Below, piece by piece: positions 1 through 64,000 of a stretch of DNA of 64,000 nucleotides. The stretch spans positions 124,001 through 188,000 of the forward strand of contig JAVBXP010000016.1 in NCBI GenBank assembly GCA_030824495.1, given 5' to 3'. Position 1 is the first letter of the stretch, and every line of letters starts with the position of its first letter. Below the pieces are notes generated by a model. The model had not been told where the DNA came from, made no database searches, and worked only from the letters and a program-made list of their open reading frames with translations. The stretch comes from a bacterium (GTDB taxonomy: Bacteria > Pseudomonadota > Alphaproteobacteria > Caulobacterales > Caulobacteraceae). The translations under genes and the position numbers were made by a program.

Positions 1-427
1 CGCGCGCATGGTCGTGATCGACAGTCTCAACGCCTATCTGCAAGCGATGCCGGGGCAAAAGTTCCTGCTTTTACAAATGCATGAATTGCTCACCTACTTA
101 AATCAACAGGGCGTCGTAACCCTGCTGATCCTCGGACAGCACGGCTTTATCGGCGAGGTGCGCAGCGACGTAGACCTCAGCTATCTCAGCGACAGCATCC
201 TATTGTTCCGGTTCTTCGAGGCGGCCGGATCGGTGAGAACCGCCATATCCGTGGTCAAGAGCCGCACGACCGAGCATGAAAAGACCATCCGGGAAATACG
301 TCTCACCCCCAACGGGATCCAGATCGGCGAGGCCCTTAGCGACTTCCAGGGCGTGATGTCGGGCCTGCCGTCCTATGAGGGCAAGATCCCCATGCTGGGC
401 GCCGAGAGATCTCGCGTCGATGGATGA
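1..427 (+). CDS. KaiC-like RecA-fold ATPase, C-terminal part (5' end outside window)
   Basis: The frame is open from the first base, so the gene begins before the window and only about 141 C-terminal residues are visible. The Walker-B-like segment VVIDSLNAY opens the visible part. It is followed by a helix/strand pattern and a basic stretch (VVKSRTTEHEKTIREI) typical of the KaiC/RadA-type ATPase core. Bacterial KaiC-like proteins outside cyanobacteria often sit beside a hybrid histidine kinase and are thought to act in signalling or stress. The neighbour here fits: its ATG overlaps the end of this gene by 8 bases, so the two are translationally coupled. The Walker A motif and any second ATPase domain lie outside the window. 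Family is well supported; function is inferred from context. Confidence 0.75.
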   Translation, partial: ARMVVIDSLNAYLQAMPGQKFLLLQMHELLTYLNQQGVVTLLILGQHGFIGEVRSDVDLSYLSDSILLFRFFEAAGSVRTAISVVKSRTTEHEKTIREIRLTPNGIQIGEALSDFQGVMSGLPSYEGKIPMLGAERSRVDG

Positions 428-2459
428 GCGCATTCTGATCCTGGCGCCTCGCGGCCGTGACTCGCACGTGATCGCCGAGAGTTTGGCTAGTCTCGGACAT
501 CGCTCCTTGATCTGCTCGGACCTGGGAGCCTTGACCGACGCCTTGCAGGAGAACGCTGGCGCCGCAGTCCTCACGGAGGAAGCTCTCGCGCAGGACGGCA
601 CCCAAACCCTGAGCGCCTGGCTGGCGGCGCAGCCGCCTTGGTCTGACTTCCCGTTTATCGTGCTGGTCACCAAGCAGCCAGGCAAGCGCGCCAAGGCGGA
701 CGCCGCGCGTTTGCAGGCGATCGGCAACATTGTGCTGCTAGAGCGGCCGATCAACGCCGAGACTCTCGTGAGCGCCGCGGCCTCGGCTGTTCGCGCCCGT
801 CGCCGGCAATACCTGGCGCGCGATCAACTGAGCGACCAGGTGAAGGCTGAGGAACAACTGCGGTTCGTTCTCGAAGCAGGCCATCTCGGCGCCTGGGACC
901 TGGATCTTGAAAGCCAGCGGCTTACCGCGTCCAAGCTGGCCAAGGCGCATTTCGGGCGCCAGGCCGACGAGCCTCTGACTCTTGCCGACGTCCAGGAGGC
1001 CGTGCACCCGGATGACGCCGGCAGGCGTCTGGCGAACCTCGACGTGTCGATCACAAAGGGCGGCGACTACGAAGTTGAGTATCGCGTCGTTTGGCCAGAC
1101 GGCTCGGTCCACTGGTTGCAGGTGCGAGGCCGTCCTAACCGTGATGCGCCCGGCCAGCCGAAACGGATGTCCGGCGTGACGCTCGACGTCACTGAGCGAA
1201 AGGCCGCTGAAGCGGCCTTGATAGAGTTGAACGCCACGCTTGAGCTTCGCGTCGCCGAAAGCGTCCACGAACTTCAGCTCACAAATCAGCGCCTCAGAGA
1301 CGAAATCGGCGAGCGAGAACAGGCTCAGGCCGCGCTTATCCAGGCTCAGAAGATGGACGCCATAGGCCAGCTGACTGGTGGTATCGCTCATGATTTCAAC
1401 AACCTGCTGACGGCGATTGTCGGCAATGTCGACATGATCGAAAAGCGCACCGACGATCCGCGCGTCCAGCGCATGGCCGCCAATGCGCTGGAGGGCGTCG
1501 AGCGCGCGACGAAGCTGACCGCGCAGCTGCTCGCCTTCTCTCGCAGCCAGCAACTCGACCTGCGCCCCGTGGCGGTCGACGCCCTGATCTCCGGGATGGA
1601 CGACCTTCTGACGCGAACCCTTGGTCACACCGTTGAGATCCGAACCGAGCTGTTCGCAGGGGCCACCTGCGCCAACGCCGATCCCAATCAGTTGGAACTG
1701 GCGATCCTCAACCTGGCGATCAACGCCCGCGACGCCATGGGCGAAGGGGGAATAGTCACGGTGCGTAGCCGCCTGGCCGACGACTGGCACGAGGGCGTTC
1801 GGCCGGGCCAGCACGTCGTGATCTCGGTGAGCGACACCGGGCACGGCATCCCAGCCGACCTGCTGCAAAAGGTGTTCGACCCGTTCTTCACCACCAAAAG
1901 CGTGGGCAAGGGCACCGGTCTTGGCCTGAGCCAGGTTTATGGGATCGCGACCCAGTCTGGCGGCACGGTGCGTATCGAAAGCGCGGTCGGCGTGGGGACC
2001 ACCATCGAAATCTGGCTGCCAGTCAGCCACGCTGAAGAGCGTCTGAGGTCAAGTGAACTTCCGCCAAACGAAACGCCGCTGAGCCAGGGCGAACGAATAC
2101 TCGTCGTCGATGACGACCCGGGCGTGCGGCAGTTCATCGTCCAGTGTCTCAAGTCTCTCGGCTACAAAGTCACTGACGCCGCCAGCGGACAGGCTGGGCT
2201 CTATCGCCTCGCCAATGACCGGCCACACCTGATGATCGTGGATTTCGCGATGCCGGGCATGAACGGCGCGCAGGTGGCGGCGCAGGCCAGGCAGGCGTCT
2301 CCGGATTTGGCTGTGCTTCTGGTGACCGGGTACGCCGACGCGCGAGCCATCAAGGATCTTGTCTTGTCAGAAGCGGTGCTGCGCAAACCATTCAAGGTCA
2401 GCGACCTGGCCGTCGCAGTCCGGCGCGCTCTGGAAGAAGCAAGATGGATCGATGCCTGA
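420..2459 (+). CDS. PAS-containing hybrid sensor histidine kinase
   Basis: A 679-residue protein starting at the ATG inside the end of the KaiC-like gene. Residues 1-130 look like a receiver fold without a clear phosphoacceptor Asp. Residues 145-260 form a PAS/PAC domain (ends DVTERKAAE), and 262-310 a coiled coil. The HisKA box [16 protein letters not shown] has the phosphorylated His near 324. A HATPase domain follows with N ([10 protein letters not shown]), G1 (DTGHGIP) and G2 (GKGTGLGLS) boxes. The C-terminal receiver starts [10 protein letters not shown] and has its Asp in [10 protein letters not shown]. No membrane segment is visible, so it is probably cytoplasmic. It should autophosphorylate on His and pass phosphate to its own receiver or another protein. 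The signal and output are unknown; coupling to the KaiC-like ATPase suggests they work together. An ATG at 375 would add 15 residues but lies deeper in the upstream gene. Confidence 0.9.
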
Positions 2460-2521
2460 GCAAGGGCCTGGCCCCTCAGCTCTGATCACTCCCCTGCTCC
2501 ACTACAGTCCGCCGTGAGCGA

Positions 2522-3340
2522 TCAGGCCTTCTTTGCAGGCGACCGACGCCGAGATTTGGGGATCGGCTTTGCCGCAAGTTCGATCCAGGTCGGCGCGTGA
2601 TCGCTGGTCTTCTCCCAAGCCCGTACGAAGCTGTCGACCTGAGCCGAATGCAGCCGTGGCGCGACAGCGGGACTAAGCAGCAGGTGATCAATCCGCAGGC
2701 CGGCGTCACGGGCGAACGCGTTCCGGAAATAGTCCCAGAAGGTGTAGATGCGCTCGCCGGGATGAAGGCTGCGCAAGGCGTCGGTCCAGCCATGGGCCGT
2801 CAAATCATGAAAGGCCGCGCGCACCTCGGGCCGGAAAAGGGCGTCGTCGCGCCAGCGTTCAGGTTTGTAGACGTCGAGTTCGGTGGGCATGACATTGTAG
2901 TCGCCCGCGAGAACAACCGGGATGTCGTGGGCTATCAGGCCCGCAGCGTAGGCGCTCAAGCGCTCGAACCACTGAAGTTTGAAATCGAACTTGGGTCCTG
3001 GCGCGGGATTGCCGTTCGGCAGATAGAGACATCCGATCAGGATTCCGTCGATCGCCGCTTCGATATAGCGGCTTTGATCATCGCCGGCGCCCCCCGGAAG
3101 GCCGCGGCGCGTCTCTATCGGCAAAGCGCCACGCTGCAGGATGGCCACGCCGTTCCAGCTCTTCTGGCCTAGCCAAATAGAGCCGTAGCCGGCCCTTTCG
3201 ATCTCCCCCGCCGGGAACTTCTCCTGCGGAGTTTTCAGTTCCTGCAGGCAGACAACGTCCGGCTGGGCCGCTTCCAGCCACCGCAACAAGACCGGCAGCC
3301 GCCCGTTGACGCCGTTGACGTTGTAAGTCGCAATTTTCAT
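2522..3340 (-). CDS. xthA: exodeoxyribonuclease III (AP endonuclease family)
   Basis: A 272-residue protein of the exonuclease III family of Mg-dependent endonuclease/exonuclease/phosphatase enzymes. It cleaves 5' of abasic sites in base-excision repair and degrades duplex DNA 3' to 5'. Visible motifs in order are MKIATYNVNGVNGR at the N-terminus, the metal ligand in CLQELKT, the catalytic region LAGDYNVMP, and the C-terminal SDHAPTWIEL with the general-base His. Length matches the family. The C-terminal tail is basic (KSRRRSPAKKA). It is transcribed alone on the minus strand, convergent with the kinase gene. Conserved motifs make the call firm. The xthA symbol assumes it is the main ExoIII, and paralogues elsewhere are possible. 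Confidence 0.93.
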   Translation of the reverse strand: MKIATYNVNGVNGRLPVLLRWLEAAQPDVVCLQELKTPQEKFPAGEIERAGYGSIWLGQKSWNGVAILQRGALPIETRRGLPGGAGDDQSRYIEAAIDGILIGCLYLPNGNPAPGPKFDFKLQWFERLSAYAAGLIAHDIPVVLAGDYNVMPTELDVYKPERWRDDALFRPEVRAAFHDLTAHGWTDALRSLHPGERIYTFWDYFRNAFARDAGLRIDHLLLSPAVAPRLHSAQVDSFVRAWEKTSDHAPTWIELAAKPIPKSRRRSPAKKA

Positions 3341-3375
3341 TGCTCACGCGTAAGCATCTGATCGACCGTCCAAGC

Positions 3376-3410
3376 AAAACCCCAGGCCATCCTTTGGGAA
3401 CGGCCTGGGG
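3376..3410 (-). terminator. Rho-independent terminator after the YflT-like gene
   Basis: A perfect 9-bp inverted repeat (CCCCAGGCC at 3380-3388, GGCCTGGGG at 3402-3410) with a 13-nt loop. On the minus strand it is followed by TTTTGCTT. It begins 9 bases past the stop codon of the minus-strand gene at 3419-4183 and lies before the xthA start, so it should end the stress-gene transcript. Confidence 0.8.
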
Positions 3411-3418
3411 CGCTGGAA

Positions 3419-4183
3419 CTAGAAGTCGCGCGGCGCGCCGAGCGGCCCGCCGAAGCGACCGGCCTCCGGGGATGTACCTGGATCGTGCCGTTCCGTCGGT
3501 TCCTGCGCGGTGAAAGAGCGCTCCTCTACGCGGTAGAGTTCACGTTCGCGGTTGATATCGTCGGAGCTGTAGGGCGCAGCCTTATCGTCAAACTGCGACC
3601 AGCCCGTCTCGCGATAAGCCGCCCCACGCGACAGGGCGTCGACGCCTCGGGCCCCATCCAGAATGCCTTCAATGCGAACGGCTTCGTCATCGCTGGCCTT
3701 CACGCTGACCAAGGTGCCGCCGCGGCGGACGCCCTCGGCATAGACATTGGCCTCTTCGTCAGAATGGCCCGCTTCCTTAAGCGCTCCCAGAATGCCGCCG
3801 GCCGCGCCGCCCGCTGCAGCGCCGACCACTGCTCCGACCGCTGTCGAGACCAGCCAACCTGCGGCCACGACCGGGCCAAGTCCGGGGATGGCGAGCATGC
3901 CAAGGCCTGCCAGCAAGCCAGCGCCGCCGCCGACGAGGCCGCCCGTCGTCGCGCCCTTGCCCGCGCCGTCAGCTACGTCGTTCTCTCCATCGCCGTTGCG
4001 GTCACCCAGCGGACCGCCGGCGCCTGGAGCGCCGCCGGAATGTTTGTGGCCGGCGTGCCAGTTGTCGGCGTTGTTGGAGACAAGGCTGATCTTGTGGTGA
4101 TCGACACCGGCCGCTTCAAGCGCCTCAACCGCGGCCAGCGCTTCGTTGTGGCTGTCGAACAGCCGCGTAATGGTCTTGCTCAT
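3419..4183 (-). CDS. YflT-like general stress protein with glycine-rich hydrophobic middle
   Basis: A 254-residue protein. The start is set at the ATG giving MSKTITRLFDSHNEA, which has GGAAG seven bases upstream; an upstream in-frame ATG would add 39 residues without family similarity. Residues 1-45 (SKTITRLFDSHNEALAAVEALEAAGV...KISLVSNN) match the general stress protein 17M/YflT-type domain. A polar linker (GPLGDRNGDGENDVADGAGKG) leads to a long Gly/Ala hydrophobic stretch (about 85-150) that could insert in a membrane. A second alpha/beta half follows (RRGGTLVSVKASDDEAVRIEGIL), and the tail is charged and disordered. Such proteins are linked to general stress, but their biochemical role is unknown. 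It is last in a minus-strand series with a lipoprotein gene and has a strong terminator just downstream. Confidence 0.82.
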   Translation of the reverse strand: MSKTITRLFDSHNEALAAVEALEAAGVDHHKISLVSNNADNWHAGHKHSGGAPGAGGPLGDRNGDGENDVADGAGKGATTGGLVGGGAGLLAGLGMLAIPGLGPVVAAGWLVSTAVGAVVGAAAGGAAGGILGALKEAGHSDEEANVYAEGVRRGGTLVSVKASDDEAVRIEGILDGARGVDALSRGAAYRETGWSQFDDKAAPYSSDDINRERELYRVEERSFTAQEPTERHDPGTSPEAGRFGGPLGAPRDF

Positions 4184-4221
4184 CGCATCTTCCAATTCTG
4201 CTGTTGTGTGTGGGTTGGGTG

Positions 4222-4566
4222 TCAGGAGGCGGTGACCGCACCCTTGTAATCGACCGCCACGGCTGTCTGCTTGCCGGCCTTGGTGGCGCTGCCCTTCCAA
4301 ATGCCGTTGGCATCCTGGGTCAGGGCGCCGACATTTGTGTAGCCAGCCTCCTCGATCGCACTTTTAGCCTGGGCCTCAGTGAACGAGTTCGCGCCGGCCG
4401 TGGGACCTAGCTCGGCGGTGGCCGGTGTGGTGTTGACAGCGTCGTTTCGGGGCGTCTCGGACGCCGCCACGATCGGACCCTTTGTGTTGTCCGCCTGGTC
4501 CGTTTTCTGACCGCAAGCCGTCACTAGCGTCGCTGCCAGGGCGACGCTCAAAATAGGTCTCATCAT
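4222..4566 (-). CDS. small lipoprotein with PepSY-like C-terminal domain
   Basis: A 114-residue protein starting at the first of two adjacent ATGs; GGGAG lies 10 bases upstream. The N-terminus MMRPILSVALAATLVTACGQ is a lipoprotein signal with lipobox VTAC, so the mature protein should be anchored to a membrane on the periplasmic side. A Thr/Ala/Pro-rich linker leads to a domain of about 50 residues (SFTEAQAKSAIEEAGYTNVGAL...WKGSATKAGKQTAVAVDYKG) with the pattern of small PepSY/YpeB-like domains. Function is unknown. It lies 38 bp upstream of the YflT-like gene on the same strand, so co-transcription is likely. The lipobox is clear; the PepSY assignment is tentative. Confidence 0.75.
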   Translation of the reverse strand: MMRPILSVALAATLVTACGQKTDQADNTKGPIVAASETPRNDAVNTTPATAELGPTAGANSFTEAQAKSAIEEAGYTNVGALTQDANGIWKGSATKAGKQTAVAVDYKGAVTAS

Positions 4567-4800
4567 TGTTTCAAATCTCCCAGAGTGTGGAGAATAAGCC
4601 TGATCGTCGTGTATGGTTCCGTGGGCGTTCAATTCAAATTGTGATGCAAGTCGTTGAAATAAAACGGAACTTTATCGCAGCAACCAGCGTCCGCTCCGCG
4701 CCGTCTGGAACGGCGAGACGTCAGCAGCGATTGCAATGTGGCGCCGGGCTACAACCGCGGCGTCCTGCCCTCGCCGCGCGGCGGCTAGGGCTTGCGACGC

Positions 4801-5733
4801 CTATTCGGCGGCGATCTGGAATGGCTTCGTCGACCAGAGCTGGGATCGGTACATCTCGAAGCACATGGCCCCGCACTTCAAGCGTATCAGAGCGCCTTCC
4901 GCGAGGTACCGCGCCCGAGACGGGTCTTGGCTGACCAGTGGGCGCAGGACATTGGCGATCCAGTCCTCGGCGTGTTTCACATCCAGAACGGCGTGGAGTT
5001 CGAAATACTTTCGAACCACGGGCGGCGCCTGCAGGCGCTTCAAACCTTCCGCCACGCGGGACACCCGTGTCGGCGCGGTCAGTTCGACAACTCCAAGGGC
5101 GCCGATAGCGTGCCAGGCATAGCGTCGTGTGGTGGCAAATGTCGTGAGGGTGTTGGCCAGCGCCAGGGAAGGCCAAACCGTGCCTTCAATGGTGGGCTTG
5201 AGCTGCAACGCCTCGACCGCCCTATCCAGCATCGGACCATGCATCCCTCCCTCGTTTCCCCTGCCCATCTCGTCCCAATAATTGCGGGCCAGTTCGAGCT
5301 TCGCCGTCGTCGGCGCCTTGATCTGAGCCAAGGCGACCAGGTCGTCGAAGCCGGCTTCGCCAGCCGCCTCCTGGGTGAGAAACCACTTCATGTCGTCAAG
5401 CGTCGCTGTGGTCGCCAACCAATCGAACAACGGGTCGCCCTGCCCCGGGCCATCACGTTTCAGAGTTTCGAACCAGGCGACAAACCCGTCGACATCTGCG
5501 GGAGCGGCGGCTGCTTGCTCGGCCACTTCTTCGCGCAGGTTCTCGATCCACACCCCTTCGAGCCACCGCATTCGAGCTTCTTCTTTGAGGTCGGCCTCCC
5601 AGGCGGGGCTCGGCGCGGCAGGCGCCAGTCGACGATGGTTCCAGCGCGCCAGGTTCTGATGCAGCCCCATCGGGTCGCAGATCGCCGGCGCGACATAGGT
5701 AGTTTTGGCGGTGTCGGTATATTGGGTGGTCAT
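4801..5733 (-). CDS. iron-containing redox enzyme, haem-oxygenase-like diiron fold
   Basis: A 310-residue, mostly helical protein without a signal peptide. The start MTTQYTD has GGAGG seven bases upstream; an earlier ATG adds nine unlikely residues. It matches the iron-containing redox enzyme (haem-oxygenase-like diiron oxidase/oxygenase) family in the spacing of likely ligands: a Glu in MKWFLTQEAAGEAGFDD, KLELARNYWDEMGRG with a Glu and a following GGMHG, and a late helix YFELHAVLDVKHAEDW with H, D and H. These enzymes bind two irons and carry out varied oxidations, so the substrate cannot be told. Some family members lack oxidase activity. The stress-type neighbours on the same strand suggest a role outside central metabolism. 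Family moderately certain. Confidence 0.75.
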   Translation of the reverse strand: MTTQYTDTAKTTYVAPAICDPMGLHQNLARWNHRRLAPAAPSPAWEADLKEEARMRWLEGVWIENLREEVAEQAAAAPADVDGFVAWFETLKRDGPGQGDPLFDWLATTATLDDMKWFLTQEAAGEAGFDDLVALAQIKAPTTAKLELARNYWDEMGRGNEGGMHGPMLDRAVEALQLKPTIEGTVWPSLALANTLTTFATTRRYAWHAIGALGVVELTAPTRVSRVAEGLKRLQAPPVVRKYFELHAVLDVKHAEDWIANVLRPLVSQDPSRARYLAEGALIRLKCGAMCFEMYRSQLWSTKPFQIAAE

Positions 5734-5867
5734 CTCTGAGCCTCCATTGCCGACGCCCAACGCTTCACCATCTGGGCGGTTTCAATGTCGAGCGTCCGAC
5801 ACGGCGTCTCTGAAGGCAGGAACCCATGGGCTTCGCCCGATGCGCCACGACCTAGCCATCGCCAGGA

Positions 5868-6080
5868 ATGACGACTAGATCGTTGGCGGTGAGCACCGCC
5901 TCAAACATCCCTTCGCCGCCTACTCGCCCCCATGAGGACGAGTGCTGCCGACGCGGCTGTGACCCTTGCATCCTCGACTACTATGAACGCGCTCTGGACC
6001 GCTGGTGTGATCGGGTTCGCAAGCTGGGAGCCGATCCCGACGCTATTCTCCTCCAGCTCGCGCCGCCCTCCGAGCAATAG
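5868..6080 (+). CDS. small oxidoreductase-like domain protein (cysteine-rich)
   Basis: A 70-residue protein. The segment PTRPHEDECCRRGCDPCILDYYERALDRW is the oxidoreductase-like domain signature found at the N-terminus of some eukaryotic oxidoreductases and as stand-alone small bacterial proteins. It has a CC-x3-C-x2-C cluster followed by D-x-Y and a helix. The four cysteines suggest metal or redox chemistry, but no function is established. The start is uncertain: AGGA is directly before the ATG, which is tighter than usual. It is divergent from the diiron protein gene and 86 bp before the tRNA hydroxylase gene on the same strand. Confidence 0.7.
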   Translation: MTTRSLAVSTASNIPSPPTRPHEDECCRRGCDPCILDYYERALDRWCDRVRKLGADPDAILLQLAPPSEQ

Positions 6081-6166
6081 GCCAGCGCTCCTGACGACCC
6101 GTGACGAAATTTTTCCAGTCGGCGTTGCTTCCCCTCAAGCCGCGAACCTGACAACGCTGCCCTGAA

Positions 6167-7120
6167 ATGACCGAGCCTCACCTGCCTGTATGTGTCGCCG
6201 CCCTTTACCGGTTCTCGCCGTTCAGCGACTGCGAGGCTTTGCGCGACGGGCTGACAGTCGTCTGTGCCGACCACGGGATCAAAGGCACTCTGCTGCTGGC
6301 GCGGGAGGGCATCAATGGCACCATCGCCGGAACGCCAGATGGGATCGATGCGGCGCTGGCCTATATCCGCACGCTGCCCGGCTGCGAGGATCTATCGGTA
6401 AAGATCTCTCGCGCCGAGGTCATGCCGTTCTACAGAATGAAGGTCCGCATCAAACGCGAGATCGTCACCATGGGGCAGCCGCATATCGATCCCCTGGAGG
6501 CCGGGCACTATCTGTCGGCCGACGACTGGAACGCCCTGATCAGCGAGCCGGACACGCTCGTCATCGATACTCGGAATGACTACGAGGTCAGGATCGGCAC
6601 CTTCGTGGGCGCCGTGAACCCAGGGACGCGTAGTTTTCGGGAATTTCCCGACTGGTTCCGCGCCAACCGTGAGGCCCTCCTGGATGGGCGGGCTTCGCCG
6701 AAGATCGCTATGTTCTGCACCGGTGGAATCCGCTGCGAGAAGGCGACCGCCTTCCTGAAGTCTGAAGGTTTGGACGACGTCTATCATCTCGACGGCGGGA
6801 TCTTGAAATACCTGGAGACGGCAAGCGAGCCGACCAGCCTTTGGCAGGGCGAATGCTTTGTCTTTGACCAACGCGTGGCGCTCGGCCCCGGTCTGTCGCC
6901 GGGAAGCCATGTGCTGTGTCGCGCCTGCCGCATGCCTGTCACGCCGGAGGAACGCTCCTCGCCGCTCTTCGAAGAAGGCGTCAGCTGCCCGGCCTGCCAT
7001 GGTGAGCGGGACGCGCAACAGCGGACAGGCTACGCGGAGCGTCAGCGCCAGGTCGCCCTGGCCGCTTCCCGCGGGGTCGACCATTTCGCGAGCGGACCAA
7101 CGGTTAAGCCAGACCGCTAA
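6167..7120 (+). CDS. trhO: tRNA uridine(34) hydroxylase, rhodanese family
   Basis: A 317-residue protein of the TrhO/YceA family, which hydroxylates U34 of tRNA toward 5-hydroxyuridine with O2. An N-terminal acylphosphatase-like domain holds LLLAREGINGTIAGT (about 44-58). A central rhodanese domain (about 125-225) contains VIDTRNDYEVRIGTF and the catalytic loop FCTGGIRCEKA with the active Cys. The C-terminus has a Cys-rich zinc-like segment (HVLCRACRMPVTPEE, then GVSCPACHGERD), normal for this family. Start ATG follows directly after the small Cys-rich gene. No cofactor genes are nearby. Strong family match over full length. Confidence 0.92.
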   Translation: MTEPHLPVCVAALYRFSPFSDCEALRDGLTVVCADHGIKGTLLLAREGINGTIAGTPDGIDAALAYIRTLPGCEDLSVKISRAEVMPFYRMKVRIKREIVTMGQPHIDPLEAGHYLSADDWNALISEPDTLVIDTRNDYEVRIGTFVGAVNPGTRSFREFPDWFRANREALLDGRASPKIAMFCTGGIRCEKATAFLKSEGLDDVYHLDGGILKYLETASEPTSLWQGECFVFDQRVALGPGLSPGSHVLCRACRMPVTPEERSSPLFEEGVSCPACHGERDAQQRTGYAERQRQVALAASRGVDHFASGPTVKPDR

Positions 7121-7174
7121 CTTCCGCCAAGCACGAGGTGGCCTCGCCCGCTTCGAAGCTTTCTGACGAGTGCT

Positions 7175-7963
7175 CTAGGCCCCTGCCCGATAACGTTCGG
7201 CCGCATGAGCCTGAGCAAATCCGGGCAGCATGGCCTGCCGCGCGGCTTGATAGGCATCCCACTGGGCGGCGTCGGGAAGCGGCGGCACCGTCACCGGCTC
7301 GCGGCGATCAAACCCGACCAGGGCGGCGTCCACGAGTTCGCCGACCTCCATGACCGCGCTCAGCGCGTTTACATCAGCGCCGGAACGCTCCCAAATTTCC
7401 GTGCGGGTCGCAGAGGGAAGCACCGCCTGGACGTAAACACCCTTGGGACCTAATTCGAGGCTCAGGCCTTGGGACAGAAACAGCACAAACGCCTTGGTCG
7501 CCCCGTAGACACTCAGGCCAAACTCCGGCGCCAAGCCCACGACGGACCCGATGTTGATGATCGCGCCCTCGCCACTCTTCGCCAGACGCGGGGCGGCGGC
7601 GCTGGCCAGCCGCAGAACTGCTGTGATGTTGAGAGCGGCCAACTGTGCGACGTCTTCCGTGGATTGATCCAAAAAACGCCCGCCCAGGCTGGCCCCGGCG
7701 TTGTTGACCAGGATCTCGATCCCATCGTCATGGCGCAGGCGCTCCTCCACGACGGCAAGCTGGGCGGGATTGGTGAGGTCGGCGGGAATAATGTCGATCG
7801 CCACGCCAGTTTCCTTGCGCAGATTGGCGGCGATAGCCTCCATCCGCGCGGCGTCGCGCGCCACCAGCACGAGATCATGTCCACGGCGGGCGAAGCGATC
7901 GGCATAGGTCGCGCCAATGCCGCTGGAAGCGCCAGTGATAAGGACGGAAGGCTTCTTGGCCAT
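7175..7963 (-). CDS. short-chain dehydrogenase/reductase (classical SDR)
   Basis: A 262-residue classical SDR. The NAD(P) motif is TGASSGIG near residue 8. NNAG follows at LVNNAGASLGG, the catalytic Ser is in INIGSVVGL, and the catalytic pair is YGATK. An Arg after the first strand turn (ARDAAR) hints at NADP preference. Start MAKKPSV is chosen to begin just before the Rossmann strand; an upstream ATG would add 12 residues (MSIESTREESTT). The substrate cannot be predicted. It belongs to a minus-strand run with a second SDR-like gene and an MFS transporter, next to an HxlR regulator. Family certain, role unknown. Confidence 0.88.
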   Translation of the reverse strand: MAKKPSVLITGASSGIGATYADRFARRGHDLVLVARDAARMEAIAANLRKETGVAIDIIPADLTNPAQLAVVEERLRHDDGIEILVNNAGASLGGRFLDQSTEDVAQLAALNITAVLRLASAAAPRLAKSGEGAIINIGSVVGLAPEFGLSVYGATKAFVLFLSQGLSLELGPKGVYVQAVLPSATRTEIWERSGADVNALSAVMEVGELVDAALVGFDRREPVTVPPLPDAAQWDAYQAARQAMLPGFAQAHAAERYRAGA

Positions 7964-8024
7964 GGTGGTGCTTTCTTCTCTAGTGGATTCAATGCTCATG
8001 ATGAGCGACCTGATCGGGACGCCA

Positions 8025-8798
8025 TCACCACTTTTCGACCCAGGGCCGAAGGACCACTTCGAAGGCCCAGGTGGAGCGATGTTGGCGATGGAGCTGGAGA
8101 TAGACTTTAGCGATGTGGGCGGGGTCGGCCATGTTGTCGTCCACCGTCGTCCCGGCCAGTCGGTGCGCCCGCGTCCCGTCCTCCAGGGTGAAGCCGATCG
8201 CGGCGTCGATCGGCACGTTGGCGACGTGAATACCTTCGGGCATCAACTCTCGCGCCATGCTCTGCGCGAGCCCGGTCTTTGCATGGCAGGTCATGGCGAA
8301 GGCGGCGCTCATCGCAAAGCCCTTGAGGGCCGCGCTGGCGTTCGTAAATATGATCGTGCCCCGGGCGCCATTGGCGTCTAGCGGGTTGTCGCGCATCAAG
8401 CGCGCCGCGCTCTGCCCCACCAGGAATGCGCTGAACGCGGCGTTCTGAAATGTATCAAACGCCATTGCCGGATCGGCGTCCGCGATGCCCATGCGGAAGA
8501 TGCCGGGTACGCGCCCATCGATATTGTGCACCACCAGCCGCGGCGTCCCGAGATCGTTCGCCACGTTGCGGAACAGCAGATCGACCTCCTCGGGCCGGCT
8601 GGCGTCGCAGGCATATCGGCGTACCCCGTGGCTGTCTTCCAGGGCCTGAAGGACAGGCTTGTCCGGGGACCGTGCGGCAACGGCGACGTCCATGCCGCTC
8701 TCGGAGAATAGTCGGGCGCAGCTCGCGCTGATGCCCGGGCCGCCGCCCACGATCAGGGCGACTTCCTTCGTGGATGATTGGCTACCGGATGAGGACAT
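8025..8798 (-). CDS. atypical SDR-like protein lacking the catalytic tyrosine
   Basis: A 257-residue SDR-fold protein with a changed nucleotide motif (VALIVGGGPGISAS) and NID where NAG is expected (VVHNIDGRVPG). Ser is present in IFTNASAALKG, but the Y-x3-K motif is replaced by a sequence reading FAMTCHAKTGL, which keeps Lys but puts Thr at the usual Tyr position. The fold and length are normal, so the gene looks intact. Either the catalysis differs or it has become a binding or partner protein. It lies 62 bp upstream of the classical SDR on the same strand and may be paired with it. The family is sure; loss of activity is an inference. Confidence 0.8.
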   Translation of the reverse strand: MSSSGSQSSTKEVALIVGGGPGISASCARLFSESGMDVAVAARSPDKPVLQALEDSHGVRRYACDASRPEEVDLLFRNVANDLGTPRLVVHNIDGRVPGIFRMGIADADPAMAFDTFQNAAFSAFLVGQSAARLMRDNPLDANGARGTIIFTNASAALKGFAMSAAFAMTCHAKTGLAQSMARELMPEGIHVANVPIDAAIGFTLEDGTRAHRLAGTTVDDNMADPAHIAKVYLQLHRQHRSTWAFEVVLRPWVEKW

Positions 8799-8826
8799 TG
8801 CGTTGGGCTTTCTGTCTTGGGGGCTT

Positions 8827-10059
8827 CTAGGCCGCCGCCGTGGCTTGCAGGCGTCTCAGCCCGACCGGCGCGAAGACGGCTGCGGCCAACAGCGACGCGC
8901 CCAGCATGATCGCGGCGAGCGAGAGAGTCGGCGGCATGGGAAGAGCGCTCGCCCCAGTCGAGCCGATGGCGGCGCACCCCATCTGCAGAAAGCCCAATAG
9001 CGCTGACGCCGTCCCGGCCTCGCGTCCGAAGGGCTGAAGCGCGATGGCGGTGCCTAGCGGATTGATCAGCCCCATGCCGAAGAGAAACAGCGTCAGCCCC
9101 ATCGTGATGCTGACCAGGTTCGGAGCCCCGGCGAAGGCGAGAATAAGGGCACTCCCCGCGACCGCGAATCCCAGGCCCAGGCCGCCAGCCGCCGCGGGGC
9201 TCCAGCGTCGCGCCAGTCTCGGCGCCAGAAAGCCCGCAGCGAAGACGATCACGACGGTCCCCGCGAAATAGAGCGCCAACTGCAGGCCGGTCAGGCCCAG
9301 GACGCTGATCAGAACGGCGGGAGCCGCGGCGAAAAACGTGTAGAGCGCGCCGATGACAAGGCTGACCGCCAGGGCCGGCAGGATGAACCGCGGGTTGGTC
9401 GCCAGCCGAGCGTAGGCCAGCCTGACTGCTGACAGGCTCAGGCTCTCTCGACTTTCGACAGGGTGCGTCTCGCCGAGCATCTTCCAATAGCACCCGGCCA
9501 GGACGGCCGCGAATGCTGCGACGCCTAGAAAGATGGTCTGCCAGCCGAACAGGCCGCCCAGCGCGCTGCCGATCAGCGGTGAGAAGCCCGGCGACGCCGC
9601 CATCGCGATCATGGTCAGGGCGAGTGCGCGGGCCAGCGCCTCTCCATCGAAGAGGTCGCGCGCAATGGCCCGCGACAAGACTGATGCGGCGCAAGCTCCA
9701 AGCGCCTGGATGATGCGGCCGAGGATGAGGACGGAAATATCGCCGGCTAGGGCGCAGACCAGGCAGCCGAGCACGAAGGTCGCAAGCCCGCCCAGGACAA
9801 GCAACTTGCGACCAAATCGGTCCGACAAGGGCCCAACCAGAATCTGCCCGAACGCGAAGGCGACGAAGAAGCTGCTCAGGGTCAGCGCCAGATCCCGCGG
9901 CGAGACGTTCAGCTCCGCGCCGATCTGCGGAAACGCCGGCAGGATGATGTTCGTCGCCAACGAGCCCAGGGCGGCGAGACCCGCGAGCAGGAAGAGCGTC
10001 CCTGGAGTCAGGCGGGTGCGCGCCTGACTAACGTCGGTGTCCGAAAACGCTGCCAACAC
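8827..10059 (-). CDS. Bcr/CflA-type MFS multidrug exporter
   Basis: A 410-residue inner-membrane protein with about 12 hydrophobic segments. The start is a GTG with GAGG five bases upstream. The Bcr/CflA signature GPLSDRFGRK (loop 2-3, about residue 78) and LGRIIQALGACAASVLSRAIARD in segment 4 are visible. These are proton-driven drug:H+ antiporters. It is divergently transcribed from an HxlR regulator 109 bp away, so the regulator very likely controls it, and it heads a minus-strand run with two SDR genes. The exported compound is unknown. A detoxification role alongside the SDRs is inferred from context. Confidence 0.88.
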   Translation of the reverse strand: MLAAFSDTDVSQARTRLTPGTLFLLAGLAALGSLATNIILPAFPQIGAELNVSPRDLALTLSSFFVAFAFGQILVGPLSDRFGRKLLVLGGLATFVLGCLVCALAGDISVLILGRIIQALGACAASVLSRAIARDLFDGEALARALALTMIAMAASPGFSPLIGSALGGLFGWQTIFLGVAAFAAVLAGCYWKMLGETHPVESRESLSLSAVRLAYARLATNPRFILPALAVSLVIGALYTFFAAAPAVLISVLGLTGLQLALYFAGTVVIVFAAGFLAPRLARRWSPAAAGGLGLGFAVAGSALILAFAGAPNLVSITMGLTLFLFGMGLINPLGTAIALQPFGREAGTASALLGFLQMGCAAIGSTGASALPMPPTLSLAAIMLGASLLAAAVFAPVGLRRLQATAAA

Positions 10060-10168
10060 GATGTCCTCGTCTCGATCAGAGCCCAGTCACGATGGGGCTT
10101 CGATCAGCGGTTGCCTGGGCGGCCTGGGATCGTTACTCCTATTATGAGAGCCACAAGGACGCCGTCAA

Positions 10169-10660
10169 ATGAAAGCGAAATCTTTTGCGGGCATGCGCTG
10201 CTCGGTCGCCGGCGCGCTGGAAATGATCGGCGACCGCTGGACCTTGCTGCTGCTGCGCGACCTGGGGCTTGGCCTGTCGAGATACGACGAGTTCCAGGCA
10301 AGCACGCAGATCCCCAACACCACGCTGTCGACGCGCTTGAAGGACCTCGAGCGCAACGGGATCGTCGAGCGGACGCGCTATCGGGAGCGTCCGCCGCGCG
10401 ACGAGTATCGTCTGACCGCGAAAGGTCGGGACCTCTGGAAGGTGATCGCGGCCCTGCGGGAATGGGGAGACCGCTGGGACGCCTCTGGTTACGGCGCGCC
10501 GACCATCGAAGTCGTCGATAGGGACACCGACCGGGAGCTGCGCTTGGCACTGGTCGATCCCCAAACCGGTCAGGCCGTGGCGCGCGAACGCGTCAAATAC
10601 CGCCCCGGACCCGGCGCGGACAGCGCCGTGCACGCCCTTCTCGAGCGCTCCACCAACTAG
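10169..10660 (+). CDS. HxlR-family winged-helix transcriptional regulator
   Basis: A 163-residue protein with the HxlR core MRCSVAGALEMIGDRWTLLLLRDL near the N-terminus (redox-sensitive Cys position present), the recognition part IPNTTLSTRLKDLERNGIVER and the wing RPPRDEYRLTAKGRDL. The C-terminal 60 residues are an extra region seen in part of the family. Such regulators bind inverted repeats and respond to electrophiles or quinones through Cys modification or ligands. It is divergent from the MFS exporter/SDR run and 36 bp upstream of a thioesterase gene, so both sides are likely targets. AAGGA lies 9 bases before the ATG. Confidence 0.9.
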   Translation: MKAKSFAGMRCSVAGALEMIGDRWTLLLLRDLGLGLSRYDEFQASTQIPNTTLSTRLKDLERNGIVERTRYRERPPRDEYRLTAKGRDLWKVIAALREWGDRWDASGYGAPTIEVVDRDTDRELRLALVDPQTGQAVARERVKYRPGPGADSAVHALLERSTN

Positions 10661-10696
10661 GTGGCGTCTGCTCTCCAACCCTTGAGAGAACCGAAC

Positions 10697-11494
10697 ATGT
10701 CGGGAAGCAATTTCGCGAGCCTGTTGTCGTCCATGGAGGCCGATGCCGGATCGTACTCGATGGTCCTGCCCGACGACTGGCTCCAGGGCCGCACGGCTTT
10801 CGGCGGACTGTCAGCGGCCCTTTGCTGGGAAGCGGCGCAACGGGCGGATGATGCGCTGCCGCCCTTGCGCTCGGCTCAGTTCGCCTTCGTCGGCCCGGCC
10901 GGTGGACGCCTGCGGATCGAACCCACGCTGCTGCGTCGAGGCAAATCCTCCGCGTTTTACAGTGTGGACCTACATGGCGACGACACCCTCGCCGTGCGCG
11001 GCCTGCTGTGTTTCGGAGCCAGCCGCCCATCGTCGCTCGATCAGGTCGACCTGCCGGCTCCCGTTGTTCCTAGCTGGGATGACTGCCCAACCTACTTCGA
11101 AACCAGTGATCAACGGCGTTTCCTGCAACACTTCGACAGCCGTTTTGCGGCTGGCGCCCGTCCCTTCACGGCCGGCGCCAAGCCCGAAATGGTGGTCTGG
11201 CTGAGACACCGAGATACCGCCACGCCTTCAACCATAGCCCCCTTGATCGCCTTGGCGGACGCGTTGCCGCCCGCCGCGATCGTCAACTTTCAACCGGGCG
11301 GCGGCCCGATCAGCACAATGACCTGGTCGATCGACGTGTTGTCGGATGCGCCTCGCAGCGCGTCGGGATGGTGGCTCGTACGATCGACCGCGCAAACGGC
11401 GGTCAACGGCTATTCAGCGCAGGACATGGTGGTCTGGGATGATCAGGGCGCGCCTGTTCTGGCGATGCGCCAGACCGTCGCGATATTCGCCTGA
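10697..11494 (+). CDS. thioesterase-family protein (TesB-like double hotdog)
   Basis: A 265-residue protein with start ATG preceded by TTGAGAG; a GTG at 10661 would add 12 residues. It shows a tandem hotdog layout. The first half contains DDWLQGRTAFGGLSAALCW and LRSAQFAFVGPAGG, typical of acyl-CoA thioesterase N-halves. The second half contains MTWSIDVLSDAP and WWLVRSTAQTAVNGYSAQDMVVWDDQG, the usual C-half with the hydrolytic Asp/Gln/Thr region. These enzymes hydrolyse acyl-CoA in the cytoplasm. It probably shares a transcript with the HxlR gene. Substrate unknown; it could serve degradation of alkyl chains oxidised by the nearby P450. Confidence 0.8.
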   Translation: MSGSNFASLLSSMEADAGSYSMVLPDDWLQGRTAFGGLSAALCWEAAQRADDALPPLRSAQFAFVGPAGGRLRIEPTLLRRGKSSAFYSVDLHGDDTLAVRGLLCFGASRPSSLDQVDLPAPVVPSWDDCPTYFETSDQRRFLQHFDSRFAAGARPFTAGAKPEMVVWLRHRDTATPSTIAPLIALADALPPAAIVNFQPGGGPISTMTWSIDVLSDAPRSASGWWLVRSTAQTAVNGYSAQDMVVWDDQGAPVLAMRQTVAIFA

Positions 11495-11516
11495 ATCGGG
11501 CGTCAGCAGCGGCAGG

Positions 11517-11945
11517 CTAGCCCACGGCGACCCGGTCGGGATGAACGACAAAGCTGTCCAGGTCGACGAGCGTCCGCCGCCAGGCGCCGGCCATGGCCGG
11601 CGTCCATTCGGGACCGCAGGCCTCTTCGACCACCTCGGCGACCAGCCCGAAGAAGGTGGCGAACACGTCCGGCGGCACGTCGTAGCCGGCGTGGTTCACA
11701 ACCTCGGTCTTGATCAGGTGGTCGGCGAATTGTCGATCGCGAATAAAGTCGAGAATGGCCTCGAACGTCCGCATCAGCATCTCGCCGCGAATGGCGTTGG
11801 TGGTGTCGCGCCAGAACAGCAGCTTCATCGCCGGTTGGCGTTCGAAAAGCCGCTCATAGACCAGCGGGGTCAAGTCCCCGCCCCGCTCGGCGGCGATCTC
11901 CAGGCTTGTCTCGATCGCCTGGGCGTCTTTCGGATCGGTGCGCAT
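11517..11945 (-). CDS. single-domain globin
   Basis: A 142-residue globin. The third in-frame ATG (MRTDPKDAQA) is chosen because GAGG sits five bases before it; earlier starts add 4 or 10 residues. The segments LTPLVYERLFERQPAMKLLFW (A-B-C helices, with Phe near CD1) and EVVNHAGYDVPPDVFATFF with the proximal His identify a flavohaemoglobin-like haem domain without the reductase part. The C-terminal helix has GPEWTPAMAGAWRRTL. It probably binds O2 or NO. It lies downstream of the P450 on the same strand with a 66-bp gap, so co-expression is likely and it may supply oxygen or remove NO for the P450. Confidence 0.85.
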   Translation of the reverse strand: MRTDPKDAQAIETSLEIAAERGGDLTPLVYERLFERQPAMKLLFWRDTTNAIRGEMLMRTFEAILDFIRDRQFADHLIKTEVVNHAGYDVPPDVFATFFGLVAEVVEEACGPEWTPAMAGAWRRTLVDLDSFVVHPDRVAVG

Positions 11946-12011
11946 GATCGCCTCGCTGAGCATAGTTAGGGTCATACGGCCGGCGGCGGGCGCCCGCCGG
12001 CCGCAGTAGCG

Positions 12012-13298
12012 TCAGTTCTTGTAGGGAATGATCACCGGCAGGGTCTCGAACCCGTGCACAAAGGCCGACCAATTCAGGGTCGGCTCACCGACCACCTTGA
12101 TCTCTGGGAAACGCTTGAGGATTTCTTCCCAGATGATGGTCAGCTGCATCTCGGCGACGCGATTACCGACGCAGCGGTGGACGCCAAAGCCGAACGACAT
12201 GTGCTGGCGCGGCCGTTCGCGGTCGATGATGAACTCGTTCGGACGATCGACCACCTCTTCATCGCGGTTGCCGGAAATGTACCACATGGCGACCCGGTCG
12301 CCCTTCTTGATGGTCTTGCCGCCCATCTCGACGTCCCGCGTGGCGACACGAGCCATATGCGCCAGGGGCGTCTGCCAGCGGATCGTCTCCGACACCATCG
12401 GCAGCACCAGGTCGTGGTTGGCGCGCAGCTTGGCGTATTGATCCGGGTTCTTGTTCAGAGAGTAGACGCTGCTGGAGATGGTGTTGCGGGTGGTGTCGTT
12501 GCCGCCGACGATCAGCAGGATAACATTGCCCTGATAGGTCGCCAGTTCCATATCGCGAGTGGCGGGATTGTGCGCCAGCATGGAGATCAGGTCCCCGGCC
12601 GGCTCGGCGTTGACGCGCTGATCCCACAGCTCCTGGAATGCACCAAAGCACTCCATCATCGCTTGGCCCTTGTGCTCCCAGCTCTTCACCGGCCCGTGCC
12701 CGGGCTGATTGGTGACCATATCGGACCAGTAGGTCAGCTTGCGCCGGTCCTCGAACGGGAAGTCGAACAACGTGGCCAGGGTCATGGCCGTCAGTTCCTT
12801 CGACACAAGGTCGACCCAGTCGAACTCCTTACCGATCGGCAGGGAGTCGAGGATCTGGCCGGCCCGCTCGCGCACCAACGGGGCCATGTTGTGCAGGTTG
12901 GAGGGCGCCACCGTCGGGCTGACCGCTTTACGCGCCGGGCCGTGTTCGGGTTCGTCCATGGTGATGAAGCCGGCGCCGCCGCGGCGGCGAACGCCCATGA
13001 CCTTTTCCTGTTCGGCCATGGCTACCTGATTGATCAGGGTGATCCCCTCAGCCGAGGAGAACGCCTCATGATCGGTATCGACCGCCATGATGTCGTTCCA
13101 CTTGGTGATCGACCAATACGGCCCGTACTCGCTGTCGGGCGTAAAATGGATGGGATCCTCGCGGCGCAGGCGCTCGAATACCGGCCAGATGGTGTCGTCA
13201 TAGAAGCGCGACACCTTGGCGGGGTTGAGCTGCTCCAGCGGCATGGCGGCGATTTCGGCTGCGGCGTCGGCAGCTTGGATTTTCGCTGAGATGTTCAT
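12012..13298 (-). CDS. cytochrome P450, CYP153-like alkane/fatty-acid omega-hydroxylase
   Basis: A 428-residue soluble bacterial P450. The start ATG has GGAAGGAAG five bases before it. The I-helix oxygen motif is GGNDTTRN, the K-helix ExxR is ETIRW, and the haem loop is FGFGVHRCVGNRVAEMQL with the Cys ligand. The C-terminal half, including PLAHMARVATRDVEMGG and the region after the haem loop, resembles CYP153 enzymes, which hydroxylate terminal carbons of alkanes and related chains. CYP153 needs a ferredoxin and ferredoxin reductase, often adjacent; neither is present here. A TetR gene is divergent across a 198-bp gap. P450 is certain; the CYP153 subfamily is likely. Confidence 0.9.
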   Translation of the reverse strand: MNISAKIQAADAAAEIAAMPLEQLNPAKVSRFYDDTIWPVFERLRREDPIHFTPDSEYGPYWSITKWNDIMAVDTDHEAFSSAEGITLINQVAMAEQEKVMGVRRRGGAGFITMDEPEHGPARKAVSPTVAPSNLHNMAPLVRERAGQILDSLPIGKEFDWVDLVSKELTAMTLATLFDFPFEDRRKLTYWSDMVTNQPGHGPVKSWEHKGQAMMECFGAFQELWDQRVNAEPAGDLISMLAHNPATRDMELATYQGNVILLIVGGNDTTRNTISSSVYSLNKNPDQYAKLRANHDLVLPMVSETIRWQTPLAHMARVATRDVEMGGKTIKKGDRVAMWYISGNRDEEVVDRPNEFIIDRERPRQHMSFGFGVHRCVGNRVAEMQLTIIWEEILKRFPEIKVVGEPTLNWSAFVHGFETLPVIIPYKN

Positions 13299-13496
13299 GG
13301 CTTCCTTCCCAGGTCGTGATCCAACGGCGTCTGAACGCACCGTTTTGGACTTCAGAGCGTAGGTTGAGCGCGCCCAGCCCCTATGTCAACGGCGATTGAC
13401 TTAGCGGGTCTGGCGGGCGCCTGTGGAAGGATCACATCCAGGCGGCTCCTGCGGGCCAGTCTGCCCATTGACCCGCGTTCGTGTAGAGTTGTGCAT

Positions 13497-14090
13497 ATGA
13501 CCGACCCGGCACTACTCGCTCGCTCAAGGCCTCGCAGGCGCGACGCCGAAGCTACTCGCGCGGCGATCCTCGAGGCGGCGAAAAAGCAATTCGCGCTGGC
13601 GGGTTACGACTGCACCTTACGCGACATAGCCGGCGAGGCAGGCGCCGACGTCGCGCTGGTGAAGCGCTACTTCGGCGGCAAGGAGGCCTTGTTCGTCGAG
13701 GCGCTGAAGGCCTCGTTTGGATCAGATGACCTGAGCGAGTGGGACCGCCAAACGTCCGCTCGTGAGATCGCGACGATGCTGGCCGACAGCCCGCATGCCG
13801 ATGAGGCGCGGACCCACCGGTTCCAGTTCCTGCTCCGCGCGGCGACGTCACCGACGACTGCACCGCTGCTCAACGTCCTTGTCCAAGAACGTTTCCTGGG
13901 GCCGATCCGCGAGTGGCTGGGCGGCGTCGACGCCCAGGCTCGCGCCCGCGTTTTCGCGGCGAGCTACATCGGGTTTCTGGTGGAACGCCTGATCCGCGGC
14001 GAAGCGCTGCAGGGGCGTGAGCGCGAGGTCTTCATTGATCGGGTAAGCGCGATATTCACGGTGCTGATCGCCGAAACCGGCCCAGCCTGA
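13497..14090 (+). CDS. TetR-family transcriptional regulator
   Basis: A 197-residue TetR protein starting at MTDPALL. The HTH region (about 16-65) reads ATRAAILEAAKKQFALAGYDCTLRDIAGEAGADVALVKRYFGGKEALF. The C-terminal ligand domain is all helical and of the common PaaR-like size. It is divergent from the P450 gene, and the shared 198-bp gap should carry both promoters. A weak GTCAA-N6-TTGAC inverted repeat at 13385-13400 is one possible operator. It likely represses the P450 and itself and is relieved by a hydrophobic inducer. Family clear; target inferred from divergence. Confidence 0.88.
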   Translation: MTDPALLARSRPRRRDAEATRAAILEAAKKQFALAGYDCTLRDIAGEAGADVALVKRYFGGKEALFVEALKASFGSDDLSEWDRQTSAREIATMLADSPHADEARTHRFQFLLRAATSPTTAPLLNVLVQERFLGPIREWLGGVDAQARARVFAASYIGFLVERLIRGEALQGREREVFIDRVSAIFTVLIAETGPA

Positions 14091-14187
14091 GGACCCCCGA
14101 ACGAATCCGTCGAGGATTTAGCGCTTAGCGGCCAACCGGGTCCGAGGCAGACTGCCGACGACAACTGCATAGGTGTCGGAGATCACC

Positions 14188-14514
14188 ATGTTCATCGCCA
14201 TGAATCGCTTCCAGGTGTTGCGCGGACAGGAAGCGGCGTTCGAGGCCGTCTGGCTCTCACGGGAAACTCACTTGGAGACCGTTCAGGGCTTCCTGGAGTT
14301 CAGCCTGCTGCGCGGACCCGAACGCGAAGATCACACGCTCTACGCCTCGCACTCGACATGGGCTTCGCGGGCGGCGTTTGAGGCCTGGACCAAATCAGAG
14401 GCTTTCAGGCTGGCGCACCGCGGGGCGGGCGACAACAAGCCGCTCTATATGGGCCACCCACAGTTCGAGGGCTTTGAGACACTGCAGAAAGTTGCGGCGG
14501 CGACCGCGCGCTAG
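14188..14514 (+). CDS. ABM-fold monooxygenase / haem-degrading monooxygenase-like
   Basis: A 108-residue protein from the ATG with GGAG just upstream (GTG at 14173 is an alternative). MFIAMNRFQVLRGQEAAFEAVW, the FLEFSLLRG strand, and the conserved Trp/Phe segment STWASRAAFEAWTKSEAFRLAH match the antibiotic-biosynthesis-monooxygenase ferredoxin-like fold, and more specifically the HmoA/IsdG-like branch that opens haem. Such proteins dimerise and need no flavin. It is 97 bp after the TetR gene on the same strand. The IsdG-like assignment fits the iron/haem theme (globin, TonB receptor) but is not proven. Confidence 0.78.
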   Translation: MFIAMNRFQVLRGQEAAFEAVWLSRETHLETVQGFLEFSLLRGPEREDHTLYASHSTWASRAAFEAWTKSEAFRLAHRGAGDNKPLYMGHPQFEGFETLQKVAAATAR

Positions 14515-14550
14515 GACGCTGGTCGCCGCCTCTCTTAGGGCGGACTTCTG

Positions 14551-15675
14551 CTACAAGCTGGTCCAGATCGCGGCGGCCATTCCGAGCCCACGTTCGTCGC
14601 CGATCGTCGTGACGCCCATCCGGTTCATGGCGAAGGCGTAGGTGGCCCGCGCGGCCATGTCGATGATGATCAGCGAGCCGCCATAGCCGCCCCAGAAGAT
14701 GCATTCTGGACCAGGCAGCGGGATCATCGGCGCCAGCCCAAACCCCAAGCCGAAGCGGGCCGGCATGCCGAGCACGAGATCGACGCCCTCGATCTGCGGT
14801 TCCAGGGCTTTGCGGCAACCGGCCTCTGACAGAAGGCGCTTGCCATTGGCCACCCCGCCATTGGCCAGCAGCATGTGGATCTGCGCGATGGACCGCGCAT
14901 TCCCCTGCCCGTTCACCGCCGGCATTTCCGCCGCCCGCCAAGCCCGGGTTCGGGTTTCCAGCGGATTGGTCGCCGGATTGGTCATGACGTTGATAAGCAG
15001 CGGACTTGGCTCTCCCAGGTCACCCGGAAGTCCAGCGGTCGGCGGGATCAGGTCGGCGACCCGCGCGTCGTGCTCGGGACCCATGCCGATGTGGAAGTCG
15101 GCCCCGAGCGGCTCTGCGATCTCCTCGCGGAAGACAGTCCCAAGCGAACGCCCTGTGATCCGCCGGACCACCTCCCCCACAAGATAGCCCTGGGTCGTGG
15201 CGTGGTAGCCGGGCGCGCTCCCCGGCTCCCAGAACGGCGCTTGAGCCGCCAGCAACCCCGTCGCCTTGTCCCAGTCATATAGGTCCGCTTGCGTCACAGG
15301 TTCGCGCCAGCCGGACAGCCCGGAGGAATGGGCCATCAACTGCCCCACTGTGACCCCCGCTTTTCCGTTGGCCGCGAACTCGGGCCAGTAGCGAGCGACC
15401 GGCGCCCCGAAATCGAGTTCGCCGCGGTCCGCCAGCAGCAGAGCGGTCAAGGCGGTCATCGTCTTGGTGGTCGAATAGACATTGACCAAGGTGTCCGCTT
15501 CCCAGGGACGCGTTCGGGCCTCATCGGCCCAACCGCCCCAGATATCGACGACGGTTTCCCCTTCGATCGTGGCCGCGAAGCTCGCCCCGACGTCAGCTCC
15601 ACTGGCCAGATTGGCTTCGAACAGGCCGATGACGGCGTCGAAGCGCGGATCACACGATCCAGATACGGCGGTCAT
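14551..15675 (-). CDS. beta-lactamase-fold serine hydrolase (class C / EstB-like)
   Basis: A 374-residue protein from MTAVSGSCD, with GAGGAG 10 bases upstream. The catalytic SxxK is in VYSTTKTMTALTALLLADRGELDF and the second motif (Y-x-x) is in PGYHATTQGYLVGEVVRR. The late GGYGG stands where the KTG box is found. There is no obvious signal peptide, so a cytoplasmic esterase rather than a true beta-lactamase is likely. It is 46 bp downstream of a TonB-receptor gene on the same strand, suggesting it hydrolyses an imported ester or amide. Fold certain, substrate unknown. Confidence 0.85.
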   Translation of the reverse strand: MTAVSGSCDPRFDAVIGLFEANLASGADVGASFAATIEGETVVDIWGGWADEARTRPWEADTLVNVYSTTKTMTALTALLLADRGELDFGAPVARYWPEFAANGKAGVTVGQLMAHSSGLSGWREPVTQADLYDWDKATGLLAAQAPFWEPGSAPGYHATTQGYLVGEVVRRITGRSLGTVFREEIAEPLGADFHIGMGPEHDARVADLIPPTAGLPGDLGEPSPLLINVMTNPATNPLETRTRAWRAAEMPAVNGQGNARSIAQIHMLLANGGVANGKRLLSEAGCRKALEPQIEGVDLVLGMPARFGLGFGLAPMIPLPGPECIFWGGYGGSLIIIDMAARATYAFAMNRMGVTTIGDERGLGMAAAIWTSL

Positions 15676-15721
15676 GAGCGATCGGCTCCTCGACTGAAAA
15701 CAGGTCTCTTGGGATCTGACA

Positions 15722-17980
15722 TCACCAGTCAACTCCCACAGTCACGCCGAAGGTGCGCGGCGCGCTGTAGATCTTCGTTCCAAAGCCCAGCCCCGTAAGA
15801 TCGATCACCTGGGTGAGGTAACGCTCGTCGGTCAGGTTCTTGCCCCACACCGACAATGTCCAAGGCGAGCCCTCGGACGACAGCCGGATGTTGCCATCGT
15901 AGCTCCAGTAGCCAGGCGTCTTGGCGATCTGGGTATTCTCCGAATCCCGGAAGGCGCTGGTGGCGTGGCTTGGCTGGAACGTGATCTGAGCGACGTAGTC
16001 GTTGGGCAGATGGACGTCATACGACGCCGATCCCTTGAAGCTGAACTTGGGAGCATTCGGCATCTGGTTGCCGTTTTGAACCACGCCCGCCGCGTTGACG
16101 AATTCGCCGAGCTCGGAGTCCAGGATCCCAATCGCGGCCTGAAGGGTGAGGTCCTGCGTCGGCCGCCACGCGACATCGGCGTCGATGCCCATGATGGTCG
16201 CCTCATCCACGTTGCCCAGGATCTGGATTGGAATGAAGCCGACCGTGGACCGCTTGAAGGTCTGGATGTCTCGGTAGTCGTAGTAGAACCCGCTCATGTT
16301 GACCTGAAGCGAGCGCTGCAAGAGCGCCAACTTCACCCCGAGTTCGTAGGAGGTGAGCTTTTCGGGTTCATAGGGCAGCAGCTGCCGCGGATCGGTGGCG
16401 AGACCCGAGAAGAACCCGCCGCTTTTCTGGCCCTGAGAGATCGAAGCGTAGATGAGGCTATCGTCGTTGGGCGTGTAGTTCAGCCCCACCGTGCCGGTGA
16501 TGTTGTTGTCACTGATGGTCTGGTCGATCGCCGCCAGGGTGAAGGGCTGGCTGCAGCCGCCACACAGCGCGCTGGCGCCAAACGTATTCAGGTCGAAGGA
16601 GCCGCCAGCGTAGTGGCGTTCCTCCCAGGTGTAGCGCAGGCCCAGAACGCCAGTCAGTTTCGGGGTGATGGCGTAGAGCCCATGGGCGAAGGCGGCGGCC
16701 GACTTCGTCGTCTGGTCCGCGGTGATCAGGGTGTTGGTGTTGAACAGCGCCTGGTTCTGTCCGACGGACGAGTATGTGTAGTGGTCCCACGAATAGAAGC
16801 CGCCCACGATCCAATCGAGCGCACCGGACTTCCCGCCCAGCCTGACCTCTTGGGAGAACTGGTCGATGGCGTACTTGTTCAGATAGTCGAGGATGGGCGC
16901 CGGCGTCGTATCGATATTGGCGTCTGTGCGCTGGATGAAGCTGCGGTAGCCGGTGACGCTGGTCAGGGTCAGATCGCCGATGTCCAGGTCGTTGCGCCAG
17001 GTCACGTCCCAGCCGTCGCTGTTGAGGATCGGCTTGCGATCCCAGTCTCCCTTGTAGGGATCCCCGTCGCGGTCGGTGTAGCCCAGGAAGTTCGTGCAGT
17101 TCGTATCGTCAGTGCGGCCGGCGAGAACCGAGGCGCAGGTCGTGAAGGTGGTGGGATCAATGGCGCCAAAGAAGGCGGTTTGGCCCTGCTGTCCTCGTTG
17201 CCGCAGTCCCTCGACCTTGAAGAGGCTGCGGAAGTCCTCGGTTGGGGTCCAGAGCAGCATCGCCCGAGCGGTCTGGATGCTCTGCTTGCCAATGGTCCCC
17301 GGCAGGAGCCGGCTCTCCCAATAGCCGTCCTGCTGCTCGATCAACTTACCCGACACCCGCAAGGCCAGGGTGTCCGAGATTGGCATGTTGAGCATGCCGT
17401 CCAAGGTGAAGGTGTTGTAGTTTCCGTAGCCTAGCTGCGCGCGGCCGCCCGCATCGTGGGTCGGCGCCGCGGAAATGAAATTGATAGCTCCAGCGGTGGA
17501 GTTGCGCCCGTAGAGCGTCCCTTGGGGCCCTTTCAGAACCTCGACCCGGTCCAGGTCGAACAGTTGGCCGTTCATCATCACCACGGTCGAGAGGAAGACC
17601 TCATCGACATAGATCCCCGCCGGTGGACTGGTGTTGCCGCCAAAGTCGTTGAGCCCCACCCCGCGGATCGTCACGACCGGCAGGACGCCGGGCGCGTTCT
17701 GCTTGATGTCGACGTTGGGAACGATGTTGATCGCCTCCGACATGTTTTGGAGGTGTCGCTGGGCGATAGCGTCGCCGGAAACCGCAGTGATGGTGGCCGG
17801 CACGTCCTGAACATTGACGGCGCGCCGGTCGGCGGTGACCACGATTTCCTCGATTGGCGGGGGCGTTGCGCTTTGCGCCATCGCCGTCTCCGCCGCACAC
17901 AGCCCGGCCAACGATACGGTGCAGAGAAGCGCACAGCGGCGCTTGGCCGCGAGGGCGGCGTTGGTGGTTCCTGAGTGCAT
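15722..17980 (-). CDS. TonB-dependent outer-membrane receptor
   Basis: A 752-residue receptor with signal peptide (cleavage near AAETAMAQ) and a TonB-box-like IEEIVVTADRR. The plug domain (about 55-165) includes VVTIRGVGLNDFGG and LDRVEVLKGPQGTLYGRNSTAGAINFI, and a 22-strand barrel ends in the usual aromatic residue (TVGVDW). It imports a scarce substrate in a TonB-driven way. The plug style is the one common in sphingomonads and Caulobacterales. The serine hydrolase lies downstream, and the double-TetR gene is divergent across 135 bp. Ligand unknown; local context suggests an organic compound processed by hydrolase or sulfatase. Confidence 0.92.
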   Translation of the reverse strand: MHSGTTNAALAAKRRCALLCTVSLAGLCAAETAMAQSATPPPIEEIVVTADRRAVNVQDVPATITAVSGDAIAQRHLQNMSEAINIVPNVDIKQNAPGVLPVVTIRGVGLNDFGGNTSPPAGIYVDEVFLSTVVMMNGQLFDLDRVEVLKGPQGTLYGRNSTAGAINFISAAPTHDAGGRAQLGYGNYNTFTLDGMLNMPISDTLALRVSGKLIEQQDGYWESRLLPGTIGKQSIQTARAMLLWTPTEDFRSLFKVEGLRQRGQQGQTAFFGAIDPTTFTTCASVLAGRTDDTNCTNFLGYTDRDGDPYKGDWDRKPILNSDGWDVTWRNDLDIGDLTLTSVTGYRSFIQRTDANIDTTPAPILDYLNKYAIDQFSQEVRLGGKSGALDWIVGGFYSWDHYTYSSVGQNQALFNTNTLITADQTTKSAAAFAHGLYAITPKLTGVLGLRYTWEERHYAGGSFDLNTFGASALCGGCSQPFTLAAIDQTISDNNITGTVGLNYTPNDDSLIYASISQGQKSGGFFSGLATDPRQLLPYEPEKLTSYELGVKLALLQRSLQVNMSGFYYDYRDIQTFKRSTVGFIPIQILGNVDEATIMGIDADVAWRPTQDLTLQAAIGILDSELGEFVNAAGVVQNGNQMPNAPKFSFKGSASYDVHLPNDYVAQITFQPSHATSAFRDSENTQIAKTPGYWSYDGNIRLSSEGSPWTLSVWGKNLTDERYLTQVIDLTGLGFGTKIYSAPRTFGVTVGVDW

Positions 17981-18013
17981 TCCATTCCCCGTTCCGAACT
18001 GCGTCGGCTTTTA

Positions 18014-18049
18014 GTTACGATTAGGTGCGTACATTCCGCAAATCGTTAC
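18014..18049. promoter_or_regulatory. candidate operator between TonB receptor and double-TetR gene
   Basis: The short divergent gap holds GTTACGATT (18014-18022) and AATCGTTAC (18041-18049), an inverted repeat matching at 8 of 9 positions, around a smaller imperfect palindrome TGCGTACATTCCGCA. Position and symmetry fit a TetR-type operator controlling both genes. No binding evidence is available. Confidence 0.4.
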
Positions 18050-18115
18050 GCTGTCGTCAAGGGGCTTTCGAACGGGTACAGTTCCGCCCCTATTCGAAAC
18101 TTCCCTGGAGCCAGC

Positions 18116-19348
18116 TTGGACGAGCAGAAGACAAGGTTGCGCCCCGAGAACCGGGAGCAGCAAATTCTGGATGTCGCCTCTCGGCACCTGAACACCATGG
18201 GTGTTTCGGTGGAGTGGTTCGGAGAGATCGCGGCCGAGCTGGGACTGACCCGGCCGGCGATCTACAAGTACTTCGCCGATCGGGAAGACCTGCTGTTCCG
18301 CTGCTATGCGGACGCATGCGACATGATGAGTGCACGTCTGGACGCCGCCATTCGGTCGACCTCCAGTTCCGCCGAGGCATTGTCAGCGTTCCTGAGCAGC
18401 GCCGACGACTTGGCGCACGAGCCGGCGGTGCTCAGCGAGATGATGGCCCTGCCGCTGGACAAGCGCGAGGTGATCTGGGGCCGCCAGCAGGCGATTGTTC
18501 AACGGATCGCCGGACTGATTGAGGCCGGAGTGGCGGCGAAGGCATTTCGACGGGTCGATGCGAGCATCGTGAGCCACGCAATCCTAGGACTGGTCAGTTG
18601 GGCGCCGATCCGCCGCCGATGGGCGCCCACCGCGAATCTCGAACTCGGCGCGATCGGATCGAGCGAAATTCTGTTTCACGGTCTCGCCGCCAATAAGACC
18701 GCCCGGATGCGGAAACTTGATCCCCTGGCGCCGCTCGCCCCGCCCCACGCCGATATCTTCAATAGGCATTCCGTCGACGCCGCCAAACGCGAAGGCATTC
18801 TCATCGCCGCCTCGTTGCTGTTCAACCAACGGGGGATCGGAGCGACCCGGATGGAGGATGTCAGTGCGGCGGTCGGCCTGAGCAAACGGGCGATCTATCA
18901 TCACATCGGGCAAAAGCAGGATCTCATCGACGCCTGCGTCGAGCGTGCCTACGCCCACTTCCTCGGTGTGATGGCGGCGGGCGAGCGATCAGACGCCTCG
19001 CGACTGGAAGTAGTCTACGCCGCGGTGCGCGACATCGTTTGGGCGGCAAGCGAACCTTCTGTCTGCGTCCTGGCGCCTCATGTCGGGTTTGGCTTGCTAA
19101 GCTTGGGCGAACGTCAGGCGGCTGTCGCTTATGCTCAGCAGTTGACGGACGGGTACCGCAAAATGTTCGCGCACGGCGTCGCGGAGGCCAGTCTGCGCCC
19201 CATGCCCATCGACGCGATCATCGCGAGTCTGCCCGGGGTCTTTTCATGGGCCGCCAATGGTCCTGAGCAAACCCCCGCGGCGCGCGCCAACATCGCCGAT
19301 GAGGTCGCCACGCTGGTCACGCACGGGCTGTACCGGGATGGCCCCTAA
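18116..19348 (+). CDS. double TetR regulator: two TetR DNA-binding domains in one chain
   Basis: A 410-residue protein, twice the usual TetR length. TTG is chosen as start because TGGAG is seven bases upstream and the TetR homology starts soon after; an ATG at 17975 would add 47 unrelated residues. Residues 14-62 form HTH 1 (REQQILDVASRHLNTMG...LTRPAIYKYFADREDLL). Residues 65-205 are a helical ligand domain. Residues 222-272 form HTH 2 (AKREGILIAASLLFNQRG...LSKRAIYHHIGQKQDLI), followed by a second ligand domain. The reading frame runs through without a break, so it is a real fusion. It is divergent from the TonB receptor. It likely acts like a covalent TetR dimer of unlike halves. Confidence 0.88.
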   Translation: MDEQKTRLRPENREQQILDVASRHLNTMGVSVEWFGEIAAELGLTRPAIYKYFADREDLLFRCYADACDMMSARLDAAIRSTSSSAEALSAFLSSADDLAHEPAVLSEMMALPLDKREVIWGRQQAIVQRIAGLIEAGVAAKAFRRVDASIVSHAILGLVSWAPIRRRWAPTANLELGAIGSSEILFHGLAANKTARMRKLDPLAPLAPPHADIFNRHSVDAAKREGILIAASLLFNQRGIGATRMEDVSAAVGLSKRAIYHHIGQKQDLIDACVERAYAHFLGVMAAGERSDASRLEVVYAAVRDIVWAASEPSVCVLAPHVGFGLLSLGERQAAVAYAQQLTDGYRKMFAHGVAEASLRPMPIDAIIASLPGVFSWAANGPEQTPAARANIADEVATLVTHGLYRDGP

Positions 19349-19402
19349 AGGCGCATCCCAGCCTTCGCCGAAGCCGTCCGGCTGACAGGCGGAGTCCGCC
19401 GA

Positions 19403-21667
19403 CTACTGCCGGGACATTTCGGCGCGCGCCTGGGCGCGGACCTCACCGCCGGTAGGTAGCCCGCCGACCTCGAAGACGACCGTGTCGATCTTGCCAGCAT
19501 AGATGAACGGCGCGACGTATCCTTCGCAGACCGGCGCCAGGCTGCGGCCCAGATCCATCCCGATGCTGGAGAGCATGGCCAACATGCGCGGCAGCTTTCC
19601 TGCCGCGACTTGCTCGCCATCAACGCTCAGCGCGAGATCCGCCCCGCCGGCTTCGTCACGCTCCACGATCAGCTCGACGCTATGACGGCCGGGAGACAGC
19701 GACTTGCTGGCGGTCAGGTGAGTATGTTCGTGGAATGCATTGTAATCGAAATGCAATTTGCCATCGGAGATATAGATCACATAGCCGCTGTTGATGGTGC
19801 CGCGAGAGACCAGGGCTCCATCGCCGTTTTCCGGCGGATGCTCTAGCTCGATAATCGTGCGCCAGCTCCGCGCCACGGGTGGACAGGCGTCGGCCACGAC
19901 ACGGGTGATCGGCGGCCTATAGACGAACCGCCGCCGCGAGCTGGGCAAACCAGGGCGCATGGATGAGCGGAACAGCGCCAGGGCGCCGCGATCGTCCAGC
20001 GGAAGGACGCCGTGTTCCTCGGCCTCCCGCCACCACTGATCTATCATGGCCTTCAACCGCTCGGGTTCCTGCGCCGCCAGATCATTCGTTTCCGAGAAGT
20101 CCTCGGCGAGATTGTAGAGCTCCCAGGTATCGTCATCGAACGAGACCCCGGAGGTGTGCCGGGTGACGGCCTTCCAGCCGTGCATGTAGAGGCCGCGGTG
20201 GCCTCCCATCTCGAAATACTGCGGCCCTCGCTCGACCTTGGCGCCGGACGACTGGAACGTCGGCGCGAAACTGGTCCCGTGCAGCGGCGTCTGCGGCACG
20301 CCGCCGACGACATCTGGCGCGGCGAGGCCCAGGGCATCGAGAATGGTCGGGGTGACGTCGATGGCGTGGCAGAACTGGGTGCGGGTCTCCCCGGCCCCCT
20401 CGATCTTCCCCGGCCAGTGAATAACGAGGGGATCGCGCACCCCGCCCCCGTGGGTGTTCTGCTTGTACCAACGCAGCGGAGTGTTGCCGACCTGAGCCCA
20501 GCCCCACGGGATATTGGAGTGGCTGTTCGGGCCGCCGATATCGTCGAGGCGTTCAACCGCATGGTCGATATTCTCCGGAATACCGTTGAACCACTTCATC
20601 TCGTCCAGCACGCCGGCCGCGCCGCCTTCCTGGCTGGCTCCGTTGTCGGAGAGCACAACGAACAGCGTGTTCTCCCACTTGCCGAGGCTCTTCAACTGCT
20701 CGATCAGCCGGCCGATCTGGTGGTCGGTGTGGTCAAGCATAGCGGCGAAGGCTTCCTGCAGCCGCGCCGCGAACTTCTGCTCGTTGGTGGAGAGATCGTC
20801 CCAGGCCTTCACGCCCGGGTTTCGAGGCGACAATTCGGTGTCGGCCGGAATGACGCCTAGAGCTTTTTGCTTGTCGAACCAGCGGGCGCGCTCGACATCC
20901 CAACCGGCGTCAAAGCGGCCCTTGTACTTGTCGAGATAGGCCTGGGGCGCCTGGTGCGGAGCGTGCGTCGCCCCGAAGGCGAGGTAGAGGAAGAATGGCC
21001 GTTCGGGCACCAGCGAGGTGAGGTCCCGGATGAAGCCACCGGCCTGGTCGGTGATGTCCTCGGAGACGTGATAGCCCTCCTCGGGGGTATAGGGCGGATC
21101 GATGTGATGGTTGTCGTAGGTCAGCTCCGGGTGGAACTGATCTGTCTCGCCCTGCAGGAACCCGTAGTAGCGGTCAAAGCCGCGCTGAAGCGGCCAGTTG
21201 GCAAATGGCCCAGCAGCTGTGCATTCGGCCATCGGCGCGAGGTGCCACTTGCCGGCGGCGAATGTGGCGTAGCCGTTCTCGCGCAGGATTTCCGGCAGGG
21301 TCGCGGCGGTCTTGGGAATGGCCCCGCGCATGTTCGGGTAGCCAGTGTCGAAATTAGAGACCGAGCGCATGCCCACGGCGTGGTGGTTGCGGCCGGTGAG
21401 CAGGCAAGCGCGGGTCGGCGAGCAGAGCGAGGTTGTGTGGAAGCCGGTGAACTTCAGACCCCCGGCGGCCAGGGCATCGACGTTCGGGGTGTCAATCGTA
21501 GAGCCATAGCAACCGAAGTGCGAAAAGCCGGTGTCATCCAGAACCACAACAACCACGTTGGGCGCGCCTGGCTTCATGGGCGACGGCGGCCACCAGGGCT
21601 GGGATTCCTGTACGGTGCGCCCGATGACACCCTGAAACGCGTCGCGATCGGAAACCTTGTCGGTCAT
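19403..21667 (-). CDS. arylsulfatase (type I, formylglycine)
   Basis: A 754-residue sulfatase. The N-terminal metal motif VVVLDDTGFSHFGCYG and the signature LCSPTRACLLTGRN carry the Cys that must be turned into formylglycine by a sulfatase-modifying enzyme (not in this window). Further ligands lie in VLSDNGASQEGG and nearby His/Lys residues. The C-terminal extension of about 200 residues is a beta-rich domain seen in large alkyl/aryl sulfatases. No signal peptide is visible, so it may be cytoplasmic. It follows the haloalkane dehalogenase gene by 37 bp on the same strand and is probably co-transcribed. It hydrolyses sulfate esters, giving sulfate and an alcohol or phenol. Confidence 0.92.
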   Translation of the reverse strand: MTDKVSDRDAFQGVIGRTVQESQPWWPPSPMKPGAPNVVVVVLDDTGFSHFGCYGSTIDTPNVDALAAGGLKFTGFHTTSLCSPTRACLLTGRNHHAVGMRSVSNFDTGYPNMRGAIPKTAATLPEILRENGYATFAAGKWHLAPMAECTAAGPFANWPLQRGFDRYYGFLQGETDQFHPELTYDNHHIDPPYTPEEGYHVSEDITDQAGGFIRDLTSLVPERPFFLYLAFGATHAPHQAPQAYLDKYKGRFDAGWDVERARWFDKQKALGVIPADTELSPRNPGVKAWDDLSTNEQKFAARLQEAFAAMLDHTDHQIGRLIEQLKSLGKWENTLFVVLSDNGASQEGGAAGVLDEMKWFNGIPENIDHAVERLDDIGGPNSHSNIPWGWAQVGNTPLRWYKQNTHGGGVRDPLVIHWPGKIEGAGETRTQFCHAIDVTPTILDALGLAAPDVVGGVPQTPLHGTSFAPTFQSSGAKVERGPQYFEMGGHRGLYMHGWKAVTRHTSGVSFDDDTWELYNLAEDFSETNDLAAQEPERLKAMIDQWWREAEEHGVLPLDDRGALALFRSSMRPGLPSSRRRFVYRPPITRVVADACPPVARSWRTIIELEHPPENGDGALVSRGTINSGYVIYISDGKLHFDYNAFHEHTHLTASKSLSPGRHSVELIVERDEAGGADLALSVDGEQVAAGKLPRMLAMLSSIGMDLGRSLAPVCEGYVAPFIYAGKIDTVVFEVGGLPTGGEVRAQARAEMSRQ

Positions 21668-21704
21668 CTCGCCGTCCCTTGAAATGGTTGTGTTTCGGCG
21701 TCTG

Positions 21705-22607
21705 CTAGCCGCGCGCCCGGATCAGTCCGTCGATCACGGCGACGATCTCGGTTGGGCAATCTTCCTGCAGGAAGTGACCGCCTTTGAGGGTGACATGGGG
21801 CTGGCCCTTGGCGCCTGGGATCCGGGATTGGAAGGTCGCCTCCCCGCCGCGCGTGATCGCGTCGCCATCGCTGAAGGCGGTGATCACCGGCTTGTCGAAC
21901 GCCTCCAGCACCTTCCAGGCGGCGAGATTTTCCGCCACCGAGCCATGCTCCGGCGTCACAGGGACCAGCATCGGAAACTGCCGGGCGCCTTCCTTGTACG
22001 TCTCGTCTGGGAACGGCGCGTCGTAGGCGGCGATTTCAGCGGGCGAGAGGTCCCGGCCAGAGCCGCCGCTGACAAAGGCGCCGATGGGCATCTGCGGTAC
22101 GTTCTGGCTGATGTCCAACCAGGCCTTGAACCCAGGCGTCATCCCTGAACCGGTCGGCAGGCCGGTATTGGCGATCACCAGTCCCGCGAAGCGTTCCGGG
22201 TAGGCGGCCACCAGGCGCAAGCCGATGAGGCCGCCCCAATCTTGGCAGAAGAGCGTGATGTCCGTCAGGTCGAGCGCGTTGAGCCACTGGCTCATCCAGT
22301 GGACGTGGCGTTCGTAGGTGTAGTCGGTGCGTAAGGCCGGCTTGTCCGAGCGCCCAAAGCCGATCAGGTCCGGCGCGACGACCCGGAAACCTTTGGCGGT
22401 CAGCCCGGCTATGATCTGGCGATAGAGATAGGACCACGACGGCTCGCCATGCATCAGCAGCACGGTCGCGGCCTCGCGAGGCCCCTCGTCGACATAGGCG
22501 ATGCGCAGGGTCGTGCCGTCGGCGTCGATCACATCGCGGTAGTGCGGGGCATAGGGCCAGTCCGGCAGATCGGCGAATCGGTCGTCTGCTGTTCTCAGCA
22601 CCTGCAT
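21705..22607 (-). CDS. dhmA: haloalkane dehalogenase (alpha/beta hydrolase, subfamily I type)
   Basis: A 300-residue alpha/beta hydrolase from [11 protein letters not shown]. Characteristic elements are [17 protein letters not shown] (oxyanion Glu and halide-binding Trp region), the nucleophile elbow [13 protein letters not shown] with Asp and the adjacent Trp that holds halide, and the catalytic His in [10 protein letters not shown]. HGEPxWSYLYR is typical of subfamily I enzymes (DhlA/DhmA). It converts haloalkanes to alcohol and halide without cofactors. It heads a two-gene unit with the sulfatase. An inverted repeat lies 44 bp upstream of the start. Another ATG would extend it by 17 residues with no family support. 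The symbol follows the family name and is provisional. Confidence 0.85.
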
Positions 22608-22650
22608 GGCGTCCACCCTGTCGCGCCGCTCAACGGGCGGCTGCATATAT

Positions 22651-22667
22651 TGGCACAATGGGTGCCA
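22651..22667. promoter_or_regulatory. perfect inverted repeat upstream of the dehalogenase gene
   Basis: TGGCACAATGGGTGCCA has perfect 6-bp arms (TGGCAC/GTGCCA) and a 5-bp spacer. It lies 44 bp before the dehalogenase start, in the promoter region. It fits an operator for the dehalogenase-sulfatase unit. The cognate regulator is unknown, and the sequence differs from the repeat at the double-TetR gene. Confidence 0.5.
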
Positions 22668-22778
22668 TTATGTCGGCTTCAGGTCAAGCCAAGCGAGACC
22701 AGATCGGAGATTCAGGGAACAGAGATTTGCGGGTGAGCGATCTTTGGCGCAGCATGGCGGTCGGACTAGAGGAACCGT

Positions 22779-23183
22779 ATGATGCGACGCGTGGCCGAAG
22801 CGGCGTTTGTCTACTTCTGCGTCCTCTTCACCGGACTAGGCCTTGCGAAGGTCGTCCGCGATGTCTTCGAGCTTTTGGGAATTGAGCCGCTGTTGGGGCA
22901 GCTTGTCGGCGCCTTGCTGGTCGCTTTCTTGCTGTTGCCTGCGGCGGGCTTCGCGGTCCGCACCTTCGACATAGCTCCGACCGCTGCGCAGCGATTGGGT
23001 GTCGGTGTCGCAGCAGTGCTGTTGATGTTCGCCGTCGGCGTTGTCGAGTTGGTCTTTTTTCGGCGTTTCTTCGAAGCCGATATCGCGCGGCCGACCGACA
23101 ATGCCTCTACGCTCATTACGCTGGGGCTATTGGTGTTTGCTGCCGTCCTGCCGCTGCTTCGCGAGCGTCATGGTCCGCGCTGA
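22779..23183 (+). CDS. small integral membrane protein of unknown function
   Basis: A 134-residue protein with four hydrophobic segments (about 8-26, 40-60, 72-94, 108-124) and basic termini. GAGGA is six bases before the first of two adjacent ATGs. I do not recognise a family. It converges with the nagE gene, with only seven bases between the two stop codons, and lies divergent from the dehalogenase unit. It has the size and pattern of a polytopic inner-membrane protein. Confidence 0.65.
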   Translation: MMRRVAEAAFVYFCVLFTGLGLAKVVRDVFELLGIEPLLGQLVGALLVAFLLLPAAGFAVRTFDIAPTAAQRLGVGVAAVLLMFAVGVVELVFFRRFFEADIARPTDNASTLITLGLLVFAAVLPLLRERHGPR

Positions 23184-23190
23184 CTCAACG

Positions 23191-24870
23191 CTAAAGGGTG
23201 GGCTTCAGGATTATTTGCAAGCTCCCGGCGGAGGGCCACGCCAAACCGCGCGCGCCCAGTTTGAGCAAGGCCAGCTCGTCCACCGCGCTGGCGTCGTTGA
23301 GCTCGGTGCAGATGCGTCCCGCGCGTAGCTCGGCCTGGAGAATATTGTCCCGCCCGCCCAGGGCTGCGGCCCAACGATCAAGGTCGATCGGATGGGATAG
23401 AGACTTGGACGCCAGCCGTTGAGTGGCGCTCTGACCGACAAGCGCATCGCGCATTTCGCCAGCGACCTGATCGGCGATCGGGCCCAGCACGACCTGGAGG
23501 GCCTTGTCGGAAGGCCGAACCATGCCCCGCGAGCCCAGCTCTTTGAGCGCCTGTTCGTTGACGGCCTTCTGGTCGACCAGGATCAGACGCAGCCTCGTGG
23601 TGCAGGCATCAACGCTGACCAGATTGCCGGCGCCGCCCAGGGCGGTCACGAAATCCTCGCCGCGGCGGCCGCTGCGGGCTTGGGGTGTGGGAGGGACGAC
23701 GTCCCCTTCCCGGCCCGGTGTCTTCAGGTCGAACCGGGCGATCGCCCATCGGAACAGGCCATAGTAGAGCGCGAAATAGGCGGCCCCGACCGGCAGCAGC
23801 AGCCACGGGCGCGTGGCCTTGTTGAAGTTCAGCAGATAGTCGAACAGCCCTGCCGAGAAGCCGAAGCCCAGCCTTACGTCCAGCACGCTCATGACGATGA
23901 ACGACAGGCCGGTGAGCAGCGCGTGGATGGCGTACAGCACCGGAGCCAGGAACATGAAGCTGAACTCGATAGGCTCCGTGACGCCCGTCAGGAAGGTCGT
24001 CAGGGCCATGGATCCAAGCATGCCGCCGACCGCCTTGCGGCGATGGGGGGGCGCGGCGTGATACATGGCCAGGCATGCGGCCGGCAGGCCGAACATCATG
24101 ACCGGGAAGAAGCCGGCCATGAAGGCGCCGGCGCTGGGATCGCCTGCGAAGAACCGGTTGAGATCGCCGGTCGCGCCATTGAAATCACCGACGATGAACC
24201 AGGCGATGTTGTTCAGGATGTGATGCAGGCCGGTGATGATCAACGCCCGGTTCAGCACGCCGTAGATGAAGAGGCCCAACGCGCCTGAGCCGACAATGGC
24301 GCGGCTCGCTCCGTCCATCGCCATGTCGAGCGTCTCGTAGGTGAAGCCCACCAGAGCGGCCAGGATCAGCCCGGCCAGGCCAGCGATAATCGGCACGAAG
24401 CGACGGCCGCCGAAGAACGCCAGGTACTCCGGCAGCTTGATATTTGAGAACCGGTTGTAGAACTGCCCGCCGATCACGCCTGATAAAATGCCGATGGGGA
24501 CGGAGACCTTGGCGATGGCCTTCTGTTTGAAGGCCGCTGTGGCCAGCCCAGCGGCGTCTCCGGCCATCCCCTTCAGGGCTTCGGGCGGCATGTGCAGCAG
24601 GGTCTCGGCCCCCTTCGTGGCGATCAGGAAACAGACCACGCCGGCTAGACCCGCCGCGCCATTGTTGTCCTTGGCCAGGCCCACCGCGACGCCGGCCGCG
24701 AACAGCAGGCCGAGATTGGCGAAGATCGCCTCCCCCGCTGCCGCGATGAACGGGATGTCGAGAAGGTCAGGTTGCCCGAGCCGCAGCAACAGGCCCGCGG
24801 CCGGCAAGACGGCGATGGGCAGCATCAGCGCGCGGCCGAGCGACTGCAGGGCTTCGAGGGGCGAGGCCAT
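23191..24870 (-). CDS. nagE: PTS N-acetylglucosamine EIICB with an extra degenerate EIIB domain
   Basis: A 559-residue permease of the glucose/GlcNAc PTS family. Residues 1-375 form EIIC with about ten membrane segments and the signature VTEPIEFSFMFLAPVLYAIHALL. Residues about 400-475 form EIIB with the phosphorylated Cys in SVDACTTRLRL. Residues about 485-559 repeat the EIIB fold (RWAAALGGRDNILQ...ALLKLGARGLAWPSAGSLQIIL), but the Cys position reads Arg (AELRAGRIC). The permease imports GlcNAc as GlcNAc-6-P. The gene is last in the operon hexosaminidase - EIIA/HPr/EI - nagE; the start codon is one base after the upstream stop. The second domain is likely a non-catalytic or regulatory duplicate. 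Confidence 0.93.
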   Translation of the reverse strand: MASPLEALQSLGRALMLPIAVLPAAGLLLRLGQPDLLDIPFIAAAGEAIFANLGLLFAAGVAVGLAKDNNGAAGLAGVVCFLIATKGAETLLHMPPEALKGMAGDAAGLATAAFKQKAIAKVSVPIGILSGVIGGQFYNRFSNIKLPEYLAFFGGRRFVPIIAGLAGLILAALVGFTYETLDMAMDGASRAIVGSGALGLFIYGVLNRALIITGLHHILNNIAWFIVGDFNGATGDLNRFFAGDPSAGAFMAGFFPVMMFGLPAACLAMYHAAPPHRRKAVGGMLGSMALTTFLTGVTEPIEFSFMFLAPVLYAIHALLTGLSFIVMSVLDVRLGFGFSAGLFDYLLNFNKATRPWLLLPVGAAYFALYYGLFRWAIARFDLKTPGREGDVVPPTPQARSGRRGEDFVTALGGAGNLVSVDACTTRLRLILVDQKAVNEQALKELGSRGMVRPSDKALQVVLGPIADQVAGEMRDALVGQSATQRLASKSLSHPIDLDRWAAALGGRDNILQAELRAGRICTELNDASAVDELALLKLGARGLAWPSAGSLQIILKPTL

Positions 24871-24871
24871 T

Positions 24872-27379
24872 TCAGGCGCCTCCGGTGAGGAAGGTGTTGG
24901 AGAGCGCGCGTACGGCTTCAGCCGTCGGCTCGGTAAGCGCCTTGGCCGCCAGTACCCGGCAAGCTTCGGGCGACAGAGTTCGGATCATGGCCTTGGCCTC
25001 GGGAATGGCGGCCGACGGCATCGAGAGTTCGCTGACCCCGAGGCCGAGCAAGATGGGCGTCGCCGTAAGATCGCCAGCCAGTCCGCCGCACACGCCGGTC
25101 CAGAGCGCGTGCTTGGCCGCCCCGGCTGTCGTCTGGGCGATCAGTCGCAGGACGCCAGGATGCAAGGCGTCGATGTCGCCGGCGAGGTCCGGATTGCCCC
25201 GATCCATGGCCAGGGTGTACTGGGTCAGATCGTTGGTCCCGATCGACAGGAAGTCGGCCTCGGCCGCGAGCAGGTCGGCGATCATCGCGGCGGCGGGCGT
25301 CTCGATCATGACGCCCAGGTCGGTGCGTCCGACCCGTCCGAGCTCACGACGCGCCTCGTCCAGCACCAGCCGCACGGCCCGCAGTTCGGCGACGCCGCTC
25401 ACCATAGGAACCATGATCTTGGCGTGAGGCGCCCCCCGCAGGATCGCGCGCAACTGGGCCCGCAAGACATGGGGGCGGCGCAGTAGCACGCGGACGCCGC
25501 GCAGTCCCAGGGCCGGGTTCTCTTCAGCGGCGATTGGAAGATAGGGCGCGGTCTTGTCGCCGCCGACATCGAGCAGCCTGATGATCAAGGGCTTGCCGCC
25601 CAGGTCGCGGGCGATGGCGGCGTATTTGTCGGTCTGCTCGTCCTCGGTGGGGGCGCTCTCGCGCTCGAGGAAAAGGAACTCGGTGCGCAGCAGGCCGCAA
25701 CCTTCCGCGCCGGCATTGGCCGCAGCTTGCGCGTCGGCCTGCGAGCCCAGATTGGCGAACACCTTGATGCGGGTTCCGTCGGCCATCCGACAGTCTTCGC
25801 GCGCCGACGCCTGGGCGGCGACGCGGCGTTCTGTGCGAGCCGCCAAGGCGGTCTGCGCCGTTTCCAGCGCCTTGGCGTCCGGGGCGATGCGCAGGAGCCC
25901 GGCGTCGGCGTCGAGGATAAGGCTCGTGCCTTCCTTGATATCGGCCACCCCCGGGCCAGCGGCGACGACGGCCGGCACGCCCATCGAGGCTGCGAGAATC
26001 GCAACATGCGAGGTGGGGCCGCCCCCGCCCGTGCAGATGCCGGCCAGGCGGTTGGGATCAAGCCCCATCAACTGTGACGGCAATAGCTCGTCGGCCAGCA
26101 GGATCGTCGCCGGCGGCAAGTCCAGGCCGCGATCGACCTCCCCGCTCACCACCAGGAGGACGCGGCGCTCGAGGTCCAGGAGATCGTCAACCCGCTCCGC
26201 GATCCGCCGGTCGCCCAGCCCGCGCAGGGCCTCGACATAGGCGCCGATGGCGGCCCGCCACGCATAGCCGGCGCTCTTGCCCTCCTCGATGAGCCGCTGC
26301 GCCTGGTCGGATAGTTCGGGATCTTCGAGAAATGCAGCGTGAGCGCCCAGGATCGCCTTGCGGGCCTGGCTGCCGCTGGCCTCGGCCTCCTGGGCGATGT
26401 GCGCGCGGACCATCTCCAGCGCCCCGCTTAGGGACGCCTGCTCGTGCGCGACGCTTTGGCCGAATTCAGGGACAATGATCTCATCGCGGAACAACCGCAC
26501 CGCCTTGCCGACCGCGAGGCCGGGCGAGGCCATGACGCCTCTCAACACACCGGTGCTCGGCCGCGTGGCGGGTTGAGCGACTGGCGCCTCCGGGACGGGC
26601 TGGATCGCGACCCGAGCGCCCTCCCCCATGCCCCCTTCAAGCAGTAGGGCGACCGCCTCGAGAGCGGCAGCGGCGTCAGGGCCGCTGGCCACCAACGTGG
26701 CGGCGTCGCCGTGGCGCAGGCCCAGCGACATCAGGCCAACCGGGCTCTTGGCGTTGGCCCGGCGGTTTAGCGCCAACACGGACATTTCGGCTTGGAAGCC
26801 TTTCGCCATGTCCGCGAGCCGCGCCGCCGGTCTGGCGTGCAATCCGTGGAGCAGCGGAATGACGACAGGACGAGTGATCTCCGGGCCGAAGTCGCTCGTC
26901 TCGACATCGATCTTACCTGCGCACGACAGGGTGATGAGCGGCTCGCCCACCCTGACGATACGGCCCGTCAACTGCGCCGCGATCACGCGGCCACCGGCCC
27001 CCGTTATGACGATCGGCGTCATCAGGCTCTTGGCGTGACGGGCCAGCAGATCCAGATCGAAGGAGATCAGCGGGTCTCCCGCCTTCACCGCCTGGCCGTC
27101 GGCGACGTGGACCTCGAAACCCTCCCCCTTCATGGCGACGGTATCCAGCCCGATATGTATCAGGATCTCGACGCCCCCTGCCGCCCGCATGCTGACGGCG
27201 TGTTTTGAAGCGTGGACCGAAACGATCATCCCGTCGCAGGGCGCGTGCAGCGTCGAACCGGTGGGATCGATGGCCACGCCCTCACCCAGCATCGCCTCGG
27301 CGAAGACCGGGTCTGGAACCTCGGAAAGCGGCGCTGACCAGCCGTCCAGCGGCGAGAGCAGGATCAGATCACCCGCCAT
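24872..27379 (-). CDS. PTS fusion protein EIIA(Glc)-HPr-Enzyme I
   Basis: An 835-residue multiphosphoryl transfer protein. Residues 1-150 are an EIIA of the glucose type (LHAPCDGMIV, active His in VEILIHIGLDTVAMKGEGF). Residues about 165-250 are HPr with LLHGLHARPAARLA, active His before ARPA. Residues about 275-835 are Enzyme I: the His loop GGGGPTSHVAILAASMGVPAV, the PEP-binding GLLRTEFLFLERE, VMIETPAAAMI, and SIGTNDLTQYTLAMDR, plus the late CGG in WTGVCGGLAGD. It relays phosphate from PEP to NagE. It overlaps the hexosaminidase stop by 11 bases and leads into nagE, so it is a dedicated GlcNAc PTS rather than a general one. All catalytic residues are present. Confidence 0.95.
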   Translation of the reverse strand: MAGDLILLSPLDGWSAPLSEVPDPVFAEAMLGEGVAIDPTGSTLHAPCDGMIVSVHASKHAVSMRAAGGVEILIHIGLDTVAMKGEGFEVHVADGQAVKAGDPLISFDLDLLARHAKSLMTPIVITGAGGRVIAAQLTGRIVRVGEPLITLSCAGKIDVETSDFGPEITRPVVIPLLHGLHARPAARLADMAKGFQAEMSVLALNRRANAKSPVGLMSLGLRHGDAATLVASGPDAAAALEAVALLLEGGMGEGARVAIQPVPEAPVAQPATRPSTGVLRGVMASPGLAVGKAVRLFRDEIIVPEFGQSVAHEQASLSGALEMVRAHIAQEAEASGSQARKAILGAHAAFLEDPELSDQAQRLIEEGKSAGYAWRAAIGAYVEALRGLGDRRIAERVDDLLDLERRVLLVVSGEVDRGLDLPPATILLADELLPSQLMGLDPNRLAGICTGGGGPTSHVAILAASMGVPAVVAAGPGVADIKEGTSLILDADAGLLRIAPDAKALETAQTALAARTERRVAAQASAREDCRMADGTRIKVFANLGSQADAQAAANAGAEGCGLLRTEFLFLERESAPTEDEQTDKYAAIARDLGGKPLIIRLLDVGGDKTAPYLPIAAEENPALGLRGVRVLLRRPHVLRAQLRAILRGAPHAKIMVPMVSGVAELRAVRLVLDEARRELGRVGRTDLGVMIETPAAAMIADLLAAEADFLSIGTNDLTQYTLAMDRGNPDLAGDIDALHPGVLRLIAQTTAGAAKHALWTGVCGGLAGDLTATPILLGLGVSELSMPSAAIPEAKAMIRTLSPEACRVLAAKALTEPTAEAVRALSNTFLTGGA

Positions 27380-29669
27380 GATCAGCTCCGGCGATCAGGG
27401 TGACGCGGTCGACGGCCCACATCGGGTCGACGGTCTTCTGTGTGAAGGTGAAGCACAGGTCCCGTGGCCCTCCTGCGCTCCCGTCGATTTGTCCTCTCAG
27501 CACCGTGACGCCCTGGGACTTCGTGGCCAGCGCGAGCGGCAGAGTCGCGACCACTGCCCCCTCGCAGGATCCCTGGCGGACTTCTAGTTCTCCGTCTGGC
27601 GTCGTGGGCGGCCGGAATTTGATCTTCTCGACGTCGTTCCCGATCTGAAAGTTGAACGGCAGTTGTCCAACCGCGACCTCGATCTGGCTGACACCTGAAA
27701 GATCCGCGCCCTCGTAGATCCAGCAAGGGTTCATGATGTCGATCAGGAAGCGAGCGCGTTCGCCGCGCACCGGCGCGTCGTCCTCCAGGTTCAGAACCAG
27801 GTCCTCCCGGCAGGTCTTCAGGTCCTGGCTAGCCCTCGTCCGGATCGAGCGTGCATCGACCTTGATAGTCGAGCCGCCAGCCAGCGCCTGACCGTTCCGG
27901 AACGCTTCGGCGCGGATCGTCGCGCCGAGCGGGGTGCTGATGGGATCGCGATAGAGCGGCGACATCGCGGTCGGGGCCGAGCCGTCGCGGGTGTAGCGGA
28001 TCTCGCCGACATCCTCCGCGCCCAGTAGGATCACGGTCGCGCCCTGCCCCACCGGGCGGCCAAGAGCCCGCACCTGAAGCGCGGTCTCATCCACAGGCTG
28101 GCCCAGCGAGCGCGACCGCTCGAGTTCCGCCGGCAAGCGGTCGGCGAAGTCTTTCCAGTCTTTGCGCCCAACCTGGGACCAGGCCGTCTCGGCGACCGCC
28201 GCGGCGCGCGGATAGGCCATCAGGGCCACCCGATCCTCCGTGCGCATATGCTCGGTCCAAAGGTTGGCCTGGACGCCCAGCACATGGTGGCGCTCGTCGG
28301 GGTTCAACGCCGTCGGCATGGGTTCGTAGTCGTAGACTTCCCTCAATCCGACCACCTGGCCGCGACCCGGCAGGCCGTCGGGCGCCGTCGTCTGCCGATG
28401 GTTCAAGTAGAGTGTCGGCGCGGGGCTGAGGATGGTGTCGTGACCGAGCTTGGCGGCGATGATCGCCCCGTCGATTCCGCGCCAGGACATCACTGTGGCG
28501 CTTTGTGCGACGCCGCCTTCGAGGATTTCATCCCAACCGATCAACCGGCGGCCACGGGCGTTGAGGGTCTGTTCGACGCGCGAGATGAACCACCCCTGCA
28601 ACGCCGTCTCGCTGGCGATGTGCAGTTCCTTCATCCGCGCCTGGACGGTGGGATTGGACTTCCACTGCTCCTTCACCGCTTCGTCGCCGCCAACATGGAT
28701 GTACCGACTGGGGAACAGGTCGATGACCTCGCCCAGGACATCGTCCAGGAAGGCGAAGGTCTTCTCATCGACGTTGTAGAGATACGGAAAGACACCCCAA
28801 TCTCCCGACGTCGCCGGCGGCGGCGTGCTGGAGCCCAGCTCGGGATAGGCGACGATAGGCGCGTGGGCATGCCCCGGCATCTCGATCTCGGGCACGATCG
28901 TGATGTGCCGCGCGGCGGCGTAAGCGACGATCTCGCGCACTTGGCCTTGCGTGTAGTAGCCACCAATGACGCGCGGCTTGCCGGTCGCCGGATCGATGTC
29001 TGCGGCCGCGGCGGGACCGGCCGGGACCCGCCAGGCGCCTACTTCCGTCAGACGGGGATACTTCTTGATCTCCAGCCGCCAGCCCTGGTCGTCCACCAGA
29101 TGCCAGTGCAGCGTGTTCAGCTTGGACATCGCCATCCGATCGATGAAGCCCTTCACGAACTCCACGCTCTGGAAGTGCCGCGCACTGTCCAGCATCAGGC
29201 CACGCCATGCGAAACGCGGGGCGTCCTCAATGTGGCGTCCAGCGATGCTGACCGGACCCTTTCCAGGGCTCTCAGTCGCCAATTGCCAGAGCGACGTCGC
29301 ACCATAGAAGAGGCCGGCCGCGCCGCTGGAGTTGACGACGGCGCCGCTTGCCCCGACGTCCAGTTCGTATGCCTCGCCCGTGGGTTCGCCACGCTTGAAG
29401 AGGATGGCGCCGGCCTGCGGTCGGCCCGGCCGAACCGACAATTTCAAACCCCGGGAGCGGTCCAGCAGCTCGGCTAGACGTTGCGCGGCCGCTTGCGCGT
29501 CCTTGTCGCCAGGCGGGTAGATGATCGGCGTCCGCGAGGTCACCTGATAGCCGCCCTCAAGCGGGGTATCGACGACCGGCGCGGGGATGATCCGGGCCGG
29601 CGCGGCCTGGGCTCCAGCGGCGAGGCCCGCCAAACTCGAGGCCAGGGCGATCAGCAGTGGCAGACGCAT
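27369..29669 (-). CDS. beta-N-acetylhexosaminidase, GH20
   Basis: A 766-residue enzyme from MRLPLLIALASSLAGLAAGAQAAPA, a Sec signal peptide ending near AQA, so it acts in the periplasm or outside. AGG lies eight bases before this ATG; an in-frame ATG 15 bases earlier has no such site. A GH20 N-terminal domain is followed by the TIM barrel (FAWRGLMLDSARHFQ, LHWHLVDDQGWRLEIKKYP) and the catalytic Asp-Glu pair in IHVGGDEAVKEQW. The C-terminal region (from about residue 560) is beta-rich, as in chitobiases. It removes terminal GlcNAc from chitooligosaccharides. It is followed directly by the PTS genes, with an 11-base overlap. The symbol is left open as several are in use. Confidence 0.93.
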   Translation of the reverse strand: MRLPLLIALASSLAGLAAGAQAAPARIIPAPVVDTPLEGGYQVTSRTPIIYPPGDKDAQAAAQRLAELLDRSRGLKLSVRPGRPQAGAILFKRGEPTGEAYELDVGASGAVVNSSGAAGLFYGATSLWQLATESPGKGPVSIAGRHIEDAPRFAWRGLMLDSARHFQSVEFVKGFIDRMAMSKLNTLHWHLVDDQGWRLEIKKYPRLTEVGAWRVPAGPAAAADIDPATGKPRVIGGYYTQGQVREIVAYAAARHITIVPEIEMPGHAHAPIVAYPELGSSTPPPATSGDWGVFPYLYNVDEKTFAFLDDVLGEVIDLFPSRYIHVGGDEAVKEQWKSNPTVQARMKELHIASETALQGWFISRVEQTLNARGRRLIGWDEILEGGVAQSATVMSWRGIDGAIIAAKLGHDTILSPAPTLYLNHRQTTAPDGLPGRGQVVGLREVYDYEPMPTALNPDERHHVLGVQANLWTEHMRTEDRVALMAYPRAAAVAETAWSQVGRKDWKDFADRLPAELERSRSLGQPVDETALQVRALGRPVGQGATVILLGAEDVGEIRYTRDGSAPTAMSPLYRDPISTPLGATIRAEAFRNGQALAGGSTIKVDARSIRTRASQDLKTCREDLVLNLEDDAPVRGERARFLIDIMNPCWIYEGADLSGVSQIEVAVGQLPFNFQIGNDVEKIKFRPPTTPDGELEVRQGSCEGAVVATLPLALATKSQGVTVLRGQIDGSAGGPRDLCFTFTQKTVDPMWAVDRVTLIAGADHGG

Positions 29670-29808
29670 CGTCGGACCTGTCATCCACGAAAAAGGGAAA
29701 GCGAAACGGCGCACCGCTCCGCTTTCGAGTCGCAGGGGATTAGACTGAAGAACGGCGTTCCCCGCGAGGGGGAGTGCACGGCCGGCAAGCCGACCGCGCA
29801 TGGAGGTC

Positions 29809-32469
29809 TCAGAAGGTCAGGTTCACGGTCGCCATGTACCGACGCCCCGTCCGGTACACGCCGCGCGGCAGGGCGGGCGTGTTGGCGTAGGCGTAGTATT
29901 CGGAGTCCGTGAGGTTCATCCCGGCCAATGTCACCGCCACGTTCTTGGTGATGTTGTAGGTGCCGCTCAGATCCAGCGAATTGGCGGCGCGGACGAACAT
30001 CTCGTCACCGCGGTCCACACCGGTGAAGTACTTCGAGCGCCAGGTGTAGGTGGCCCGCACCTGGATCGGCCCCTGCTCATAGAACGGGCTGATGTTGACC
30101 TGATGCTTGGAGTTGTAGGGCAGCGGAGCGCCATCCTGGCCTTGGCCGTCGGCATAGGTGTAGTTGGCCAGCAGGCCTAGGCCGTAGGCGTAGTTCTGTT
30201 GATAGGCGAAGGACACACCCTTGATGTCGGCAGAGCCAGCGTTGTGCGGGCGGCTGATCTGATAGGTCGTCACCCGGCCCTGCGACTGGTTGAAGAACTG
30301 CTCGGGACCGGTCTGCTGCAGGATGTAGTTGCTGATGTCCTTGTAGAAGAACTCGGCCGCCAGGATCGCCTCGGGCTGGAAGTACCATTCGGCCGAGAAG
30401 TTGAAATTAGCCGACTTGTAGGGATCCAGGTCCGGGTTGCCGCCGGAGCCGATCAGGATCCCATCCGACAGTTGGAAGAAGTTGGTCATGTCGGCGTAGT
30501 TCGGCCGCGCGATCACCTGGGCCGCGGCGAAGCGCAGGACAACGTCTTCGCGGACGGTGTAGGCTAGGTTCACGCTCGGCAGGAAGTTGTCGTACGACTT
30601 GGAGGCCGTCTGCCACGTCCAGTCGGAAGGCGCAGCGCAGGGCGAGCCAGCGTTGCAGACATAGCCGGCGCTATCGACGCCGGTGTGCACGTAGCGGACA
30701 CCGAAGTTGCCTCGCAATTCCCCAGCCTCGATATTGGCCTGGGCGTAGGCGGCGTTGATGTCTTCCTGGATTTCCCAGTTTCCGGCGGTGAATTCAGGCG
30801 CCGCGAAAATCGACGGCGTCGGCATGGCCTGGCCCGGCGCCAGCCATTTGCCGCTCTCGACATACTGGACCATCGAGTCGCCATTGAGCCGGAAGCGGTT
30901 CTGCATCTGCGCGTTCGAGTCGAACCCGCGAAGATAGTTCCCCGGCACGGTCGAAGGGCTGAACAGCCCGGCCGATGCCGCGACGCCGGTGATGGCGATG
31001 CCGGCATATTGTTGGGTCGTTTCGTGCCGGCGGAACTTGTAACCGACCTGGACCCGCTTGATCACGCCGTCGAGGTCCATCCCAAAGTCAGCCTGGGCGT
31101 ACTTCTCTTCGTCGGTCGTGGGCTTGCTGACGAGGTTGCCGCTCCAACCTGGGTCGGTCGCGAAGGCCGCCGGATTGCCCTGGACATCCGTCGTGTAGGT
31201 CAGCTGGCCAGGATTGTGCGGCGCAGGCGAAATGTCGACCGTGTAGTCGGCCCAGTTCAGGAACTCCAGGAACACCTGGCGCTTGGTGCCGCCGTCGGCC
31301 TTGGACAGGCCCACATTGCCCGACAGGTCCCACCCATCGCCCTTCCACTTGCCGCGGAAGTCGTAGGTGTCGGAGTTCATCTCGGCCTCGCGGGCCTGCA
31401 CGTCCAGAACGCTAAGTGCGTTCTTGAAGCTGGCCCGGGTGACGATGCCGTCTGTGACGCTCAGGTCGGTCAGCGCGCCCAGGCTGTTCCAGGTGTTGCC
31501 CTGGAAAGCGTACATGGACTGGTTGAGGTTGTCGTAGTTGGCCTCGATCTTCAGCCAGTTGAACTCGAGTTCGAGCTGGTCGGTCGGGCGGAACTGCAGC
31601 GAGGCCGTATAGGTCAGGCGCTCGCGTTCCTGTTCGAAGTACGATGTGCCGTAGGCGTTGGGGCTGCGGGCGCCCAGGTTCGCCGTCAGGGTCGTTGCGC
31701 AGACACCGAGACAGCCGTTGTTGCGGGAATCAACCGGGTTGTCGGCATTGCCGCCGGCCCACTGGTTCGCCGCCATCGTTCCGTAGGTTTCGACCCCGTC
31801 TCGGCGAAGTTGGTCGGTGGCCTTCTGAACCGAAACCGCGACGCCGATGGTCTCGGCCTCGTTCTTCCAGCTCGCAATCGCAGCGCCCTGGAAGTCGCCT
31901 TCCTTGGAACGGTCATTGTAGAGGTAACCGATCGAGCCGGCGATGGTCGGTGACTCTAGCTCGAAGGGGCGACGCGTATGGACGATCACCGTCCCGCCGA
32001 TGCTGCCCTCGTCGATCCGCGCTTCGGGGGTCTTGTAGATGTCCACCCGCCCGACGATCTGGGGCGCGAGCAGGGCGTAGTTGAAGGTCCGGCCCGGGCT
32101 GTCGAGGATGAACCAGTCGGCCGAAGCGACCGTCTGGCCGTTGAGCAGCGTACGGTTCAGCGCCGGGTCCGTGCCCAGGATGCTGACCTTCTCGCCCTGG
32201 CCGAACTGACGGTCGACGGTGACGCCTGGCACCATCGTCAGGGCTTCAGCGACATTGCTGTTCGGGAACTTGCCCACGTCCTCGGCGGTCACCGAGTCTA
32301 CGATAGCGTCTGCGGCGCGTTTGGTTTCCAGCGACTGCTGGAGGGATGCCCGAATGCCGGTCACCACCAGCTCGTCAACCTGAGCCTCTTGCGCAGACGC
32401 ACCACATGCCCAGCCAAGCCCCAGCAGGCTGACGGACGCGATCAAAATTGACTTTTGACGTGTTTTCAC
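29809..32469 (-). CDS. TonB-dependent receptor for GlcNAc/chitooligosaccharides
   Basis: An 886-residue receptor. GTG is chosen as start because GGGGAG lies seven bases upstream; it is followed by a signal peptide (ILIASVSLLGLGWACGASAQ). The TonB box is VDELVVTGIRASLQQSLETKR. The plug contains DVGKFPNSNVAEALTMVPGVTVDR, the form typical of carbohydrate receptors in Caulobacterales and Xanthomonadales, and EARIDEGSIGGTVIVHTRRP. The barrel ends YMATVNLTF. It is divergent from the GntR gene, and the 243-bp gap holds repeated operator-like half-sites. The hexosaminidase lies 139 bp downstream. It most likely brings chitooligomers or GlcNAc across the outer membrane. Confidence 0.93.
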   Translation of the reverse strand: MKTRQKSILIASVSLLGLGWACGASAQEAQVDELVVTGIRASLQQSLETKRAADAIVDSVTAEDVGKFPNSNVAEALTMVPGVTVDRQFGQGEKVSILGTDPALNRTLLNGQTVASADWFILDSPGRTFNYALLAPQIVGRVDIYKTPEARIDEGSIGGTVIVHTRRPFELESPTIAGSIGYLYNDRSKEGDFQGAAIASWKNEAETIGVAVSVQKATDQLRRDGVETYGTMAANQWAGGNADNPVDSRNNGCLGVCATTLTANLGARSPNAYGTSYFEQERERLTYTASLQFRPTDQLELEFNWLKIEANYDNLNQSMYAFQGNTWNSLGALTDLSVTDGIVTRASFKNALSVLDVQAREAEMNSDTYDFRGKWKGDGWDLSGNVGLSKADGGTKRQVFLEFLNWADYTVDISPAPHNPGQLTYTTDVQGNPAAFATDPGWSGNLVSKPTTDEEKYAQADFGMDLDGVIKRVQVGYKFRRHETTQQYAGIAITGVAASAGLFSPSTVPGNYLRGFDSNAQMQNRFRLNGDSMVQYVESGKWLAPGQAMPTPSIFAAPEFTAGNWEIQEDINAAYAQANIEAGELRGNFGVRYVHTGVDSAGYVCNAGSPCAAPSDWTWQTASKSYDNFLPSVNLAYTVREDVVLRFAAAQVIARPNYADMTNFFQLSDGILIGSGGNPDLDPYKSANFNFSAEWYFQPEAILAAEFFYKDISNYILQQTGPEQFFNQSQGRVTTYQISRPHNAGSADIKGVSFAYQQNYAYGLGLLANYTYADGQGQDGAPLPYNSKHQVNISPFYEQGPIQVRATYTWRSKYFTGVDRGDEMFVRAANSLDLSGTYNITKNVAVTLAGMNLTDSEYYAYANTPALPRGVYRTGRRYMATVNLTF

Positions 32470-32521
32470 TCGGCTTCTCCCCAAAATCCGGGCCTCCACC
32501 CGGAGCCGATGAGCCCAATGT

Positions 32522-32652
32522 GATACCAATTCTTCGCAAATCACTGCGACAAATCAGAGTTCACCGACCCTTCGGAGCCGAACTGTGCGCGGTTTCACAA
32601 AATTGACAAGCCCAAAAAGAGACCAATTGTGCTACTGGTTCATATTGGTATC
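32522..32652. promoter_or_regulatory. repeated GAxACCAAT half-sites between TonB receptor and gntR (candidate NagR operators)
   Basis: GATACCAATT occurs at 32522-32531, GAGACCAAT at 32619-32627, and the reverse orientation ATTGGTATC at 32644-32652, followed by ATGGTCCC. The second and third form an inverted pair with 16 bp between them; the first lies closer to the receptor gene. GntR/UTRA regulators of GlcNAc genes typically bind TGGTnnnnACCA-type palindromes, and these half-sites fit that logic. TTGACA at 32603-32608 may be a -35 element. Assignment by context. Confidence 0.55.
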
Positions 32653-32712
32653 TAAATGGTCCCAAGACGTATCGACGCTCGAAACACGGGCGCTCGACCT
32701 GGAGAGACGCCC

Positions 32713-33450
32713 TTGACCTTTTCCGACCGTATCGGCCGGCTCGACGCACAGGACCACGCGCCTCTCTATCGCCAGCTTCAAAAGGTGCTGCGGGACGCTA
32801 TCGCCAATCAGGTGCTCGGCCCCGACGACGCTTTGCCCGCCGAGCGCGATTTCGCCGACGACCTCGGAGTCTCGCGCATCACCGTGCGCAAGGCCTTGGA
32901 CGGCCTGGTGAGCGAGGGCCTGCTGATTCGCCGTCAGGGCGCCGGCACCTTCGTGGCGGCACGCGTCGAGAAGAGCTTCTCCAAACTCTCCTCCTTCACC
33001 GAAGACATGATCTCGCGTGGCCGGGTTCCGCATTCCACCTGGCTGTCGCGCAGCGAGGGCCAAGTCACTCCAGAGGAGTCGCTGACCCTGGGGCTTTCAC
33101 CGGGCGCGCCGGTCTATCGTTTCAGCCGGATTCGCTATGCCGACGGCGCGCCGATGGCGTTGGAATACTCAACCTTGGCCGCCTTCTGCATGCCCAGTTC
33201 GGACTTCGTCGAAACCTCGCTCTACGAGGCGCTGGAGAAGACGGGGCATCGGCCAGTACGCGCACTGCAACGACTGCGCGCGGTGCTCTTCACGTCCGAA
33301 CAGGCCGAGCTTCTGAAGGTGGCGCCCCGCGATCCGGGCCTCCTCATCGAACGCCGCGGGTTCCTGAAGGATGGACGAGCGGTCGAGGTCACCCAGTCCT
33401 ATTATCGCGGCGACGCCTACGACTTCGTCGCCGAGCTGAACGCCATCTGA
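32713..33450 (+). CDS. nagR: GntR/UTRA-family regulator of the GlcNAc locus (NagR-like)
   Basis: A 245-residue protein. TTG is preferred as start since GGAGAG is six bases upstream and the HTH follows shortly; an ATG at 32656 would add 19 residues but has no ribosome site and sits beside the operator-like repeat. The HTH (about 14-75) reads PLYRQLQKVLRDAI...LPAERDFADDLGVSRITVRKALDGLVSEGLL. The UTRA domain follows (SFSKLSSFTEDMISRGRVPHS...VYRFSRIRYADG). HutC-type regulators sense phosphosugars, here probably GlcNAc-6-P or glucosamine-6-P, and repress the genes on both sides. It is followed 30 bp later by nagB. Strong family match; the name follows context. Confidence 0.9.
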   Translation: MTFSDRIGRLDAQDHAPLYRQLQKVLRDAIANQVLGPDDALPAERDFADDLGVSRITVRKALDGLVSEGLLIRRQGAGTFVAARVEKSFSKLSSFTEDMISRGRVPHSTWLSRSEGQVTPEESLTLGLSPGAPVYRFSRIRYADGAPMALEYSTLAAFCMPSSDFVETSLYEALEKTGHRPVRALQRLRAVLFTSEQAELLKVAPRDPGLLIERRGFLKDGRAVEVTQSYYRGDAYDFVAELNAI

Positions 33451-33480
33451 CGTGAACACCCTGCGGCCTGGAGAACGCGC

Positions 33481-34521
33481 TTGCACCTGACGCCCCCTGC
33501 CCCGGAGACCACGCGGATGTTTCGCGAGGCCGCTGAAGCGCCCGCCGTGGTCGCCAGGCTCCTCGTCGCCAATAGCCCGCTGGTCCAAGCGCTGGGCGCG
33601 GCGTTGCGCGCCAATCCCCCGCGCGCCGTGGTCACCTGCGCCAGAGGGTCGTCTGACCACGCAGCCACCTACGCCAAGTATCTGATCGAAACCGCGACGG
33701 GGGTGCTAACCTCCTCGGCGGCCCTATCGGTCAGCTCGGTCTACGCCGCTGAGCCCAAACTCAAGGGCGTGCTCTATCTGGCGATATCTCAGTCGGGCAA
33801 AAGCCCGGACCTACTGGCGGCCGTCGAGGCGGCCAAGCAGGCTGGGGCGCTGGTCGTCGCCCTGGTCAACGACGAAACTTCGCCGCTGGCGGGCCTGGCC
33901 GACCACGTCTTGCCGCTGCACGCCGGACCTGAAATCAGCGTCGCGGCGACCAAGTCCTACATCGCCGCCCTGACCGGGATCGCCCAGCTGGTCGCTGCGT
34001 GGAGCCAGGACACGGCGCTGGAAAAGGCGCTTGAGGAACTGCCAGCGATCTTAAGCCATGCCTGGACCCTAGACTGGGCGCCAGCCTCCGACCGCCTCAG
34101 GAGCGCCACCAACCTCTATGTGCTGGGACGCGGCGTGGGCTTTGGGATCGCCCAGGAGGCCGCGCTCAAATTCAAGGAGACCTGCGGCCTGCATGCAGAG
34201 GCCTTCAGCGCGGCTGAAGTCCTGCACGGCCCTATGGCCCTAGTGCAACGCGGCTTCCCGGTGCTGGTCTTCGCCCAGGAGGATCAGAGCCAGGTCAGCG
34301 TCCTGGAACTCTCTCAGGATCTGCAGGCGCGTGGCGTCGATGTCATGCTGGCGGGCGGCGGGAGCGGTCCTGGCGTTCTGCCCACGGTGAAAACGCACCC
34401 AAATCTTGAACCGATTGCGCGCATTCAGAGCTTCTATCGGATGGCCAACGCACTCTCGATTCTGCGCGGCCACGACCCGGACAAGCCGCCCCACCTGAAC
34501 AAGGTGACCGAGACGATCTGA
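33481..34521 (+). CDS. nagB: glucosamine-6-phosphate deaminase, SIS type (NagB-II)
   Basis: A 346-residue protein of two SIS domains resembling the isomerase half of GlmS. TTG is the start, with GGAGAACGCGC upstream. Characteristic are VVTCARGSSDHAATYAKYLIE (SIS 1, about 50-70), LAISQSGKSPDLLAAVEAAK (sugar-phosphate loop), SVAATKSYIAAL, and LHAEAFSAAEVLHGPMALV in SIS 2. NagB-II enzymes deaminate glucosamine-6-P to fructose-6-P and ammonia, replacing the unrelated classical NagB. The gene overlaps nagA by one base (TGATG), supporting coupled translation. GlmS lacks here its glutaminase domain, so amidotransferase activity is excluded. Confidence 0.92.
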   Translation: MHLTPPAPETTRMFREAAEAPAVVARLLVANSPLVQALGAALRANPPRAVVTCARGSSDHAATYAKYLIETATGVLTSSAALSVSSVYAAEPKLKGVLYLAISQSGKSPDLLAAVEAAKQAGALVVALVNDETSPLAGLADHVLPLHAGPEISVAATKSYIAALTGIAQLVAAWSQDTALEKALEELPAILSHAWTLDWAPASDRLRSATNLYVLGRGVGFGIAQEAALKFKETCGLHAEAFSAAEVLHGPMALVQRGFPVLVFAQEDQSQVSVLELSQDLQARGVDVMLAGGGSGPGVLPTVKTHPNLEPIARIQSFYRMANALSILRGHDPDKPPHLNKVTETI

Positions 34522-35654
34522 TGGCTGTAGCTCTCGTCAATGGCCAGGTGCTAACCGGCGCCCAGTTCGAACCCGTCACCGTGGTTATCGAAGGTGATCG
34601 CATTGTCGCGGTCGGCCGCGACATCGATCTCGCGACGACGACGGCGCAGGTCGACCTGGCTGGCGGCCTCTTGCTTCCCGGCTTCCTGGACACCCAGGTC
34701 AATGGCGGCGGCGGCCTCCTCTTCAATGATGCGCCGACTGTGGAGACGATCGCCACAATCGGCGCGGCTCATCGGCGATATGGGGTCACCGGCTTCCTGC
34801 CAACGCTGATCAGTGACGATCTGGCGAAGGTCGCCTGCGCGATTGAGGCGGTCGACCAGGCCATCGAAACCGGCGTCCCAGGCGTGCTGGGCATCCACAT
34901 CGAGGGGCCATTTCTGAGCGAGCGCCGAAAGGGCGTTCATGACGCCTCGAAGTTCCGCACGCTCGATGAGGCGGCGCTTACGCTTCTGACGTCGTTGCGG
35001 CGCGGCCGGACCTTGGTCACCCTGGCGCCCGAGACCACCACGCCGGAAATGATCGGCCGGTTGGCGGGCGCCGGCGTCACAGTCGCGGCAGGGCATACCA
35101 ATGCAACCTATGAGCGGCTGATCGAAGCGCTGGGCGCCGGCGTCACAGGTTTCACCCACCTGTTCAACGCCATGTCGCCCTTGGCCAATCGCGAGCCTGG
35201 CGCGGTCGGCGCGGCGCTGGACCATCAGGACAGTTGGTGCGGCGTGATCATCGATGGCCGCCACATCCACCCAGCCGCCCTGCGCATCGCCTTCCGCGCC
35301 AAACGCCACGACCGCTTCATGCTGGTCACTGACGCCATGCCGAGCGTCGGGATGGTCGACAAGAACTTCACGATCCAGGGCCGTCCCATCCGGGTGGTGA
35401 ACGGGGTCTGTGTCGATGAAAACGGGACCTTGGCGGGTTCGGATCTCGACATGGCGAGCGCGGTTCGAAACGCCGTCCAACTGACAGGCCTCGACCTGGC
35501 CGACGCTGCGGCCATGGCCTCGACCAATCCGGCGGCGTTCCTGGGGCTGGACAAGGAGCTGGGAAGGATTGCGCCGGGGTACCGAGCCAACCTCACCCTG
35601 CTCGACGGCGGCCTGACGGCGACACGCACTTGGATCGACGGAAACGCGGCCTGA
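34521..35654 (+). CDS. nagA: N-acetylglucosamine-6-phosphate deacetylase
   Basis: A 377-residue amidohydrolase of the NagA family. LLPGFLDTQVNGGGGLLFND (about 53-72) is the NagA form of the first metal motif. HIEGPFLSERRKGVHD holds the metal Glu, VTVAAGHTNATYERL and FTHLFNAMSPLANREPG supply His ligands and substrate contacts, and MLVTDAMPSVGM the catalytic Asp. It converts GlcNAc-6-P to glucosamine-6-P for NagB. It is last in gntR-nagB-nagA, with the ATG overlapping the nagB stop. Length is usual for the family. A very firm call. Confidence 0.95.
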   Translation: MAVALVNGQVLTGAQFEPVTVVIEGDRIVAVGRDIDLATTTAQVDLAGGLLLPGFLDTQVNGGGGLLFNDAPTVETIATIGAAHRRYGVTGFLPTLISDDLAKVACAIEAVDQAIETGVPGVLGIHIEGPFLSERRKGVHDASKFRTLDEAALTLLTSLRRGRTLVTLAPETTTPEMIGRLAGAGVTVAAGHTNATYERLIEALGAGVTGFTHLFNAMSPLANREPGAVGAALDHQDSWCGVIIDGRHIHPAALRIAFRAKRHDRFMLVTDAMPSVGMVDKNFTIQGRPIRVVNGVCVDENGTLAGSDLDMASAVRNAVQLTGLDLADAAAMASTNPAAFLGLDKELGRIAPGYRANLTLLDGGLTATRTWIDGNAA

Positions 35655-35700
35655 TCGGAAAGGGCTCCACAATCGGCGGCGGCTGTCCTAAAGCAGCTCC

Positions 35701-36126
35701 GTGATCCGGGCATTCGATCAGCGCAGAGGAACGTCGGGCGGCATCTTCATGGTGCTCGCCGCCTTGGCTCTTGCGATCAAGGTGATGATTCCTGCCGGGT
35801 TCATGACCGCCCCGCCGGCCTCCGACGAGCTTCCCTTCGCGCTGGTCCTCTGCACGTCGCAAGGCGCGGTTACGGTCCAGCCCGGCGATCTGGCGGCGCC
35901 GTCGCATGACGACAAAGGCTCCACGCCGGATTCGGCTCATGACAGCCCGTGCGCCTTCGCCGGGCATGGCGCCGGCGCGCCGCCGCCCAATCTGCTTGAT
36001 GCGCGCAGCGTCGAGTTCGTCGCCTATCGCGCGCCGGCCGCTGCCCAGATTGTCCATCTGGCGCCGGGCCGTGGCCTTTCCGCGCCGCCGCTACCTGCAC
36101 GCGGTCCTCCAGCTCAGCTGATCTGA
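35701..36126 (+). CDS. DUF2946-like small membrane protein (first copy)
   Basis: A 141-residue protein starting at a GTG (VIRAFDQRR). One membrane segment or signal anchor (about 15-35, IFMVLAALALAIKVMIPAGFMT) is followed by LPFALVLCTSQGAVTVQPGD, a Cys, a stretch HDDKGSTPDSAHDSPCAFAGHGAG with His and Cys, and a Pro-rich end GLSAPPLPARGPP. The pattern IPxGFMT...LPFAxVxCTxQGAV matches DUF2946 proteins found beside copper genes. A clear paralogue lies at 37338-37721. Probably a membrane-anchored metal-related protein; function unknown. It opens the copper module. Confidence 0.75.
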   Translation: MIRAFDQRRGTSGGIFMVLAALALAIKVMIPAGFMTAPPASDELPFALVLCTSQGAVTVQPGDLAAPSHDDKGSTPDSAHDSPCAFAGHGAGAPPPNLLDARSVEFVAYRAPAAAQIVHLAPGRGLSAPPLPARGPPAQLI

Positions 36127-36257
36127 CGCGGCGGCCTGTCGGCCGAGCGCGCTTTCGCACGTCCGCCGCTGTCCCGCGGCCCAAGTCGTGCGCTTCCTAT
36201 TCCTCCCATTTACCGCTGCTCGCGGAGCTGCGGTCGCCTCCAGCCCGGAGTCTCTCC

Positions 36258-36728
36258 ATGAAAGCTCTTCTCGCCCTCATTCCGCTCGCCCTTGTCGCGG
36301 CCTGCGATCGCACGCCACAAACCGCGCCAACCGTGACCGTCGCCGACGCCTGGTGCCGGGCCGCGCCTGCAGGCGCCCCGACCGGCGGTTGCTATGTCAC
36401 CTTGACCGCCAGCGCCGACGACAAGTTGGTCGCCGTCGAGACCACGGCCGCCGAGCGCGCTGAAATCCACAGTATGGACATGACCGACGGCGTCATGCGG
36501 ATGCGCAAGCTTGATGACCTCGCCTTGCCGGCTGGAAAGGCCGTCATGCTGTCGCCGGGCGCCGAACACCTGATGATCATCGCTCCCAAGGCGACTTTGG
36601 CGGAAGGCGGCGTGGTTCCGCTGACGTTCAAATTCGCCAAGGGCCCAGTCCAAAGCGTCGAGGCGCCGATCCGCGCCGCCGCCGAGATGGATCACGGCAT
36701 GGATCACAACATGGCGCACGGCCAATGA
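36258..36728 (+). CDS. PCu(A)C periplasmic copper chaperone (lipoprotein)
   Basis: A 156-residue protein with lipoprotein signal MKALLALIPLALVAACDR (lipobox VAAC). The PCu(A)C core carries DAWCRAAPAGAPTGGCYVTL and the Cu(I) motif EIHSMDMTDGVMRMR...ALPAGKAVMLSPGAEHLMII, i.e. H-x-M early and H-x-M late. The tail is His/Met rich (AEMDHGMDHNMAHGQ), an additional copper-binding stretch. These chaperones deliver Cu(I) to the CuA centre of cytochrome oxidase together with SCO. Its last four bases overlap the SCO gene. Strong match. Confidence 0.92.
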   Translation: MKALLALIPLALVAACDRTPQTAPTVTVADAWCRAAPAGAPTGGCYVTLTASADDKLVAVETTAAERAEIHSMDMTDGVMRMRKLDDLALPAGKAVMLSPGAEHLMIIAPKATLAEGGVVPLTFKFAKGPVQSVEAPIRAAAEMDHGMDHNMAHGQ

Positions 36729-37312
36729 GGGCACGTCTTCCCATCTTGATCGGCTTTGCGGCCTTGGCCGTAGTCCTAGTCGCGTTTGTGCAGTTGCGGG
36801 CCCCGCCCAGCGCCACCGTTTCGGCGGTCGATATCGGGGGGCCTTTTGAGCTCGTCGACACCGCGGGCCGGCCAGTTACGGAAAAGACCCTGCTGGGCAA
36901 ACCATCGGCCGTCTTCTTTGGCTTCACCTATTGCCCTGAGGTGTGCCCGACCACGCTGACCGAGATCACTGCTGCGCTAAACGCGCTGGGCCGCGAAGCG
37001 GACAAGCTGAATGTCGTCCTCGTCTCAGTGGATCCTGAACGCGATACCCCGGAACAATTGAAGCTCTACCTGTCGAACTTCGACTCCCGCATCCAGGGCT
37101 TCACAGGGACGCCCGAAGCCGTCGCCAAGGCGGCGAAGGCCTATCGCGTCTTCTACAAGAAGGTCCCGGTTGATGGCGGCGAGTACACGGTTGACCACTC
37201 CTCGGCCGTCTACCTGTTCGACAGAAAAGGCCGCTTCGTCGAACCGATCGGCTACGGAACCCCGCATGATCGGGTGGTCGCGCAACTGAAGAAGCTCGTG
37301 ACCCAGAGCTAA
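36725..37312 (+). CDS. SCO1/SenC copper chaperone
   Basis: A 195-residue protein with an N-terminal membrane anchor (about 5-24) and a thioredoxin fold. FFGFTYCPEVCPTTLTEI contains the Cu-binding CxxxC, and the His ligand is in YTVDHSSAVYLFD. It supports CuA assembly in cytochrome oxidase and may act as a thiol-disulfide reductase. It overlaps the PCu(A)C gene by ATGA, a classic coupled pair, and is followed by the second DUF2946 gene 25 bp later. All key ligands are present. Confidence 0.93.
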   Translation: MRARLPILIGFAALAVVLVAFVQLRAPPSATVSAVDIGGPFELVDTAGRPVTEKTLLGKPSAVFFGFTYCPEVCPTTLTEITAALNALGREADKLNVVLVSVDPERDTPEQLKLYLSNFDSRIQGFTGTPEAVAKAAKAYRVFYKKVPVDGGEYTVDHSSAVYLFDRKGRFVEPIGYGTPHDRVVAQLKKLVTQS

Positions 37313-37337
37313 ATCAGTGGCGAAGGGGGCGAGCTTC

Positions 37338-37721
37338 ATGACTTGGGCGAGATCACATCGCAGCGTCGTTCTGGCGCTGACGCTGATGGCGCTCGCCTTG
37401 AAGATCGCCATTCCGCCAGGTTTCATGACGAGCGCCGCGACGAACTCGCTGCCCTTCGCCATTGTCATCTGCACCGGCCAGGGCGCCGTCGTCGTCGATC
37501 CTGGCCAGTCCCACGAAGACAACGGGGCCTCCCAACAGGATGCGCCTTGCGTGTTCGCCGGGCACGGGTTTGGCGCTGAGCCGCCAACTCCAGGCGGCCA
37601 CCTTCCAGGGCCATCGATCGCCTACTATCCGTCGCCACCGCCGGCGCCCTGCGCGGCGACGCCAGGCCGAGGCCTTTGCGCGCCTCCGCCCCCTGCCCGT
37701 GGGCCACCTCTGTCGATCTGA
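37338..37721 (+). CDS. DUF2946-like small membrane protein (second copy)
   Basis: A 127-residue paralogue of the protein at 35701-36126: hydrophobic anchor VLALTLMALALKIAIPPGFMT, then LPFAIVICTGQGAVVVDPGQ, a Cys in DAPCVFAGHGFGAEPP and a Pro-rich end GLCAPPPPARGPP. The ATG is preferred over a GTG seven codons earlier because of the purine-rich AAGGGGGCGAG. The similarity extends past the stop codon into CTTTCGCACG in both copies, so the duplication covered flanking DNA too. Function unknown; it lies between SCO and the TonB receptor. Confidence 0.75.
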   Translation: MTWARSHRSVVLALTLMALALKIAIPPGFMTSAATNSLPFAIVICTGQGAVVVDPGQSHEDNGASQQDAPCVFAGHGFGAEPPTPGGHLPGPSIAYYPSPPPAPCAATPGRGLCAPPPPARGPPLSI

Positions 37722-37804
37722 TCGTCGCCCCGCGCGACAGCCTTTCGCACGATCATCGACATCGCGGCCCGACCTGTCCGGGCCGTCGCAGGACCCCACG
37801 TCTT

Positions 37805-39967
37805 ATGAAATCGCTTCTTCTGACTGCGACCGCGCTAACCGCGCTGTCGCCCGCCCTCGCCTATGCCGACGACGCCACGAACCTTGACGAGTTCATCGTG
37901 ACCGGGCGCCCAAGCGCCTTGGTGCTGGATGCTCCAGCGCCCGCCGCCAGCCGGCTTGGCCTCACTAATCGCGAAGTCCCCGCGACCTTGGACGTCGTCA
38001 CCCAGCAGCGCATGCAGGCCGAGGGTCTAAGGACCTCGGTCGAGGCCTTCAACGCCGCGCCTGGCGTCAACAGCGGCACTCTGCCCGGTTCGGTCGGCGT
38101 GACCTCGATGCGTGGCTTCACCAGCACGGCGATCGCCTACCTGTTCGACGGCGTCAGGGTGACCGGCTCCAACAGCGCCATCCGCAACACCGATACCTTC
38201 AATCTTGAGCGCATCGAGGTTCTGAAAGGCCCTGCCTCAGTGCTCTATGGCGAGGGCGCCTTGGCCGGCGCGATCAACCTCGTTCCCAAGCGTGCGCGCC
38301 TTGGAGAAAACAGCGGCGAAGGCCTGGTCAGTCTTGGCAGCTTCGACACCCTGCGGGCGGGTCTGGGCGGCAATCTGGCCCTGAGCGACACCGCCGCGCT
38401 GCGCGCCGATGCGAGCTTCAGCCGTTCCTCGGGATGGGTCGACGACACCGACTCGCTCACCGGTGCGCTCACTGCCTCGCTTGTGCTCAAGCCGACAGAC
38501 CGACTGACCCTCACGCTCTCCGGCGACTATAGCCACGACGACTATTCGACCGCCTACTTCGGCTCGACCCTGGTTCCTCTGGCCGCCGCGCGTGATCCCT
38601 CTGGCCTGGTCAGGAACAGCCAGGGCCTGGTGCTCGACAAGGATACGATCCGCACAAACTACAATGTCGAGGACGGCGAGATGAACTCGACCGCCTGGCA
38701 ACTGCGGGTTCGCGCTGACTACCAGCTTTCCGATCGCTGGACCCTGTCCAACGAACTGGCCGGATACACCGCCGACCGGCTCTGGAAGAACTCCGAGGAC
38801 GTGAGCTTCAACACCGTCAGCGGCCTTCTCGACCGCAGCACCACACTGATCGCTCACGATCACGACTACTGGGTGAACCGGGCCTACGCCGCCTTTGATG
38901 GACCGCTCGCCGGCCGTCGCAACCGCTTCACGCTCGGCGCCGAGTACAGCGACACCCACTTCGTCACCCGCCGCCGATTTGGGGTTACCACGCCGGTCGA
39001 TCGGTTCGATCCGGTTCGAGGCCGGTTCCCAGAGGTCACGGCGCAGAATTTCCCGGGCGCCGGCAATCGTGTCGACTGGGTCAGCGATGCGACCGTGGCG
39101 GCGATCTTCGCCGAGAACGCCTTCAACCTCACGGGCAAATGGCTGCTGGTGGGCGGCGTTCGCTACGACCATGTCGAGCTCGAGCGTCAGACGCTGGACC
39201 TGAACACCGGCGCAGCCGCGGCCTTTGGGCAGGACTACGACCCGATCTCCTGGCGGATCGGCACAGTTTACGACCTCGCGCCCAAGACCCAGCTCTACGC
39301 ACAGTTCAGCCATGCGGTGACGCCGGTCAGCACCTTCCTGTTCATCAACGCCGCTAACGCCAAGTTCGATCTCAGCGCCGGCGAGGCGGTGGAGGCTGGC
39401 GTCAAGACCAGCTTCTGGAACGATCGCATCGATCTCACCGCCGCGGCCTATCACATCGTTCAGGACGACATCCTCACCCGCGATCCCGCCAACCCCGCGC
39501 TCACCATCCAGGGCGGCAAGCAATCGTCGCGAGGCGTGGAGATTTCCCTCTCGGCGGCCCTCACTGAACAGTTGCGGATCGACGCCGGAGCCGCGGTGCT
39601 GGAAAGCCGCTTCGACACCCTGATCGAGGCCGGAGGTGTGGATCGTTCAGGGAACCGGCCGCCCAACGTGCCCGAGCAGATGTTCGATGTCAGCGCCTAC
39701 TACAGCCTGCGAGCCATCCCGATAACCTTGGGCGCGACCGTTCGCTATGATGGCGACTTCTACACCAACAACGCCAACACCTATCGTGTCGCGGCCCGCA
39801 CGGTCGTCGACGCCCAGGTGAGTTGGCGCGCGCCGTTCGGCCAGCTGACTCTGCGCGGGCGAAACCTCTTTGACGAGTTGTATGCCGACTGGTCGGGCTA
39901 CGGCGCGACGCAGGTCTATCTCGGAGCGCCGCGCAGCGTCGACCTCACCTTGACTCGGAGCTTCTGA
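37805..39967 (+). CDS. TonB-dependent receptor, probable copper/metal-chelate uptake
   Basis: A 720-residue receptor beginning at MKSLLLTATALTALSPALAYADD (signal peptide ending near AYA). The TonB box region is NLDEFIVTGRPS, and the plug contains VTSMRGFTSTAIAYLFDGVRV and LERIEVLKGPASVLYGEGALAGAINLV, the siderophore-receptor style. The barrel ends SVDLTLTRSF. It is 83 bp after the second DUF2946 and two bases before the PepSY protein, so all belong to one transcript. The company of PCu(A)C, SCO and DUF2946 suggests copper or a copper chelate as cargo; a ferric siderophore cannot be excluded. Confidence 0.9.
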   Translation: MKSLLLTATALTALSPALAYADDATNLDEFIVTGRPSALVLDAPAPAASRLGLTNREVPATLDVVTQQRMQAEGLRTSVEAFNAAPGVNSGTLPGSVGVTSMRGFTSTAIAYLFDGVRVTGSNSAIRNTDTFNLERIEVLKGPASVLYGEGALAGAINLVPKRARLGENSGEGLVSLGSFDTLRAGLGGNLALSDTAALRADASFSRSSGWVDDTDSLTGALTASLVLKPTDRLTLTLSGDYSHDDYSTAYFGSTLVPLAAARDPSGLVRNSQGLVLDKDTIRTNYNVEDGEMNSTAWQLRVRADYQLSDRWTLSNELAGYTADRLWKNSEDVSFNTVSGLLDRSTTLIAHDHDYWVNRAYAAFDGPLAGRRNRFTLGAEYSDTHFVTRRRFGVTTPVDRFDPVRGRFPEVTAQNFPGAGNRVDWVSDATVAAIFAENAFNLTGKWLLVGGVRYDHVELERQTLDLNTGAAAAFGQDYDPISWRIGTVYDLAPKTQLYAQFSHAVTPVSTFLFINAANAKFDLSAGEAVEAGVKTSFWNDRIDLTAAAYHIVQDDILTRDPANPALTIQGGKQSSRGVEISLSAALTEQLRIDAGAAVLESRFDTLIEAGGVDRSGNRPPNVPEQMFDVSAYYSLRAIPITLGATVRYDGDFYTNNANTYRVAARTVVDAQVSWRAPFGQLTLRGRNLFDELYADWSGYGATQVYLGAPRSVDLTLTRSF

Positions 39968-39969
39968 TC

Positions 39970-41340
39970 ATGCGGCCCCGGCTCCACCAAACCATCTGGC
40001 GGTGGCACTTCTACGCTGGCCTGCTGGTCTCGCCGTTCATGCTGATCCTGGCCGTGACTGGCGCGATCTACCTGTTCAACGACGAGATCAACGACGCCCT
40101 ACACCCACAGCAAAGGTTCGTAGCCGTCGGGGCCGAACAACAGCCGGTAAGCCGGCTCGTCGCGGCCGCGCTAGCGGACTATCCGGGCGGTTCAGCCACC
40201 CGAGTCGACATGCCTGTGCTGGGGCGCAGCGCCCAAGTCTTTGTCACCCCCAGCGCCGGCGATCCTGTCCGTGTCTATGTCGATCCGGGCACGGCAAAGG
40301 TGCTGGGCAGCTATGTCTACACCCACACGATCGTCGGCTTCGCTGACGTGGCCCACGGCTCGCTGATGCTTGGCAAGTTCGGCGACGGTGTCGTTGAACT
40401 GGTCGCCTGCTGGGGCCTGATCCTGGTCATCACCGGAATCTATCTCTGGTGGCCGCGCAGGGGTTCGCGGGCGAGCGGCGTGTTGATCCCGCGGCTGAAG
40501 GAAAAGGGCCGCACCTTGTGGCGCGACCTGCACGCGGTGACAGGCTTTTGGACGGCGCTGCTAATCGCCTTCCTGATCGTCACCGGCCTGCCCTGGGCGA
40601 ATGTCTGGGGCGGGCTGTTGAAGCGCGGGACCGACGCGGTCGGCATCGGCTATCCGACGAGCCACCGGCTCCACGGCACGACGCCGAAGGCCACCGTCAA
40701 ACAGGCCCTCGGCCAGGCGCCCTGGACCCTGGAGGACGCGCCGATCCCAGGCTCCGATCCGCATGCGGAGCATCACGGCGCACATGCGAGCATGATGATG
40801 GAGGCTAGCGTCCCAATCAGCGTCGATGCGGCTACAGGGATCTTCAGTCAGAACGGCGTGACTGGCCCCTATCGCCTGTTCTTGCCTGCGGACGCCAAAG
40901 GCGTTTTCACGGCCTACACCTATCCCGACCGGCCTCAGGGGCAGCGCACCATCCATCTCGACCAGTACTCTGGCCGTGTTCTGGAGGACGTCGGGTTCGC
41001 CGACTATGGCTGGGCGGCGAAGGGTGTCGAGCTTGGCGTCCAACTGCACATGGGCAACTATTTCGGTCGGGCGAACCAGATCGTGATGCTGATCGCCTGC
41101 CTGGGCGTGGTCATGCTCTCGGTCACGGGGCCGATCATGTGGTGGCGGCTTCGGCCGAAAGGTGGGCTGGGCGCGCCGCGTGAACTCAGCTCGCCCCGCC
41201 TTCGGACCCTCGCCCTGATCACCTTGGCGCTGGCCGTGGTCTTCCCGCTGGTCGGCGCTTCGCTGGTCCTGGTTCTCGGGATTGACGAGGGCCTCCGCCG
41301 TTTCGGCGGACCCCGGACCTTGTCGCAGGACAACGCCTAG
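39970..41340 (+). CDS. PepSY-associated membrane protein with His/Met-rich insert
   Basis: A 456-residue protein with four strong membrane segments (about 15-35, 140-160, 190-212, 360-385) plus one near the C-terminus. Motifs WRWHFYAGLLVSPFMLILAVTGAIYLF and LHAVTGFWTALLIAFLIVTGLPW are typical of the PepSY-TM family, which reduces or handles siderophore and metal complexes in the inner membrane. The loop DPHAEHHGAHASMMMEA (about 258-274) is rich in His and Met, an unusual possible copper-binding insert. It directly follows the TonB receptor. It probably acts on the metal brought in by the receptor. Confidence 0.88.
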   Translation: MRPRLHQTIWRWHFYAGLLVSPFMLILAVTGAIYLFNDEINDALHPQQRFVAVGAEQQPVSRLVAAALADYPGGSATRVDMPVLGRSAQVFVTPSAGDPVRVYVDPGTAKVLGSYVYTHTIVGFADVAHGSLMLGKFGDGVVELVACWGLILVITGIYLWWPRRGSRASGVLIPRLKEKGRTLWRDLHAVTGFWTALLIAFLIVTGLPWANVWGGLLKRGTDAVGIGYPTSHRLHGTTPKATVKQALGQAPWTLEDAPIPGSDPHAEHHGAHASMMMEASVPISVDAATGIFSQNGVTGPYRLFLPADAKGVFTAYTYPDRPQGQRTIHLDQYSGRVLEDVGFADYGWAAKGVELGVQLHMGNYFGRANQIVMLIACLGVVMLSVTGPIMWWRLRPKGGLGAPRELSSPRLRTLALITLALAVVFPLVGASLVLVLGIDEGLRRFGGPRTLSQDNA

Positions 41341-41405
41341 TCGGTTTGACCGCATCCCACGGCCTGATAGGCTTTTCTGAACAACGATAAGTCTGGGAGG
41401 CCCCG

Positions 41406-42797
41406 GTGGCAGAGACGCGTCTACCCAAGGCCTGCATCATTGGGGCGGGATGCTCCGGCTTCACGACCGCCAAGCGGTTGAAGGATTTCGGGATCCCCTA
41501 CGACTGCTTCGAGATCTCAGACGAAGTGGGAGGCAACTGGTACTACAAGAATCCGAACGGGATGTCGGCTTGCTACGAGAGCCTGCACATCGACACCTCG
41601 AAATGGCGCCTCGCCTTCGAGGACTACCCCGTTCCGGCCGATTGGCCCGACTTCCCGCACCACGCCCAGTTGCATCAGTACTTCAAGGACTATGTCGACC
41701 ACTTCGGCCTGCGGGAAACGATCACGTTCCGCACGGCTGTCGAGAAGGCGCGGCGCAACGCCGATGGGTTGTGGGAAGTCACGCTCTCGACCGGCGAGAC
41801 GCGGCTCTATGACGTTCTGTTCGTCTGCAATGGGCACCACTGGAGCCCGCGCATCCCGAACTACACCGGCGAGTTCGACGGCGCGGCCTTCCATAGTCAC
41901 GCCTATTCCGACCCGTTCGACCCGGTGGACATGCGCGGCAAGAATGTCGTGGTGGTCGGCATGGGCAACTCGGCGATGGATATCGCCTCCGAGCTTTCCC
42001 AACGGCCGATCGCCAGGAACCTGTGGGTCTCTGCGCGGCGTGGGGTCTGGGTCCTACCGAAGTACATGAACGGCAAGCCAGCCGACAAATCGGCCATGCC
42101 GTCCTGGATGCCCAAGAAGCTAGGCCTGGCCATGGCGCGGAAGGTCATCAAAAAGGCCATCGGCGCCATGGAGGACTACGGCTTGCCCAAGCCGGACCAC
42201 GAGCCTCTGGAGGCGCACCCCTCCGTCAGCGGCGAATTCCTGACCCGCGCGGGCTGCGGCGACATCAAGTTCAAGCCCGCGATCGAGGCGCTGGACGGCG
42301 ATCAGATCCGGTTCGCCGATGGCACGGTCGAGGATGTCGACGTGATCATCTTCGCCACCGGCTACGACATGCGCTTCCCGTTCTTCGATGATCCGGCCCT
42401 CGCCCCCGATGGCGACCATCGGTTGCCGCTGTTCAAGCGGATGATGAAGCCTGGCGTGCCGAACCTCTTCTACATGGCGCTGGCCCAGCCGTTGCCCACC
42501 CTGGTGAACTTCGCCGAGCAGCAGGCCAAGCTGGCCGCCGCCTATCTCGCCGGGCTCTATCTGCCGCCCTCGCCGTCGGAGATGGAGCAGGTCATCGTCA
42601 AGGACGAGGCGATCCACCTTGGCCAATATTACCGGTCCAAGCGGCACACCATCCAGGTCGATTTCAACGCCTATGTGTCGGACCTGCACAAGGAAATCGC
42701 CAAGGGGGCCAAGCGCGCCAACGCGGCGGGCAACCGGCTACCTGTGCCAGGCCGGGTCGTCGATGTGGCGGCTCAACGCCCGGTACGCGCCAGCTAG
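41406..42797 (+). CDS. flavin-containing monooxygenase
   Basis: A 463-residue FMO-type enzyme. The GTG start has GGGAGG five bases upstream. FAD motif ACIIGAGCSGFTTAKRLKDFG is at the N-terminus. SDEVGGNWYYKNP follows, and a NADPH motif VVVVGMGNSAMDIASEL lies near 185. The late ATG motif reads DVIIFATGYDMRFPFF. It uses NADPH and O2 to oxygenate a soft nucleophile (S or N) or a ketone (Baeyer-Villiger). Its stop codon and that of the convergent purN-like gene overlap in CTAG. Substrate unknown; it may belong functionally with the catabolic genes of the first third. Confidence 0.88.
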   Translation: MAETRLPKACIIGAGCSGFTTAKRLKDFGIPYDCFEISDEVGGNWYYKNPNGMSACYESLHIDTSKWRLAFEDYPVPADWPDFPHHAQLHQYFKDYVDHFGLRETITFRTAVEKARRNADGLWEVTLSTGETRLYDVLFVCNGHHWSPRIPNYTGEFDGAAFHSHAYSDPFDPVDMRGKNVVVVGMGNSAMDIASELSQRPIARNLWVSARRGVWVLPKYMNGKPADKSAMPSWMPKKLGLAMARKVIKKAIGAMEDYGLPKPDHEPLEAHPSVSGEFLTRAGCGDIKFKPAIEALDGDQIRFADGTVEDVDVIIFATGYDMRFPFFDDPALAPDGDHRLPLFKRMMKPGVPNLFYMALAQPLPTLVNFAEQQAKLAAAYLAGLYLPPSPSEMEQVIVKDEAIHLGQYYRSKRHTIQVDFNAYVSDLHKEIAKGAKRANAAGNRLPVPGRVVDVAAQRPVRAS

Positions 42798-43399
42798 GCC
42801 GGCAGCGCCAAGTCGCCTTCCGCGATCTGGCGTAGGGTCTCAACGAAGAACGCCGGCTCCAGGGCGGTCACCCGCGCTTCCAGACTCTCGGCGGTTTCCC
42901 CTGGCTGCAGCGGAACAGATCGCCGCGCGATCACCGGGCCATGATCGTAAATCTCATCGACAGCATGGATGGTGACGCCGCTCTCGGCGACGCCGGCGGC
43001 GATCACCGCCTCATGGACCCGGCGCCCATACATGCCCTCGCCCCCAAACGCCGGCAGAGCGCCCGGATGTATGTTGAGGACACGGTTGCGGTAGCGGCCA
43101 AGCGTTTTGGGGCCCAGCCGTCGCAGATAGCCCGAGGCGATGATCAGATCGACTCCAGCGGCCTCCATGGCCTCGCACAGCCGTGCGTCGGCGGCGTCTG
43201 GATCGCCCTGGGTGGGGAAGACCAAGGTCGGCACGCCGCATGCGGTCGCAAACTCCAGCGCGCCGGCTGTCTTGTTGTTGCTAACCACCAGCCTGGGCTC
43301 GGCTAGCAGTTCTCCAGCTTTGATCGCTTCAAGCATCGCCCGCATGCTGGATCCGTTTCTGGACGCCAAAAAGCCAAGCTTAAGCAGCGGGGAGCTCAT
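42794..43399 (-). CDS. purN: purN-like phosphoribosylglycinamide formyltransferase
   Basis: A 201-residue formyltransferase from MSSPLLKLGFLASRNGSSM. Catalytic residues are in VLNIHPGALPAFGGEGMYG (Asn and His) and VTIHAVDEIYDHGPVIARR (Asp). It transfers a formyl group from 10-formyl-THF to GAR in purine synthesis. GEGMYG and the short length are normal for a branch of PurN. The ATG overlaps the stop of the MBL gene by one base, placing it at the end of the holB-tatD-MBL operon, an unusual place for purN. The usual purN could be elsewhere, and this copy may act on another amine. Confidence 0.8.
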   Translation of the reverse strand: MSSPLLKLGFLASRNGSSMRAMLEAIKAGELLAEPRLVVSNNKTAGALEFATACGVPTLVFPTQGDPDAADARLCEAMEAAGVDLIIASGYLRRLGPKTLGRYRNRVLNIHPGALPAFGGEGMYGRRVHEAVIAAGVAESGVTIHAVDEIYDHGPVIARRSVPLQPGETAESLEARVTALEPAFFVETLRQIAEGDLALPA

Positions 43400-44220
43400 C
43401 AGAAATTGCCGTTCAGTTGATGTTCGAACCGCAAGCCGTCGAAAGCCGGCTCGACCCCGGCGGGCAGCTTGCCGGCAAGGTCGTCGAAGTCGAGGTCGAT
43501 GTGCATGTTGGTCAGGATCGCGCGGCGCGGCTTGACGCGTTCGATCCACTCAAGGGCCATGTCGACATGGGCGTGGGTCGGATGCGGCCTCCAACGCAAG
43601 GCGTCGACGATCCACACATCCAGGTCCGCCAGCGCGTCGAACGCCGCCTCATCAAGCCCGACGACATCACTGGAATAGGCTACATTTCCAAAGCGATAAC
43701 CGAGAGACCTAACGCCGCCGTGGTCCTGGTCGAAGGTCTTGACCGGGATGACGCCAGACGGCCCCTCGATCGTCCAAGCCTCGCCGTGCGGCGGCACGAT
43801 CTTGATATCGCCAATCGCCGGATAGCCGCCCTCGCCCACGAAGATGTAGCCAAAACGCCGACGCATGGATTCGGCGGTCGCTTCATCCATGTGGCAACCG
43901 ATCCGGGCGCGTTGGCGGATGAAGAATGCGCGGATGTCGTCGATCCCGTGGGTCTGGTCGGCGTGGTCGTGGGTCAGCAGAACCCCGTCCATCCGCTTGG
44001 CGCCGGCGTCCGATGTCTGGGACACGAGATCGGGCGAAGTATCGACAATCAAAGTCGTTTCCGACTCAGGGCTCACACCCTTCCGGCGAACCAGCAGCGA
44101 ACAGCGGCGCCGGCGGTTTTTCGGATTGGCAGGATCGCAGTCGCCCCAATCACCATCTGCCCGCGGCACCCCGCCCGACGAGCCGCACCCAAGGATCGTG
44201 AATTCCAGCACGCCGCTCAT
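43399..44220 (-). CDS. metallo-beta-lactamase-fold hydrolase, PhnP-like
   Basis: A 273-residue protein from MSGVLEFTILGCGSSGGVPR. LLTHDHADQTHGIDDI is the metal motif HxHxDH. Further ligands are AYSSDVV (Asp) and NMHIDLD (His). The initial GCGSSGGVPR and the CDPANPKNRRRRCSLLV segment are those of the PhnP-like phosphoribosyl cyclic phosphodiesterase branch common after tatD in alphaproteobacteria. It overlaps tatD by four bases. The exact substrate of these chromosomal copies is not established. Confidence 0.87.
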   Translation of the reverse strand: MSGVLEFTILGCGSSGGVPRADGDWGDCDPANPKNRRRRCSLLVRRKGVSPESETTLIVDTSPDLVSQTSDAGAKRMDGVLLTHDHADQTHGIDDIRAFFIRQRARIGCHMDEATAESMRRRFGYIFVGEGGYPAIGDIKIVPPHGEAWTIEGPSGVIPVKTFDQDHGGVRSLGYRFGNVAYSSDVVGLDEAAFDALADLDVWIVDALRWRPHPTHAHVDMALEWIERVKPRRAILTNMHIDLDFDDLAGKLPAGVEPAFDGLRFEHQLNGNF

Positions 44221-44993
44221 GGCCGAGGTATCCTGTCGAACAGCGCAAAGAACGCGTCCTCGGTCTTCTGCTCGGCGTCCTGCGCCGACCAGCCGCGAAT
44301 TTCGGCGAGCTTGGCGAGCACCGCTGGCAGATAGGCCGGTTCGTTGCGCCGTCCGCGATGCGGGATCGGGGCCAGATAGGGACAGTCGGTCTCTACGATG
44401 ATCCGGTCGGCGGGCATGTCGCGCACCACGGCGCGAACGTCCTCGGCCGCGTTGAACGTGGCGATGCCAGACACCGAGAACCAAGCGCCCAGCGCCGCGG
44501 CCCGCGCCGCCAGTTCGGCGCCGGACGTGTAGCAGTGCATCAGCATCTTGAAGGCGCCGCGGGCGTGTTCCTCCTCGAGGATGTCGCCCATCAGTTGGTC
44601 GGCCTCGCGCGTGTGGACCACCAACGGCAGGCCGGTTTCGCGCGCTGCGGCGACATGGGCCCGGAAGACCTTGGCCTGGATGTCGCGTGGGCTGAGATCG
44701 TAGTGGAAATCCAGCCCGGTCTCGCCAATCCCGACCACACGCGGATCGGCGGCCAGCGCCACCAGTTCGGCGGCCGACAGCCCGGGGTTCTCCTTGGCCT
44801 CATGCGGGTGGGTGCCGACCGTGCACCAGATGTCCGGGTGATCGGCCAAGGCGCGCACGGCTTTGAAGTGGGAGACCTTGTCGCTGATATTGACCATCAG
44901 GGCGATCCCAGCCGCGCGGGCTCGGGCGATCACCTCATCCCGATCTTCATCGAACTGGGGAGCGTGCAGGTTGACGTGGCTGTCGATCAGCAT
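44217..44993 (-). CDS. tatD: TatD-family metal-dependent DNase/hydrolase
   Basis: A 258-residue TIM-barrel hydrolase from MLIDSHVNLHAPQFDED. Ligand sites are GIGETGLDFHYD (Glu), PLVVHTREAD (His), LMHCYTSG (His) and IVETDCPYLAP (Asp). The first metal motif usually reads H-x-H; here it is H-V-N (DSHVNLH), leaving one His. The protein acts as 3'-5' exonuclease or D-Tyr-tRNA-type hydrolase in other bacteria. It sits between holB (13 bp gap) and the MBL gene (4-bp overlap). The metG gene often found between holB and tatD is missing. Family certain, symbol by family. Confidence 0.88.
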   Translation of the reverse strand: MLIDSHVNLHAPQFDEDRDEVIARARAAGIALMVNISDKVSHFKAVRALADHPDIWCTVGTHPHEAKENPGLSAAELVALAADPRVVGIGETGLDFHYDLSPRDIQAKVFRAHVAAARETGLPLVVHTREADQLMGDILEEEHARGAFKMLMHCYTSGAELAARAAALGAWFSVSGIATFNAAEDVRAVVRDMPADRIIVETDCPYLAPIPHRGRRNEPAYLPAVLAKLAEIRGWSAQDAEQKTEDAFFALFDRIPRP

Positions 44994-45006
44994 GGCGCGA
45001 AGAAAC

Positions 45007-46005
45007 TCAAGCGCGCGCGGCGGCGCGCAATTCGGAAAGTGCGGTGAAGAAGGCGTCCGTCCGGTCGAGGTTGACGGCTTCCACCTCGCGCGGAAGGCGC
45101 TGCAGCGTCTCCCATGCCGAGGCCCAGCGATCAAGGTCGCCATATCCCTCGCCGGCCAGGCGCGTCGCATGGCTATGGACGCGCTCGGCCAGGCGTTCGA
45201 ACAGCAGGTTGAACTGGGCTTGGCCCTCCCCGCCCCGGAAGCGATCAGCCAGCGCCAAGGCCGCGGCCTCGTTGATTTGCGGCAGGCCGATCAGGATTTC
45301 CTTCGCAGCGTCGTCCACGGCCACCGCGCCCGCCAGGGCCAGGGCCAGGGCGCGGCCGGGCGCCCCGTTGGACATGCGAGCCAGCCGGATCGAGTCCTCG
45401 GGGTTCGCCGAGGTCCGCGATTGGACGAAGCTCGTCACATCGCTTTCGGCAAGGCCGCCAAACGCTAGCCTGCGGCAACGCGAGCGGATCGTCGGCAAGA
45501 GCCGGCCCGGTGAATGAGAAATCAGGAGGATGATGCCGCGCTCGGGTGGCTCCTCGAGGGTTTTCAGCACCGCATTGGCCGAGTTGACGTTCAGGTCGTC
45601 GGCGGCGTCGATAATCGCCACGCGGTGCGGAGAACTGGCGGGCGACTTGGAGAAGAAGTCTGAAAGCTTGCGCGCCTCGTCGACCGGAATGGCCTTGCGG
45701 ACCTTGCCGTCCTCGCCGATCCGCTCCAGCACCATGATGTCGGGGTGCGAACGCGCGATGATTTGGCGGCTGACAGGATGACCGGGCGAGGCGCCCAGCA
45801 CCCCATAGGAACGTTCCGGCGGCGCGCCCAGCAACCGGCGTGCGGCGCGATAGGCGAAAGTCGCCTTGCCGACGCCCTCAGGGCCGGTCAGCAGCCAGGC
45901 GTGATGCAGGCGCCCCCGACTGCGCGCTTCCTCGAATGCGATCTCGGCGGCCTCATGACCTTTCAGGTCGAAGACTTCCCGAGGATGCGTCGGCTGCTCA
46001 GCCAT
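45007..46005 (-). CDS. holB: DNA polymerase III delta' subunit
   Basis: A 332-residue AAA+ clamp-loader subunit. Walker A is WLLTGPEGVGKATFAYRAARRLL, the Walker B/sensor region VAIIDAADDLNVNSANAVLKTLEEPP, and sensor 1 IILLISHSPGRLLPTIRSRCRRL, which contains the arginine-finger motif SRC. Length is right for alphaproteobacterial HolB. It loads the beta clamp in replication. It overlaps tmk by eight bases, the widely conserved tmk-holB pair. Confidence 0.93.
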   Translation of the reverse strand: MAEQPTHPREVFDLKGHEAAEIAFEEARSRGRLHHAWLLTGPEGVGKATFAYRAARRLLGAPPERSYGVLGASPGHPVSRQIIARSHPDIMVLERIGEDGKVRKAIPVDEARKLSDFFSKSPASSPHRVAIIDAADDLNVNSANAVLKTLEEPPERGIILLISHSPGRLLPTIRSRCRRLAFGGLAESDVTSFVQSRTSANPEDSIRLARMSNGAPGRALALALAGAVAVDDAAKEILIGLPQINEAAALALADRFRGGEGQAQFNLLFERLAERVHSHATRLAGEGYGDLDRWASAWETLQRLPREVEAVNLDRTDAFFTALSELRAAARA

Positions 46006-46654
46006 GGACCGCCAACCGATCGCTGACCGTAGCCCAGACTTGGGCCTCGACCTGCTCGATGGAGGCGGAGGCGTCGATCAGGGCGCAGCGGTTTGGCTCG
46101 GCCTTGGCGATGGCGAGAAACGCGCCGCGCAGCCGTTCATGGAAGACCACGCCCTTTGACTCAAACCGGGTCTCGGCGTGACCGGCGGCGTTCGCAAAGC
46201 TCTCGGCGCGCGCCAGCCCGACATCGACGGGCAGGTCGAACACAAGGGTCAGGTCCGGCCGCACCTCTGCCAGGACATGGGCTTCGAGCGCCGAGATCAA
46301 GGCCGTCGCCACACCGCCCGCCCCGCCCTGATAGGCGCGCGTAGAATCGGCGAACCGGTCGCAGATCACCCAGGCGCCGCGCGCCAGGGCCGGCTGGATG
46401 GTCCGCTCGATATGATCGCGTCGCGCGCCGTACATCAGCAGCGTCTCGGTGACCGGGCTCCAGCGGTCGGCCTCGCCCTTCAGGACAAGATTGCGGATCG
46501 CCTCGGCGCCGGGAGAGCCCCCCGGCTCGCGGGTCTGGACGACATCCAGGCCCTCGCCCTGCAGGCGCGCGACTAGGAGGCGAACCTGGGTGGATTTCCC
46601 AGCGCCTTCTCCGCCTTCAAAGGTGATGAACCGCCCGCGCGTCACGCCGGCCAA
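45998..46654 (-). CDS. tmk: thymidylate kinase
   Basis: A 218-residue kinase: P-loop RFITFEGGEGAGKSTQVRLL, QTREPGGSPGAE (DR/TREPGG motif), DRFADSTRAYQGGAGGV (lid and substrate site). It phosphorylates dTMP to dTDP. It overlaps holB by eight bases and lies 40 bp after rlpA on the same strand. All motifs are present. Confidence 0.95.
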   Translation of the reverse strand: MAGVTRGRFITFEGGEGAGKSTQVRLLVARLQGEGLDVVQTREPGGSPGAEAIRNLVLKGEADRWSPVTETLLMYGARRDHIERTIQPALARGAWVICDRFADSTRAYQGGAGGVATALISALEAHVLAEVRPDLTLVFDLPVDVGLARAESFANAAGHAETRFESKGVVFHERLRGAFLAIAKAEPNRCALIDASASIEQVEAQVWATVSDRLAVHG

Positions 46655-46694
46655 AATGGCCCGTTCGCCCGGTTTGTCCAGTCGCTATGCGCGC

Positions 46695-47654
46695 TCAGAG
46701 GCCAGGACGTACGACCCGAGCTTCGGCGAAGCCAGACGCCGCCACCCGATCGCGCAGGGCCCAGGCCTCGGCCTCATCCGGCGTGCCTTGGACCATCACG
46801 CGGTACAATGTCACGCCGTCGGCCCGCTGGTAGGGCTCGACCGTCGCGGTCACCCCGCCGCCGAGCTGGTTGACGACGCGCTGAGCGTTCGCCGGATCGG
46901 CAAAGGCCCCTGCCTGAACCCGATAGGCCAGGCCGGTCCCGCTGCTCGGCGCCACAACCGGTGTCGTCGCATTAAGCGGCGGCAAGGCGCTCGAACCAAC
47001 CGCAGGCGGCAATGGGGCGGTGCCTGGCGAAGGGTTCAAGCCGACATAGGGCGTCGGGCCGCTCGGCATCTGGTCGGTCGGCGTGCTGGGCGTATAGCCG
47101 GCATAGCGCAGACCGGCGTCCGGAGCGCCGAGGGGCGCAGGTCCGACGTAGCGCACGCGGACATTCGTGCGTCCTTGTTGCTCGAAGCCAAGCTGTTGGG
47201 CCGCGGCCTGGGAGAGATCGATGAGGCCGCCGTCGTGGAACGGTCCGCGGTCATTCACCCGCACCTGGACCGACTTGCCGTTCTCAAGGTTGGTCACCTC
47301 GACGATGGACGGTAATGGCAAGGTCGTGTGCGCCCCTGACAGCGCATATTTATCGAAAATCTCGCCGTTCGCCGTTGGCTTCAGGTGATGTTCGGCGCCG
47401 TACCACGTCGCCAAGCCTTGCTGATCATACCCCGGCTCTTCCTTGGGCGAGTACCAGACGCCAGCGACCTGATAGGGCGAGCCGACCTTGTACTTGCCGC
47501 CCGCTCCGGTCGGCATCTGGCCCGGGGTTGGCCCGGTCACCGGATGCTTGGCGGCGAATTTCGGTTGTGGCGTGGCGCAGGCGGCCAACGCCGCGCTGCC
47601 GATAAGCACCAAGGCCAGGCTTTGGGCGCGCGCACGCGAACGGTTACGGATCAT
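46695..47654 (-). CDS. rlpA: RlpA septal-ring lipoprotein with SPOR domain
   Basis: A 319-residue lipoprotein (signal ...SLALVLIGSAALAACAT, lipobox LAAC). The double-psi beta-barrel domain (about 75-165) contains GLATWYGAEHHLKPTANGEIFDKYALSGAHTTLP and VRVNDRGPFHDGGLIDLSQAAA with the catalytic Asp/His region of RlpA lytic transglycosylases. A Pro/Ser-rich linker leads to a C-terminal SPOR domain (YRVQAGAFADPANAQRVVNQL) that binds denuded peptidoglycan at the septum. It is a cell-division protein upstream of tmk. Strong call. Confidence 0.93.
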   Translation of the reverse strand: MIRNRSRARAQSLALVLIGSAALAACATPQPKFAAKHPVTGPTPGQMPTGAGGKYKVGSPYQVAGVWYSPKEEPGYDQQGLATWYGAEHHLKPTANGEIFDKYALSGAHTTLPLPSIVEVTNLENGKSVQVRVNDRGPFHDGGLIDLSQAAAQQLGFEQQGRTNVRVRYVGPAPLGAPDAGLRYAGYTPSTPTDQMPSGPTPYVGLNPSPGTAPLPPAVGSSALPPLNATTPVVAPSSGTGLAYRVQAGAFADPANAQRVVNQLGGGVTATVEPYQRADGVTLYRVMVQGTPDEAEAWALRDRVAASGFAEARVVRPGL

Positions 47655-47771
47655 GACCGCAGGTCCTCTAGTCTACGCTCCCCAGCGCCAAAACGTCGGG
47701 AACGATGGTGACCGTAGAACTTTGCGTCAGGGTTAACGGCGGAGCCTTTTTCGTTAAGGCTGTTTGGTGGG

Positions 47772-47800
47772 TTGGAGCCGCCGCCCGGCTCCTGCTATAG
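47772..47800 (+). promoter_or_regulatory. sigma-70-type promoter of the tRNA-Ser gene
   Basis: TTGGAG (47772-47777) and CTATAG (47795-47800) are 17 bp apart and end 11 bp before the mature tRNA start, an ideal position. The spacer contains a perfect 7-bp inverted repeat (GGAGCCG/CGGCTCC at 47774-47792), which may be chance. Confidence 0.6.
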
Positions 47801-47811
47801 GCCCCAAATCC

Positions 47812-47901
47812 GGATGGGTGGCCGAGTGGTTTAAGGCAGCGGTCTTGAAAACCGCCGTAGGTGAGAGCCTACCGTGGGTTCGAATCCCACCCCATCCGCC
47901 A
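47812..47901 (+). tRNA. tRNA-Ser (anticodon TGA)
   Basis: A 90-nt type II tRNA. The acceptor stem GGATGGG/CCCATCC is followed by G and an encoded CCA. The D arm reads GCCGAGTGGTTTAAGGC. The anticodon stem is GCGGT/ACCGC with loop CTTGAAA, anticodon TGA at 47846-47848. The long variable arm (GTAGGTGAGAGCCTACC) is typical of tRNA-Ser. The T loop is TTCGAAT. No repeat of its 3' end was found in the window, so no sign of an integrated element. Confidence 0.97.
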
Positions 47902-47952
47902 AGCACCTTCTTATCGAGACGACCGCCCCCGAATATTCGCGATATGCCGCGC

Positions 47953-48978
47953 TTACGCGGCGGCCGCCGGTTGAGCGCGCCAACGCGCCGGATTGGCCAA
48001 CAGTTCACGTAGCGCGGCCACTATGGCTGCGATCGGCTCCTCCCACATGCTGGGCGATGGGGCGTCGTTGTGCAGCACGTTCATGCAGGCATTGGCCTCG
48101 AACACCAGCAAGCCGCCGTCCGGGCGAAGCGAGCAATCGATGCCGAAGTAGTCCAGGCTCAGGGCTTCGGCCACAGCTTTCACCGACGAGCGGATAGCCG
48201 GTTCAGTTTGCTGGGCGAACGCGGCCAGCGCGGCCCGTTCCTCTGCCTCGGTGTTTTGCGTACGCCGCGAGGCGTGCAGCAACCAGCTTTCGCCTATGAT
48301 CACGTGCCGCAGGAATATTTGATCGCCAACCACCACGACCCGGTGCTTGCGATAGAGCCCATCGGCATCGGCGAAGTCGACGAACTCGGTGACATAGACC
48401 GGGCTATTCCCGAACCGGATCTCCGCTGTCCTTAGCTCCTCAGGGCGATCGACCTTGATCATGTTGTCGCCGCCGTGCGCGCCCACGGGCCGGATCAGGA
48501 GTGGGAAGTTGAGGCCCTCGAGCGCTATCGCCCTGCCCAGCCCCTCCGGATCGGGCGCTGGCGTCCGGATTGTCCGCGGCATGCGGACCCCCTCCACACT
48601 AGAGAGACTCTTCGCAACTTCATCGCGTCCGGTGCGCAGGACCGCAGCCGGGGCGTTGAACGCCGGCTTGCCGAGCTGCCGGACGATGAGGTCGGCCTTG
48701 CGCAAGGCGGGCTCATATATGTCCGCGTCCGCCAGATAGTTGATGACCGGCAGCCGCCGCATCGGTAGCGGCCTCAGCCCGCGCCGCGGGCCAAGCCATA
48801 GCTGCCGGGCGCGCGACAGCAACTCTGGAACGTACGGGAGAAAACTCGCGGTGCCGCTCAGAACGAAGCGGGGCGGATCGAAGCCATCCTGCACGTCGAT
48901 CCGGCAGTGACGGTTGAAGGGCGCGCCGCGGATTAAAATCACCTCGTCCGGCGCGTTAAGCTGGGAATCGGAACTCAT
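47953..48978 (-). CDS. ATP-grasp protein of unknown substrate
   Basis: A 341-residue protein from MSSDSQLNAPDEV. The ATP-grasp half (about 120-310) shows LNFPLLIRPVGAHGGDNMIKV (ATP-binding Lys/Arg site region and glycine-rich loop), PVYVTEFVDFADADG and the metal site DYFGIDCSLRPDGGLLVFEANACMN. Such enzymes ligate a carboxylate to an amine or thiol with ATP. The combination resembles proteins elsewhere fused to TPR domains. No substrate can be assigned. It is divergent from an amidohydrolase gene, with a 203-bp gap. Confidence 0.8.
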   Translation of the reverse strand: MSSDSQLNAPDEVILIRGAPFNRHCRIDVQDGFDPPRFVLSGTASFLPYVPELLSRARQLWLGPRRGLRPLPMRRLPVINYLADADIYEPALRKADLIVRQLGKPAFNAPAAVLRTGRDEVAKSLSSVEGVRMPRTIRTPAPDPEGLGRAIALEGLNFPLLIRPVGAHGGDNMIKVDRPEELRTAEIRFGNSPVYVTEFVDFADADGLYRKHRVVVVGDQIFLRHVIIGESWLLHASRRTQNTEAEERAALAAFAQQTEPAIRSSVKAVAEALSLDYFGIDCSLRPDGGLLVFEANACMNVLHNDAPSPSMWEEPIAAIVAALRELLANPARWRAQPAAAA

Positions 48979-49181
48979 CGGGGTCTTTCGCACACGGCTC
49001 CACTTTCTGGCGCGCGAAACCCAACCACACCGAGAAAAACTTCCGGCGCGCGTGGTGGAGCGACAAGCTTGCCGCCGCGTCACACTTTTCGAACATTCGG
49101 GATGGAGCCATAGTGGCCTCTGCCGGATACGCAGGTGCGGACTGAATGACGCCTGCGACGGCTCCAAGCGAGGGCGGAAGC

Positions 49182-50918
49182 ATGCACGATCTGGTCATCC
49201 GTAATGGGCGCGTGGTGGACGGCGCCGAGACCCCGGTCTTCACGGCCGACATCGCCGTGGATGGCGGCAAGATCACGGCGGTCGGCAGGATCGACCAGCC
49301 CGGCCGGCGCGAGATCGATGCGGCGGGCCTGATTGTCACGCCGGGCTGGGTGGATATCCATACCCATTACGATGGCCAGGTGACTTGGGATCCCTATCTA
49401 GCTCCGTCCAGTTGGCACGGCGTGACGACCGTGGTGATGGGCAATTGCGGCGTCGGTTTTGCACCGGTCCGCCCCGATCGCCACGAGTGGCTGATCGAAT
49501 TGATGGAGGGTGTTGAGGATATCCCCGGCGCTGCGCTCTCCGAGGGCATCAAGTGGACCTGGGAGAGTTTCCCCGAATACCTCGACAGCCTGGACGGCCA
49601 GCCGCGTGTCCTGGACGTCGCGACCCAAGTCCCGCATGGCGCGGTGCGCGCCTATGTGATGGGCGAACGCGGGGCGCGCAACGAGCCGGCCACCGCCGAG
49701 GACATCGCCGAGATGTCGCGCATTGTCGGCGAGGGCGTGACCGCCGGCGCGCTCGGCTTTTCCACCTCCCGGACCATGTTGCACCTCGCCAAGGACGGCG
49801 AGCCGGTGCCGGGGACCTTCGCAGCCGAGGATGAGTTGCTGGGTATCGGGCGGGCCATCGGTGCGGCGGGCCATGGCGTTTTCGAAATGGCCTCAGACAT
49901 GGCGCCGGCTGAAGACGAGTTCCAATGGATGAAAGCCATGTCGGCGGAGACCGGCGTGCCGGTCACCTACGGCCTGCTGCAGTCGCCGACCAAGGCCGAC
50001 AACTGGAAGCGAATGCTGGCCCTGACGGAGGAGGCGCGCGCTGAAGGCGCCCAGATCACCGCCCAGATCGCCTGCCGGCCCACCGGCATGGTGCTTGGCT
50101 GGCAGAGCACCGTGCATCCGTTCATCGGCCGCGACAGCTATCGCAAGCTGGCCGCCCTGCCCTTCGCCGAACGCATCGTGCATCTGCGCGATCCAGAGGT
50201 GCGCGCGCGTATCCTGAGCGAGCCGTCGAAGCCGATGGGCGCTATCGGCATGATCCTGACCCAGGGCTTTGACCGGATGTTCCGGCTCGAGCACGACGGC
50301 GGGCTCGATTACGAGCCGCGCGCCGAGGATTCGATCGCCGCCTTGGCCGCCGCCACCGGCCGGCAGCCCGACGCCATCGTCTACGACATGCTCATGGAAA
50401 AGGATGGCGCCGGCTACATCTACCTGCCGCTGTTGAACTATGCGGAGTTCAACTTCGACCACATCCACGAGATGATGAACCACCTGAATACGGTGCTCAG
50501 TCTCTCGGACGGCGGCGCCCACTGCGGGGTCATCTGTGACGCCAGCTTCCCGACCTACATGCTCACCCACTGGAGCCGCGACCGCGCGCGTGGACCACGC
50601 CTGTCGCTGGAAAAGGTGGTGTCGATGCAGACCCGCGACACCGCCCGCCTCTATGGGCTGCATGATCGCGGCGTCATCGCTCCTGGCATGAAGGCGGACT
50701 TCAACCTGATCGACTACGACAAGTTGGCGATCATGGCGCCGGAAATGGCCTTCGACCTGCCGGCCCAAGGGCGGCGTCTGATCCAGCGTGCGCAGGGCTA
50801 CGCCGCCACGATCGTGAGCGGCGTGGTGACCTTCGAGGCGGGGGAAGCCACCGGGGAGATGCCCGGCAAACTGATCCGCGGACCCCAGCAGGCCAATCTG
50901 GCGATCGCCGCCGAATAG
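49182..50918 (+). CDS. N-acyl-D-amino-acid deacylase-type amidohydrolase
   Basis: A 578-residue protein from [14 protein letters not shown]. The metal motif is [42 protein letters not shown] is the D-aminoacylase family signature, with GNCG conserved. Later ligands are in [21 protein letters not shown] (Asp). The end is [11 protein letters not shown]...[22 protein letters not shown], also family-typical. It hydrolyses N-acyl groups from D-amino acids or similar. Start set at the ATG with GAGGGCGGAAG upstream. Family firm, substrate open. Confidence 0.88.
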
Positions 50919-50986
50919 CGTCCCGTCACGACAAGGGCGCCGTCGCGTCAAAGCGACGGTTGACCCCGCGGCTTAATGTTTCTAAT

Positions 50987-51004
50987 TTTCAGGAATTCCT
51001 GAAA
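50987..51004. promoter_or_regulatory. perfect 18-bp palindrome: probable operator of the bd-oxidase regulator
   Basis: TTTCAGGAATTCCTGAAA is a perfect palindrome 10 bp before the ATG of the GbsR-type regulator and in front of cydAB. It would allow autoregulation by blocking transcription or translation start. A similar half TTTCTAATTTTC precedes it and GTTCACGAAAA follows. Confidence 0.65.
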
Positions 51005-51014
51005 GTTCACGAAA

Positions 51015-51599
51015 ATGAATTTACCGCCTCTCACCCAATCCTTTGTCCTCCACTTCGGGGAGATGGGCAGCCGATGGGGAATCAGCCGGACCGTGGGGCA
51101 GATCTACGCGCTGCTGTTCCTGGCCGAGGAGCCGCTGAATGCCGACGACATCACCGAGAAGCTCGGCTTCTCGCGCTCGAACGTCAGCATGGGGCTGAAG
51201 GAGCTTTCCTCCTGGCGACTGGTGAAGCTTCAGCACAAGCCCGGCGACCGCCGCGAGTACTTTTCCACACCGGAGGACATCTGGGAGATCGTCCGCATCC
51301 TGGCCGAGGAGCGCCGGAAGCGGGAAATCGACCCCACGCTATCGATGCTGCGACAGGCGTTGGTCGAGACGCCGGCCACCCCGGGCGAACGACATGCCCA
51401 GGATCGTATGGCCGAGATGCACGGCCTTATCGAGCTGATCACCCGCTGGTCCGTCGACATCCAGAAGCTTGAAACCGAAACCCTGATTCAACTGTTGGAG
51501 GTAGGCTCCAAGGTCCAGAAGGTGTTCGAAATGAAAGATCGCCTGAAGGTCGTCGCCGGGGGCAAGTCACGCCGACGGACCAGAACCGAGGGGCAGTGA
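51015..51599 (+). CDS. GbsR/MarR-type transcriptional regulator
   Basis: A 194-residue GbsR-family protein. LTQSFVLHFGEMGSRWGISRTVGQIYALLFLAEEPLNADDITEKLGFSRSNVSMGLKEL is the diagnostic N-terminal and HTH region (1-70). The wing has KPGDRREYFSTPEDIWEI. A C-terminal helical region serves dimerisation, and the tail is basic. It is followed by cydA with one base between, so it is the first gene of the oxidase operon. The likely signal is respiratory (redox, inhibition or oxygen), but this is inferred. Confidence 0.88.
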   Translation: MNLPPLTQSFVLHFGEMGSRWGISRTVGQIYALLFLAEEPLNADDITEKLGFSRSNVSMGLKELSSWRLVKLQHKPGDRREYFSTPEDIWEIVRILAEERRKREIDPTLSMLRQALVETPATPGERHAQDRMAEMHGLIELITRWSVDIQKLETETLIQLLEVGSKVQKVFEMKDRLKVVAGGKSRRRTRTEGQ

Positions 51600-51600
51600 G

Positions 51601-53022
51601 ATGTTCGATGACATCAGCGCCCTGACACTCGCGCGCGCCCAGTTCGCCTTCACCGTCTCATTCCACTTCATTTTCCCGGCCTTCTCCATTGGCCTGGCCA
51701 GCTACCTCGCCGTTCTGGAAGCCCTGTGGCTGCGGACGAAGAACGAGGTCTATCTCAACCTCTTCAAATACTGGCTGAAGATCTTCGCTCTAGCGTTCGC
51801 CATGGGCGTCGTCTCGGGCATCACCATGTCCTACCAGTTCGGCACCAACTGGTCGGTGTTCTCCGACAAGGCCGGACCGATCATCGGCCCGCTGATGGCC
51901 TACGAGGTCATGACCGCCTTCTTCCTGGAGGCTGGGTTCCTGGGCGTCATGCTGTTCGGCATGAACCGCGTTGGCCCTAAACTGCACTTCATGGCGACAT
52001 TGGCGGTCGCGGTCGGAACCTTCATCTCGGCGTTCTGGATCCTGTCCGCCAACAGTTGGATGCAGACGCCGCGGGGCTTCACCATGAACGACGCGGGCCA
52101 ATTTGTGCCCGCTGACTGGCTGGCGATCATCTTCAACCCGTCGTTCCCCTACCGCTTGGTCCATACGGTGCTCGGCGCGTATCTGACGACCGCGCTGGTC
52201 GTCGGCGCGGTCGGGGCCTGGCACCTGCTAAAGGACAAGACTAACGCCGGCGCGCGGGTGATGTTCAACATGGCCATGGGCCTGGTCGCGGTCGCTGCGC
52301 CGATCCAGATCTTCGCCGGCGACATGCACGGCCTCAATACGCTGGAGCACCAACCTGCCAAGGTCATGGCGATGGAAGGCCACTTTGAGAGCCACCCGGA
52401 CGGCGCGCCGCTGATCCTGTTCGGCATTCCCGATCAGAAAGCCGGCGAGGTCCGCGCGCAGATCGCCATCCCCAAGGCCTCTTCCCTCATCCTCAAGCAC
52501 GACCTCGACGCGCCGTTGGCGGGTCTCGACACCGTGCCGCGGGAGGACTGGCCGCCGGTGCCGATCGTTTTCTGGTCATTCCGCATCATGGTCGGCCTCG
52601 GCATGCTGATGCTCGGCCTGGGAGCCTTCAGCGTTCTGGCGCGGGTTCGGCGCAGTCTCTACGACTGGCCGCTGCTACATCGCTTCGCCCTGGTGATGGG
52701 CCCTGCCGGCTTCGTCGCCGTCCTGGCCGGCTGGGTGACGACCGAGGTCGGGCGCCAGCCTTTCACGGTCTATGGTCTGCTCCGAACGGCCCATTCGGCC
52801 GCGCCCCTGGACGCTCCTGCGGTCGCCGCCTCCCTGCTCGCTTTCGTCATCGTCTACTTCGTCGTTTTCTCGGCGGGCACCGGCTACATCCTCAAGCTGA
52901 TGAGCCACGCGCCCCACCCCGGTGAGCCGGGGCTGGAGGAATCGCCCGGTCAGCCGGTCCGGACCGCCGGCATCACGCCAGCCCCTGGCATCCACCACGC
53001 CGCCGAGGGAGACGCGTCATGA
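51601..53022 (+). CDS. cydA: cytochrome bd-type quinol oxidase subunit I (CIO-like)
   Basis: A 473-residue inner-membrane protein with nine membrane segments. LTLARAQFAFTVSFHFIFPAFSIGL has the haem b595 His. VHTVLGAYLTTALVVG has the His of b558, and FWSFRIMVGLGMLMLG the b558 Met. GRQPFTVYGLLRTAHSA is the conserved segment after the Q-loop. The Q-loop is short, as in cyanide-insensitive oxidases (CioA). It oxidises quinol with O2 at high affinity without pumping protons. It lies in regulator-cydA-cydB-DUF2474 order, and overlaps cydB by four bases. Confidence 0.95.
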   Translation: MFDDISALTLARAQFAFTVSFHFIFPAFSIGLASYLAVLEALWLRTKNEVYLNLFKYWLKIFALAFAMGVVSGITMSYQFGTNWSVFSDKAGPIIGPLMAYEVMTAFFLEAGFLGVMLFGMNRVGPKLHFMATLAVAVGTFISAFWILSANSWMQTPRGFTMNDAGQFVPADWLAIIFNPSFPYRLVHTVLGAYLTTALVVGAVGAWHLLKDKTNAGARVMFNMAMGLVAVAAPIQIFAGDMHGLNTLEHQPAKVMAMEGHFESHPDGAPLILFGIPDQKAGEVRAQIAIPKASSLILKHDLDAPLAGLDTVPREDWPPVPIVFWSFRIMVGLGMLMLGLGAFSVLARVRRSLYDWPLLHRFALVMGPAGFVAVLAGWVTTEVGRQPFTVYGLLRTAHSAAPLDAPAVAASLLAFVIVYFVVFSAGTGYILKLMSHAPHPGEPGLEESPGQPVRTAGITPAPGIHHAAEGDAS

Positions 53023-54026
53023 GCCCTGCCCTGGATCTCCCGACTGTCTGGGCGTTCATCATCGCCTTTGCGGTGTTCGCCTATGTGGTGATGGACGGGT
53101 TCGACCTCGGGATCGGCATTCTGTTCCCGACCTTCAAGCCCGGCCGCGAACGTGACTCGGCCATGAACTCCGTCGCGCCCGTCTGGGACGGCAACGAGAC
53201 CTGGCTGGTGCTGGGCGGCGGCGGCTTGATGGCGGCGTTTCCGCTCGCCTACGCCATCATCCTGCCGGCGCTCTACGCCCCGATCATCGTCATGCTGCTG
53301 GCCCTGATTTTCCGAGGCGTAGCCTTCGAGTTCCGTTGGCGCGACCCGGCGCATCGCGCGTTCTGGGACGTTGCGTTCACTGGCGGATCGATCATCGGCA
53401 CCCTGGCTCAGGGCGTGACCTTGGGCGCCTTGCTCCAGGGCATCACTGTCGAGGGACGCCAGTATGCCGGCGGGTGGTGGGACTGGCTGACGCCCTTCAG
53501 CCTGCTCACCGGCGTCAGCTTGGTGGTCGGCTACGCCTTCCTGGGCGCGACCTGGTTGGTCATGAAGACAGAGGGTGACGTTCAGGCCCACGTCCGGCGC
53601 ATGGCTGGGTGGCTCGGCGCGGGGACCATCGGCCTGATCGGCGTGGTCAGCGCCGTGACGCCCTTCCTAAAGGGCGCCTATTACGAGAACTGGTTCGCGT
53701 GGCCCAACGTCCTGCTGACCGCGCAGGTCCCCTTGCTGGTGCTGGTCGGTACGGTGCTGTTCTTCCGGAGCCTGATGCGGGGCCATGAGTACTGGCCGTT
53801 CCTGCTGGCGCTGGGCCTATTCGGCCTCAGCTTTGTCGGCCTGGGGATCAGCATGTTCCCCTATGTGGTGCCCGGCGCCGTCACCATCTGGCAGGCGGCC
53901 GCCCCGGACTCGAGCTTGATCTTCATGCTGGTGGGGGCGGTCGTGCTGGTGCCGATCATCCTGACCTATACCGGCTACGCCTACTGGGTGTTTCGCGGCA
54001 AGGTCGGCCACGAGGGCTATCACTGA
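53019..54026 (+). CDS. cydB: cytochrome bd-type quinol oxidase subunit II
   Basis: A 335-residue protein with about eight membrane segments and the subunit II start LPTVWAFIIAFAVFAYVVMDGFDLGIGILFP. Other markers are SVAPVWDGNETWLVLGGGGLMAAFP and FRGVAFEFRW. It pairs with CydA. Its ATG overlaps the cydA stop, and its stop overlaps the start of the small DUF2474 gene, so all are translated together. Length and motifs are typical. Confidence 0.95.
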   Translation: MSPALDLPTVWAFIIAFAVFAYVVMDGFDLGIGILFPTFKPGRERDSAMNSVAPVWDGNETWLVLGGGGLMAAFPLAYAIILPALYAPIIVMLLALIFRGVAFEFRWRDPAHRAFWDVAFTGGSIIGTLAQGVTLGALLQGITVEGRQYAGGWWDWLTPFSLLTGVSLVVGYAFLGATWLVMKTEGDVQAHVRRMAGWLGAGTIGLIGVVSAVTPFLKGAYYENWFAWPNVLLTAQVPLLVLVGTVLFFRSLMRGHEYWPFLLALGLFGLSFVGLGISMFPYVVPGAVTIWQAAAPDSSLIFMLVGAVVLVPIILTYTGYAYWVFRGKVGHEGYH

Positions 54027-54142
54027 TGACGGCCCGTCCTCCGCAACTGTGGCGCCGATTATTGTGGTTCGCCGGGCTGTGGCTCGGCGGCGTCCTGACG
54101 GTCGGCGCGATCAGCATGATGATCCGAACCTGGCTGCTCTGA
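54026..54142 (+). CDS. DUF2474 small membrane protein (bd-oxidase accessory subunit)
   Basis: A 38-residue protein starting at the ATG that shares its A with the cydB stop (TGATG). It has one membrane segment (LLWFAGLWLGGVLTVGAISMMI) with the aromatic WFAGLW and a C-terminal RTWLL. This fits DUF2474, the tiny protein encoded after cio-type cydB, with a role like CydX in stabilising the oxidase. Its length is below normal gene-calling limits, yet position, overlap and sequence agree. Confidence 0.85.
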   Translation: MTARPPQLWRRLLWFAGLWLGGVLTVGAISMMIRTWLL

Positions 54143-54157
54143 CGCCGCCAATACCGA

Positions 54158-54535
54158 TCACGCCTCGATGGAGATGACCTTCACAGCGCGCAATCGGCCA
54201 TCGACGTCCGTCCAACGGAAGATCGCGCCCTCCATCAAGCCGATCAAAGCCGCGCCTAGCGGCGACAACAACGAGACGTCGCCGGCCGCTTGGTCTGCGT
54301 CCGCCGGGTGCGAAAGACGAACTCGGCTTTCCTGTTTGGTCCGCAGGTCCAGATAGGTCAGCGACGATCCGGGACGCACGAAGGGATCCTTCCCGCCATG
54401 GGATAGAACGCAGAGGCGATCGAACTCCTCGGCGAACAGGGTCGCACCGGGGGCGTTGGTCCCTGCGGTTCGGGCAAGGACCTTCAGCTTGGGGACGTCA
54501 TCGGCGAGCGCGTAGACGGGTGGGCGTGTGAACAT
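54158..54535 (-). CDS. Rnk/GreA-C-like protein (first copy)
   Basis: A 125-residue protein with GGAGG six bases before the ATG. The second half reads YLDLRTKQESRVRLSHPADADQAAGDVSLLSPLGAALIGLMEGAIFRW, the FKBP-like C-terminal domain of GreA/GreB and Rnk (SPLGAALIGL signature). The first half is a short helical part instead of the Gre coiled coil. Rnk-type proteins bind RNA polymerase and affect nucleotide metabolism. It is convergent with the oxidase operon, and 19 bp after the Nudix gene on the same strand. A close paralogue is at 54995-55381. Confidence 0.83.
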   Translation of the reverse strand: MFTRPPVYALADDVPKLKVLARTAGTNAPGATLFAEEFDRLCVLSHGGKDPFVRPGSSLTYLDLRTKQESRVRLSHPADADQAAGDVSLLSPLGAALIGLMEGAIFRWTDVDGRLRAVKVISIEA

Positions 54536-54554
54536 GACTATCCTCCTATAGCCG

Positions 54555-54998
54555 TCAGAACTCGACGGGCGGTTTGAAGCTCGACAGCAGAGCGGCCAAC
54601 TCAGGTTCTTGAACCAACCGGGCGGCCTGCTTGGGCGCGCACCAACGCAAGACCCGCTGGCCCTTCTCCGGCCAGGTCTTGGCTAGTCCCGAGACGCGCA
54701 GGGCGAACACCCCGACCCGGCAGGTCGCGGCGACACCATCCTTGCCCGTCTGTTCGTAGCGATAGGCGCCAATCTCCTTGAGACCGACGACGTCGCCCTG
54801 AACGCCTGCTTCCTCGAAGGCCTCGCGCCGGGCGGTTTCGCCGTTCGTCGCATCGGCCCTATCAGGCCAGCCTTTCGGCAAGACCCAGCGGCCGGTTCCC
54901 CGCGACGTGATCAGCAGAACGCGAGCGTCACCGTCTACGCCGATCGTGAACGGCAAGGCGGCGAACTGGCGCGAGCGTGTGGGCTCGGCGCCGCTCAC
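54555..54998 (-). CDS. Nudix hydrolase (DIPP-like)
   Basis: A 147-residue protein with a GTG start that overlaps the upstream stop (GTGA). WVLPKGWPDRADATNGETARREAFEEAGVQGDV is the Nudix box in the one-longer form of diphosphoinositol-polyphosphate/diadenosine hydrolases. It contains REAFEEAGV. The protein cleaves nucleoside diphosphates linked to X, or polyphosphates. It is sandwiched between two Rnk-like genes in one operon, suggesting a nucleotide-linked stress role. Substrate not predictable. Confidence 0.87.
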   Translation of the reverse strand: MSGAEPTRSRQFAALPFTIGVDGDARVLLITSRGTGRWVLPKGWPDRADATNGETARREAFEEAGVQGDVVGLKEIGAYRYEQTGKDGVAATCRVGVFALRVSGLAKTWPEKGQRVLRWCAPKQAARLVQEPELAALLSSFKPPVEF

Positions 54999-55381
54999 TT
55001 GCCGATATCCAGGACATGGACGCTGCGCATCCCGCCGTTGGTCCACCAACTGAACACGTCGTCGACGCCCAGGCCCAGCAGAGCCGCGCCGACCGGCGAG
55101 GTGACGGGGATGCTGCTCTCATGAATGCTGCCCTCGCCGGGCATCACCAGGCGCGCCGTTCGCACGCGCCGGCGCTGCACGTCGCAATAGGTCACCCGCG
55201 AGCCGATCCGGACGAAGGGCGCTCCGGCTTTCGGGTCCTCGACGACCGACAGGCGGCCGATCTCGGCGGCCAGTAGCATGGGCCCCGGCGCGGTCGCCCC
55301 TTCGAGCATTTGTCCCAGGCTCGAGAGGGCGCGGAAATCATCGTTCGAAACGAAAACGGGCGGAGGCGTGGTGGTGGTCAT
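54995..55381 (-). CDS. Rnk/GreA-C-like protein (second copy)
   Basis: A 128-residue paralogue of the 54158-54535 protein with AAGGAG seven bases before the ATG. VRIGSRVTYCDVQRRRVRTARLVMPGEGSIHESSIPVTSPVGAALLGLGVDDVFSWW is the same GreA/Rnk C-terminal fold with SPVGAALLGL. It is the first gene of the run Rnk-like, Nudix, Rnk-like. It may compete with Gre factors for the RNA polymerase secondary channel, but it lacks the coiled coil that reaches the active site. Confidence 0.83.
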   Translation of the reverse strand: MTTTTPPPVFVSNDDFRALSSLGQMLEGATAPGPMLLAAEIGRLSVVEDPKAGAPFVRIGSRVTYCDVQRRRVRTARLVMPGEGSIHESSIPVTSPVGAALLGLGVDDVFSWWTNGGMRSVHVLDIGK

Positions 55382-55416
55382 GGGAAAACTCCTTGGGGAT
55401 AGGGGTGCTGGCGACG

Positions 55417-55587
55417 TCAGACGCGGCCGCGGGGATCGCCGCGATCCAGCCAGAGGGCGAAGATCGCCCCGACCGGCTCATCGAAGCATCCCTTGCGAAC
55501 TGCGAGGCGGAAGGTCACCCACCGCGCAACGCCGGCGAGAGCGGCGAGGGCCGCCGTCAGCAAGCTAATCGTGACGGGACCGATCAC
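55417..55587 (-). CDS. possible small membrane protein (hypothetical)
   Basis: A 56-residue reading frame from a GTG with GAGG six bases upstream. It has one hydrophobic segment (VIGPVTISLLTAALAALAGVARW) followed by a charged tail with a Cys (RKGCFDEPVGAIFALWLDRG). It would precede the Rnk-like run by 36 bp on the same strand. Composition is plausible but no family is recognised, so it may be chance in GC-rich DNA. Confidence 0.35.
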   Translation of the reverse strand: MIGPVTISLLTAALAALAGVARWVTFRLAVRKGCFDEPVGAIFALWLDRGDPRGRV

Positions 55588-56257
55588 GACCGACCTCGCG
55601 AGGCGGCCCCCTGCCCCCGTCGCAGATCGACGGGATAGGCGCGCGGCGAGAAGACCCGCGTCAGGAACTGAAAGGAGTTCAGGCTCGCGCCTGATGGGGC
55701 CACGACTGCTTCGCCCGCGCTGGAAGGCGCAGGTTCTTTCATCTTGTGAGACACGATTCATTCTTGGGGGGCGAACGCCCGACCCAAGCTTTCATGTAAT
55801 TTATGACAAGGACAATAAAGTCTTCCCCGAACCGCGCGGCGCTAGCCGCAAGCAGTTCGGGGTTAAGACTGTTCGATGGCGCCGCGTTGTTGCTTTCGGC
55901 GCGGGCTGCTTGATGTCCGCAAATTCATGATCCGGCCAGGATGGGCCAGGCCATGCCGCATGTCAAATCTCGGTTTCTTAACTGGATTTCGAGAATCCGG
56001 AGCCGCCGCCGATTGACTTTCCTGGCCGGCTGGCCATGTTCAGAGGGTCATGTGGTCCCTTCCTCCTCCCGATGGCCGCCGCTGCCATGCAGGCCGGCGC
56101 GTCGAAGGCGAGCTACCCCGAGCTTAGGCGTCCCCCCGCCGAGCTCGGGGCCGGCTGGCCTGAGCGTCAGCCTTTGACGGGACAGAACTCACACCCAAAT
56201 CGTCCCTGCGCCCGCGCTTCCGCGCGCCAGTGTGGCGCGCCCTACGGGAGACACCTC
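55588..56257. other. gene-poor region
   Basis: No convincing gene of normal size was found here on either strand. It is locally less GC-rich between 55740 and 55830. The only strong signal is the hairpin at 55819-55870. A 36-codon frame from ATG 55804 runs through the hairpin but resembles nothing. Promoters for the minus-strand Rnk-like run and the plus-strand 56258 gene should lie in it. Confidence 0.5.
55819..55870. repeat. long imperfect hairpin (candidate structured RNA or REP-like element)
   Basis: AGTCTTCCCCGAAC (55819-55832) pairs with GTTCGGGG (55855-55862) and AAGACT (55865-55870), giving 14 base pairs with a two-base bulge. The loop holds a second stem GCGGC-GCTA-GCCGC. There is no T-tract after it on either strand, so it is not a standard terminator. 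It lies about 390 bases before the 56258 gene and 230 bases from the small GTG frame on the other side. Confidence 0.6.
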
Positions 56258-56461
56258 ATGTCTTTGAGCCTTCACGACCAACAGCTGCGGATCGCCGATC
56301 TGGAGACCGCCCTGGGCGCTCTCGTCCAGACCTTCGCTAGAACTCATCCGGCCAACGCCTTCGCGGTCAGTGAGGCCGCGCGGACCTTGCGGGCTCAGGG
56401 CTCGAAGGGCGCCGCCGGCCTGCTTGAAGGCGCGGCCGCGAACGCAGCCTATCGCCGCTGA
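56258..56461 (+). CDS. small protein of unknown function
   Basis: A 67-residue protein with GGGAG eight bases upstream of the ATG. It is predicted mostly helical: MSLSLHDQQLRIADLETALGALVQTFARTHP then a second helix SEAARTLRAQGSKGAAGLLEGAAANAA. No family is recognised. It is followed 13 bp later by another unknown gene on the same strand; the pair looks like an operon. Confidence 0.65.
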   Translation: MSLSLHDQQLRIADLETALGALVQTFARTHPANAFAVSEAARTLRAQGSKGAAGLLEGAAANAAYRR

Positions 56462-56474
56462 AGAGGCCCAGGCC

Positions 56475-57128
56475 ATGACATCCGCGCCCCCGACGACCGG
56501 GATCGCCGATTCCATCGTCGCCTCGGCGGCCGCCACGGCGATCATCGAGGTTCACCAGGAAATTCATGACCTCGCGACCCGCGCAGGCCGCGCCGGGGTT
56601 GTGGCGCGCCTTCGCGAGCGCTCCGCCGAACTGGCCCATTCCGGGGCCGCCCGAGAGCAACTGAAGAGCCGCGCCTTGGAAGCCGCCGCCGACGACTTGG
56701 CCTGGGGGCGCGCGGCGCTGTCCAACTGGCCGACATTCTTCGCGGAAGAGTGGCGCCCCAGCCCGGAAAGCCGGGCGGAGCTGAGGCGGCTGGTCACGCC
56801 CTGCCAACCGGCCGACACAGTGGCTTCCTCAGTGGCCGCCGCCATCGAGGCGCGCCTGATGCAGGATGGCGAAGACTCTTTCGCCGCGGCCCGTCAACTA
56901 GCCGAGCGCCTGGCCGACGAACTCACCTTGCAGTCGGCCCTGTGGGACGATCCGCGCCTCGCTGCGGACCTGGACGCGCGCCGGCTCATGCGGGCCGGTG
57001 AGGTCGGCCTTAGCCTGCGCCTTGAGGCGATCGAGCGACGAAAAATCGAGCACGCGAGGCAGCCGAAGAAGGGCGGCGTCTGGAAATGGTTGAAGACTCC
57101 GTTCGGGCCACGGACGTCGCGGGCCTAA
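56475..57128 (+). CDS. hypothetical helical protein
   Basis: A 217-residue Ala/Arg/Glu-rich, all-helical soluble protein from MTSAPPTTGIADSIV. There is no signal or membrane segment. Its C-terminal tail is basic (RRKIEHARQPKKGGVWKWLKTPFG). I do not recognise a domain. It lies in an apparent operon between the 67-residue protein and a HemD-like gene that overlaps its 3' end by 43 bases in another frame. The reading frame and codon use look like real genes around it. Confidence 0.65.
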   Translation: MTSAPPTTGIADSIVASAAATAIIEVHQEIHDLATRAGRAGVVARLRERSAELAHSGAAREQLKSRALEAAADDLAWGRAALSNWPTFFAEEWRPSPESRAELRRLVTPCQPADTVASSVAAAIEARLMQDGEDSFAAARQLAERLADELTLQSALWDDPRLAADLDARRLMRAGEVGLSLRLEAIERRKIEHARQPKKGGVWKWLKTPFGPRTSRA

Positions 57129-57817
57129 GCGTCTGGATCACACGAACTTTGCCGGGCGCTGCATCGACAGCCGCCCGCGTACGAGGGTTGGGCTGGACGC
57201 CTCTCATGCGCCCGCTGCTTGAGGTCAGGACGCGCAACGAACCTCTCTGTCTGGACGGCGTCGGAGCCTTGGCTTTCACAAGCCCGAACGGCGTCGCCGC
57301 TTTCGCGCGCCTGGACGGCGAGCGCGGCCTGCCGGTGTTTGCGGTTGGGGACGGCACGGCAGATGCGGCCCTCGCCCTCGGGTTCGCCAATGTCGCCTCG
57401 GCGGCTGGAGACGTTCACGACCTAGTCGCCTTGATCACCGCGCTACGGCAGGACTTCTCCGGTCGCCTGCTTCGCCCTGGAGCGCTGGAACCGGCCGGCG
57501 ATCTCGACGCCGCCCTGGCCGCCCGTGGGATCGAAGCGACGAGCTGCGTGGTCTACGAAACAGTCGCCACCGCGCTCCACCCCGATAGTCCCGAAGTGCG
57601 CAAACTAGTGTCGGGCGAACTCGCGGCCGTGATGATCCACTCGCCGCGAGCCGGACGCCTTTTGGCTGGCATGTTGGACGGCATGACCCCCGTCCCGGCG
57701 CGCATCGTGTGCATCTCGGTGGCGGCGGCCCGCCCTCTGGCGGCGGCGGGCTGCACGCCTGTCATCGCAGCGCATCCCAGCGAAGCGGCCATGCTGGCCG
57801 CGCTGGGCGCGCGGTAA
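57086..57817 (+). CDS. hemD: uroporphyrinogen-III synthase-like protein
   Basis: A 243-residue protein with the two-lobe HemD pattern: VWITRTLPGAASTAARVRGLGWTPLMRPLLEVR at the first lobe, ALAFTSPNGVAAFARL, PVFAVGDGTADAALALGF, then VVYETVATAL and VMIHSPRAGRLLAGML in the second lobe. HemD closes hydroxymethylbilane to uroporphyrinogen III. The family is very divergent, and a second copy may be the main enzyme. It starts inside the preceding gene by 43 bases, and no other haem gene is nearby. The start is therefore less sure than the family. Confidence 0.78.
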   Translation: MVEDSVRATDVAGLSVWITRTLPGAASTAARVRGLGWTPLMRPLLEVRTRNEPLCLDGVGALAFTSPNGVAAFARLDGERGLPVFAVGDGTADAALALGFANVASAAGDVHDLVALITALRQDFSGRLLRPGALEPAGDLDAALAARGIEATSCVVYETVATALHPDSPEVRKLVSGELAAVMIHSPRAGRLLAGMLDGMTPVPARIVCISVAAARPLAAAGCTPVIAAHPSEAAMLAALGAR

Positions 57818-57856
57818 GAGGCGCCCCGGCAGGCCCAGCCCGCCGGGACCGCGTCA

Positions 57857-59134
57857 CTAGGTTTGAGCCAGGGCCTGTTCGAGATCACCGATGATGTCGT
57901 CGATGTGCTCCAGACCAACCGACAGCCGCACCACGTCTGGGCCGGCGCCAGCCGCACGCTGCGCGGCTTCTTCCAGTTGCCGGTGCGTGGTCGAGGCCGG
58001 GTGGATGATCAGGCTGCGGGTGTCGCCCAGATTGGCTAGGTGCGAGAACAGTTTCACGCCGCCGACCAGCTTGACCCCCGCGTCGAAGCCGTCCTTCAGC
58101 CCGAAGGTGAAGACCGAGCCCGCCCCGAGAGGCGTGTATTTCTGCGCCTTGGCGTAATAGGGATCACTCGGCAGCCCGGCATAGGAAACCCACGCCACCT
58201 TCGGGTGCTTCTGCAGCCATTGCGCGACGGCCATGGCGTTCTGGCAGTGCCGTTCCATCCGCAGCGGCAGGGTCTCGATCCCGGTCAGGATCATGAAAGC
58301 GTTGAACGGCGACAAGGCCGGCCCTAGATCGCGCAGGCCGAGCGCCCGGCACGCCACGATGAAGGCGACCGGACCAAAGGCCTCGGTGAACACCTTGCCA
58401 TGGTAGCTGGCGTTCGGCTCGGACAGGTAGGGGTACTTGCCGCCCGCCTTCCAGTCGAAACGCCCGCTGTCGACGATAACCCCACCCAGCGAATTGCCGT
58501 GACCGCCCAGGAACTTGGTCAGCGAGTGGACCACGATGTCGGCGCCATGCTCGAACGGCCGGCAGAGGTACGGGCTGGCCATGGTGTTATCGACGACCAG
58601 CGGCACACCGGCTGCGTGGGCGACTTCGGCTATGGCCGCCAGGTCGGTGATCACGCCGCCCGGATTGGCGATGGATTCCACGAAGACCGCGCGGGTCTTG
58701 TCGTCGATGGCCGCCGCGAAATCGGCCGCGTCGTCACTGTCGATGAAGGTGACGCCCCAGCCCATCCGCCTGAAGCTCTGGCCAAGCTGGTTGATCGAGC
58801 CGCCATAGAGCTTGCGCGAGGCGACGATGTTGCAGCCCGGCTCCATCAGGGTGTGAAAGACGATGAACTGCGCGGCGTGACCGCTGGCGACGGCCAAGGC
58901 GGCCATGCCGCCCTCCAAGGCCGCGACCCGCTCTTCCAGCACGCTGGTCGTCGGGTTCATCAGACGCGTGTAGATATTGCCGCCCTGCTCAAGGTTGAAT
59001 AGCGCCGCGGCATGGTCGGCGTCGTCAAAAACGTAGGAAGCCGTCTGATAGATCGGCGTGATCCGCGCCTTCGTGGTCGGATCCGGAGCAGCTCCGGCGT
59101 GGATGGCCAGGGTTGCCATCTTCGGCGAGGTCAT
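57857..59134 (-). CDS. metY: O-acetylhomoserine sulfhydrylase (PLP enzyme)
   Basis: A 425-residue Cys/Met-metabolism PLP enzyme. [31 protein letters not shown] is the typical start. [24 protein letters not shown] holds the PLP phosphate site, [35 protein letters not shown] the Schiff-base Lys. The long length and internal segments match MetY rather than MetB/MetC. It makes homocysteine from O-acetylhomoserine and sulfide. AGGAAGG precedes the ATG. It is convergent with hemD and divergent from a transporter. Confidence 0.93.
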
Positions 59135-59224
59135 AGGCTTCCTTCCTGCGCCGTGAGGCGCTCCGTCTAAGTTGTTGGATACTGGCTCTCACACTCACAG
59201 CCGGGCGCCAACCGCTGGCTGCGA

Positions 59225-59259
59225 CGCCTATCGCTTTTGCAGCGATGTTCCGCCTATCG
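59225..59259. repeat. short repeats in the metY/symporter intergenic region
   Basis: CGCCTATCG occurs twice (59225-59233 and 59251-59259), 26 bp apart. Between them is a small inverted repeat ATCGCT-TTTGC-AGCGAT (59230-59246). They lie 91-125 bp upstream of metY and 42-76 bp upstream of the symporter, where a shared regulator could bind. No known SAM riboswitch fold was recognised. Confidence 0.4.
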
Positions 59260-59300
59260 TTACCCCTCCCAGCGACCTTCAACGAGTTCTGGAAGTCTTC

Positions 59301-60602
59301 ATGACGATCGAACCTGACCTCCAGCCGCCGGAAACTCGTGAGCGCCGAGGCTTCATCCGCCGCTACTGGTTCGACGTGGTCCTGTGGAAACGGATCCTGG
59401 CGGCCCTGGTGCTCGGTACATTTGTTGGCTTGGCGCTCGGTGAGGCGGCGACCCAGATCAAGTGGATGGGCGATGTCTTCATCCGTCTGATCCGCATGGT
59501 CGTCGCGCCGCTGGTGTTCTTTTCCATCGTCTCCGGGATCGCCGGTATGAGCGATGCGCGCCGCTTGGGCTCCATCGGCGTAAAGACCCTTGCGCTCTAT
59601 CTGACGCTTACCGTCATCGCCGTCACGATCGGCCTGAGCGTGGGAACGCTGTTCCAGCCGGGGGTCGGGATGGACGTCACGGGAGCCACGCCGGAGGTCA
59701 TAGCCAAGGCGCCGCCCGGCCTTGGCGAACACCTGATCAGCATCATTCCCACAAACCCGATCGCCTCGTTGGCCGCCGGCGAGATTCAGTCAGTAATCTT
59801 CTTCGGAATTCTTGTTGGCCTCGGAATTCTCACCATCGCGCCGAAGGCCGATATCGCGGCGCGCCTGTTTCAGGCCGGCGCCGACGTCATGCTGCAGATC
59901 GTCCGCTTCATCATGGAGGTCGCCCCCTTCGGCGTCTTCGCCTTAGTGGCCTGGGTGATGGGCACCTCAGGCCCAGGCGCCTTCGTCCACGTACTGAAGC
60001 TCGCCGCCGGACTCATCGTCGGCTGCGCGATTCAGACCCTGGTGATCCACGGGGGGATGATCCGCCTGGTCGCGAGGTTGCCGGTGCTTCCATTCTTCCG
60101 GGACATCACCGATGCAGTGACCATCGCATTCTCGACGTCGTCCAGCGCCGCGACCCTGCCGGTCGCCATGCGGGTGGCGGAAAAGAACCTCGGCGTCAGC
60201 CATACAGTGGCCTCAACCGCCCTGCCGCTCGGCGTGACCCTGAGTATGGACGGCACCGCCCTATATGTCGCCTTGCTGGCCATGCTGTCGGCCCAGGCAT
60301 TCGGCGTTGAGCTCACCTTCGCCCAATACGTGATGCTGGCCCTCACCACGACGGTCGTGGCGCTTGGCACCGCTCCGGTGCCGTCGGCCTCGCTGTTCAT
60401 GCTGGCGGCGGTGCTGCAGGTGATCGGGCTCAGCGCGGAACAGACCGCGTTGGTTGTTGGGTTCGTCCTGCCCTTCGACCGGTTGCTCGACATGACCCGA
60501 ACGATCACCAACGCCACTAGCGATCTCTCGGTCGCCGTGACCGTCGCCAAATGGGAGGGCGAACTGGACGAAGAATCCTATCGGATGAAACCAGTCGAGT
60601 AG
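59301..60602 (+). CDS. dicarboxylate/amino-acid:cation symporter (DAACS family)
   Basis: A 433-residue inner-membrane transporter from MTIEPDLQPPETRERRG, GGAAG seven bases upstream. Signatures are FIRLIRMVVAPLVFFSIVSGIAGM, the serine-rich AFSTSSSAATLPVAM hairpin, and PLGVTLSMDGTALYVAL and FDRLLDMTRTITNATSDL near the end. It imports C4-dicarboxylates or acidic amino acids with Na+ or H+. Divergent from metY. DctA or GltP cannot be told apart from sequence alone. Confidence 0.92.
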   Translation: MTIEPDLQPPETRERRGFIRRYWFDVVLWKRILAALVLGTFVGLALGEAATQIKWMGDVFIRLIRMVVAPLVFFSIVSGIAGMSDARRLGSIGVKTLALYLTLTVIAVTIGLSVGTLFQPGVGMDVTGATPEVIAKAPPGLGEHLISIIPTNPIASLAAGEIQSVIFFGILVGLGILTIAPKADIAARLFQAGADVMLQIVRFIMEVAPFGVFALVAWVMGTSGPGAFVHVLKLAAGLIVGCAIQTLVIHGGMIRLVARLPVLPFFRDITDAVTIAFSTSSSAATLPVAMRVAEKNLGVSHTVASTALPLGVTLSMDGTALYVALLAMLSAQAFGVELTFAQYVMLALTTTVVALGTAPVPSASLFMLAAVLQVIGLSAEQTALVVGFVLPFDRLLDMTRTITNATSDLSVAVTVAKWEGELDEESYRMKPVE

Positions 60603-60691
60603 ATCAATCGCGCGAGGGGTATAGGGACTTCTCCCTACATCAATCGCCCCCTCAAGGTCGCATGGTCAAGCCTTCGACTTGAGGACTGCTC

Positions 60692-61438
60692 ATGCGACAC
60701 GTCACCGGTTTTGTCATTGCCCTCGCGGCCGGGCTTTTCTGGACCGCGTCAGCCCAGGCGCAGGACGATTGGCGGGTCGACGTCACGCCCTACCTCTGGC
60801 TCGCCATGCCCAAGGGCGACATCGCCGCAATCTTCGAAAACGCAGATCCCTCGGTCGGGGCTCACTTCGACGACGTCGGCCTATCAGGCGTCTTCACGGG
60901 AGCGGCGGACGTTCGCTATGGCCGCTTTGGCGTGCTCGGCGACCTGACCTACTACAGCATCAAGGCGGACAAGGACATTACGCTAGGCCCCCTCCCCGCC
61001 ATATCAGGCGAGGTGGAAGTCTCTGGGACCAAGGCCCTGCTGGTTGGCTACTACCGAGCCTATGAAAGTGAAAAGTCGTCCGTCGATGTTATGGCGGGGC
61101 TTCACTATGTCCGCACGGAACTCGACATCGACGTCACCGGCCCCAATCGGCAGATATCGCGCGGCGTCAATGATGACCTGTGGGACCCGATGGTCGGGGT
61201 TCGCGCCAAGACACGGATCACCGAGCACATCGGGTTGTCCGGCCTCGCCACCTATGGCGGCTTCGGCGTGTCGTCGGATTCGCTCTACGAACTCCACGGC
61301 TACGTGACCTACAGCTTCACGCCGACGATCACCGCTGAGCTCGGCTATCGCTACTATTCGGCCGACTGGTCGACCGATCGCATCAACTACGACGCCGCCC
61401 TTGGCGGTCCCGTTCTCGGGATCACCTTCGGATTCTAG
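60692..61438 (+). CDS. outer-membrane beta-barrel protein of unknown function
   Basis: A 248-residue protein with signal peptide ending ASAQAQ and alternating strands through the C-terminal Phe (LGITFGF). The start DDWRVDVTPYLWLAMPKGDIA is common in porin-like proteins of Proteobacteria. No conserved domain is assigned. Upstream, an inverted pair CCTCAAG/CTTGAGG (60650-60684) and TAGGGA-CTTC-TCCCTA (60622-60637) could be regulatory. It converges on the FtsZ-like gene; their stop codons are directly adjacent. Confidence 0.8.
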   Translation: MRHVTGFVIALAAGLFWTASAQAQDDWRVDVTPYLWLAMPKGDIAAIFENADPSVGAHFDDVGLSGVFTGAADVRYGRFGVLGDLTYYSIKADKDITLGPLPAISGEVEVSGTKALLVGYYRAYESEKSSVDVMAGLHYVRTELDIDVTGPNRQISRGVNDDLWDPMVGVRAKTRITEHIGLSGLATYGGFGVSSDSLYELHGYVTYSFTPTITAELGYRYYSADWSTDRINYDAALGGPVLGITFGF

Positions 61439-62512
61439 CTACCAGAAGCGGCGGGTGGCCGGCTGCTGATCGCCGCCCTGTTCCGGGGCCTCTGGCTGCG
61501 AAGGGGTCGGAACCGGCCCGATAGGAGCGTCGGTATTGCCCGACGTCATGCCGGTCGCGACGACCGACACCCGCAGCTTGCCCTCAAGCGATGCGTCGAA
61601 CGCCGCGCCGAAGATGATGTTCGCGTCCGGATCGGCTTGGTCGGCGATGACGTTGGCGGCCTCATCGACCTCCAACAGGGTCATGTCCGAGCCACCGGTG
61701 ACATTGACCAGCACGGCCTTGGCGCCGGCCAGCGAGGTCTCGTCCAGCAGCGGGTTCTGAATGGCGTTGTGCGCCGCAACGCTCGCGCGGCCTTCGCCGG
61801 TCGCCTCGCCGGTGCCCATCATGGCGTTGCCCATGCCGCCCATGACGCTGAGCACGTCGGCGAAGTCGAGGTTGATGAGGCCCGGCAGCACCATCAGGTC
61901 GGTGATGGAGCGCACGCCCGCATGCAGGACCTGGTCAGCCATGTTGAAGGCTTCGGCGAAGGTCGTCTGTTCGGTGGCGATGCGGAACAGGTTCTGGTTC
62001 GGCACGATGATCGAGGTGTCGACGAACTGCTGCAGCTCGCGCAGGCCGGCCTCGGCCAGACGCATCCGGTGACGGCCCTCGAAGCGGAAAGGCTTGGACA
62101 CGACGGCGACCGTCAAGATGCCGCGTTCGCGGGCGCATCGCGCCACGAAGGGCGCTGCGCCGGTGCCGGTGCCGCCGCCCATGCCCGCGGTGATGAAGAC
62201 CATGTCGGCGCCGTCCAGATAATGGACGATATCGCTCATCGACTCTTCGGCGGCGCTCAGCCCAGCGTTCGGATTTGCGCCGGCGCCGAGGCCCTGTGTG
62301 ACATGCATGCCTAGTTGGATGCGCTGACTAGCGAGGGCCAGCGAGAGCTGCTGAGCGTCAGTGTTGGCCACGACGAAATCGACGCCTTCCAGGCCCGATT
62401 CGATCATGTTGTTGACGGCGTTAACCCCGGCGCCGCCGACGCCGAACACGACGATACGGGGTTTCAATTGGGTGACCGCCGGCCGCGAACCATTGTGGGG
62501 TGACACTGCCAT
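61439..62512 (-). CDS. second FtsZ (core only, no linker or C-terminal peptide)
   Basis: A 357-residue FtsZ from [10 protein letters not shown]. The GTP-binding core is complete: [15 protein letters not shown] (usually GAGGNAV), tubulin signature [15 protein letters not shown] near 108-121, [16 protein letters not shown], and T7 loop [13 protein letters not shown] with the catalytic Asp. After the core (VVATGM, about 325) only some 30 residues remain ([20 protein letters not shown]...TRRFW). The long linker and the conserved peptide ending IPAFLRR, which bind FtsA and other partners, are absent. It can probably polymerise or co-assemble with the main FtsZ but not recruit its partners. Not beside the dcw division cluster. 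Confidence 0.93.
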
Positions 62513-62628
62513 GCTCCGAAAATCCCTCATACGTCCCTGTCGTGATCAGCAGCGATTCCGCAACCGAACGCGGACCAGTCCACAGGATTGTGGTGCGAAC
62601 CGGGCGGCTCGCGACCTATCCCCAGCTC

Positions 62629-62784
62629 TTAGAAAGTGTTCGCAACCTGCGTGATCCACATGACCAGCGCGCACAGGGCGGCGCCGGTCACCACACCACG
62701 CATAAATGCGCCGTGCCGATCCCACCAGATCCGGCGCGCCCGAAAGCGCTGCGCCCGATCTACTCTCCTGCGTCCAATAGCCAT
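62629..62784 (-). CDS. 51-residue single-pass membrane protein (hypothetical)
   Basis: A small frame from ATG 62784 encoding a basic N-terminal part (MAIGRRRVDRAQRFRARRIW) and one membrane segment (GVVTGAALCALVMWITQVANTF). The layout is positive-inside with a hydrophobic end, like small division or membrane-associated proteins. No family recognised, and the ribosome site is weak. It sits between the FtsZ paralogue and the lpxA remnant on the same strand. Confidence 0.45.
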   Translation of the reverse strand: MAIGRRRVDRAQRFRARRIWWDRHGAFMRGVVTGAALCALVMWITQVANTF

Positions 62785-62841
62785 GGCGGTCACTTCGCCT
62801 ATCAGGCGACAAACGGCAAGCCGAAGGTGGTTGATTGGGCG

Positions 62842-63238
62842 CTAGGCCGCAGACGCCAAGCCTCGGCGAGAGGTGGCGATGACCCCGCGCGTGCTGCTCC
62901 GCAGGAATGCCGCCAGGCGCCTCACTCGCTCGTCCGTATCGACTGCCTCGACCGCTGCGATCCGTTCAGCCAGTGGGCCTTGGCCGAGAAACAGCTCACG
63001 ATAGGCCCGCTTCAGCGCCGCGATCTCCAAGGCTGAAAGTCCCGCTCGCTTCAGGCCGACAAGGTTCAGCGAGACCAGGCGCGCGCGGTCGCCTTGGACC
63101 AGGCAAAATGGGGCGACATCCTGGGTGACGATGGAGCCTCCGGCGACGAAAGCCTGGGTTCCGATTCGCACATGCTGATGAATGGCTCACAGTCCGCTGA
63201 GCTGGGCCATGGCCGCGCAGGCCAACTCGACGTGTCCA
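62842..63238 (-). pseudogene. lpxA: lpxA remnant (UDP-GlcNAc acyltransferase, 3' part with stop codon)
   Basis: From 63171 down, 109 residues match the C-terminal half of LpxA: VRIGTQAFVAGGSIVTQDVAPFCLVQGDRA, LNLVGLKRAGLSALEIAALKRAYRELF, and FLRSSTRGVI. Directly upstream in frame the text reads GHVELACAAMAQLSGL, stop, AIHQH, where LpxA has a hexapeptide coil and the active-site HQ segment. The stop (63187-63189) replaces the usual residue before AIHQ, and no N-terminal half is found before 63238. So the acyltransferase fold is cut: a pseudogene, or an unlikely re-start at GTG 63171. The cell needs another lpxA for lipid A. Confidence 0.75.
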
Positions 63239-63338
63239 ATTGCGACGGGCTTGGCGTGGTGTTCAATGATCGTCGCGGCGCTGCGCCGCCTGATCGCCTA
63301 CACATAGCCCTTGAGATTCGCCGCTTCGGACCTGCCCA

Positions 63339-64000
63339 TTGCCTGCCGCTGTCTATGGAACACCGCCCGCCGACGTCCTCGAGACGCCAAAGGGCGCACG
63401 CCAACTTTCGCCGCTCATTCCCGGCTCCGACGATGTGGCGCAAATCGCCGACGCGTCGCTGGATGAAGTCGCGCTGCTGGTCCCACCTGGGGCTGTTGAG
63501 GCGCGCTACGTGGTCGCTCAGGCGCTGCGCGTGTTGGCTCCAGGGGGCGCATTGGTCGCCGCCGCCCCGAAGGATCGCGGCGGCCTGCGCTTGAAGCGAA
63601 CCCTCGAGGGCTTCGGCTGCGAGGTCGCTGAGACGGCCCGGCGCCATCACCGCATCTGCGCCGTTGAGCGGCCTGCGACGCTTACCGGGATTGAAGAGGC
63701 TATCGCCGAGGGCGCGCCGCGCCTGATGCCTTCGGGCCTATGGTCGCAACCAGGCGTGTTCAGCTGGGAACGTCTCGATTCCGGTAGCGAACTGCTGCTT
63801 AAGCATCTTCCCAAGCTGAAGGGCCAGGGCGCCGACCTTGGGGGCGGCATTGGCTGGCTGTCGCGCGCGGTGCTGACGTCGCCGGACGTGACCAAGCTGC
63901 GGATCATCGAAATCGATCGACGCGCCTACGACTGCGCTCGCCGCAATATCGAGGACGAGCGGGCGACCATCGAGTGGGCCGATGTGCGCAACGTGGCGCC
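63339..64000 (+). CDS. RsmC-like class I SAM methyltransferase (3' end outside window)
   Basis: The frame is open from a TGA at 63312 to the window end; TTG 63339 is the only likely start, giving PAAVYGTPPADVLETPKGAR. The first domain (ADVLETPKGARQLSPL, VLAPGGALVAAAPKDRGG, GCEVAETARRHHRICAV) is a degenerate methyltransferase half as in RsmC. The second starts WSQPGVFSWERLDSGSELLLKHLP and has the SAM motif ADLGGGIGWLSRAVL and acidic IIEIDRRAYDCARRNI. The catalytic NPP motif should follow beyond the window. RsmC methylates G1207 of 16S rRNA. Family good; end missing. Confidence 0.8.
   Translation, partial: MPAAVYGTPPADVLETPKGARQLSPLIPGSDDVAQIADASLDEVALLVPPGAVEARYVVAQALRVLAPGGALVAAAPKDRGGLRLKRTLEGFGCEVAETARRHHRICAVERPATLTGIEEAIAEGAPRLMPSGLWSQPGVFSWERLDSGSELLLKHLPKLKGQGADLGGGIGWLSRAVLTSPDVTKLRIIEIDRRAYDCARRNIEDERATIEWADVRNVA

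Follow-up and report, generated by a model that had tools for sequence, protein, structure and literature searches.

Regulators that carry two TetR units on a single chain are already known, and one of them, Mce3R of Mycobacterium tuberculosis, has been solved, a precedent that the earlier note on this DNA missed. According to the 2024 cryo-EM paper, which calls its own structure the first of a double TetR repressor, the N and C halves of Mce3R pair within one chain and together build a single ligand-binding domain (PMC11667970). Mce3R is also autoregulated (PMC2277422). A 2015 survey describes Mce3R motifs as departing from the classical palindrome and gives the TetR operator as 15 bp, bound as a dimer, and that of QacR as 28 bp, bound as a tetramer (PMC4482099). 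An engineered single-chain TetR (scTetR) is used as a design in a passage of PMC11603292. Among the matches listed in the open-licence literature, we found no natural double TetR besides Mce3R. Because this kind of protein is known through Mce3R, what is new here is that it forms a family, with an operator pattern of its own and a setting beside receptor genes.

We observe a protein of this kind in the window, by which we mean the whole 64-kb stretch of DNA that was analysed. Its gene is a single open frame on the plus strand (18116-19348) that starts with TTG, stops at 19346-19348 and encodes 410 amino acids with zero internal stops. The gene and its parts are:

18116..19348, plus strand: double-TetR regulator gene (open frame and translation, two Pfam TetR_N matches, AlphaFold model)
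18164..18301, plus strand: N-terminal head, TetR_N (PF00440, 32.6 bits, cut-off 24, genome search)
18680..18763, plus strand: linker between the halves, about residues 189-216 (model secondary structure, flanked by predicted helices 175-188 and 217-239)
18797..18937, plus strand: C-terminal head, TetR_N (PF00440, 45.8 bits, cut-off 24, genome search)

Searched as a whole, the 410-residue protein gives two matches to Pfam TetR_N (PF00440; E 5.6e-20, 71.3 bits, cut-off 24). The TetR-type all-helical C-terminal domain is recognized by Pfam in the first half (TetR_C_24, 41.7 bits, cut-off 26.4), and the TetR C-terminal fold is present in both halves by structure, from the helices of the model and the VIA matches. 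A single comparison of the N with the C half gives 25% identity across 183 aligned columns (E 4e-10). The earlier note had described two divergent TetR units in one 410-residue chain, and the uninterrupted frame, the two TetR_N matches over the cut-off and the 25% identity of the halves bear this out; the two heads that it gave as different, TRPAIYKYFADREDLL and SKRAIYHHIGQKQDLI, were both found as quoted. This difference between the recognition heads is consistent across the family, with arginine at position 46 in 50/57 and lysine at position 257 in 48/57. The frame is open upstream of the TTG at 18116 as far as a GTG at 17975, and in an orthologue of 70% identity (L007) the TTG is shared and an upstream GTG is in frame too. 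We do not favour the longer start, which would span the entire intergenic region, and the TTG is kept in L007. A gene fusion or frameshift artefact was rejected because the two-unit layout is also found in other genomes.

The gene is one of a family, which the earlier note had likewise missed. The four named relatives (94, 76, 70 and 46% identity) all belong to Phenylobacterium, a genus of the Caulobacteraceae. The window's own genome has 51 TetR_N matches, ten of which are paired in five double-TetR ORFs, namely the window gene and four others, each on its own contig (C16, C57, C60 and C51). Using a profile built from 18 relatives (E 1e-60 or better), with the best candidates per genome scored and the counts therefore lower bounds, we found members in at least 38 of 101 Phenylobacterium genomes and in at least 6 of 398 genomes sampled phylum-wide, the window's own included. 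With the window protein as sole query (E 1e-30), 13 of 149 sampled genomes of the family Caulobacteraceae contain a match. In one Phenylobacterium MAG, two double-TetR frames (L034:6001-7182 and 12462-13181) lie within 7 kb of each other, the second divergent from a TonB receptor. On contig C71 of genome G000 (65143-65271, in L092), a TetR_N match opens a long frame whose continuation is unlike a TetR domain, either through fusion or through read-through of two frames.

We placed 26 N halves, 26 C halves and the 40 single TetRs of the window's genome in one tree, in which N and C halves separate (4 label changes versus a shuffled mean of 42.1). The C halves, except that of L004, form one branch of 25 rows with a starred support of 98. 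The N halves adjoin this branch with weaker support (22 rows together, 93, with those of L001-L003 apart), and all 50 family half rows stand together with a support of 83. Since N halves and C halves cluster separately, the duplication appears to be old, and these sequences are most simply explained by a single internal duplication long ago, after which both halves descended together. A recent internal duplication within the window gene was rejected, its halves grouping with the N and C halves of other proteins. The fifth double-TetR protein of the genome (L004:6387-7631, contig C51, 414 aa) has halves that join each other on long branches and not the family N and C groups; it may represent an independent duplication and was left out of the motif set.

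Structure prediction of the monomer had been proposed as a check, and one chain is predicted to fold as a TetR-like pseudo-dimer whose best whole-chain match is Mce3R. The AlphaFold2 model, of one chain only and run on an 18-row alignment, has a mean pLDDT of 90.2 and a pTM of 0.89 for the whole chain. Foldseek ranked DNA-bound Mce3R (PDB 9b7y) first among solved structures (E 3.4e-8, TM 0.65 and 0.68), and VIA aligned the model with the same structure at Z 23.2 and rmsd 4.4 over 354 residues; none of the other 49 among the VIA matches listed extends beyond about one domain or exceeds Z 15.2. By sequence search, Mce3R is colinear with residues 4-278 (E 9.8e-9) and is not singled out, as 3vpr and two others rank higher. 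Against our best explanation, the family profile places three single-TetR structures ahead of Mce3R. Fragments of Mce3R carried too little signal to be placed in the tree, and a single clade of all tandem halves was not rejected (p-AU 0.776). Within one chain of the window protein, the N half would pair with the C half like the subunits of an ordinary TetR dimer, a pairing that would yield two different heads on one chain. A model of a single chain leaves room for halves swapped between chains, which counts against our best explanation.

The gene is divergent from a receptor gene that is accompanied by a hydrolase gene:

15722..17980, minus strand: TonB-dependent receptor, divergent, likely target (Pfam PF00593, PF07715)
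14551..15732, minus strand: serine hydrolase of beta-lactamase/esterase fold, whose gene overlaps the receptor gene at its end (Pfam PF00144)

The best NCBIfam match of the hydrolase, esterase/beta-lactamase LipL, is below its cut-off. Receptor and hydrolase are kept, with the receptor divergent, in all three orthologues of at least 70% identity (L031, L032, L033), and L034, a 46% relative, has its receptor match several kilobases off, beside another double TetR. The suggested survey of tandem TetRs near TonB receptors found a receptor divergently upstream in 31 of the 57 family loci. In 6 further loci the receptor is downstream on the same strand; in the remaining 20, L028 among them, it is absent from the examined flanks, which counts against our best explanation. 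Additionally, a relative of the hydrolase (41-44% identity) occurs within 54 bp downstream of the regulator in six loci. Given the receptor divergent in 31/57 loci and the receptor-hydrolase pair kept in the orthologues, the likely targets are the receptor-hydrolase operon and the regulator itself, which would make the protein an autoregulated repressor. The releasing compound would be whatever the receptor imports, or what hydrolysis makes of it, and from the neighbour genes our guess for the imported substance is an ester.

The downstream sulfatase and haloalkane dehalogenase are not favoured as targets: they are kept in place in the 94% relative L031, but L032 and L033 show no match to either next to the gene within flanks of about 6 kb downstream. 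The dehalogenase (window 21705-22658; 460.9 bits, subfamily cut-off 265) adjoins the arylsulfatase-like gene. The window also encodes an HmuQ-type heme-degrading protein (14173-14514; 160.9 bits, cut-off 130) and a cytochrome P450 (12012-13340) whose best match, solanimycin SolI, scores 645.1 bits, under the cut-off of 850.

We were able to identify a shared motif upstream of the family genes using a custom expectation-maximisation program, run with 60 seeds on the real set and 40 on each shuffle. From 83 ORFs, 57 non-redundant ones were kept, with up to 330 bp upstream of each; 34 of these regions have a site of at least 13 bits, and 23 sites remain after context thinning. Because the set holds related sequences, the motif counts overstate independence. 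The best 20-bp motif has a log-likelihood of 245.5, versus 97-106 in five dinucleotide shuffles. The strongest positions of its consensus, TTTTTTGACAnnTGAGTATG, are 4-8 and 15-18, separated by about one helical turn and giving two half-sites about 10 bp apart, of which the outer is TTTGACA-like and the inner GAGTATG-like. Sites over 9 bits are present in 39/57 upstream regions. The other 18, which include L028 (a 46% relative) and the same-genome paralogues L001-L003, have no site over 9 bits, a point against our best explanation.

The self-complementarity of the motif is 0.54 at its best shift, a value that 43% of column-permuted models reach. A single-TetR control from the same genus, analysed with the same program, gave the palindrome ATAACTGACCAGTCAGTTAT at 0.93, which 0/1000 permutations reached, so the method sees palindromes when they are present. 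This control comprised 30 loci from the 62 genomes with a match, two of them with short upstream stretches, and its motif was bound to look stronger because the loci are unthinned and more closely related to each other than those of the double-TetR set. With only 4 loci, another single-TetR control (L098) was not used. Several single-TetR orthologues related to L085 (e.g. L136, L137, L138, L141, L152) have one TGA inside the matched stretch. That such a protein might recognize asymmetric sites was the proposal of the earlier note, and it gains support from the structural match to Mce3R, the consistent head differences and a motif that lacks self-complementarity where the control is palindromic. 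From the whole-chain match, the heads and the motif, the two heads of one chain probably read an asymmetric site. The further proposal of the earlier note, that the protein might sense two ligands, gains no such support, and in Mce3R both halves contribute to one ligand-binding domain (PMC11667970).

We also found that the sites are often paired. In 21 of the 34 regions with a site of at least 13 bits, the best other site is on the same strand, 51-57 bp away (scanned 50-58), versus a mean of 0.69 and a maximum of 3 in 100 trials with shuffled flanks, in shuffles that preserve single-base content only. Three loci (L061, L062 and L070) have no direct pair and carry a second site on the opposite strand, 24-27 bp away and facing the first.

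In the window, the gap between the divergent genes contains the following predicted elements:

18014..18049, no strand: predicted operator block A (strong arm GTTACGATTAGGTGCG at 18014-18029, plus strand; weaker inverted arm at 18049-18034, minus strand)
18055..18060, minus strand: -35-like hexamer TTGACG that could serve the divergent receptor gene (sequence, kept in four orthologues)
18065..18100, no strand: predicted operator block B (51 bp from block A; minus-strand arm GTTTCGAATAGGGGCG, 13/16 versus the strong arm of A)

The family motif site in the gap (18010-18029) is the left arm of block A. After the window gene and the three relatives closest to it were dropped from training (53/57 used), this arm (best site at 18011) still ranks first in the gap, at 9.5 bits versus 3.1, and fifth of 127,962 positions in the window. 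The four positions above it are 38654, 16758, 2621 and 40684, of which 38654, inside the frame of a second TonB receptor, and 16758, inside the divergent receptor gene, are taken as chance. Of all 36-bp dyads in the gap, blocks A and B score highest, with arms matching at 10/16 each; in shuffles, one equally good dyad appears in 15% and two in 1%, for a geometry picked after inspection. The right arm of block A has the same dyad offset as the weak arm of the family. Across four orthologues, invariant columns number 33/36 in block A and 31/36 in block B, with 27/33 left of A, 11/15 between the blocks, 5/15 just before the start codon and 18/35 in the first codons. Allowing up to 3 mismatches, the 16-bp arm has 15 matches in the 4.15 Mb genome, among them the arm itself and the minus-strand arm of block B; a match with 2 mismatches about 53 kb away falls within a 229-aa open frame, at its 3′ end. 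By the family model the second site of the window is weak (best other site 2.0 bits), which speaks against our best explanation. Compared with the strong arm, a direct second arm at +51 agrees at only 9/16 positions and the inverted arm of block B agrees at 13/16, so the window departs from the clean direct-repeat pattern of the family.

The predicted operator carries some dyad symmetry at a scale of about 36-40 bp, and this too counts against our best explanation. Among the 23 thinned sites, an inverted copy of the outer half-site stands at offset 34 (z 4.7), making a weak dyad, and a direct copy at offset 31 (z 3.4), and two other standout offsets (inverted outer at 5, z 5.5; direct inner at -2, z 4.8) both overlap the core. 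Such symmetry could arise if the proteins were homodimers in disguise, each half pairing with its counterpart from another chain, with a central pair of heads on an inner palindrome and the outer heads adding contacts. The inverted outer half-site, the imperfect 36-bp dyads formed by the two blocks of the window and an inner inverted repeat within the strong site of L011 would all fit. However, the inner half-site has no inverted copy among its six best offsets, save for core overlaps and offset 37 (z 2.6), its best outside the core. The 20-bp motif is moreover no more self-complementary than permuted models, and the one-chain model fits both halves of Mce3R, a protein whose N-C pairing within the chain comes from cryo-EM (PMC11667970). 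We regard cross-chain pairing as unlikely. We prefer to read the weak inverted outer arm as suggesting two chains per operator.

The motif could also be a promoter element, or a site for another regulator, instead of the operator of the double TetRs. Sigma-70-type promoters have TTGACA as their -35 hexamer, TTGAC-like strings also occur inverted further downstream, and related upstream regions inflate the motif scores. However, the window site has TTACGA and was found without training on its clade, GTATG stands about 10 bp from GACA, unlike the spacing to a -10 element, pairing at 51-57 bp is no promoter property, and a sigma-70 scan of the gap found no full promoter, leaving this explanation slightly less likely again than cross-chain pairing. 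It is very improbable that a single head does the reading and the other half is a partner or ligand module with a remnant head, even though the N head scores less in Pfam (32.6 versus 45.8 bits) and the outer half-site is the part that recurs inverted, since both heads are over the Pfam cut-off, both recognition helices are conserved (R46, K257) and the motif has two strong blocks.

The one-chain architecture, the family, the synteny, the motif and the spacing are computed observations, and with them we consider it fairly probable that the window protein is a natural single-chain TetR pseudo-dimer of the Mce3R type, which represses the receptor-hydrolase operon and itself through a predicted two-block operator in the gap. 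As judged from the motif discovery, its two heads would read two different half-sites about 10 bp apart that form one asymmetric arm, predicted in the window to be GTTACGATTAGGTGCG. A second chain may sit on the weak inverted arm of each 36-bp block. Because the two blocks lie 51 bp apart in the gap between divergent genes, the protein would repress on both sides, holding down the TonB receptor-hydrolase operon and its own gene until a compound binds. We infer both the sharing of one block by two chains and the looping of the paired blocks.

More tentatively, and with the odds against it, we propose an old natural family of single-chain TetRs whose heads have diverged into a stable two-part code, with one chain reading the outer and the inner half-site and two chains placing four heads on each long dyad. 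Two such complexes, spaced by 51-57 bp or about five turns, would link the two divergent promoters, perhaps in a small loop. If true, this family would be a natural counterpart of the engineered single-chain Tet regulators, put to use repeatedly in the control of nutrient receptors. The family is large enough for comparison, since heads can be set against predicted operators and a partner gene recurs. The questions that it opens to testing are which half-site each head reads, how an asymmetric single chain arose from a homodimer that reads palindromes and whether looping is what the paired sites are for. Genetic circuits could also draw on its natural asymmetric repressors.

Mce3R (Rv1963c) and the window protein each join two TetR units, with two non-identical heads, in a single chain some 400 aa long, and Mce3R is the best whole-chain match of the predicted structure. 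The Mce3R site is nonpalindromic, the family motif found by computation lacks self-complementarity, and both genes have paired sites upstream of a divergent operon, predicted ones in the window. Mce3R has two 25-bp sites with a 53-bp gap (PMC11667970), compared with family copies 51-57 bp from start to start. The two proteins share about 17% sequence identity in the structural alignment, and Mce3R controls mce3 and lipid genes, whereas the window gene adjoins a TonB receptor operon. Ordinary single-unit TetRs such as DarR, KstR2 and PfmR fold like each half (best Z 13-15) and have the same kind of head, but they carry one unit per chain, and typically palindromic operators, where the window protein has two units. 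The engineered scTetR, reportedly the work of Krueger et al. in 2003, resembles the window protein in joining two TetR units in one chain. scTetR is man-made from TetR monomers, whereas the window protein is natural.
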